From assembly GCF_964340395.1 (NCBI RefSeq), contig NC_135556.1:17918142-17982141 (forward strand): a stretch of 64,000 bases of DNA, in the 5' to 3' direction. Shown here one piece after another: positions 1 through 64,000 of the stretch. A program made the translations under genes and the position numbers. The stretch comes from Glandiceps talaboti. Taxonomy: Eukaryota > Hemichordata > Enteropneusta > Spengelidae. The notes beneath the pieces are model-generated. The model was not told where the DNA came from. It did not search any database and saw only the letters and a list, made by a program, of their open reading frames with translations. The number at the start of each line of letters is the position of its first letter. The first letter of the stretch is position 1.

Positions 1-95
1 TTGGTCAGACTACATTCTCGTACACATGATAGGGTTAAGAAATGCCAGTTTTTAAGATATACATAGCCTTACATGTTATCACTATTCAAACTTAC

Positions 96-6576
<6,481 letters not shown>

Positions 6577-6941
6577 CTGTTAATCAAGATGAAGAAAAAT
6601 ACGAAATAAATACAGGAAATATTTGAAGAAAAAAAATTTATGACAATCAAAATATTTCTAGAAATGAAAGATAACATATAATAACACATTATAATGTAAA
6701 TACTTCTATAAGCTTGGAAAACAATTAGTAACGATTACAGAATAGCTACTATCAGATAGTTTGTGAAAGCAACGTATGTCTTTGGTTCTTGAACGTACTA
6801 ACATTCCAGATGTTTAAACTGAAATACTGGTCACTAAAAAGTAATAACATGGATGAGAAATAAGATTGTACATATAGTTTGGATCACTAAATCACGTATA
6901 TGAATATATAGCCATAAGACTTAGACCTATACTCCAGTAGT

Positions 6942-7057
6942 CTAGAATTCTTAACTGGTACAGTACATTACGTTTTAAAAAACTTCATTCCCAATACTGG
7001 TTATTGCTCCCCAAGTTTTTTTTAAAACGTAATGTACTGTACCAGTTTAGAATTCTA
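6942..7057. repeat. Hairpin inverted repeat (about 42-bp arms)
   Basis: AGAATTCTTAACTGGTACAG and onward (6942-6983) is the near-perfect reverse complement of 7013-7057, with a loop of about 30 bp. It probably is a small foldback or MITE. No gene is visible in 6577-7859. Confidence 0.85.
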
Positions 7058-7859
7058 AACTAATACTATAATCACAGTGCCTGACAACAGCCTGACGGTA
7101 CCGACAACTCAACTTTCAAAGCTGAGCCTAGAAATTTTGTTTCATTATAACCCAGTTAATATTATCAAAGAAAAGTCTTGTATCAGTGATTGTTAAAAAG
7201 TATTATGCCCCCTCCCCTCCGTGTCGCTGTCACACAGGGACATAATTGCCAGTCAGCTCTCTAGCAGTAGTTGTTCACTTCCCGGCACCCTAAATGTAAC
7301 TTTACCTCGCCATGAAACAACGATTAATCTTGTTGAATATACACAAATATTTCACCCCTATGACATTCTAATACTTTCCTGTAATCTGTTCCAGCTGAAG
7401 GGCAAACTCGCATGTCTTATGCCAAGACTGCATCTTGCAACTCCAATGTGTCCTAAAAATAAAGGCTACAAACTTGCCGTGACTTTTGTTTTAGCGCGAT
7501 AGCGACAACGATACTTGGAAGCAAGTTAAGTATAGCATTGGCGTCTACGATGGTTTACATATCAGTCGCAGTTTAGTAACTATATGTAAACAACTTGAAA
7601 TCTAAAGTCTGGAACCCATCATTCAGCTTAAATGTTGAAAATACCAATAAATGATTTCAAAACCCTGACTTTAAACCATCTGAGGCTTACCTATAGACTA
7701 AGAGTTTTACATAATATTAATAATTTCAAAATAAACATTCGAATTTTAAGAGTTGATGTTGATATAGGCTACTGTACTGTGTGCGTGTGTAAGACTGACG
7801 TTCCCGTTCCTTGACAAGTCAAGATGATATGTTATCATTATTGAGAAGTGAATTCAAAC

Positions 7860-8396
<537 letters not shown>

Positions 8397-8403
8397 TTCA
8401 AAC

Positions 8404-10307
8404 AATAAGCTGTCGCTCTCCACAAGTACATTAATGGGAGACACGCGAAATACAGTTGTTCCTCGTAAACTATGTATTGTCAGTTGAAATGAATTCCATA
8501 CCACAGCCAAGTAAGTTTCTTTAATACTTGTCTGTGCCATCACAAGATTATAAAGTGTATATGGAACTCGATCACGCGGATAGATACTTCCACGACACAG
8601 TTGCCGTCCTGTTGAAATTCGATAGGCGTGTTATGACAACCCAATTTGACATCCGATGCTAGTGTGCTATGCAGGAACCATATCCACTCTCAATCCTGCT
8701 ACATGATTCAATGTAATACATAGTGTACCAAATGTCGTTGCCCGCTATGTAGTACGGTGTACATTCAATGTTCTCAGTGAACATACTATCATACGTTCAA
8801 TACCCTCAACGATATGCGTCATATACAGCGTGGCTGTGTTACAGTTCTCGAAATAATGAACCTAATGTCCACAGCCCTTCTCTCTTTTTTAGAGTAATGT
8901 CAGTGATGGCACACGCAGCAATGAAATCAATGAAATCTGCAATGTCACAGCTCTAGATAACAATTTCAGCACTACTAGATGTTGTGCACCATGGATCAAG
9001 AAATTTGTTTTGTTCACAATCATACAGCTTCAAGGAAAACTCACCTGTACTAGCAGTTAACCGTATTAAGTTTGGACATGTTGCATTATAATACTTGTAT
9101 TGGTCACACACCAAGTGTAGAATTTTTTAGGGGAATTATGGGCACAGTTTTTTGTCGAAACGAAATGTCTGATCAACCACTTACCGTAAGAGTGGACTTG
9201 CGTTGTTATCGAAAGCAAAGACAATACCACCGTTGTTATATAGAACACTGCATTCAGAAAATTGGCATCCATGCTGTCTTGTGACGATGGTCTTGTACTG
9301 CTGGTCGACAAAAAGTACGCCCTGCGTTATACGACGTCAGCATTAATGGGTTTACTTCCTCAAGAGAACTTGCACTATCTTTTAGGTGTCAGACGGCCAG
9401 CGGAAAAGGCTTACGTGCTTACCCATCAGTACTTGGAAAGCGAGTATATTATACTTACGGGGATTCCCATACACAAGGAAACACGTTTATTAGCCAAAGC
9501 TCATATGAAGTACATTGATATTTATATGTAACAAGTTTATACCCCATCGCATAAGGAAATATGTATCATTTTCTCCACGACCGGATATACTTGAAAGAAT
9601 ATTTATTTTATTTACTTGAAAACCAAAATATTGATGATTCGTGAATCATGCATACTTCTTTAGGTTCGAGTTTTCTAGGCAAAAGAAATTGATGGGAAGC
9701 AAAATAAAAGTTGTTATTTATATTGAACTCTATATCACATACATTGATATACTTTGATGATCACCAGTTTAACAATGGGCTGCCAAAAACGTACCGAGAA
9801 ATAAGATGTTGAAATTATTTTTGTAAGGGAAGTGTTGGACATTACGAAGAGCAATGATGGCATGTTTAATAGGAAGAGGTCATAAAACGACCTTCAACTT
9901 TCAATGACTGTGAGTTCTTCTGTAATATCCTTTTACACATTCAGGAGGATGCATTCAGACATACCATCAACCGGAATGACCAACACTAATTTGACATTTT
10001 AAAAATAAAACGTAGGTTGTTGATAATTTATTTTTACAATGTAAACGAGAAATTTCATGACGTTGAATGTTTATACTTCAGTTACAGTTATCGGTACCCA
10101 TCATTTAGATTATAACACCAATAACTGGGTATTTGTAGTGTATCTATGGTCTATACATGATAGGAATTACAACAGGATATGTACAGGATTTCATATAAAA
10201 ATTAGTATGTACAGCCTAAACTGTGAGAATCGTAAATTTGAGAATTCGGCACATAAAACTGATACCCAGACACGTTACTATTGTACACTTACTTCTCCTG
10301 GGGTGGA

Positions 10308-10376
<69 letters not shown>

Positions 10377-11744
10377 TCTCTCTCAACACACAGCATGTAG
10401 TAAGGAAGATAACACTGGGACTAAGTATGGTTAACTCAAAGATTCACACATAAGTGATGGTCAGACAGCTGATGATTGATAATAATCACATTTCAATTAT
10501 CATCCGTTGTCTGACAATCACACAAACATACACTTCCAGTTATTACTAAGTCTGAAGGCCGACTCTCATCATCTCATTTGAGCTGTTCTTTGTTATGATT
10601 CAAATAATATAAAGTCTGAAAGTGATTGAAGTCACCATCTGCCTTGTGGATCCATCGTCGTAAACCACAGCCTTTTTACGGCACTGTCTGAGTCACCCAG
10701 AAATGTGTGCTTTGGCTTGTGAGAATGTGTGGATCAGTTTCGCTCTTACATATATCATAAACGTTATACATTTGATACATTGCAAAGGCTGTTTATTTAG
10801 AATACTTTACACAAGTTTCGTGTATATTTTGTCTTAATGGGGCTCCAATGTCAGAAGTTAACTCAATATCAAAGTAAACTGAGAAGGTAATTCATCCTGT
10901 AATACAGGGAATTAACACCTTTATTAATTACCGCTAAACAAATGATTAAGGGTGTGTACACAAAGACGAATATTCCATCCAGTAACAGCAATGTTCGTTT
11001 TACAGGTAGGAACTGACATCACAATCTGCATTACAATTTTGGCAAGCTTTGATAAGATGACTAACTGTTATTAACATTTATTTATGTTCACTGTGTATGA
11101 ATAATATAGAGCTGCATTGTAGGTGTGCTTATGGCACTGTCGACGATCTGACCACAAAATGTGACTTACAATGTGGGTGAAGCTGATTACAACAAGGGCA
11201 GTATGTATTCTATACAAAAAGACTACTTGCTCAGCTGTAATGTTGTCACTACGTAACCCAATGGGTAGAAAAATGGCCACTATCTGATTTAGCCCAAAGG
11301 TCACATTTCAGAAAAATTGCTCTGACTAAAAATTGCACAAGTCTTTCTGATAAGTTTTTAGTGAAAGGTGAATTTCACTGGTTGCTTACATGATTGTTAC
11401 AACTATTGTAACCGTATCAAAAACGAGGTTCCCTATCCTTCTTTTTGTCAATTTCTCTTTCTCTTTGTAACATGGAGAATTCTCAAGTTATCATAGTAGT
11501 TGGGACTCATAAAAAATCTCCTTTCTGAGATACATGTACTATTTTTTCAAATCATAGTATTTCACAGCAGCTTTTAAGCAGCTAAATGTAGTGGTGTCAC
11601 CGTTCTGAGGAAGTAATTTAAATTTGCCATGTTTTACTTTTGTTGGCTGAAGTTCTCCTACAACATATCTAAGGTGCTTTTAAAAGCTATCATTATGTAT
11701 GATCTAAAAATGTCTTCCACAAAGATATCCTGCTATAAATGAAA
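8404..11744. other. Intergenic or 3' UTR region without recognised genes
   Basis: Apart from the possible exon at 9185-9321 and the (TCTG)n/(CT)n tract at about 10307-10384, I see no supported gene. The stretch just left of 11745 should hold the 3' UTR of the MAO-like gene. A minus-strand AATAAA lies near 11077-11085, but its use is unproven. Confidence 0.5.
9185..9321 (-). other. Possible orphan exon, NIDO-like strand pattern
   Basis: A 137-bp open block bounded by a plausible acceptor (ACGCAG) and donor (TTACG/GTAAGT). It reads GVLFVDQQYKTIVTRQHG, then QFSECSVLYNNGGIVFAFDN. The YNNGGIVFAF stretch resembles the NNNGxISF strand of NIDO domains, but the similarity is short. Its end phase (2 nt) does not join directly to the first known exon of the SUSD2-like gene at 6576. 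It may be an upstream exon with a missing partner, a separate gene or chance. Confidence 0.25.
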
Positions 11745-11951
11745 TCATAATTTCCTGTCTATTTTGGCATATATGACTGCTCCCGCAACACATGAGGCAA
11801 TGATTCCAACTTGAACAATGACTTTCATGAAGGTAGCCACAGATGGGATGTATTTCTCTTGCCATGTTAGTAATGGCGGTGAAGACGAATCAGGCAGCAC
11901 TACCCCACGGTAGACATCTTCTTCCCCAATCTTTCCTTTGGTATACAATAT
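11745..11951 (-). CDS. MAO-like terminal exon: tail anchor
   Basis: Acceptor TTTACAG/ATATTG. Encodes ILYTKGKIGEEDVYRGVV, a Pro/Ser-rich linker, WQEKYIPSVATFMKV and a hydrophobic segment ending GAVIYAKIDRKL, then TGA at 11745. Length and layout match the C-terminal helix that anchors MAO in the mitochondrial outer membrane. Confidence 0.88.
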   Translation of the reverse strand: MLYTKGKIGEEDVYRGVVLPDSSSPPLLTWQEKYIPSVATFMKVIVQVGIIASCVAGAVIYAKIDRKL

Positions 11952-14900
11952 CTGTAAATATGATATATACATGAAATGGTAATTAACTAACACAATCCTA
12001 ATTTTATACACCCCTTCAATGTTGCAATGGCGTTATAATTAAAACAGTACCACCATTATATCTTTAAAATCAAGTATTGCTCATGATAGATATCCAAATA
12101 AAAGGACTATTCAAAAGTTTAAATTTAATTGCCTATCCCCCGTTCAGTGTTGGCTACATGTTACAGGGCCATGTCATTTCTATGTATTGTGGAAATCAAG
12201 CATGCTCCCTGCAATATCGTTGATATGTTCTTGTCTGAAAAATTAAAATTTATTGGATTGAACTACAGGAAATCAATGTGTGGCAAGAAACAGTTTTAAA
12301 AAGTTGTATCAGTGTTAAGGCTACCTAGTGACAAGTATATAAATAGTAATTACCTTCCTTGCAGATACAATTCCGGCTGTCACAGCCCGATCAATGCAAA
12401 GTGAACTAATCAGCCCTAAACTGTCTGCTGAGGCAAAATGAACTGGACCATATGACTCCTTTACATGCCTAAAAACAGTATATAATATCATGAGTGCATT
12501 ACTGCATGCATTGCATAGTGGGTAGTAAAACCTGGTGGTCATTAAATGACACTCTGTATGATTTGTATTAAAAACCAGGCTGACAAAGTCACACAAATTG
12601 CATTGTGTATAATATTCACCTGGTGGGCACACAATAACACTGCATGATTTATACCAACACCAGGTGGACAAGGTCACATACCTTGTATGATATATAATGA
12701 CACCAGCACACATAATGTCACTTTGCATGACTTGTACTAACACAAGGAGGACGCAGTTATCTATCTTGCATAGTGTGTAATAACAACTGTTGGGCACATA
12801 ATAACACTTTGCATGACTTGTAATAACACCAGGTGGACAATGTCACATGAACATATACTTTACATAATTTGTAATTTTGCCAAGTGAACATACATTGCAT
12901 AATTTGAAGTGATGCCAGGTGAACATACCTTACATAATTTGTAATGATACCTTCCATAATTTGCAATTATATCAGGTGAACATACCTTGCATAATTTGTC
13001 ATGATGCCAGGTGAACATACCTTGCATAATTTGTAATGACTCCAGGTGGACAATAGCATGAGGCACCTCCACAAATATAAGACTGTGATTTCCAGTTACA
13101 GTCAATGTATTCCAACGGCTATACAATAGAAGGAAAAGTACAACTTAAGTATCCAGATACATTAAAAACTGTAATAAACACACAGTGAAGTACTTGAAAA
13201 TGAACATGTGGAAAATTAATTGAAAGACAACTATTGGAAAGCATACTTAAACCTACCTGCTTAGCCTCTTCCGCTTGAAACACATTTGAATACAATTCAC
13301 AAACCATATTCTCCCTAAATAATCAAGTGTACGAAAAGACATAAAATTTCCAATTAAGCCTTTTGTTTAGTTGACAATCATTCCTGTTTCTCTCATGAAG
13401 GTTATACACATTTATTTTTGTAGTACATAGTAGAGATATAAATGGTTAACTGCTTAATAAAGAGATTAAAGTTTGATAAAAATGAAACTGAATAACATTT
13501 ACTTTAGGTCATTCATATTCAAATCATACATCTCCAAAATGTGCTTCTTACTCTGTGTTTGGTGTTTGTGTACATGCGCGCGCACGTGTGTGTGTGTGTG
13601 TGTGTGTGTTAAATATACAGAAAACTTTTGTATATACACAAGTCTAAATAAGCCCTTAATTGTTGTCATCTAGTGGTAACCACACCTATTTTTATATGTC
13701 CAAAGAGTGTGTTTTATACAAATGGCCACTTTTCATGCATTTAAGATGAATTTTTTGCTCTTGCTTCTTTAAACAAATATATACTTGTTGGACATACTGA
13801 TAATGAAGGAATCTTTTTTGGAGAGAACAGTGCTCAATGCAATATTAGCAGAGCATAATATACTTATACTTCTTAGACATATGTACTTTTTAGTTCATCA
13901 TTTTCAGGAACAGCGATATTCTAATGTCCAAAAGGCTTACCTTTCTTCTGTAGTAAGTTTCATTGCTTTTCTAGCTTTCCCTGCTGAAATGAAACTGAAA
14001 AAGGGATCACAGTTAGTCAAGGATCAACATCAATTTCTTTTACTTTGGTGGCACCAACAAGAATACTTAGTATGATTCAATGAATGTTAAACCAAAAAAG
14101 AACACTGATATAAAATTTCTTTCACAAGGATCCACCAACTAATGCATATAGAGAATCAATGCCGACCTCTAATTGACCACTGAGATATGCAAAGTGAAAT
14201 ATCTGGTTCAAAATAGCCTTGCTGCTCTGTGGACATTTCAGTGACAATTACTGTAAACATCGAGTTCAATCTCCAATTTTAAAAGTAAATGACTAGTAAG
14301 CACTGTGATCATTTAAAAAAGAAAGACCCTAAATACTAAATTTTGCACATAGTGTCTACACCATTTTGCCTTTCAGCTTCATAATTATTTTAGAGGATAT
14401 AAGTGAATTATATACTGCCATCTAACTGAATGCCTTCTGTAAGGGTAGTCTTGCAATTTCATGATTTATACAAGAAATTTAGCTCTATATCTGTGATTTT
14501 TCCCAGTGAAAGTTAGTTGTCAAAAATTTTGTTTAAATGCCTGCTTCCTATTCGCAGCACAAGAAAGTTTGCCATCCTCGACTTCACTCGGCTTTTGTGA
14601 TCCCTACATACCCGGGATATGTACATCCGTTTCCAAGGCAAATAATAAACGAATTTAAACCCTCATAACTTTGCTATTACGCATCAGAAAGCTTACATAC
14701 TTCATGGTAAGCATGGCAACAGTTTAACAACTTTAATAAACTATAAAATTAAGTGATACAGTATTATTGCCCTACTTCGTCCCTGGGTAAAGTGTGTACA
14801 TTCCTCTTTCGGCTGAGATTGACAGACGCACCATCTGCTCCAGGTCTAATTACCGAAAATATGGCAATACCTTATTAAAACTAAAAGCTACATCAATAAT

Positions 14901-15093
14901 ATTTTCAGGACTGATGTGGTCTGGTATCGCAAATGTATGTACCAAATTATATTGAAGTGTGCATTCATGAGATATAGCCTAATTACCAAAAACTATTAAT
15001 TATGTAAACCTAATCAGTTCTTGCCATTACCCTACGGAAAATGTGTACCAAATTTCGTTTGAATTGAGTCAGTCGATTTTTTTAGAAAATGGT

Positions 15094-15142
<49 letters not shown>

Positions 15143-18100
15143 TTTTCACCCATAATATATAACCTTCCGTAAAAAATAGCAAATAAATCTATTTTTGTTG
15201 TAAAATTCTTAGAAAGGATGTAATGACAAAAGACTTGTTGAAGTCCTTCCTACTTAATAAATATTACCCAGTCCAATCCAGAGTGTCTACTTCTGCTGAC
15301 ATAAAAAAGCTACAGGTCCTCTTTATTTACTACATCTAGCAAATTCAATATTGCGAACTGTCAATGGTTCTAACAACTGTTTCTTACCTGGCCAGAGCAG
15401 GTGAAGAACCATCTGGTTTAGTGTCATCAACAATGATATCAACACACTCATCTTCCCCAAGAACTAAACAACTACCATTATAGCCTATGATAAATCAAAA
15501 TATACCATAAAGTCATAATATACCTTTACAAGAGTGCATTTGCACTGCTACCCTTATGTTTGTTGGTTGGTTGTTTTGTTGTTGTTTACTCATGTATACA
15601 TGTACTCATTTGTCGGTTTAATTGTTTTGTTTGTTTGTTTGTTTCCTTATTTGTTTGTTTGTGTTTGTGTTTTGTTTGTTTGTATTTGTAAACAAAACTA
15701 ACTGGGCCTGAGCTCGCTGTGGTAACATTAGAGTTAGACCCTTTACCCAAGGCTCTGTGACCTATTCCAAATACGCAAGACACTTGTAGAACAGAAATAA
15801 AAAATACACTGTAGAACCGTGTTTACTCTACTATCAGCAAATGATGCAAATCTCACTTTTGCTAGATGGTCTAACCAAATTGCCATTTCAACCAAAAAAC
15901 CTTCCTAGCTTGAATACAAACTGCAAGATTGTCAGTCCAGTGTTCTCCATTCTTTGCCACGCTCAGTTTAAAAGTGCATTTAAACAGATAACTTAAATGT
16001 TCATCAGCTTGGTTGATCATATCAAATGACTTACAAAGGTTACAACACACAAAAGGTTTAAAGTTTTTAGCATCGACCTTTAGATCTGTCTTGGTCAACG
16101 ATCCTCATCAGAATGACAAATTCCATATTTACAGTTGACCACTAGGTGGCATTATTTAAACAGGTTCTCACCTTTATCAAACCAGAATGGTTTCTTATAA
16201 TAGGTAATAGTTTTGATACATAACCCCATTGGTATTCTTTGAATTGCTTGATTGTGTTGGCCAGACAATGGTGGTGAAAATGTGATATGCTGAAGCATTG
16301 GAAGTGGAACTGCACAGATAATATGGTCTGCCTAGAAGTCAGAGAAAAAGACACAATCGATAAGTGAGAATCAATCAATTTTGTACTTAATGTGTCACAC
16401 TAATTGTATCAATACGAAAGAGTCTTGTTTACCCAGACCCTTGCAAGAGAGCTATTCCAATCACCCCGGATTAGGTGTTACCATTTAGGCAAATAATCGC
16501 ACAGTCCTTTGCAACTGAGCATGCTCAGTTTGAATTACTAATTGACCAATGAAACTTGTACCCAATTATGTGATACTAATACCACAAGATTTATAACCTA
16601 GAGTGCAAGTGGTATTTTTCAAATACTAAAGGTGACAAATAATAATAATTTTCTATTCATATTATTCACCTTCATAAATTAATACTGCCTAAAAATGACT
16701 GCATACATGAATGATGCTTATCAAACTAGATTTTTACAATGGCAAGATGAAGAAAGTGTTCGAGAACCACTTTACACCATCGAGTACCATTATATAAATA
16801 CTCTTTCTTGATACATAATATGCTTACCCTACCTCATAGAGTTCACCATTTTCTGTTGTCACAATAACTTTGTCATTGGTATAGCTAACATGTTGAACTG
16901 GTCTCTCCAGAATCACTTTGACCTCTTCTGCTATTTTCTTACAGATATGCTGAGCTCCTCCGATTATTCTTGCTTCCTTTGATGAAAATTTTGATGAAGA
17001 TTTTGAATCAACACTTAATTCTTTAATTCACTGAAAACTTTAGTCAGGTCAGGTCAGGCCAAGTCAGGTCAGGTACTGTTATTATCATATTCTATTTCAT
17101 GTGTTTTGTATTTTCATTTTGGGGAATGCCACTCCAGGAAATAGATGTATTTTTGTAAACTTTGGGTTCTGGAGTGACATTTCATGATTTGTGATTTAAG
17201 CCACATAGATTATGTATGAATGCCAAGAAACACCAAATTGAAACTATATTTCACCCCCCCCCCCCCCTATTGTTCTCAATATTTCACTGTTGCCTCATGG
17301 AACTTAGCAGACGTACATATTTATAAGATGCACACTGAATATGCATGACTATTTGTCTAGCGACAATAAGCACTTAGGAGTCATAACACATGGAAATGTT
17401 AATCAATTTTTTTTGTCAACCAGACAATAAGATTTGGCAATGTCTCTGAGAGATTTCTTTGGCCGGACAATAAAATGTAGCAATGTTGTTAAGATTTTGA
17501 CGTTTTTGTTTCAAGTTCCGTGATTTTCATTCAACCTGTAGTTTGGTTGATGAGGTGTATTCATCCTTACTGAAAACCTAATATGTACAATTACTTACGT
17601 CAATTTGAAGGTTGGGTGGAACAAAGACAAAGAAGTCATAGAATAGAACTCCTATCATCTTATGGAACCACAACAAGTAGAGTAGAGAGACTTCCTCTGG
17701 GTCAGCACATAATGTCACCGATACCAATGTTATCGCAATTTGCTTCACAGTTCTGAAAAATAAAAAGTTATGCACAATACACCACAAATTTATTCTTTTT
17801 GAGCAGTATTACAAGATGGTGACAATATAAGCAGCATGAATAGATTGTCAAAAGTAATTATGAAATTGCTGGTTTCTTTGACCAATATAATAACCAGTTG
17901 GAAAATGCTTTCCAGTTTGCTTATTTTTCCAATTGCTACCGAGACATTAAAATTTGCTCGGTAGACAATTAATTCATTCTCTTGCCATACCTATAAGGTA
18001 TAGTAATGATTACATTGTCACACCATTATCATCTCTAAATTTGAAGTATCTGTGCCTATATGGGGTTGTCAGTGGCCGAGTGGTTAAACCACTTGCCACT

Positions 18101-21100
18101 TACCACTGCGGTCAGGGTTCGAACCCCATTCTAGGTTCAATTAAATTTACCACACTGTAAGTAAGAAGAGTGTCGTTCAGTTTGACTCTACCGAACAACG
18201 CATGCTTTCCCCTGGTACTCTGGTTTCCTCCTACATTAACACTGAACCCATGAGGGATGGCCCTCACTGTACTTCTTGGGAGACAAGTGTTTAAATGCTT
18301 AAAGAACTATCCAGTATAAATAAAGATTATCATTATTATTATTACTTCTGAGTAAGTAAATCACTTTTCACAAGTATAGGAAAAGGGAACAGTTTAGTAT
18401 ATAGTAATTATTCAATCTCAACCTACTGGTTATACTTGCACAATTTTGGGGGATGCTCAAAGTTGGTAGAAGTATGTCATCATACTGATCTATTTCCCAT
18501 TTGATACCTATCACTGTCGTCACATCATCACAGTCAAATTTACAATTTGCTTTTCATTAATAGTATTTTATAAAGAACATTAATTAATATATGATTTTTT
18601 TATGACTTAAAATCAAATACTAATATTATACTCATTATTTTTTTAATAGTCGACTTACTGAGTCCAACAGATTTCATCCAACCATTGCTTAACTGTTACT
18701 TTATCCAATCCTTTAGCATCTGATGAGTCCCATGGTGTATTGGAAGAAATCTAATTTTACATAAAATGTGATAAACATGTCATTTCTGATGAATCCCATG
18801 GTATATTGGGAGAAATCTAATTTTACATAAAATGTGATAAACATGACATTTCTGATGAATCCCATGGTGTATTGGGAGAAACCTAATTTTACATAAAATG
18901 TGGTAAACATGACATTTCTGATGAATCCCATGGTATATTAGAAGAAATCTAATTTTACATAAAATGTGATAAACATGTCATTTCTGATGAATCCCATGGT
19001 GTATTGGAAGAAACCTAATTTTACATAAAATGTGGTAAATATGACATTTCTGATGAATCCCATGGTATATTGGAAGAAACCTAATTTTACATAAAATGTG
19101 GTAAATATGACATTTCTGATGAATCCCATGGTATATTGGAAGAAACCTAATTTTACATAAAATGTGATAAACATGTCATTTCTGATGAATCCCATGGTAT
19201 ATTGGAAGAAACCTAATTTTACATAAAATATGATAAACATGGGAACTATGAGAGGGAGCACATTCTATTGATATAATATTTGATATAAAACAGTTTCAAA
19301 AATTTATGTTTTTGAAAAAAATTGATTTGGTAAAATTTCATTTTTTGTTCATTTAGAATTACTTTAACTATGTTGTTTATACACAGAATTAAAATTCTTT
19401 GCTCAGACAGCAAAACAATCATACACAAATACAATCCAGGCAGTGTTTTCTTTGTAGTCTCTAAGATCCCAACCCCACTATACTTATATTTGATCATCAC
19501 ATGCTATATCCTTGACCATAGAGGAAAGACATTGTTGTTCTCTCCTATACCCTACAAGCACTAGACCCATGACAATTTGAGGAGGGGTGCTTTCCCTGTT
19601 ACTATATTGATCGAGGGGCACAGAATCTATCTGTTACATGGTCCATTGACTTTTTTTACATTAGTAAGAAAAAGTCATTGCAGTTCTTACCTTTGATGAC
19701 AACAACTTCAATGTTCTGAAGAAATTAATCAAGTCCATCCTAATAATAGGATTCCAAATTGGAAAGTTATGGGTATATGGTGTAGTTTGACCCTGTAATA
19801 TAGATAATTCGCAAAAATATAAATATATTAATTTGTTTTTACAAATGTTTGCATAGCATTATTTATGTTTACGTTTATATACAGACCTCTCATCTCTGTT
19901 CAATGAAGCTTTCAAGGTAGGAATTCAAAGTTGTTTGATTTAAGTGTTGACTTTTCAAATTAAGTCAAGGTTATGATAAAACCAGATCAAAATGACTACA
20001 TTTAGAGTATCGTGTGAAAAACATTTGTTTGTTCCTTCTCAGAATGATATTGCCTACTGAACATTACAGAAATGTCCACAGACAGTCTGTACATATTTGA
20101 TGTTGTACAGTGCATTACAGCACCAGTAAGCTTATCATATGATACTGCTCTCAAATTTGACGTCTCCAAAGACGTAAAATCTCCAGTCATGTCAAAGATT
20201 ATTACTGACTGTAGCAAACACTCTATAACATATTTTGTCTTTGATGTAAATCATATTGTATATTAAATAACATTGGGTATTAACATTCACCCCCTTGATA
20301 GTCATGTCACTCATATGCAAATTATATGCAAATTCTGAAATAAAATGTATTATTGTCTATGCTTCCATACTATCAGTGTCTGTATTTTTTGTTATGTTAA
20401 ATTTGTAACAGAAAACCTTTTGTAAGATATAACACAACATTGAGTAGTCTAACTGAAACTCTATAGTTACTTTGGTTTGGTAGTAAAACAACATTGTGCT
20501 GTCTAATTGAAACTCTACAGCCACTCTGGTCTGGTAGTACATCTTTGTAAACAACCTACACATTTGCAAATGGACCTTACAAAATTACCTTTGAATAAAG
20601 TGCCAGATTTTTAGTAACAGGTGGAGGGTTATAAATCTGTACTCCTAATTTTTCACACAGCTCCATACTTCTGAAATCGAATGGACTCAAATACTGTCCT
20701 CCTAAATCTACATAAGGGCATGAAGAAGTCTGAAATGAGAGATTGACAAAAAATAATCACACAATTAATAACATTATGTATGTTCATCATAGAAGCACTA
20801 AGACTCATTATACACAATTTAAGTTCTCTTCTTCCACTTTTGACTGAGAAACAAGGGCGGACATATGTTTTGAACGGATGACTCATCCTATTTCAGTGTC
20901 TAACTGATCTGACAGAATGATCCTAGTTTGCTGGAGGTGTAAAAAAGGTTAGCTTCAATATATGTCATGGTAAACTTAGGTGTAGTTAATGTCATATATT
21001 ATTTTTGTTTCTATTACAGACATACCAGTGCTCAATTAATGTTGGTATATTGACCTTGAATAGTGGTGTTTTTTAAACTTGATATATGGACTTTGACTGG

Positions 21101-22425
21101 TGATGTAAATTTTTTAAAGTCTATATATGGACCTTGAATGATGATGGGTTTTTTAAATTTGTATTATATGAACCTTGAATGGTGTTTTTGTTTTTTAAAG
21201 TTAAGGTATATGGACTTTGAATGGTGTTTTTTTTTTTAAAAAGTTGATGTATGGACTTTGAACGGTGATGTTTCTTTAAAGATGGTATATGGACCAATTG
21301 AATGGTAATACACTATTTATCATTCTAACAGTTGGGGTTTATTGATTTGCATGAACAACTTTTGGTGTATGATTTCTCATTGAGCTATGTTTGGCAAAGA
21401 GATCTTCAGATTCAAACCCATTGGATCTCTAGTAGACTAGGCAAGTTCCCATTTAGCACAACCTTTGAATCAAACTGTCAGAAGACTTAAGAATATAACA
21501 CATATACAATACAAACTGTGACAAGAAGTCAATTTTATAAAACATAAGTTTTCATACGTTTGTTGTATAAATCCTGCCACCAATTCTGTCCTTGGCTTCC
21601 AGTACGATGACATCAACATCGCTTTCAATAAGTGTTTTAGCAGCTGTTAAACCTACAAAGTAAAAAATCAATGTTGACGTGAGTTTTAGGAAAAGATGCG
21701 GAAATCAATACCGCGATTACATACTTCTGAAAGCACTGTTGCTGAGTTGTTGGTAAGGCTTAAAAATCATTATTTGGTTCCAGTTACCGGATTCCACCTA
21801 GCTTTTCACTGCGAGAAAAAAAATCACAAAAATTGTGAAGTCTCGCGAGAAATAATGGATGCGGAATCTGACATCAACCTAAAAAGACAATATAAAACTA
21901 TTCTTCCAATCTGTAATGACTGTACATCTGATATGAAGAAATAAACAACACAGAGACCATTTGGAAAAACAATGGAAAACCTGCACTAGACACTCACACA
22001 GAAAAAAAATATAATAAAATAAAATAAAAAATCTACCTACCCACCTATTCTAAAATTGAGCATAATCAGAATCACACATTTTTTTTATATTAGGCCCAAG
22101 TGTAAGCAGTGTAACAAAAAATGTACATTCTCTTTTTTTCCAATTGTTCAATAAAATATAGTTTAATACAGCAAATTATTGCAGCTTTCTACTCTGGTAC
22201 CTAATGATTAAATAAAGTATTAGGTACCAGAGTAGAGGTGCAATGACCATTTATCCCATTGTCTAAAAATTTAGTCTGAAGTCTATATGTACTTATCATG
22301 ACCTTCAATGACCTATTCAAATCACAGTGAAGTGAATGACCTCACTGCGACCTCTAACAACCATTAGTATTACCTGCTATTCCTGCTCCAATAACAATCA
22401 CCTCTGCCTTTGTAACAGACTGCAT
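11745..22425 (-). CDS. Monoamine-oxidase-like flavoprotein, 14 exons, 522 aa, divergent active site
   Basis: Exons in order: 22425-22374, 21652-21558, 20729-20589, 19792-19691, 18750-18659, 17752-17599, 16976-16833, 16331-16172, 15484-15388, 13994-13941, 13314-13257, 13118-13021, 12468-12354, 11951-11745. Phases agree throughout: 1569 nt, 522 aa plus stop, close to the family length of about 520-527. The FAD-binding start reads VIVIGAGIAGL, then VLEAKDRIGGR and DLGGQYLSPF. DICWT-type MAO text follows (LDEICWTQ), then KKPFWFDKG with the conserved Lys (K306) and VDDTKPDGSSPAL. The C-terminus has one membrane span (about 493-516) and a short basic tail, as in outer-mitochondrial-membrane MAO. 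The position of the flavin-linking Cys is Gly401, and the cage Tyr pair is Ala402/Leu439. MAO descent is firm; amine oxidase activity is doubtful. Confidence 0.92.
12500..13050 (+). repeat. About 35-bp minisatellite spanning the MAO exon 12 donor
   Basis: Ten or more degenerate units like CTTGCATAATTTGTAATGAC followed by ACCAGGTGAACATAC. The copy at the right end is the real exon edge and donor (13021). Copies grow less alike with distance from the exon, many keeping a GTATG-like donor on the minus strand. Confidence 0.85.
13021..13118 (-). CDS. MAO-like exon 12: region of the covalent-flavin site
   Basis: Acceptor TTGTATAG/CCG, donor GCAAG/GTATG. Encodes PLEYIDCNWKSQSYICGG then ASCYCPPGVITNYAR (residues 384-416). 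Aligned without gaps between the NW and PPG landmarks, the position of the flavin-linked Cys of human MAO is Gly and the next residue (cage Tyr) is Ala. Four Cys residues lie nearby at 390, 399, 404 and 406, but none at that site. The donor is followed in the intron by a decaying array of copies of the same junction. Confidence 0.85.
14540..15180 (+). repeat. Degenerate interspersed repeat with (CA)n tract
   Basis: Intron 9 of the MAO-like gene holds text typical of marine-invertebrate interspersed repeats (CCAAATTTCGTTTGAATTGA) directly before a (CA)n run at 15094-15138 and a short tail. This looks like the 3' end of an old retroelement. No coding frame remains. Confidence 0.5.
15540..15740 (+). 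repeat. (TTTG)n-rich relic resembling the 7860-8396 element end
   Basis: GTTTGTTT tracts end in TTTGTAAACAAAACTAACTG then GGCCTGAG, close to the right terminus of the 7860-8396 element. Probably a decayed relative in the MAO intron 8. Confidence 0.45.
18062..18345 (+). mobile_element. tRNA-derived SINE
   Basis: A-box-like TGGCCGAGTGG and B box GGTTCGAACCC are spaced as in a tRNA with a long variable arm (Leu/Ser type). A SINE body with GGTTTCCTCCTAC follows, then a tail of ATT repeats ending near 18345. It lies in the MAO intron between exons 5 and 6, antisense to the gene. The tRNA-like head is not a functional tRNA gene, as a 3' body follows directly. Confidence 0.8.
18713..19245 (+). repeat. 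66-bp tandem repeat (about 8 copies) spanning the MAO exon 5 acceptor
   Basis: Unit begins GATGAATCCCATGGTATATT and includes GGAAGAAACCTAATTTTACA. The first unit (about 18721-18786) contains the genuine exon 5 start at 18750 with its TTAG acceptor. The other seven lie upstream in the intron and repeat the acceptor and about 30 exonic bases. Because 66 is a multiple of three, an open frame crosses it, but in a frame other than the gene's. Confidence 0.9.
21035..21310 (+). repeat. Degenerate 45-50 bp minisatellite in MAO intron 2
   Basis: About six units with the core TATATGGACTTTGAATGG followed by a T-run and AAAG. Confidence 0.7.
21720..22110 (+). mobile_element. MITE-like repeat, copy 1 (inverted relative at 56880-57300)
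   Basis: About 390 bp that aligns along its length with the reverse complement of 56880-57300 (shared blocks such as CAATATAAAACTATTCTTCC and CTATTCTAAAATTGAGCATA). The ends carry related inverted TAAGGCCTAA-type termini beside A/T runs. The short open frame inside (21696-21944) is not conserved as protein. It sits in MAO intron 1. Confidence 0.65.
22189..22235. repeat. 17-bp-arm hairpin in MAO intron 1
   Basis: CTACTCTGGTACCTAAT and its exact complement ATTAGGTACCAGAGTAG enclose a short AT-rich loop. Confidence 0.8.
22374..22425 (-). CDS. MAO-like exon 1: start codon and dinucleotide-binding motif
   Basis: Starts MQSVTKAEVIVIGAGIAG and ends at donor GCAG/GTAATA. The GxGxxG loop of the FAD Rossmann fold begins only ten residues from the Met, the spacing expected for MAO. 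No targeting peptide precedes it, which fits tail-anchored insertion. Confidence 0.85.
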
Positions 22426-22439
22426 TGTGTTTTATTCTC

Positions 22440-23264
22440 CTCTTGACTAATTGTATACACAGCACCAGTGCTTTTTTTCAAAAATGAGCTGTATAAACAG
22501 TATATGTACTACATATGTCTGTAAAATAAAAAAAAATGTTATTATTATGTATAGGGGTACAAAACAGATCGTTTTTGTAGGAAGACAACTAACATGGTTC
22601 AAACCCCAACCCCCACCCCCATCCCCAACTAAAAGACTCCAGTTTTTTATCCTACATTGAACTATTGATACGAATTACCTCTTCAGTGACCTATACCTAA
22701 TAATTCATTGTCTGCTCAGTTCCTCCTACCTGTTCTCAACAAACTTGATGTTACGGTTATATACTCCTGAAATTACATACCGACGGCGACTGAAACATAT
22801 ATTTGCGAACACGTACTGCACGGTCTATCAACTCTTTCAAAACTATTTCTTCGACAAGTAAACAACTAGAACTTGAGCGGCTGCACTCACTGGTGCAGAC
22901 TGTCCACTGGTGCTGCACAGCTACGTGACAACGCCCTCAGTGTCAGAGCCCAGTGTGGTCTAGACTATGACCCCAGAGTGACCCCGTGTATGACCTCGGA
23001 CTTTCACATACATTACCCTTCTTTACGTGGTTCTAGCTAGCGCTCGGAGTGTGACGACGTGGTCCCGTGGCGAGAATTGTATTCATATCCAAATCTTGCA
23101 AGTGTACCTATCGTATAACAATATCGAATATACTGTCGTGTTTGTGAAGGTGTGGCGGATATACTGTCCATCTTGTTGCTGTATTTGTTAGCAACACATG
23201 TTTGATTCAGCTAAAAGTATGGTCGCGGTACGCATCAAAGTTCTACCTATCGTCTGCGTTGTTG
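22440..23264 (-). promoter_or_regulatory. Probable 5' flank/promoter region of the MAO-like gene
   Basis: This stretch upstream of the start codon is richer in CpG (about 22760-23290) than its AT-rich surroundings, as expected for a promoter. I see no clear TATA box placement and cannot set a transcription start. Confidence 0.35.
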
Positions 23265-23539
23265 ACTATGTTGACGCAGGCAGACACAGACAGCAGACAT
23301 TGGAAGCAGGCAGATATGACCTTTGACCTTCATCATCAAACCCTCTAGCTTACTGTTAAATTACTGTATAACAAGAAACAAGGACTTTACCAACGTTTAT
23401 CAGTTTCACATACTTTCAAGAGCGGTAATTTATAGATGTAACATAATATAGGACATAACTGAAAACCCAAAGTAAGTTTTTAACAAAATATTCCTATGCA
23501 TTGTCATATTTACATACAACTATTTCTCCCCATGCTAAA

Positions 23540-26500
23540 AAGAGTGTGCACATTATTCACCTACCACATGCTTCATAACACAACACTATGTAAGCTGTAT
23601 AGTAAATTTGGTTGTACCTCAATTTTGTCTTTATACCCAGCAAAGAGTCCACTATAATAAAGGTAATGTTACTAATTCATGGATTTCACTAGTTCTCCTT
23701 GCAAACCATTGAGTGTTCACACTATTCACCTAGTAGACAATAATATATACAGTACACTATGATATGATGTACTCCACTTTAGAAAAAGTACATAATATGT
23801 GGTGCATTTTGGGAAATTTCATTATTTCATACACAAATAAAATGTTTTTGTTTCATACAAACCATTCAGTGTGCACACTATTCACCTATTTGGCTAGTAC
23901 AAATCGGCTATAAAAAAAGGGTATTTCATACACAAATCAAATTCTTCTTTTCTTGCAAACCATTGAGTGTGCACACTAATCATGTACAAGACCCAGTAAA
24001 GTACTATATCAGCTATCATATGATATATGTGACTTAATATTAAATGTGTGTTTTATACCCAGCAGACACACCTTTATTTAGTATATTATAGCAACATTTA
24101 CAAATTTCAATGAAACTTCCCATGAGTTTCCCTTGCAAACAATTTCGTGTGCACACTATTCATATAGTAAGCTTAATAAAGATATATATAAGTTATAACA
24201 TGATATATTTCACTTTTCATAAATTTCGTCTTTCATACACATATATTGATGTGGTGCATTATGGGAAAATTCATTATTTCATACACAAATGAAATTCAAT
24301 TTTCTAGCAAACCGTTGAGTGTGCACACTATTCACGTATTAGGTCTAGTACAATACTATATCAGGTATCATATGATATATGTGACTTTAAATAAATTTCG
24401 TCTTTTATATCCAGCAGACACGCCTTCATTCATGAAATTATAGCAATAATTACTAATTAGTTGAAACTTCATGTGCGTTTTGCTTGCAAACAATTGAGTG
24501 TGCACACTATTTGTATAGTAGACTTAATAAAGCTATATATAAGCTATAACATGATATATTTCACTTTTGATAAATTTCGTCTTTCATACCCAGCAGACAC
24601 AGAAAGATGTGGTGCATTCTGGGAAATTTCACTATTTCATACACAAATCAAACCCACTTTTCTAGCAAACCATTGAGTGTGCACACTATTCACATATTAG
24701 GTCTAGTACAATATTATATCAGCTATCATATGATATATGTGACTTTAAATAAATTTCGTCTTTTATACCCAGCAGACACGCCTTCATTCAGGAAATTATA
24801 GTAATATTTACTAATTTGGCGAAACTTCATGTGCGTTTTGCTTGCAAACAATTGAGTGTGCACACTATTCATATAGTAGACTTAATAAAGCTATATATAA
24901 GCTATAACATGATATATTTCACTTTTGATAAATTTCGTCTTTCATACCCAACAGACACAGAAAGATGTGGTGCATTCTGGGAAATTTCACTATTTCATAC
25001 ACAAATCAAACACACTTTTCTAGCAAACCATTGAGTGTGCACACTATTCACGTATTAGGTCTAGTACAATACTATATCAACTATCATATGATATATGTGA
25101 CTTTAAATAAATTTCGTCTTTTATACCCAGCAGACACACCTTCATTCAGGAAATTATAGTAATATTTACTAATTTGGTGAAACTTCATGTGCGTTTTGCT
25201 TGCAAACAATTGAGTGTGCACACTATTCGTATAGTAGACTTAATAAAGCTATATATAAGCTATAACATGATATATTTCACTTTTGATAAATTTCGTCTTT
25301 CATACCCAACAGACACAGAAAGATGTGGTGCATTCTGGGAAATTTCACTATTTCATACACAAATCAAACACACTTTTCTAGCAAACCATTGAGTGTGCAC
25401 ACTATTCACGTATTAGGCCTAGTACAATACTATATCAACTATCATATGATATATGTGACTTTAAATAAATTTCGTCTTTTATACCCAGCAGACACACCTT
25501 CATTCAGGAAATTATAGTAATATTTACTAATTTGGTGAAACTTCATGTGCGTTTTGCTTGCAAACAATTGAGTGTGCACACTATTCGTATAGTAGACTTA
25601 ATAAAGCTATATATAAGCTATAACATGATATATTTCACTTTTGATAAATTTCGTCTTTCATACCCAGCAGACACAGACATATGTGATGCATTATGGGAAA
25701 TTTCACTATTTCATACACAAATCAAACCCACTTTTCTAGCAAACCATTGAGTGTGCACACTATTCACGTATTAGGCCTAGTACAATACTATATCAACTAT
25801 CATATGATATATGTGACTTTAAATAAATTTCGTCTTTTATACCCAGCAGACACGCCTTCATTCAGGAAATTATAGTAATATTTACTAATTTGGTGAAACT
25901 TCATGTGCGTTTTGCTTGCAAACAATTGAGTGTGCACACTATTCATATAGTAGACTTAATAAAGCTATATATAAGCTATAACATGATATATTTCACTTTT
26001 GATAAATTTCGTCTTTCATACCCAGCAGACACAGACAGATGTGGTGCATTCTGGGAAATGTCACTATTTCATACACAAATCAAACGCACTTTTCTAGCAA
26101 ACCACTGAGTGTGCACACTATTCACGTATTAGGCCTAGTACAATACTATATCAGCTATCATATGATATATGTGACTTTAAATAAATTTCGTCTTTTATAC
26201 CCAGCAGACACACCTTCATTCAGGAAATTATAGTAATATTTACTAATTTGGTGAAACTTCATGTGCGTTTTGCTTGCAAACAATTGAGTGTGCACACTAT
26301 TCGTATAGTAGACTTAATAAAGCTATATATAAGCTATAACATGATATATTTCACTTTTGATAAATTTCGTCTTTCATACCCAACAGACACAGAAAGATGT
26401 GGTGCATTCTGGGAAATTTCACTATTTCATACACAAATCAAACACACTTTTCTAGCAAACCACTGAGTGTGCACACTATTCACGTATTAGGCCTAGTACA

Positions 26501-29500
26501 ATACTATATCAGCTATCATATGATATATGTGACTTTAAATAAATTTGTCTTTTATACCCAGCAGACACGCCTTTATTTAGGAAATTATAGTAATATTTAC
26601 TAATTTGTTGAAAGTTCATGTGCGTTTTCTTGCAAACAATTGAGTGTGCACACTATTCGTATCGTAGACTTAATAAAGCTATATATAAGCTATAACATGA
26701 TATATTTAACTTTTGATAAATTTCGTCTTTCATACCCAGCAGCTAGACACAGAAAGATGTGGTGCATTCTGGGAAATGTCACTATTTCATACACAAATCA
26801 AACCCACTTTTCTAGCAAACCATTGAGTGTGCACACTATTCACGTATTAGGCCTAGTACAATACTATATCAACTATCATATGATATATGTGACTTTAAAT
26901 AAATTTCGTCTTTTATACCCAGCAGACACACCTTCATTCAGGAAATTATAGTAATATTTACTAATTTGGTGAAACTTCATGTGCGTTTTGCTTGCAAACA
27001 ATTGAGTGTGCACACTATTCGTATAGTAGACTTAATAAAGCTATATATAAGCTATAACATGATATATTTCACTTTTGATAAATTTCGTCTTTCATACCCA
27101 GCAGACACAGACATATGTGATGCATTATGGGAAATTTCACTATTTCATACACAAATCAAACCCACTTTTCTAGCAAACCATTGAGTGTGCCCACTATTCA
27201 CGTATTAGGCCTAGTACAATACTATATCAGCTATCATATGATATATGTGACTTTAAATAAATTTTGTCTTTTATACCCAGCAGACACGCCTTTATTTAGG
27301 AAATTATAGTAATATTTTAATACTAATTTGTTGAAAGTTCATGTGCGTTTTCTTGCAAACAATTGAGTGTGCACACTATTCGTATAGTAGGCTTAATAAA
27401 GCTAAATATAAGCTATAACATGATATATTTCACTTTTGATAAATTTTGTCTTTCATACCCAGCAGACACAGAAAGATGTGGTGCATTCTGGGAAATTTCA
27501 CTATTTCATACACAAATCAAACCCACTTTTCTAGCAAACCATTGAGTGTGCACACTATTCACGTATTAGGCCTAGTACAATATTATATCAGCTATCATAT
27601 GATATATGTGACTTTAAATAAATTTCGTCTTTTATACCCAGCAGACACGCCTTTATTTAGAAAATTATAGCAATATTTACTAATTTGTTGAAAGTTCATG
27701 TGCGTTTTGCTTGCAAACAATTGAGTGTGCACACTATTCGTATGGTAGGTTTAATAAAGCTATATAGTAGCTATAACATGATATATTTCACTTTTCATGA
27801 ATTTCGTCTTTCATACCCAGCAGACACAGATGTATTTGGTGCATTCTGGGAAATTTCACTATTTCATACACAAATCAAACCCACTTTTCTAGCAAACCAT
27901 TGAGTGTGCACACTATTCACGTATTAGGCCTAGTACAATATTATATCAGCTATCATATGATATATGTGACTTTAAATAAATTTCGTCTTTTATACCCAGC
28001 AGACACGCCTTCATTCAGGAAATTATAGTAATATTTACTAATTTGTTGAAACTTCATGTGCATTTTGCTTGCAAACAATTGAGTGTGCACACTATTCGTA
28101 TAGTAGACTTAATAAAGCTATATATAAGCTATAACATGATATATTTCACTTTTGATAAATTTCGTCTTTCATACCCAGCAGCTAGACACAGAAAGATGTG
28201 GTGCATTCTGGGAAATGTCACTATTTCATACACAAATCAAACGCACTTTTCTAGCAAACCACTGAGTGTGCACACTATTCACGTATTAGGCCTAGTACAA
28301 TACTATATCAGCTATCATATGATATATGTGACTTTAAATAAATTTGTCTTTTATACCCAGCAGACACGCCTTTATTTAGGAAATTATAGTAATATTTACT
28401 AATTTGTTGAAAGTTCATGTGCGTTTTCTTGCAAACAATTGAGTGTGCACACTATTCGTATCGTAGACTTAATAAAGCTAAATATAAGCTATAACATGAT
28501 ATATTTAACTTTTGATAAATTTCGTCTTTCATACCCAGCAGACACATAAAGATGTGGTGCATTCTGGGAAATTTCACTATTTCATACACAAATCAAACCC
28601 ACTTTTCTAGCAAACCATTGAGTGTGCACACTATTCACGTATTAGGCCTAGTACAATATTATATCAGCTATCATATGATATATGTGACTTTAAATAAATT
28701 TTCTCTTTTATACCCAGCAGACACGCCTTTATTTAGAAAATTATAGCAATATTTACTAATTTGTTGAAAGTTCATGTGCGTTTTGCTTGCAAACAATTGA
28801 GTGTGCACACTATTCGTATGGTAGGTTTAATAAAGCTATATAGTAGCTATAACATGATATATTTCACTTTTCATAAATTTCGTCTTTCATACCCAGCAGA
28901 CACAGATGTATTTGGTGCATTCTGGGAAATTTCACTATTTCATACACAAATCAAACCCACTTTTCTAGCAAACCATTGAGTGTGCACACTATTCACGTAT
29001 TAGGCCTAGTACAATATTATATCAGCTATCATATGATATGTGTGACTTTAAATAAATTTTGTCTTTTATACCCAGCAGACACGCCTTTATTTAGAAAATT
29101 ATAGCAATATTTACTAATTTGTTGAAAGTTCATGTGCGTTTTCTTGCAAACAATTGAGTGTGCACACTATTCGTATAGTAGGCTTAATAAAGCTAAATAT
29201 AAGCTATAACATGATATATTTCACTTTTGATAAATTTCGTCTTTCATACCCAGCAGACACAGAAAGATGTGGTGCATTCTGGGAAATTTCACTATTTCAT
29301 ACACAAATCAAACCCACTTTTCTAGCAAACCATTGAGTGTGCACACTATTCACCTATAAGGCATAGTACAATATTATATCAGCTATTATATGATATATGT
29401 GACTTTAAATAAATTTTGTCTTTTATACCCAGCAGACACACTTTTATTTAGGAAATTTTAGGAATATTTACAAATTTTGATGAAACTACACGTGTGTTTT

Positions 29501-30720
29501 CTTGCAAACAATTGAGTGTGCACACTATTCACCTATTAGGCCTACTACAATATCATATCAGCTATTATATGATATATGTGACTTTATATAAATTTCGTCG
29601 TTGATACCCAGCAGACACAGAAACATGTGGTGCATTCTGGGAAATTTCATTATTTCATATACAAATCAAATTCACTTTTCTAGTAAATCATTGAGTGTGC
29701 ACACTATTCACCTATTAGGCCTAGTACACTACTATATGAGCTATCAAATGATATATGTGACTTTATATAAATTTCGTCTTTCATACCCAGCAGACACACT
29801 TTTATTTAGGAAATTATAGGAATATTACAAATTTTGATGAAACTACACGAGTGTTTTCTTGCAAACAATTGAGTGTGCACACTATTCACCTATTAGGCCT
29901 AGTACAATATCATATCAGCTATTATATAATATATGTGACTTTATATAAATTTCGTCTTTCATACCCAGCAGACACACTTTTATTTATACAGTTATAGGAA
30001 TATTTACAAATTTTTATGAAACTGCACATGCGTTTTCATGCAAACAATTGAGTGTGCACATTATTCATATAGTAGGCTTATATAATACAGTTATATATAA
30101 ACTATCACATGATATATGTCACTTTTAATAAATTTCGTCTTTCATACCCAGCAGACACAGACATATGTGATGCATTATGGGAAATTTCACTATTTCATAC
30201 ACAAATCAAACCCACTTTTCTAGCAAACCACTGAGTGTGCACACTATTCACGTATTAGGCCTAGTACAATACTATATCAGCTATCATATGATATATGTGA
30301 CTTTAAATAAATTTTGTCTTTTATACCCAGCAGACACGCCTTTATTTAGAAAATTATAGCAATATTTACTAATTTGTTGAAAGTTCATGTGCGTTTTGCT
30401 TGCAAACAATTGAGTGTGCAAAATATTCACCTAGTAGGCCTAGTACAATATTATATCAGCTATAATATGAATTGTTTGATAAATTTCGCCTTGTATGCCC
30501 AGCAGATAAGTAATTATATATTAACTTTTTATTTATTCATGGAAACTTCACATGCTTTTACTTGCAAACAATTGAGTGTCCACAATATTAGGCTTTAATA
30601 CAGATGTATGTCAGTTAAAATTTGATGTATTACAGTTTCCATAAATTTTGTCTTTTCTAACCAGCAGATAGAAATATGTGGTGCTGGGAAGTGTCACTTT
30701 TTCAAATCAAATGCTTTTTT
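23540..30720 (+). repeat. Left satellite arm: 358-bp dimer of two related 179-bp monomers
   Basis: About 20 dimers. Monomer A and monomer B alternate. Both contain ATTGAGTGTGCACACTATTC (palindrome GTGTGCACAC), an AT-rich centre, AAATTTCGTCTTT and ATACCCAGCAGACAC. B alone carries GATGTGGTGCATTCTGGGAA. Spacing between equivalent points is 358 bp (for example 25174, 25532, 25890, 26248). From about 26.6 kb onward some blocks recur at about 1.08 kb (27685 and 28761), a higher-order unit. Monomers at both ends of the arm are more divergent, as expected of old array edges. Confidence 0.95.
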
Positions 30721-30732
30721 TGCTTCCAAACC

Positions 30733-30957
30733 ATTGTGTATGGACATAAAAAAAAACATTGAAGATAAGCAACACTTTATCTTAAACTGTAAAATGTTCA
30801 CGGACGAAAGAAAATCAATATTAGCACACTTTAAAATATGGCCCCAAGGTTTGACAGACACAGAAAAATTCCTCAATATGATGAACAGTAAAAATGAGAA
30901 TATAATTAAAGAAGTGGCTAAATACACATACACATGCTTCAAACTTAGAGAGCGGTA
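30733..30957 (+). pseudogene. LINE (non-LTR retrotransposon) C-terminal relic at the palindrome centre
   Basis: Open frame reading IEDKQHFILNCKMFTDERKS, then GLTDTEKFLNMMNS and EVAKYTYTCFKLRER. The pattern IED-x-x-HF-x-x-x-C-x-x-Y/F-x-x-x-R followed by a helix rich in K/Y and CFKLR is typical of the tail after the reverse transcriptase in many animal non-LTR elements. Only about 75 codons remain. It is the only non-satellite sequence between the arms. Confidence 0.6.
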
Positions 30958-30959
30958 CA

Positions 30960-33900
30960 CTAGCTGTCCTATAATTGTATTAATAAAAGTGTGTCTGCTG
31001 GGTATGAAAGACGAAACTTATATAAAGTCACATATATCATTTGATAGCCCATATAGTAGTGTACTAGGCCTAATACGTGAATAGTGTGCACACTCAATGG
31101 TTTGCTAGAAAAGTGAATTTAATTTGTATATGAAAGAATGAAATTTCCCATAATGCATCACATCTTTCAGTGTCTGCTGGGTATCAACGACAAATTTTAT
31201 ATAAAGTCACATATATCATATAATAGCTGATATGATATTGTACTAGGCCTAATAGGTGAATAGTGTGCACACTCAATTGTTTGCAAGAAAACACTCGTGT
31301 AGTTTCATCAAAATTTGTAAATATTCCTATAATTTCCTAAATAAAAGTGTGTCTGCTGGGTATGAAAGACGAAATTTATATAAAGTCACATATATCATTT
31401 GATAGCTCATATTGTAGTGTACTAGGCCTAATACGTGAATAGTGTGCACACTCAATGATTTACTAGAAAAGTGAATTTCATTTGTGTATGAAATATTGAA
31501 ATTTCCCAGAATGCATCACATCTTTCTGTGTCTGCTGGGTATGAAAGACGAAATTTATCAAAAGTGAAATATATCATGTTATAGCTTATATATAACTTTA
31601 TTAAGCCTACTATATGAATAATGTGCACACTCAATTGTTTACAAGAAAACGCATGTGCAGTTTCATCAAAATTTGTAAATATTCCTATAATTGTATAAAT
31701 AAAATTGTGTCTGCTGGGTATGAAAGACGAAATTTATATAAAGTCACATATATCATTTGATAGCCTATATAGTATTGTACTAGGCCTAATATGTGAATAG
31801 TGTGCACACTCAATGGTTTGCTAGAAAAGTGAATTTGATTTGTGTATGAAATAATGAAATTTCCCAGAATGCACCACATGTTTCTGTGTCTGCTGGGTAT
31901 CAACGACGAAATTTATATAAAGTCACATATATCATATAATAGCTCATATAGTAGTGTACTAGGCCTAATATGTGAATAGTGTGCACACTCAATGATTTAC
32001 TAGAAAAGTGAATTTCATTTGTGTATGAAATAGTGAAATTTCCCAGAATGCATCACATCTTTCTGTGTCTGCTGGGTATGAACGATGAAATTTATCAAAA
32101 GTGAAATATATCATGTTATAGCTTATATATAACTTTATTAAGCCTACTATATGAATAATGTGCACACTCAATTGTTCACAAGAAAACGCATGTGCAGTTT
32201 CATCAAAATTTGTAAATATTCCTATAATTGTATAAATAAAAGTGTGTCTGCTGGGTATGAAAGACGAAATTTATATAAAGTCACTTATATCATTTGATAG
32301 CCCATATAGTAGTGTATTAGGCCTAATACGTGAATAGTGTGCACACTCAATGGTTTGCTAGAAAAGGGAATTTTATTTGTGTATGAAAGAATGAAATTTC
32401 CCATAATGCATCACATCTTTCAGTGTCTGCTGGGTATCAACGACAAATTTTATATAAAGTCACATATATCATATAATAGCTGATATGATATTGTACTAGG
32501 CCTAATAGGTGAATAGTGTGCACACTCAATTGTTTGCAAGAAAACACTCGTGTAGTTTCATCAAAATTTGTAAATATTCCTATAATTTCCTAAATAAAAG
32601 TGTGTCTGCTGGGTATGAAAGACGAAATTTATATAAAGTCACATATATCATTTGATAGCTCATATTGTAGTGTACTAGTCCTAATATGTGAATAGTGTGC
32701 ACACTCAATGGTTTGCTAGAAAAGGGAATTTCATTTGTGTATGAAATAGTGAAATTTCCCTTAATGCATCACATCTTTCTGTGTCTGCTGGGTATCAACG
32801 ACGAAATTTATCAAAAGTGAAATATATCATGTTATAGCTTATATATAACTGTATTAATCCTACTATATGAATAATGTGCACACTCAATTGTTTCCAAGAA
32901 AACACACTTGTAGTTTCATCAAAATTTGTAAATATTGCTATAATTTCCTGAATGAAGGTGTGTCTGCTGGGTACAAAAGACGAAATTTATTTAAAGTCAC
33001 ATATATCATATGATAGCTGATATAGTATTGTACTAGGCCTAATACGTGAATAGTGTGCACACTCAATGGTTTGCAAGAAAACGCATGTGCAGTTCATCAA
33101 AATTTGTAAATATTCCTATAATTTCCTAAATAAAAGTGTGTCTGCTGGGTATGAAAGACAAAATTTATATAAAGTCACATATATCATTTAATAGCTCATA
33201 TAGTAGTGTACTAGGCCTAATACGTGAATAGTGTGCACACTGAATGATTTACTAGAAAAGTGAATTTCATTTGTGTAAGAAATATTGAAATTTCCCAGAA
33301 TGCATCACATCTTTCTGTGTCTGCTGGGTATGAAAGACAAAATTTATCAAAAGTGAAATATATCATGTTATAGCTTATATATAACTTTATTAAGCCTACT
33401 ATATGAATAATGTGCACACTCAATTGTTTACAAGAAAACGCATGTGCAGTTTCATCAAAATTTGTAAATATTCCTATAATTTCCTAAATAAAAGTGTGTC
33501 TGCTGGGTATGAAAGACAAAATTTATATAAAGTCACATATATCATATAATAGCTCATATAGTAGTGTACTAGGCCTAATACGTGAATAGTGTGCACACTC
33601 AATGATTTACTAGAAAAGTGAATTTCATTTGTGTATGAAATAGTGAAATTTCCCATAATGCATCACATCTTTCTGTGTCTGCTGGGTATCAACTACGAAA
33701 TTTATCAAAAGTGAAATATATCATGTTATAGCTTATATATAACTGTATTAATCCTACTATATGAATAATGTGCACACTCAATTGTTTCCAAGAAAACACA
33801 TGTGTAGTTTCATCAAAATTTGTAAATATTGCTATAATTGTATAAAAATAAAAGTGTGTCTGCTGGGTATGAAAGACGAAATTTATATAAAGTCACATAT

Positions 33901-36900
33901 ATTATATAATAGCTGATATGATATTGTACTAGGCCTAATAGGTGAATAGTGTGCACACTCAATTGTTTGCAAGAAAACACTCGTGTAGTTTCATCAAAAT
34001 TTGTAAATATTCCTATAATTTCCTAAATAAAAGTGTGTCTGCTGGGTATGAAAGACAAAATTTATATAAAGTCACGTATATCATATAATAGCTCATATAG
34101 TAGTGTACTAGGCCTAATACGTGAATAGTGTGCACACTCAATGATTTACTAGAAAAGTGAATTTCATTTGTGTATGAAATAGTGAAATTTCCCAGAATGC
34201 ATCACATCTTTCTGTGTCTGCTGGGTATGAACGATGAAATTTATCAAAAGTGAAATATATCATGTTATAGCTTATATATAACTTTATTAAGCCTACTATA
34301 TGAATAATGTGCACACTCAATTGTTCACAAGAAAACGCATGTGCAGTTTCATCAAAATTTGTAAATATTCTTATAATTGTATAAATAAAAGTGTGTCTGC
34401 TGGGTATGAAAGACGAAATTTATATAAAGTCACTTATATCATTTGATAGCCCATATAGTAGTGTATTAGGCCTAATACGTGAATAGTGTGCACACTCAAT
34501 GGTTTGCTAGAAAAGGGAATTTTATTTGTGTATGAAAGAATGAAATTTCCCATAATGCACCACATCTTTCTGTGTCTGCTGGATATCAACGACGAAATTT
34601 ATCAAAAGTGAAATATATCATGTTATAGCTTATATATAACTGTATTAAGGCTACTATATGAATAATGTGCACACTCAATTGTTTGCAAGAAAACGCATGT
34701 GCAATTTCATCAAAATTTGTAAATATTCCTATAATTGTATAAAATAAAAGTGTGTCTGCTGGGTATGAAAGACGAAATTTATATAAAGTCACATATATCA
34801 TATAATAGCTGATATGATATTGTAGTAGGCCTAATAGGTGAATAGTGTGCACACTCAATTGTTTGCAAGAAAACACACGTGTAGTTTCATAAAAATTTGT
34901 AAATATTCCTATAATTTCCTAAATAAAAGTGTGTCTGCTGGGTATGAAACACGAAATTTATATAAAGTCACACATATCATATGATAGTTGATATAGTAGT
35001 GTACTAGGCCTAATGCGTGAATAGTGTGCACACTCAATGGTTTGCAAGAAAACACTCGTGTAGTTTCATCAAAATTTGTAAATATTCCTATAATTTCCTA
35101 AATAAAAGTGTGTCTGCTGGGTATGAAAGACGAAATTTATATAAAGTCACATATATCATTTGATAGCCCATATAGTAGTGTACTAGGCCTAATACGTGAA
35201 TAGTGTGCACACTCAATTGTTTGCTTTAAAAGTGAATTTGATTTGTGTATGAAAGAATGAAATTTCCCAGAATGCACCACATGTTTCTGTGTCTGCTGGG
35301 TATCAACGACGAAATTTATATAAAGTCACATATATCATATAATAGCTGATATGATATTGTACTAGGCCTAATAGGTGAATAGTGTGCACACTCAATTGTT
35401 TGCAAGAAAACACACGTGTAGTTTCATCAAAATTTGTAAATATTCCTAAAATTTCCTAAATAAAAGTGTTTCTGCTGGGTATGAAAGACAAAATTTATAT
35501 AAAGTCACATATATCATTTGATAGCTCATATTGTAGTGTACTAGGCCTAATATGTGAATAGTGTGCACACTCAATGGTTTGCTAGAAAAGGGAATTTCAT
35601 TTGTGTATGAAATAGTGAAATTTCCCATAATGCATCACATCTTTCTGTGTCTGCTGGGTATCAACGACGAAATTTATCAAAAGTGAAATATATCATGTTA
35701 TAGCTTATATATAACTGTATTAATCCTACTATATGAATAATGTGCACACTCAATTGTTTCCAAGAAAACACGTGTAGTTTCATCAAAATTTGTAAATATT
35801 GCTATAATTGTATAAAAATAAAAGTGTGTCTGCTGGGTATGAAAGACGAAATTTATATAAAGTCACATATATTATATAATAGCTGATATGATATTGTACT
35901 AGGCCTAATAGGTGAATAGTGTGCACACTCAATTGTTTGCAAGAAAACACTCGTGTAGTTTCATCAAAATTTGTAAATATTCCTATAATTTCCTAAATAA
36001 AAGTGTGTCTGCTGGGTATGAAAGACGAAATTTATATAAAGTCACACATATCATTTGATAGCTCATATAGTAGTGTACTAGGCCTAATGCGTGAATAGTG
36101 TGCACACTCAATGGTTTGCAAGAAAACACTCGTGTAGTTTCACCAAAATTTGTAAATATTCCTATAATTTCCTAAATAAAAGTGTGTCTGCTGGGTATGA
36201 AAGACGAAATTTATATAAAGTCACATATATCATTTGATAGCCCATATAGTAGTGTACTAGGCCTAATACGTGAATAGTGTGCACACTCAATTGTTTGCTT
36301 TAAAAGTGAATTTGATTTGTGTATGAGAGAATGAAATTTCCCAGAATGCACCACATGTTTCTGTGTCTGCTGGGTATCAACGACGAAATTTATATAAAGT
36401 CACATATATCATATAATAGCTGATATGATATTGTACTAGGCCTAATAGGTGAATAGTGTGCACACTCAATTGTTTGCAAGAAAACACACGTGTAGTTTCA
36501 TCAAAATTTGTAAATATTCCTAAAATTTCCTAAATAAAAGTGTGTCTGCTGGGTATGAAAGACAAAATTTATATAAAGTCACATATATCATTTGATAGCT
36601 CATATTGTAGTGTACTAGGCCTAATATGTGAATAGTGTGCACACTCAATGGTTTGCTAGAAAAGGGAATTTCATTTGTGTATGAAATAGTGAAATTTCCC
36701 ATAATGCATCACATCTTTCTGTGTCTGCTGGGTATCAACGACGAAATTTATCAAAAGTGAAATATATCATGTTATAGCTTATATATAACTGTATTAATCC
36801 TACTATATGAATAATGTGCACACTCAATTGCTTCCAAGAAAACACATGTGTAGTTTCATCAAAATTTGTAAATATTCCTATAATTGTATAAAAATAAAAG

Positions 36901-39900
36901 TGTGTCTGCTGGGTATGAAAGACGAAATTTATATAAAGTCACATATATTATATAATAGCTGATATGATATTGTACTAGGCCTAATAGGTGAATAGTGTGC
37001 ACACTCAATTGTTTGCAAGAAAACACTCGTGTAGTTTCATCAAAATTTGTAAATATTCCTATAATTTCCTAAATAAAAGTGTGTCTGCTGGGTATGAAAG
37101 ACGAAATTTATATAAAGTCACATATATCATTTGATAGCCCATATAGAAGTGTATTAGTCCTAATACGTGAATAGTGTGCACACTCAATTGTTTGCTTTAA
37201 AAGTGAATTTGATTTGTGTATGAAAGAATGAAATTTCCCAGAATGCACCACATGTTTCTGTGTCTGCTGGGTATCAACGACGAAATTTATATAAAGTCAC
37301 ATATATCATATAATAGCTGATATGATATTGTACTAGGCCTAATAGGTGAATAGTGGGCACACTCAATTGTTTGCAAGAAAACGCACGTGTAGTTTCATCA
37401 AAATTTGTAAATATTCCTATAATTTCCTAAATAAAAGTGTGTCTGCTGGGTATGAAACACGAAATTTATATAAAGTCACACATATCATATGATAGTTGAT
37501 ATAGTAGTGTACTAGGCCTAATACGTGAATAGTGTGCACACTCAATGGTTTGCTAGAAAAGGGAATTTCATTTGTGTATGAAATAGTGAAATTTCCCATA
37601 ATGCATCACATCTGTCTGTGTCTGCTGGGTATGAACGACGAAATTTATCAAAAATGAAATATATCATGTTATAGCTTATATATAACTATATTAAGCCTAC
37701 TATATGAATAATGTGCACACTCAATTGTTTACAAGAAAACGCATGTGCAGTTCATCAAAATTTATAAATATTCCTATAATTGTATTAATAAAAGTGTGTC
37801 TGCTGGGTATGAAAGACGAAACTTATATAAAGTCACATATATCATTTGATAGCTCATATAGTAGTGTACTAGGCCTAATACGTGAATAGTGTGCACACTC
37901 AATGGTCTGCTAGAAAAGTGAATTTAATTTGTGTATGAAAGAATGAAATTTCCCATAATGCATCACATCTTTCAGTGTCTGCTGGGTATCAACGACAAAT
38001 TTTATATAAAGTCACATGTATCATATAATAGCTGATATGATATTGTACTAGGCCTAATAGGTGAATAGTGTGCACACTCAATTGTTTGCAAGAAAACACT
38101 CGTGTAGTTTCATCAAAATTTGTAAATATTCCTATAATTTCCTAAATAAAAGTGTGTCTGCTGGGTATGAAAGACGAAATTTATATAAAGTCACACATAT
38201 CATTTAATAGCTGATATAGTAGTGTATTAGGCCTAATACGTGAATAGTGTGCACACTCAATTGTTTGCTTTAAAAGTGAATTTGATTTGTGTATGAAAGA
38301 ATGAAATTTCCCAGAATGCACCACATGTTTCTGTGTCTGCTGGGTATCAACGACGAAATTTATATAAAGTCACATATATCATATAATAGCTGATATGATA
38401 TTGTACTAGGCCTAATAGGTGAATAGTGGGCACACTCAATTGTTTGCAAGAAAACGCACGTGTAGTTTCATCAAAATTTGTAAATATTCCTATAATTTCC
38501 TAAATAAAAGTGTGTCTGCTGGGTATGAAACACGAAATTTATATAAAGTCACACATATCATATGATAGTTGATATAGTAGTGTACTAGGCCTAATACGTG
38601 AATAGTGTGCACACTCAATGGTTTGCTAGAAAAGGGAATTTCATTTGTGTATGAAATAGTGAAATTTCCCATAATGCATCACATCTGTCTGTGTCTGCTG
38701 GGTATGAACGACGAAATTTATCAAAAATGAAATATATCATGTCATAGCTTATATATAACTTTATTAAGCCTACTATATGAATAATGTGCACATTCAATTG
38801 TTTACAAGAAAACGCATGTGCAGTTCATCAAAATTTATAAATATTCCTATAATTGTATTAATAAAAGTGTGTCTGCTGGGTATGAAAGACGAAACTTATA
38901 TAAAGTCACATATATCATTTGATAGCTCATATAGTAGTGTACTAGGCCTAATACGTGAATAGTGTGCACACTCAATGGTCTGCTAGAAAAGTGAATTTAA
39001 TTTGTGTATGAAAGAATGAAATTTCCCATAATGCATCACATCTTTCAGTGTCTGCTGGGTATCAACGACAAATTTTATATAAAGTCACATGTATCATATA
39101 ATAGCTGATATGATATTGTACTAGGCCTAATAGGTGAATAGTGTGCACACTCAATTGTTTGCAAGAAAACACTCGTGTAGTTTCATCAAAATTTGTAAAT
39201 ATTCCTATAATTTCCTAAATAAAAGTGTGTCTGCTGGGTATGAAAGACGAAATTTATATAAAGTCACACATATCATTTAATAGCTGATATAGTAGTGTAC
39301 TAGGCCTAATACGTGAATAGTGTGCACACTCAATTGTTTACAAGAAAACGCATGTGCAGTTTCATCAAAATTTGTAAATATTCCTATAATTTCCTAAATA
39401 AAAGTGTGTCTGCTGGGTATGAAAGACGAAATTTATATAAAGTCACATATATCATTTGATAGCCCATATAGTAGTGTACTAGGCCTAATATGTGAATAGT
39501 GTGCACACTCAATGGTTTGCTAGAAAAGTGAATTTAATTTGTGTATGAAAGAATGAAATTTCCCATAATGCACCACATCTTTCTGTGTCTGCTGGGTATG
39601 AACGATGAAATTTATCAAAAGTGAAATATATCATGTTATAGCTTATATATAACTGTATTAAGGCTACTATATGAATAATGTGCACACTCAATTGTTTCCA
39701 AGAAAACGCACGTGTAGTTTCATCAAAATTTGTAAATATTGCTATAATTTCCTGAATGAAGGTGTGTCTGCTGGGTATGAAAGACAAAATTTATTTAAAG
39801 TCACGTGTATCATATAATAGCTGATATAATATTGTATTGTCCCTAATACGTGTATAGTGTGCACACTCAATGGTTTGCTAGAAAAGTGTATTTGATTTGT

Positions 39901-40560
39901 GAATGAAATAATGAGATGTCCCATAATGCACCACATCTTTCTGTGTCTGTTGGGTATGAAAGACGAAATTTATCAAAAGTGAAATACATCATAATATAGC
40001 TTATATATAGCTGTATTAAGTCTACTACATCAATAGTGTGCACACTCAATTGTTTGCAAGTGAAAAACATCATATGATAGCTGATATTGTACTGTACTTG
40101 GCCTAATAGGGGTATAGTGTGCACACTCAACGGTTTCATTATTGTTTGAAATAGTGAAATTTCCCATAATGCACCATATATTTATGTGTCTGCTCGGTAG
40201 AAAAGTCGAAGTTTATTCAAAGTCACATCTATAATACGATAGCTGATATATTATTGTACTCGGCCTAATTCTTGTATTGTTTGCACACTGAATGGTGTGG
40301 AAGAAAATAAACCTTTGAATGTGTGTATGAAATACCTATTTTTTTTATAGCATACATAGTACTCTACTAGGCCTAATTGGTGATTTAATAATGTGCACAC
40401 TGAATGGTTTGAAATGAAAAAAACATTTGATTTGTGTATGAAATAATGGAATATCCCATAATACACCACATGTTTCTGTGTAGAAATTTTTTTATCATTT
40501 ATACATTGCTGTGTATACTATGTGAATAGTGTGAACACTGGTTTGCAAGGAAAAGTTCTG
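30960..40560 (-). repeat. Right satellite arm: same 358-bp dimer in inverted orientation
   Basis: About 26 dimers, reverse-complement of the left arm (CACTCAATTGTTTGCAAGAA and GTGTCTGCTGGGTATGAAAG recur throughout). Higher-order repetition at about 1073 bp (three dimers) is clear. Blocks at 37417 and 38490, at 37704 and 38777, and at 35446 and 36520 are nearly identical. The outer units (about 39800-40560) are decayed. Confidence 0.95.
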
Positions 40561-41040
40561 AAATCCATGACTTAGTAACATTCCCATTATTATAGTTAAC
40601 TCTTTGAAGGGTATAAAAGACAAAATTTAGGTACAACCAACTTTAATAATACAGATTTCACAGAGCTCTATTTTGAAGCATGGTGAAAACACAGTACTCT
40701 TGCATGGGGAGAAACTAATTGTTTGATTAATACTTTAACATGTAAATATCACATTGCATAAGAATAATTTTTTTTTTAAAGTTACTTCGGGTTTTCATTT
40801 ATGTCTTATATTATGTTACTTCTATGATTCATCACCTCTGAAAGTCTGTGAAACTGATAAAGAAAGGTAAAGTCCTTGTTTCTTGATATACAGTAATTTG
40901 ACAGTAAGCTAGAGGGTTCGATGTTCAAGGTCAAAGGTCATTTCTGCCTGCTTCCATTGTTTGCTGCCTGTGTCTGCCTGCTTCAACTTAGTGCGTTGTT
41001 GGTGTTGCTTGTTTTTTCCTTGTACAATGGCTGTTAAGAC

Positions 41041-42587
<1,547 letters not shown>

Positions 42588-42758
42588 AATTCCTGCCCTG
42601 GTGTACAAGGACGACACATTCATAGCTTTCTGTGAGGCTAGGAAAGACACTGACCTTGATATTGGTAACATGGATATCATTTCAAGAAGAGGAAAGAGAT
42701 CAGGGTCAAAGGTCATTTGGGATCAGCCAACAATTGTTGCCAGTATACCTGGTAAAAG
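42588..42758 (+). CDS. Sialidase exon with RIP motif
   Basis: Acceptor ATCTTAG/AATTCC, donor AAAAG/GTTAGT. Encodes (R)IPALVYKDDTFIAFCEARK and DTDLDIGNMDIISRRGKRSG. It begins with one base completing an Arg codon, which should come from an upstream exon ending in AG or CG, and leaves AG for the next exon. Confidence 0.88.
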
Positions 42759-45700
42759 GTTAGTTATCAAATACATTGAATGAAAATTTTAGATTTTCAG
42801 TCTTTATTTCAATATCTGTATTCTCTGTTTGGTGCACACACCCACATTGGTTGTCAGGCATACTGACTGATTTCAGGGTCAAAGTGCAAGTGTTATTTAT
42901 TGATTTTGATTGATGATCATTTTAACTCTGCTGTCAGCGATATGAAATGTAAATTTTTCGACCAGTATCACAACAAATATTATTCTTCATTTTCATTGTC
43001 CATCTTATGAAAAGTTTATGGAAATAATGCGTACTAAATAAATACAAAAAGCAAACTTCAACCCATTCATGTGACAGTCTGTACTAGGATGTAATATGAG
43101 ATTTACTGTTGCCATGTGTAGTTGGCCAAAGGCAAGCTGTTCAGCGGTTATGAAATTTGAAAAAACAAAAACAAGATTGCATGACCTACTATTAGTACTA
43201 ATGACAATTTTTTCAGAACAATGAATCCAACACCAATAGTTGACAAGCAGAGAGGTGCCATAGTGTTTATTTTTATCTCTCTTTATCCTGATTCTGGAGA
43301 AAAAGATCTATTGGGAGGTGGCGTATACAATGAATCAGTCCACATGACAAAGGTAAATTACTGTCACTGAGAATTGGCTGTCATTCAATGAATACTACCT
43401 TTACAGCCAATCTGAATGAGCTTTGCATTTGAAATCCTGTATCAGTTCAGTAACAATGTTCTCACAATTGTCTTGAGCTGATTGTAGGTACTGCGTGCAT
43501 CGCCTTTTATATTTTAGGACCATGAATCCTACTCCTGTCGTTGATAATGTCAGGAATGCAGTGGTGATGCTGTATGTATCATACTCGGCTGAGTATGATC
43601 AGTTTGATATTATAGAAAATGGTACATTGCAACAAAGTCTTCATTTCACTAAGGTAATAAGGAATGATTCAAATTGACAACTGTCATTTTGTATCAGGAC
43701 TACATTGTGTTCATGCCTGCGCCTAAAATGGTGGATAAATTGATGTATGTATAAATGGCATTTAAAGTAAATCAGCTGTATCACCCCCTCTGCTTATAGA
43801 AGAACTTGTCAAGGCATCTAGCAGTAATTTTGTTTGGATCGTGTTAGAACAGGTCCCTCAAAATAAAATTTTTCAGGTTATAATTTAAAGTTTATAGAAA
43901 TAAGTGTTTCACCCAGACTGGGTGTCTGGCCATAAGTACGCACGCACCTGAAAAAAACGTAGCAGAAACACTGCCACTTGAAAGAAAATATAACAAGGGA
44001 CTCTTCGGATTAGGCAAGAACTACATGTAACCAACATGTGTGAACTGCCACTAATATGTTGATAAACTACCTGGGTCGGATTTACCAAATGTTCCTCCCA
44101 GATAAACAAACATAGCCTGGTTACACCTTGGGCTTTAAGTGTAGTAGGTAACATCTTGCTGAGCTTGACTTCCTGTCAGTGAGTATTTTCCCAAGTTCTC
44201 TATCAAAATTACGATACAATCTGTGAAAGTCTAAGCCAGTTTTATCACATTTTCCCCAGTCAATAAGATTCCCAAATCTGAAGCAAAACCGCTGTCAACA
44301 TCAACAGAATTCTAACCTTTGTTTCCTTAAATTTCAGCATTTCGTTAATAGAGGCTTTACACAGACATATAGGTTTCTATTGTATAGATTTTAATGGTTA
44401 AAACTCCCTAGAACAAAAAAGATGACATGACAAGTTTCACTATGCTTGCTTTACAAATGCTCATTGTCTTATCTCGGCTGCCATTTTATATCAGTGTAAC
44501 GGCTCCCATGCAAATCAACCTACCAAGAGTTTGTTCTCGTTTGTTTCGTTTTATGTTTGTTATAATTATAGTGTTTCTGTTTTTGAATGTTTTTTTTTTA
44601 CAGGAAACATGATAGTCATAGTAATGCATTAGCCACCATAAAACAAATTGTTCTTAAACTCATTGGATTATTTTGATTGTCTTTAATCTTACACTTATCA
44701 TGAAAGAAGTGTTGCTCATTTTTTATTTGCGTATGTATACATGAAAATGTAACATAAATATCTGTACACTTGAAGCATTTTGAATGTCTTTGTGCTGGCA
44801 TTTTACCAGTGTGCATGTATACAGCAAATATAAACTTCCCTTGTAATTATAAGATGCACTCCGTTAGACCATTAACTGCGAACTGGTGTGTTAACAATCT
44901 GCACTACCAAGCAGTGTTTTTGTTATATAAAATAAATTTACTACTACAATTAAAGCATGTAAAATCTATCTGATTTCTCCTGTCATTGTCCCAGGGTTTC
45001 CCACCAAAATTATGGTACAATGTATTGGAAACTATGCCAGGTTTACCAAGTTTCCACCCTTTCTGTTTAACCTGCAGTGTTCCCCCAACCTTAGCAAAAA
45101 CACTGTCAAGGGTAGTTAAATGTATGAACAAACTATCACTATCAGATATGTCTCAACTGTATGCTAGTTAGTTGTTTGGTTCCTCTAGTACCATCCAATG
45201 CTGATAAAGCCTTTATACTGAGAATTAGTCATACCTCAAAAACATTTTATTATTTGTTTTTCAAGGACTAAAGTATTACCATATTACTTCTTATACTTAC
45301 AATAACCTTGAACTCTGAAAGGATAGGGTGTATTAATTTAGCTACTTTTGATGTGACACGTTTGTTTGTTTATTTGTTTGTTTGTTTTTGGTTTACACAA
45401 GTTTAATTATGATTTGAATTTGACTGTGGTGCCTTAATAATTGTAGGATGTACACAATAAGATTTATTGGGAATTTTTTGTCAAGTTTTCAATTTCAACT
45501 GTCAATTTAACTCTGAAGCCTTCATAATGGTAGGATGTATAATTTGTTTGTTTTTTGGTCAAGTTTTTATTTTTTTAAATTTGAATTTGACTCTAGAGCC
45601 TTGATAATGGTATGACTTGGAGTAAACCTGTTGATCTCACTGGGAGTACACTAGCAAAAATGCAGCCAACTCCAGCAATGTTTGCAACAGGTAAGAACGT

Positions 45701-45879
45701 GTTTGATACTAAATTTCCCACCATTCATCCAAATAATGAACACTTTATTCACAGCATACTTATTCATATGACAGACACAGAAATGTTTCCCTGCCTCTAT
45801 TCATATTTATTGTATTGTATGATTGTCTTGTATCGTGTTTTGTTTTTCAATATTGGTTTCTCTTCTTGTGAAGGCTTAA

Positions 45880-45921
<42 letters not shown>

Positions 45922-48900
45922 CAATTATTTGACAATGTGTATTTTCTTTCTGTACTACCATATGTTTCAAACTAAAAACTAAAAACAGATTGAGTATATT
46001 GGTTGAATGGAGAGTCAGTGCATTTCAGATTGCCAACAGTTGTTTTTGCCAAAGGCCAGTAAGAAGATAAATCTACCAGGATTCCCATGTCATTTTACCA
46101 GGGTTCCCAAACAAAACTAACCATACATACACTCTATTGGGAAACACTGCTATTTTTATCCCTTTCTCCCTTTCTGTTATCGTGGTTCCAAAACCTTAAC
46201 AAAAACACTGTATGACGTATGGCTACATGTAGATATGAATATGTATTTACATTCAACTTTCCTATGGTTGAATTCTAATTGATAACAAATTGATTGCAAG
46301 TACACTCTCTTCTTCTGACTTCATGAGCTATATCTTGTATTTTGAAATGAAAATGTAAATATTGTTTAGTTTTGAAAACTTGCTGGAAATTCAAGCCAAT
46401 TTTGTTCTTTAATTACAGCAGAATTATTGTTTACCTCTGAGTCAGTAGCTTGAGAGCGACATAGTGTTTTGATGATTTAAATATTTCAACCCAAATATTA
46501 GATTTGTAAACTTCAGCCACAAGACCCTGACTCTTAGTAAGTCAAAGACCAAGTGTATTCCCTTTGTACATTCTTAGGCAGCACAAAAAAGGATACAGAC
46601 ATTATAAAGATCATACTATTTGTATATTGCATATAATTATTGGCTCCGCTGTCAGCAACAGCTGAGCGACGCTTAAGGGTTAGCTTGATTCTCCATCGGC
46701 GCCCATCATCCGTCTCCATCCATCAACTTTTTATATTTTCATCTTCTTCTCCAAAACCGACAGTCAGAATACTTTGATATTTGGTGTGCATGTTTCTTGG
46801 GAGATGCTATTGAGATTTATTCATGCCAAGTTGATCTGGGCCATTTTCAGGTTTTGTTGGACTTTTTGTCAAAAATGATATTTTCAACTTCTTCTCAAAT
46901 AGATATTGTAAAGATCCTAATATTTGTATAATTATTGATAAAAGGTGTAATATTTTTTGATTGATAGGTCCTGGCCATGGAATCCAATTGAAATCAGGAA
47001 GATTAATTGTTCCAGCTAATGCCTTTTTCAAAGACAAAAAAAATGGTATTGTGCAAAACTATGATCCTTTATTGGGGGTTTCTTTCTTGTTGCATATACG
47101 ACACTAAGTATAACTGAAATCAAGAGATTGTCTGTGTGGACAATCATGTAAATTGTAATCCAAAATTTTGTCATGATGTGAGATATTTTTGTACATTTAG
47201 GATGAAAACTACAGTTATACTTACAATAATTCATAGATATTATTAGTACTCCCCAGATGTACATTCTATGATGAATATTAATGATTTAGCAGAGAAAGCA
47301 AAAGGGCATATATTTATGACTTGTTTTAATTTACCCTAAAGCAACTTAATCCAGATGTGAAAATTTTTCTGTTATATTTTCATATCTTATGCTATTTACT
47401 GAAACATAAATGATGTAGTATTACTTGTATTGAAATATAACAAAACAATTTTATCAAAGCCTGTCTACTTCAAAAATCGATGTGAAACAACATATGTCAA
47501 GTCTTTGTTTGTAACCCTATACATTGCAAAAAGCTATTAAAAATATGTGTAAAAACGTATACACATATTTTTGCGGGTAGCTCTTTTATGTACAATAACA
47601 AAGATTTTACACATTTATTAATCTTTTGCAATTTATTGAGTTACAAACAAAGACTTGACATAATATTGTGTCACATTGATTTGACGTCAAGTAGGAAGCC
47701 ATGATAAAATTTTTATAAATTAAAACAAATACCTAATCCTCATCCATATGGCCACTGTAAAGTAAGCAGGACATCACACCTAGGAACATGTAAGCATGTT
47801 TTATTTGTTATTTCAACAGGTGCCGTGGGACAGCGAGGCTGCGTTGATTATTCAGTGGTTCTATACAGTGATGATGGCGGAAGTCATTGGGAAGTTGGTG
47901 GCCGTGTACCGCTCGGAAAGGACAGACATGGAAATTTCATACAGACAAATGAAGTACAGGTAAAATATGTATGATAACTCTTAGAGAACGGAATGCATTT
48001 ACATGTACTAATACTATCAGGGCAGTAACACCATTGTGTGAATGAGATACATATTTTACCTGTGTTTCACTTGCCTTGCCTATCGCCAACACACAGTATT
48101 TCCCTGTCTGCCCTTGTCTTCGTATTTTGAAACAAAATTTCACGAGCAACACAGAGAACTAGACCATGAATAGGACTAACAAATGAGTTATCAAAGAGAA
48201 ATTTCCATATACCATAACACGTAAGGATTATACATGCATGGCATTGCCCAAAACGAGTGTGATATTGCTAATAAAAACAATGTTGCCCAAAACCAGTGTG
48301 ATATTGCTAATAAAAACAATGTTGCCCAAACCAGTGTGATATTGCTCATAAAAATAATGTGACATATATGCTCAAAACATGGGTGACATATTGCTCATAA
48401 AGAAAATGACATTGCTCATAAAAAAGTTGATATTAATGTTGCTCAAAATGTGTGTGACATTGCTCAAAACATACTGTAACAGCAAAAAAAAATTAAGATA
48501 TAATTACCACAAGAAACCACTCATCTAAATATCTAACTTCATAAATCAGTCTTTGTATAAGACAGTATTAATAATTGGTCAATACGAGTTCAAGCCTATT
48601 TCAACAGGTTTCCTCACTGAAAGAATATTTGGTTTGGAAAATGTCTAAACTTTTCCCTCCACTACCTCTACATCCCCAAATTTAAACAGAACACAGATAC
48701 TGTTGTACTCTTACATGTGTCATGAAGTCATTGCAGAATTGAAAAATGTAATATGTTTGTGTGTGTGTGTGTGTGTGTGTAATTATGTGTCTACCTGTCA
48801 CTGTGTCAATGTATTTGCTTGTTTGCCTGAATCTTTGACTTTTTTGTTCATATTTATTGATTTATGTGTCTGTCTGTCTGCCTGTCTGTCTGTCTGTCTG

Positions 48901-51803
48901 TCTGTGTCTGCATGCATGCATGCATGCATGTCTGTATACACACTCTTACTATCCATTACTCTGACTTGTCACTTTGTGTATTGCATAGGCTGTTGAAGTA
49001 GATGACAATGTTGTGTGTTTGAACAGTCGTACCCTCAGCTCTCACCATACACGTGCAATATCATGCAGTTACGATGGTGGTATCACATTCAAATATCCCA
49101 AGCTAGCACACAGATTAATTGAACCTGGATTCAAGGTCATCGGAGGAACAGTTATATCTGGAAACTTCTCTGGATGTCAGGTGAGGATAAGTCAAGTTGT
49201 TGACGGCATGAGGGGTATACGTCAGGGTAAATCACCAAACTGTAATTTGTAATTTGAAAATGACATACGATTCCATGGTCATATAAAGGTAATGAAAGTC
49301 AGCTGTTGAATCACCATTCATGATATATATACTTATATTAACAGTATTAGGCTTCTCATGACCCATCTGACTCTATATTTCATCATTTTGATAAAAAAAA
49401 AATGATAGTCAGATGGCAATGCCATCTGTAATGAAGTAGATTTACTAATATAAAGTAGTAAATGCCATTAGCTAAAAATTATCATTTATTTCTGAAATTT
49501 GGGAAATTGAAATAATAAAGCATATTGTTCAGCTTTTCTTTCTGGCTTTAATTGTCATTTCTATGTCTTTCAGATTGTTAAGTGCATATTATAATTTTGA
49601 AAGTTTCACCAAAATATACTAGTGCACTCACTTTTTTATCTGCTTTTTATCTTTGTTTTTAAACCACCTTAGTTAAATCAACCCATTATTTTTACAACAA
49701 AAAACACAGAATTAAGCGCAGTTGCCCTTGGGCAGCATAAACCATGTTTTATCATCTGAAGAATTATTTTATCTTTTTAGCTAGGCTACAACAGTGTCAA
49801 AGAAATTGCACATGATTTAATGAACTGGAACAATCTCACAAAAATAACATAGTTATTCCTCATCTCTTAAAGCTTAATGTGAAATACTAAGTTATAGTAT
49901 GAACCTGGAAATTTTCGCTACAGACTTATTTTTGCTAGAAAACAAAAAACGCAAAAATAAATAGTGACTTAAAATGCTTTCTTGTACATGAATACAATGT
50001 ACAGGTCTTGTAATTAGTAAAAATCAGTCTTTGACAACTAGCTGAAGACTGTAAAATTGCATAATTTTCTAGGAGCGAAAATATCAAGGTTTACATTATA
50101 TGAACAGCTGTCACCCATATTATGTACCAGTGATGCCTATCATATGACAAGCATGCTCACAACTTAGTGTGATCATTATTAAGTCTTCCTACTGTGTTAT
50201 GTTACCTCTTTTTATTCTATAAAATTGAAAATAAAATTCTCACTACTATTCTATGTTTTTTCGTGATCCAACAAACCCTATATTTCTACAATCCAATGAA
50301 ATAAAATAAGATAAAAATATTTGTAAAAATAGACACTCTGTATAACAGGATCAGAAAAAAAAAGTACATCATCACATGATAAGAGTGTAACACCACGAGG
50401 ATGTATCTGGGCAAAAATTATCATTTGTTGGTAAATTCCGAATTCAGTAAAACATATGGTGCATATTGTCCTGACTTGCCATTTTTAAAACAAACTGTTT
50501 AAAAGTATTAATGAATTGAAAGCATCACCAACATGTACAAACACATACATTTTTTTTTTCATTTTTCTTCTTTTTAACTGATCCACCATTTTGACAATAG
50601 ATGATACCATGAGAAAGCTAGAAATAAATAAAAATAGCCATCCTTATTGAGTTAACTCAAACAGCTATAGAGTAATATACTGTACATCGTAATATCAGGC
50701 TGAGCACGTTTCTGTTACAGCGGTTACCAGTAAATCTTCATCATGTGAAAAACTGAAAAATTATTGCATATATATAATCTACTTTATATTAGCAAATCTA
50801 CTTACACATATGTGTGTGACCACAATCTTTGAAATGGTAATATTAAATTGTTAAAAAGTAAAATACAATGCCATTTCATACCACAAAACATTGTACCAAT
50901 ATACCATACCAGACCAGACGGTACCAGACCACACAATACCATTTCATACCATGTCCAAGAAGAATGAAATAAAGTGCTATATATAGTGCTACCACATGGA
51001 TGTTTGGCTAGTAAGTCTGGGATGACTGTTGGGGGCTCTTCTATTGAAATAGCTACCAGTAATATTTGCACCCTGCAGAAACACTGGTATTACATGCATA
51101 TAGTGATTCTTCTATAATCATTGATGCAAGGCCAATATTGCATATAGTCAGTGTGTCAAAACGTTTTATTGTGGGTCAGCATAATCAGATCTTGGGTTTC
51201 CTACGAGTCACTACTTAGTAAGGAATAAGGGAACATCCAATTTTGGTGGGTCATCACAGAGTAGGAGATGGGGGAACATATTTTGACGAATCACAAAGAA
51301 ATGTCAATGGTACCCACTACATCATATTTGCTCAGAGAGCACACTTAATGGAGTAGACACTCATACATGTGTTTTAACTGATGACTGACTTAGAGCTCTT
51401 TTTGCATGAAAAAAAAGACGTTACATTTATTTACTACAGTATTTTCATTGTTTTACTTTTTCCATAACAGGCCAGTGTAATAGCATTTCCAGCACCTCCC
51501 AACACAGTTTTCAATGTTAACGTGACCAAAACTTGGGTGTTGTTCTCAAACCCAGCTGATGCTATGGAGAGGAAAGATACATCTATACGACTGAGTAAAG
51601 ATGGCATGAAGACGTGGAGTTTGCCATGGACAATCAACTTTGAAGCTGGGGCCTACTCAGACCTCACATATTTTGAAACTGAAGAGGGCATCAACAGAGT
51701 GCAGAACTTTGGTATCCTATACGAAAAAGGCTTTCGAGATGCGTATGAAACAATCGTTTTCAGAACTTTCACATTAAATGATGTCCTTGCAGGAATTTTG
51801 TAG
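42588..51803 (+). CDS. Sialidase (GH33 exo-alpha-sialidase, NEU2/3/4-like), 5' exon missing
   Basis: Removes terminal sialic acids from glycoconjugates. Exons: 42588-42758, then either 43217-43352 or 43518-43653, then 45597-45690, 46968-47045, 47820-47959, 48989-49180, 51471-51803 (TAG). Phases fit with one of the two alternative exons, giving about 381 codons; human NEU2 has 380 residues. Visible motifs are (R)IPALVYKDD (RIP), Asp boxes SLDNGMTW, SDDGGSHW, SYDGGITF and SKDGMKTW, GPGHGIQLKSGRL, and NEVQAVEV with the catalytic-type Glu. The second Arg lies in LNSRTL, the third near MERKDTSIRL, and the nucleophile Tyr in AGAYSDLTYFE. No signal peptide or lysosomal tag is visible in the part present. 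The first exon should end YR-like before IPAL. Confidence 0.92.
43217..43352 (+). CDS. Sialidase alternative exon a (136 nt)
   Basis: Acceptor TTTTTCAG, donor CAAAG/GTAAAT. Encodes (R)TMNPTPIVDKQRGAIVFIF then SLYPDSGEKDLL and SVHMTK. Starts in phase 2 and ends in phase 0. Homologous to, and the same length as, the exon at 43518-43653. Confidence 0.85.
43518..43653 (+). CDS. Sialidase alternative exon b (136 nt)
   Basis: Acceptor TATTTTAG, donor CTAAG/GTAATA. Encodes (R)TMNPTPVVDNVRNAVVML then VSYSAEYDQFD and SLHFTK. 19 of 46 residues match exon a, densest at both ends. Joining a to b, or skipping both, breaks the frame, so they should be used one at a time. Confidence 0.82.
45875..45917 (+). 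repeat. (AAAT)n microsatellite
   Basis: About ten AAAT units after a sialidase exon, in the intron. Confidence 0.85.
47450..47765. mobile_element. Palindromic MITE, copy 1 (relative of 53585-53930)
   Basis: ATGTCAAGTCTTTGTTTGTA and its complement TTACAAACAAAGACTTGACA form inverted arms around a short centre. The right end reads CATCCATATGGCCACTGTAA. It lies in the sialidase intron just before the exon at 47820. Confidence 0.75.
48230..48480 (+). repeat. About 40-bp degenerate minisatellite in sialidase intron
   Basis: Units of TTGCCCAAAACGAGTGTGAT then ATTGCTAATAAAAACAATG repeat about five times with growing divergence. Confidence 0.75.
48757..48935 (+). repeat. (GT)n and (TCTG)n microsatellites
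   Basis: A GT run at 48757-48781 and a TCTG/GCAT run at about 48865-48932, close to the acceptor of the exon at 48989. Confidence 0.85.
50870..50960 (+). repeat. Short degenerate CATACCA-type tandem repeat
   Basis: Clustered ATACCAGACCAGACGGTACC and CATTTCATACCA motifs in the long last sialidase intron. Confidence 0.5.
51471..51803 (+). CDS. Sialidase terminal exon with last Asp box and catalytic Tyr
   Basis: Acceptor CCATAACAG/GCC. Encodes ASVIAFPAPPNTVFNVNVT, TWVLFSNPAD, SKDGMKTWSLPW, AGAYSDLTYFETEEG and FGILYEKGFRDAYETIVFRT, then stops at TAG. The GAYSDL stretch equals the GYSDL that carries the active-site Tyr of animal sialidases. Confidence 0.9.
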   Translation, partial: ASVIAFPAPPNTVFNVNVTKTWVLFSNPADAMERKDTSIRLSKDGMKTWSLPWTINFEAGAYSDLTYFETEEGINRVQNFGILYEKGFRDAYETIVFRTFTLNDVLAGIL

Positions 51804-52509
51804 TTTTATGTAATAGTTAAAATATGGTTACGAGCTGCTTTATAGGATTTAACAACACTTTTTGGGCAAATGTCGGTTATTTGACCTTTGACCCAACAAA
51901 GCCATGTTAAATCTTTTAAACAAGCAAGGAGACATATTATAACGAAATTTACTGCAATTTTGATATTACAGTTTTCCCTCAATAATATCGTTGTTTAATA
52001 GTACCGAGTAGCACTTTACTGCTTCGCTCTTGTTTTAATTAGTAAAATGAAAGTAGGAACCTGTTCGTTAAAACAAATCTCTTCATACCATAGTGGTTAA
52101 GAAATAGGTGTAATGATAGATAAGGTCTATATTTGACATCAAGTTGAGGTATTGATGATTGTTTTAACGTACATTCTACCCGGCAAAGAACAGGACTTAC
52201 TGTAAACTCGCAACAAAGTCTTACAGTCTATGTGGCAGGACATGTACCATAAAAGAAGCTTACAGCTGTACTTGTGGATGCATTCTACCCTAAGTATTTT
52301 CCTATGTTGACTAGAAAGTGTGTTGTTTATATTAACCAGTTTTTCCCTGCTAACATGCTGCCTTACTGATATTCCGCTGAAACTTTACAAAAAAGCATGT
52401 CTTCATTGAAGACATAGTTCCCAACATTTCAACTTACTAAGCTGAATTTTATGGCAATTAAATAACAGCCATTCAGTTAAAATTGCTGAAGTTCAAAGAA
52501 TCTAACATT

Positions 52510-53170
52510 GAACTACAGTATTTGACATTTGTGCAAGGTTTGGTTGAAATTGACATGTGTCACAATGTTTAACACAGATGGCACTGTAGTGTACAGCCCT
52601 GTAGTAAATGGTGCTGTATTAGATCTTACCACATGTTGGCATCTAACCTAATCATTAAATTAGTGTTAAAGTCATTTTGTTAGGTCTTGTAGAAAGTAAA
52701 ATGGTGACTAGGTGTGTAAAAAAAAAATTCAGCATATGCATGTCAAATGGGTGCATATACACATTGAATTCTTTTTGTTATTTGACCTTGACCACAAGGT
52801 CAAAGGTCAATGTCTCCGTAGAAAATGCAATATGGATGTGTGTAGACACTCAAATGGGGTCTCTATCTGTTAAGCTTCCAGGCTTAGTTGTTAAAATCTG
52901 AATTTTAGTGAGAAATATGGCTGCCATTCAGCCTTAATGAAGGTTGAAAAACAAAGTATGTACATATGTGGACTACTGTATGTGACATTTGTGCCAGGTT
53001 TACCTGAAATTGACCCATATAGACTTTGAAACCTTTTGGTTATTTGACCTTGAACAGAGGTCAAGGTCAAAGGTCAACATCTCATTAGCAAGCTTAATAG
53101 TCACAGATAATATATGCAGATCTGATGGAAGCCTGAACATTCAGAAACCTAGAGTTCACACCTACTACTA
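52510..53170 (+). repeat. Two tandem copies of an interspersed repeat carrying GGTCAAAGGTCA
   Basis: Two copies start at about 52514 and 52973 (GACATTTGTGCAAGGTTTGG versus GACATTTGTGCCAGGTTTAC). Each contains CAAGGTCAAAGGTCAA (52796 and 53063). Likely 3' parts of a retroelement family. No gene is visible between 51804 and 54040. Confidence 0.6.
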
Positions 53171-53584
53171 GTTTTCATTCTGACATTAGCCCTGGAGTAA
53201 TGCGTGCATTTAGACTTATTTTGCACTTTGAAAAACCAAAAAAATTGTAGCACAAGATAGATACAAGAGAGTCGTATCACAAATTAAAGTCATAAACAGC
53301 AACTTGGCTGTGTGTTCCATCCCTTTGAACGCTTTAACAATTATTACTTTAAACTATGGCTGAAATGTTCATGAAAAGACAATCCTTTTTGTTATCAGAG
53401 ACTTTTCATTTATAATTTGTACATTATAGTTGGTAAACCAGAAACTCCAAAAAGAATTCTTTAAGCCATGTAGCTTACAAGTATCTTTTTAAGTATTTTT
53501 ATGTATTTTGTATTCTTGGACTGCCATAAAATGGCAGATGGGGTTCACATGTTGAAAATTAATCACTGTTTATTTATTTTGCTT

Positions 53585-53930
53585 AAAATGGCAATGTTGA
53601 TGAAAATTGGGAATGTATTTTGAATTTTTTAATCTATAAAACAACTTTGCTATGTTTTTCTACTTGCAAAAAACAATGTGAAATAACATACACCAAGTCC
53701 TTGTTTGTAACTCAATTAATTGCAAAATGATGCACAAAAGTGTGAAAAAGTTTGTACGTACAATAAGAAACATTTTACACATATTATTAATGCTTTGCAA
53801 TGTATTGAGTTACAAACAAGGACTTGGTATATGTTATTTCACATTGTTTTTGCAAGTAGAAAAACATAGTAAAGTTGTTTTTAAAATCCAAAATAAATGC
53901 CCCATTCTCATCCATATGGCCACTTTAATA
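53585..53930. mobile_element. Palindromic MITE, copy 2
   Basis: A near-perfect inverted repeat. ACCAAGTCCTTGTTTGTAAC is answered by GTTACAAACAAGGACTTGGT, with arms of about 110 bp and diverged outer ends (AAAATGGC and GCCACTTTA). Same family as 47450-47765. Confidence 0.8.
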
Positions 53931-54050
53931 TGTTTTAATGTTGATGGTGTTAATAATAGTGTTTTTATGGTTATTTTATTAGAATGAATAATTATGTCAA
54001 ATGGGATGTATAATTCATTTACTACGTATTTGATTCCATTGGTATTTAAC

Positions 54051-54191
54051 TAGATTGTCGACATTCGCTCGCTTCGGCCCTCGATATCAGTATGCGATTA
54101 TAGTAGTATTGCGCCGGATCGGAGCGCAGCAACGACTTAAGTTTAGATAAAATGTAGGGGAAAAAAGGCGCGAGCGACTGTCGACAGTCTA
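54051..54191. mobile_element. 141-bp CpG-rich MITE with 9-bp target duplication
   Basis: Terminal inverted repeats TAGATTGTCGACATTCGCTC and the complement of GAGCGACTGTCGACAGTCTA. GTATTTAAC flanks both sides (54042-54050 and 54192-54200). The interior is GC/CpG-rich, unlike the AT-rich surroundings. Target length of 8-9 bp points to the hAT or Mutator superfamilies. Confidence 0.82.
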
Positions 54192-54954
54192 GTATTTAAC
54201 AACTCTTTCACATAATTGGATAAAATTAAGAGTTCAAATTTATGCAAACTATAAATTTGTTGTTACTACCAAACCAGAAAGACTCCAGATTTTCAGTTAG
54301 GCCAAACAATTTTTTTTTAAATCGCATGATTTTTTATTACTAATTATACAAACAAAATACAGGCTCTGATAGCATGTACATACATGAAATGTTACATTTG
54401 ATCTCACTGTGAACACAAATAAACAGTTATGTGTCTGAATCTTCCTTGTTAGGGATGTTGATTTGTGTTCACACTGAGATAAAATGTATCATTTGATATC
54501 CTTGTTAGCAATCAGTGTCTATATTTTATGTAATTTTGAACAAGAAACCATTGTATGAGACGGAAAAAAACATTGTGCAGCATTATTGAGACTCTATAGT
54601 CACTCTGGTTTTGTAATATAACACTTTCAAATAAATCAATTTAGTATAATAACACTGTGTTTACATGAATGTTTTGATTCTGTGACAGACTGAATTAGTA
54701 GCTACTTCCCTTGATTTCACCTGTCATCATTTTAGACTATTGTGCAAGAGGTGTCTGCTCCAAGCATAAACCCAAAGTCCCTTACTAAGTTACTATCAAC
54801 TCAATAGTTGACTGGACTGAAAATGTGGAGGTAAATCTTGATCGACTGACAGTCACGATTCCCGAATGATTGATAGAGTTACTGACCATGAATCTGTGAA
54901 TGCTGGTTTGAGCTTTGCTAATGCTGTTTCTTTCTAACCATACTTGTACAACTG

Positions 54955-55415
54955 ACAATAAACCCAGGACCTGGTAGGATAGAGGTTGCAACTGACAGTA
55001 AACCCAGCTGTATAATTGAGGACCTGGTAGGATAGGGGTTGCAACTGACAGTAAACCCAGCTGTATAATTGAGGACTTGGTAGGATAGGGGTTGCAACTG
55101 ACAGTAAACCCAGCTGTATAATTGACGACCTGGTAGGATAGGGGTTGCAACTGACAGTAAATCCTGCTGTATAATTGACGACCTGGTAGGATAGGGGTTG
55201 CAACTGACAGTAAACCCAGCTGTATAATTGACGACCTGGTAGGATAGGGGTTGCAACTGACAGTAAATCCTGCTGTATAATTGATGACCTGGTAGGATAG
55301 GGGTTGCAACTGACAGTAAACCCAGCTGTATAATTGACGACCTGGTAGGATAGGGGTTGCAACTGACAGTAAATCCTGCTGTATAATTGAGGACCTGGTA
55401 GGATAGGGGTTGCAA
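54955..55415 (+). repeat. 53-bp minisatellite, 8 copies
   Basis: Unit starts GACCTGGTAGGATAGGGGTT, then GCAACTGACAGTAAACCCAG, then CTGTATAATTGA. Variants ACCCAG and ATCCTG alternate. All three minus-strand frames are open across the array, producing an artefactual 215-codon frame. Confidence 0.92.
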
Positions 55416-55829
55416 AATGTAAACACTTTCATTCACACCTACAGAGGCTGTGATGTGTTGTATGCTTCCCAGTGAGTTGTGAGAATATACAAGGGCCATT
55501 ATAGGTCCTTACTCAGGGTAAAGTGGTGTGAGCACAGTGTGGAAAAGATAATACAAAAAAAACTGACATCAGGCTATTGTTACAAAAAGGGGTCATCTTT
55601 ATTGTATATATTCACACACAGGAATTCCTGTATAAATGGCAAATTAAATCATTCCATGCTTTTATTCTCATCTACCCATGATTTCATATACCACTATTGG
55701 TGCTGGTGTACAGGTCATACCATACTGAAGTTAGATCACACTGTGTACTTTCAGTCACACAAATAATGGTCATGTCAGTGAATCATGTCATATTATACTT
55801 ATTTTAAGTAGCCATGTCAGGTGCAACAA

Positions 55830-56870
55830 TACTGTATTTCAAATGAGGCAGGTCATGCTTGACATTGCAGCACTGTACACTGTATTTCAAATGACACAGG
55901 TCATACTAGACATTACAGCACTGGTGCAGTATTTCAAATGACACAGGTCATGCTAGACATTTACAGTATTGCAGGTTGTATTTCATATGACACAGGTCAT
56001 CTTAGACATTACAGTATTGCAGGCTGTATTTTATATGACAGGTCATCTTAGACATTACAGTATTGCAGGCTGTATTTCATATGACACAGGTCACCTTAGA
56101 CATTACAATACTGCAGGCTGTATTTTATATGACAGGTCATCTTAGACATTACAGTATTGCAGGTTGTATTTCATATGACACAGGTCATCTTAGACATTAC
56201 AGTATTGCAGGCTGTATTTCATATGACACAGGTCATGCTAGACATTTACAGCATTGCAGGTTGTATTTCATATGACACAGGTCATCTTAGACATTACAGT
56301 ATTGCAGACTGTATTTCATATGACACAGGTCATCTTAGACATTACAGTATTGCAGGCTGTATTTCATATGACACAGGTCACCTTAGACATTACAGTACTG
56401 CAGGCTGTATTTCATATGACACAGGTCATCTTAGACATTACAGTACTGCAGGCTGTATTTCATATGACACAGGTCATCTTAGACATTACAGTATTGCAGG
56501 TTGTATTTTATATGACAGGTCATCTTAGACATTACAGTATTGCAGGCTGTATTTTATATGACAGGTCATCTTAGACATTACAGTATTGCAGGCTGTATTT
56601 TATATGACAGGTCATCTTAGACATTACAGTATTGCAGGCTGTATTTTATATGACAGGTCATCTTAGACATTACAATACTGCAGGCTGTATTTCATATGAC
56701 ACAGGTCACCTTAGACATTACAGTACTGCAGGCTGTATTTCATATGACACAGGTCATCTTAGACATTTACAGTATTGCAGGCTGTATTTCATATGACACA
56801 GGTCACCTTAGACATTACAGTATTGCAGGCTGTATTTCATATGACACAGGTCACCTTAGACCCCAGTAAA
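55830..56870 (+). repeat. About 48-bp minisatellite, about 21 copies
   Basis: Unit CATTACAGTATTGCAGGCTG then TATTTCATATGACACAGG then TCATCTTAGA. A shorter 44-45 bp variant lacks the ACAC step (TATATGACAGG). Runs of long and short variants alternate. Confidence 0.92.
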
Positions 56871-56879
56871 ATAAGTGGG

Positions 56880-57300
56880 AAACTCAAGTAGATTTTACCT
56901 TCTTATCTTAGGCCTAACAAAAAAAATTGTGTGGTTCCAATTATGCTCAATTTTAGAATAGGTGGGGTAGATAGATTTTTTATTGTATTTTTTTTTTCAT
57001 ATGTGAGTGTCTATTTCAGGTAGTCATGTTTTCCATTGTTTTTCATATAGTCTCTGTGTTATTGATTTCTTCTCATCAGATGTCCAGCCATTACAGATTG
57101 GAAGAACAGTTTTATATTGCCTTTTTAAGTTGACGTCAGTTTCCGATACCAATATTTCTTGCAAGACTTCACAATTTTCATGATTTTATTATATTTTTCT
57201 TGAATACATGAAAAAAAGTTCAGGGTTGGCGTAAAAAACTAGGTGGGGGTCGGGCAACCGAAACCAAACAATTTTTTTTAGGCCTTAGCAAAAACACTTA
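56880..57300 (-). mobile_element. MITE-like repeat, copy 2 (inverted relative at 21720-22110)
   Basis: Aligns over its length with the reverse complement of the copy in MAO intron 1 (AATTATGCTCAATTTTAGAA, GGAAGAACAGTTTTATATTG). The outer ends show CTTAGGCCTAACAAAAAAAA type inverted termini. Confidence 0.65.
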
Positions 57301-57749
57301 TAGTATTGTAAACAATACACATACTGTTTCTCTAAATGGTACTCAAATTCACTGGAAGAGTTAAACTGACTTTTTGAGTTTTTTCCAAACTTTTTACTTA
57401 TTATTCACACCTGACAATATATAATTATATCAGTCTGCTATGCTATCCATTTATAATACTTTGCTTTAGGTACAAATATGTATGAAAATATATGAAAATC
57501 ATGAAATGTCATATTAGAGTCTTGCATGGCAGTGTAAAGTCATAACGTACACACCGGGCAAACTCAATATCATCAAATATATAGTGGATAGTATATAGGA
57601 GGTAAAAGTTTGGGTTGTTATAATAACAATCCTTTCAAATGTTAAAACATTCCACTCACATCACTTAATAGGTCAATATACTGGACATTATCAAAATCCA
57701 GAAGATAAAAGATTGATTCATCAAAACATATGATAGCCTGTTTGCAGCG

Positions 57750-58122
57750 CTTACGGTATATTCTGTTCGATCTCTCATACCGTAGGATTATAACTAGAAT
57801 TGCAAATGGCCGTTGATATGGTTTAAAAATCTCAATGCATAATTGCAAAATCATCATGTCATCACCACGGTGTATTCAAATGTATGCAGACGACACACAT
57901 GCAAATGAAGTGTATGCAGATGAAGACACATCTCGACTGCACATCTTCATCTGCATATGCTTCATTTGCATGTGTCTTTATATTTGCATAAATTTAAATA
58001 CACCATGGTGATCATGATGACAAGCTGCTTCACTGATTGGGCAATTTTGCATTGAGATTTTCAAATCGTATTAACAGCTATTTCCATTCTAGTTACAAGC
58101 CTATGGTACGAGAATACCGTAA
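57750..58122. mobile_element. About 370-bp palindromic foldback/MITE
   Basis: Outer TTACGGTAT and ATACCGTAA termini. Long arms share CACGGTGTATTCAAAT and ATTTAAATACACCATG, and the central arms are GCAGATGAAGA and TCTTCATCTGC. No coding frame. Confidence 0.75.
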
Positions 58123-58652
58123 CCACTAACCATTCGTTGGTTTCATTTGAGAACTCTTTCTCATATGCGCTAGAGTTCATGTAAACTTCAGTAAATTCAA
58201 AAAACCTATGCTGCAAACCATTAAAAAGGTTCACATCTGAATATCAAAAACAGTACAGTAACCATGGTAATATAAGTTATCACTGTTTGAGATGATAGGT
58301 AGTAATATGAGTACAAAAATAGCTTGAATTAATCTTCACCATATAAGTTGATATGGCCTTTCCAATAAGAATAAAATGGCAAGATATCTGCAAAGAGTTA
58401 ATATCCATATCAAAATCTATGGACACACTAGGTCTTTCAAGACAGTGAGATCATATAGTGCTCACTGCAAATTAAAGTTCCCAAAGCCACATGTCTTGGG
58501 TCTTGGGCCTTGTTTCGGTATACCCTTGTCAGAGTGGGTTCTCTCGCATTTTTTCAATGTGATTCAGGTTCCTTTCAGCCCTTTACCCGAACCCACTTGT
58601 TCCATATTATGCTGTATGTGTACACCTAGTCTTCAATTCATACAGGTGTACA

Positions 58653-59519
58653 CTATGCAACGTATATTTGGTAGACCTTCACACAATTATTTCCCCAATC
58701 TGATACATACAGTTTCTGATTGCTCCCAATATTGAGACTGACAGCTAAACCTTCTGGATGGCTCAGATCATGACTTTCACTGTCTATCCTGTCAATGAAT
58801 GTACCATCAGACTTGAACCGCTGGAGTCTGTTGTAGCCACCACCAAGTACATCTTGAAATTCAGCCACAATCACGTTGTCCTCCTTATCAACAGCAACTC
58901 CAGTTGGCCAAAAGATGTGTCCGGCTTTTTGGCCTCGTAAACTGAACTGATGACTGTAATTCCCATCAGTGTCAAACACCTTGACAGCCTGACTAACACT
59001 ATCTGAGATGTAAATATTACCATCTTGGGCTGTGGCAACGTACAGTGGAAACCGAAATTCGTTCAGTCCCTGTCCAGCACCACCGATAGTCTTAACATAG
59101 CTTCCATACATGTCGTAGAAAACTAAACATTTGATGTCCCTGTCTACAACATAAAAACTACCATCGTGCCTGACTGTAATACCCCATGGTCCATGGATTT
59201 CATGATAGCCTACCTGGTCAATCATCTGTCCATGTCTGTCAAAGACAAGAATCTTACAGTTGCTGTAATCGGTCACTAAGATGCTATCATCTCTTGTAAC
59301 AGCTATGTCTACTGGATCGAAAGGCCTCTTGAAGTTATCATAGGAGAAGTGGTATTTATATTGTCCATTGCGGTCAAAGACCTGAACTCTACTATTTCCA
59401 CGATCAGCAACAACAACTTCACCTGCATGCCATGCTGCAAGTCCACATGGTTGTTTGAGTTGCCCTTCCTTTGAACCTTCTCTCCCTATGGTCTGTAGAA
59501 GTTGTTTTGATAGTGACAT
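58653..59519 (-). CDS. NHL-repeat protein, six blades, single exon (288 aa)
   Basis: A beta-propeller of six NHL repeats. Landmarks include QPCGLAAWHAGEVVVADRGN, DPVDIAVTRDDSILVTDYSN, GPWGITVRHDGSFYVVDRD, FPLYVATAQDGNIYISDSVS, WPTGVAVDKEDNVIVAEF and HPEGLAVSLN, then LYVSDWGNNCVKVY. Such propellers bind RNA or protein, often at the C-terminus of TRIM2/3/71-type E3 ligases. The chosen start ATG at 59519 gives MSLSKQLLQTIG, and an in-frame TGA lies just upstream of 59549. A good acceptor (CTTCTACAG/ACCATA) at 59492 allows a spliced upstream part (RING/B-box/filamin) that I could not find in the window. Stop TAG at 58653. Confidence 0.85.
   Translation of the reverse strand: MSLSKQLLQTIGREGSKEGQLKQPCGLAAWHAGEVVVADRGNSRVQVFDRNGQYKYHFSYDNFKRPFDPVDIAVTRDDSILVTDYSNCKILVFDRHGQMIDQVGYHEIHGPWGITVRHDGSFYVVDRDIKCLVFYDMYGSYVKTIGGAGQGLNEFRFPLYVATAQDGNIYISDSVSQAVKVFDTDGNYSHQFSLRGQKAGHIFWPTGVAVDKEDNVIVAEFQDVLGGGYNRLQRFKSDGTFIDRIDSESHDLSHPEGLAVSLNIGSNQKLYVSDWGNNCVKVYQIYVA

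Positions 59520-64000
<4,481 letters not shown>

Follow-up and report, generated by a model that had tools for sequence, protein, structure and literature searches.

The window, that is, the whole 64,000-bp stretch of Glandiceps talaboti DNA that was analysed (C9:17918142-17982141 in its own assembly, which comprises 590.4 Mb in 47 contigs), contains near its middle a large inverted structure in which two satellite arrays face each other across a short LINE fragment. The copy in the window is designated C9 below, and its parts are as follows.

23256..23264, no strand: left 9-bp target-site duplication, GCGTTGTTG
23265..40992, plus strand: whole element, 17,728 bp, with termini ACTATGTTGACGCAGGC at the left and ACTAAGTTGAAGCAGGC (inverted) at the right
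23265..23904, plus strand: left outer inverted end, 640 bp
23922..30470, plus strand: left satellite array of A and B monomers of 179 bp (358-bp dimer), from TRF
30758..30961, plus strand: central LINE fragment, 204 bp
30967..40060, minus strand: right satellite array, an inverted copy of the left-array satellite, from TRF with the inverted unit
40353..40992, minus strand: right outer inverted end, 640 bp, at 77% identity with the left one
40993..41001, no strand: right 9-bp target-site duplication, an exact copy of GCGTTGTTG

The initial annotation had described this region as a palindrome in which the same 179/358-bp satellite runs plus on the left and minus on the right, and both the TRF periods and the strands bear this out. 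Its start at 23265 was exact, and its end at 40985 fell 7 bp short; likewise, the outer flanks are indeed inverted copies of each other, with a length of about 640 bp at 77% identity in place of the roughly 450 bp first proposed. When the inverted ends are extended inward (23265-24110 against 40992-40146), identity is 75.7% over 883 columns, and the best inverted match between the two arrays is 82.7% over 6,624 columns. The 179-bp monomers, 38 in the left arm and 52 in the right, mostly alternate between types A and B, giving the 358-bp dimer, and satellite-like boxes can be seen by eye in the inner part of the left outer end. The window copy has no coding core, and Rfam and tRNA scans of the window returned no matches.

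A LINE relic had also been proposed for the centre, and the 204-bp fragment found there proved to be one, as 36 of its 40 scored genome matches are located elsewhere than in the four element copies having it in common (C9, C12a, C13a and C11a), at 83-97% identity. Most of the genome matches of the LINE piece cover window positions 30758-30961, and the proteins related to it have frames of up to 1198 codons (150 of 631 candidates scored); the Pfam search left the fragment unrecognised. The 227-bp centre as a whole is 100% identical in C9, C12a and C13a.

Other repeats are present in the window, including tandem arrays at 55832-56861, 54968-55415 and 18719-19241 with units of 48, 53 and 66 bp, respectively, and long TC/GA simple-sequence tracts at 10309-10384, 41268-41429 and 62078-62243, the second of which lies some 275 bp beyond the element's right border. 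Elsewhere in the assembly, the mitochondrial genome is represented by contig C40 (G000), whose 51,222 bp carry COX1 every 15,435 bp and so amount to about three head-to-tail copies, which is probably an assembly effect.

The flank pair is not unique to this locus, so that one of the refuting conditions named in the initial annotation fails. When the first 216 bp were searched against the assembly, as the initial annotation had suggested, 45 matches were obtained, many of them as convergent pairs, and a 21-base terminus pattern allowing up to two mismatches gave 43 matches, as opposed to 0 for the reversed control. Because the copies are paired and the 43 terminus matches compare with none in the control, chance is excluded as the source of these matches. 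Twenty stretches, covering 28 of the 45 end matches and including the 25 best, were fetched. The large paired copies among them are C9 (17,728 bp), C12a (8,575 bp), C13a (10,388 bp), C11a (26,011 bp), C8 (5,482 bp), C2 (20,965 bp), C13b (9,330 bp), C6 (7,337 bp) and C4 (7,059 bp), and a miniature copy of 404 bp (C23:12438865-12439268) has the same ends and a 9-bp duplication without any satellite. Exact 9-bp duplications, different in sequence at each locus, flank all ten fetched pairs of the C9 end family, a count that sets aside 17 weaker end matches, among them convergent pairs on C20 (88 bp) and C16 (about 225 bp). One of the ten, C13b, is inserted within the end of another copy, and when C13b and one duplication are removed, the joined flanks match the C9 left end at 114 of 115 bases. 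In a search with the satellite (29 of 31 candidates scored), all of the matches listed, which were part of 265 and did not include the window itself, fall at loci that also bear element ends.

These copies are of two kinds. C9, C12a, C13a and C11a have distinguishable L- and R-type ends that are about 77% alike, together with the LINE piece, while C8, C2, C13b, C6 and C4 have R-type ends on both sides and no detectable spacer between their arrays. The ends of C9, C12a and C13a, including the counterparts of the 640-bp left outer end, are 99.8-100% identical, whereas their array lengths differ; those of C11a are 97-98% identical to C9-type ends. Such near-identical copies point to recent movement. 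The largest number of monomers in one arm, 56, is found in C2, whose right array also contains an insertion judged LINE-like by eye, with frames of 295 and 975 codons (C2:32709476-32713334, minus strand; L009/L010). In the copies without a spacer, the centres pair at only 50-70% in 300-bp ungapped arms and are therefore not perfect hairpins, although inverted matches with gaps allowed reach 79-89% inside copies of this kind. For the window palindrome, hairpin formation and instability would be expected from its layout.

Two readings that require no transposition may be weighed against these observations. A chromosome break within a satellite array, healed by copying back, would produce one large palindrome and would be expected to leave just such opposed arrays of a single satellite around a small spacer; the five copies in which the arrays meet without a detectable spacer fit it as well. 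This fold-back replication product, which the initial annotation had offered as one of two alternatives, would nevertheless carry no target duplications and would not recur with the same termini at unrelated loci, as opposed to the ten loci with shared termini and exact 9-bp duplications, the clean insertion of C13b inside another copy, and the copies with identical ends but differing arrays. The breakage reading is not supported and is considered very improbable. A chimaeric join, during assembly, of two satellite-bearing stretches in opposite orientation is rated just as improbable: assembling long arrays of near-identical units is difficult, and the array lengths are the part of the structure in real doubt, but ten paired copies have perfect duplications outside both ends, and one of them sits in an older end of the C9 family. 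The other alternative of the initial annotation, a very large non-autonomous foldback element, is the one supported by the dispersed pairs, by the duplications at ten out of ten and by the one clean nested insertion. In structural terms the class is that of foldback elements, as the copies combine long inverted ends of tandem repeats with dispersal and target duplications. The structure in the window is thus a real mobile element and belongs to a family of giant foldback transposons whose arms carry satellite arrays.

How the arms change can be seen by comparing near-identical copies. Almost all of C12a can be aligned to C9, which is 9.15 kb longer, and the roughly 8,570 aligned bp contain 14 mismatches. 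Three differences are large, at 1438, 1077 and 6626 bp, which correspond to 8.0, 6.0 and 37.0 monomers of 179 bp, while the remaining differences are steps of 1-12 bp, and monomer order is kept next to the ends and next to the centre. Since whole-monomer blocks stand against only 14 mismatches, the arrays of C9 and C12a have changed by whole units much faster than by bases, with the lengths taken as assembled and perhaps partly misassembled. Between C13a and C9 the steps are more numerous and smaller, with 93 mismatches in 9,845 aligned bp in 18 segments.

A possible source of the missing coding capacity was found through C11a, in which the LINE piece adjoins a core with a 1085-codon open frame containing a ubiquitin hydrolase domain (UCH, E 3.6e-25) and a Ulp1 protease domain (C48, E 6.5e-12). 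With the C11a protein as query, two full homologues were recovered, on C5 and C19, each occupying the latter half of an open frame of 2197 codons; the C11a frame corresponds to that half at 55% identity. The C5 and C19 elements measure 31,741 and 32,484 bp, are flanked by the 9-bp duplications GTCGACTCT and GTCGGGTAA, and consist of opposed arrays of a 368-369 bp satellite around a core of about 19 kb. Across both end families, 9-bp duplications were thus present in 12 of the 12 elements checked, the C5/C19 family contributing its two large elements (2/2). A query with the outer 135 bp of that family gave 30 matches, among which are convergent pairs spanning 4.1 kb on C7 and 14.9 kb at C5:22220-37110; these pairs are left out of the duplication count. 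On C20, about a dozen single ends of the C5/C19 family, 92-94% identical and mostly on the minus strand, are clustered at 2.5-8.3 Mb, with no opposite end nearby among the matches listed.

The 2197-codon frame is open from stop to stop in both C5 and C19, and codon 166 is its first ATG. Between the C5 and C19 frames, 19 of 6,591 nt are different, 13 codons being non-synonymous and 6 synonymous, which is too few for a judgement on selection. In a domain search of the C5 frame done in two pieces, the first part matched the PHD finger PF00628 (E 1.2e-5, 25.7 bits against a Pfam cut-off of 24), and further matches were to ubiquitin hydrolase (E 2.4e-22) and the C48 protease (E 2e-11). Upstream of the frame and on the same strand, the C5 core (L023:2151-5039, minus strand) contains weak GDSL-esterase-like pieces below the Pfam cut-off and a proline-rich repeat frame, with a longer open frame at that place in C19.

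Between the PHD finger and the hydrolase lie the motifs DATG, a second D before SW, and H.C..HF. DDE transposases of the Mutator group have the arrangement D..D..E with C..H between the second D and the E, and the region looks like a DDE transposase with this Mutator-group feature. It is common to loci on C22 and C15 at about 30% identity; the second D and the C..H are conserved in three loci, the first D in the two that cover it, and the E was assigned by eye. The DDE-like region matches no Pfam or NCBIfam transposase model and no solved structure, and no relative was found among viral contigs. In the C5 frame, the MULE domain PF10551 gave no match at E up to 1, and none was found for an integrase domain or for the KDZ transposase domain, by which KDZ/Zisupton elements are represented in Pfam. 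PF10551 has 31 matches in the genome, 0 of which fall within the elements. A genome search with the transposase region gave no match in any C9-type element, and this half of the protein is absent from all fetched copies with C9-type ends, C11a included.

The two families are also linked by their satellites. Alignment of the C9-family satellite with that of the C5/C19 family gave a score of 58, as compared to a mean of 21.6 (SD 2.7, maximum 33) for 300 random first-order Markov versions, from which the two satellites are judged to be homologous. The best cross-family parts are TTGAGTGTGCAC and ATACCCAGCAGACACG; when 12-base windows are ranked by conservation, these parts overlap windows in the top ten for both monomer types of the C9 family, as determined from 393 of 485 monomers (165-195 bp) with monomer matches of at least 120 columns. 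Within the window element there are 82 occurrences of GCAGACAC, against two elsewhere in the window, and GCAGACACAG is also present in the terminus. The left terminus shares 11 bases with the monomers; for the right terminus, 32 of 2,000 random first-order versions equalled or exceeded its 10-base match, so that the sharing of a box between terminus and monomer is suggestive only. The C9 and C5/C19 termini share, by eye, the motif ACT[AC]AG[TC]TGA.

Taken together, the structure in the window is best read, with a probability of about 0.92, as a copy of a non-autonomous giant cut-and-paste transposon of foldback type, of a lineage nearest to Rehavkus and with a coding partner likely to be of the C5/C19 type. 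In the proposed mechanism, each arm would comprise an outer inverted end of several hundred bp and a long 179-bp satellite array, with the arms facing each other, and a transposase supplied from elsewhere would recognise the C9 ends and insert the element with the 9-bp duplication that its footprints display. Elements like C5 and C19, with their open 2197-codon frame, are the likely type of autonomous partner. The LINE fragment probably entered first and the core was then lost, an order suggested by C11a, which with ends of 97-98% identity has the LINE piece beside a remnant of the core gene. Whole-monomer change in the arrays, the outcome of which is seen in C9 and C12a, may proceed by unequal exchange, slippage or repair after excision, and the two conserved satellite boxes, one of which is also in the terminus, may serve as additional transposase-binding sites. 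Mobilisation of C9-type elements by the C5/C19 protein is itself unproven, because identity is 55% where the proteins are comparable, the outer ends are different, and no C9-type element has the transposase half.

That last point leaves room for a foldback element moved by a Mutator-like, Phantom or P-type (Galileo-like) transposase encoded elsewhere, with C5 and C19 as a separate case. The 9-bp duplications would suit Mutator-like elements (PMC3169594), Mutator-domain genes are present in the genome (the 31 matches above), and the short motif seen by eye is all that the C9 and C5/C19 outer ends have in common. As opposed to this, C11a combines C9-type ends with the second half of the C5/C19 protein, and the satellites of both families are homologous, which makes another transposase improbable.

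A bolder version of the reading with a C5/C19-type partner is that the elements constitute a separate giant lineage whose satellite arms have a function of their own: every monomer would carry a terminus-like box, dozens of binding sites at each end would load the transposase, and the fused hydrolase and Ulp1 domains would shield it from host ubiquitin/SUMO control. We regard this version as speculative and, as a whole, rather unlikely. If it were true, selection on the transposon, and not drift, would maintain the satellite, and satellite arrays standing alone elsewhere could be fossil transposon arms. Non-coding, half-coding and open-frame forms of one lineage are present in a single assembly, and it can therefore be tested which protein moves these elements, whether monomers are binding sites and how movement relates to array length.

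Long inverted repeats built of tandem units have been known from the Drosophila FB and sea urchin TU elements named in the initial annotation, in which both the units and the elements are far shorter than here. Among described groups, the lineage is nearest to Rehavkus, itself allied to Mutator-like elements, a placement made by the description of Rehavkus and not by protein sequence. PMC6446971 places Rehavkus near the Mutator-like elements and lists for it a duplication of 9 bp, a PHD finger, a minisatellite ahead of the 3' end and, in a table, a terminal inverted repeat of 26-400 bp; it comes from arthropods and annelids and is said there to be described in Repbase only. Three of these features recur here, namely the 9-bp duplication, the PHD finger (in the C5 frame) and tandem repeats in or beside the inverted termini, and the outer end before the repeats is about 135-300 bp in C5/C19 and about 420-640 bp in the C9 family. 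The inverted termini of Rehavkus-1_TC, from Tribolium, contain the 164-bp satellite TCsat23, for the most part as runs of five and eight monomers (PMC10218199); that element is 9.5 kb long, as opposed to up to 26-32 kb and up to 56 monomers per arm here. A further difference from Rehavkus as described is that a single frame here joins the transposase-like region to a ubiquitin hydrolase and a Ulp1 protease.

Another example of such an arrangement is Tetris of Drosophila virilis, a foldback element with tandem repeats of about 220 bp in its inverted ends and duplications of 8-10 bp, whose near-identical copies differ in repeat number and whose arrays reach 66 copies in contigs, with fibre-FISH arrays flanked by two end domains (PMC4079207). 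The likeness extends to the repeats in the inverted ends, the long arrays and the varying repeat number; for Tetris, however, the same source gives just three copies with a complete structure, each of them defective, and found no coding partner, whereas coding relatives of the same layout are found here in the same genome. In Tm1 of Meloidogyne and in Phantom, tandem repeats form part of composite, foldback-like ends, the duplications are mostly of 9 bp, and coding as well as non-coding forms exist (PMC3169594), all of which is shared with the present family, but their repeats are of 13-15 bp, one copy measures 1,080 bp, and the Phantom transposase is of FLYWCH type (PMC3169594), as opposed to a 179-bp satellite and a PHD finger. 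In Galileo of Drosophila, tandem repeats in long ends expand and contract independently on each side and have been proposed to hold extra transposase-binding sites; it resembles the present elements in these ends and differs in belonging to the P-element superfamily and, in the copies described, in its small number of repeats, two or three of about 210 bp within ends about 1.26 kb long (PMC3573991).

The protein domains can be compared in the same way. Ginger has a Gypsy-integrase-like transposase, and since the terms Ulp1 and PHD both occur in the Ginger paper (PMC2836005), these two domains alone do not decide the class; the C5 frame is set apart from Ginger by having no integrase match, from Mutator-like elements proper by the absence of PF10551, and from KDZ/Zisupton by having no KDZ transposase match. 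In the portions available of the open-licence PMC literature, including PMC6431247 and PMC13359780, there was no mention of a foldback element as large as these or of one with a ubiquitin hydrolase. The layout of these elements is already known in smaller form, from which their size, their open coding frames and the protease fusion set them apart.
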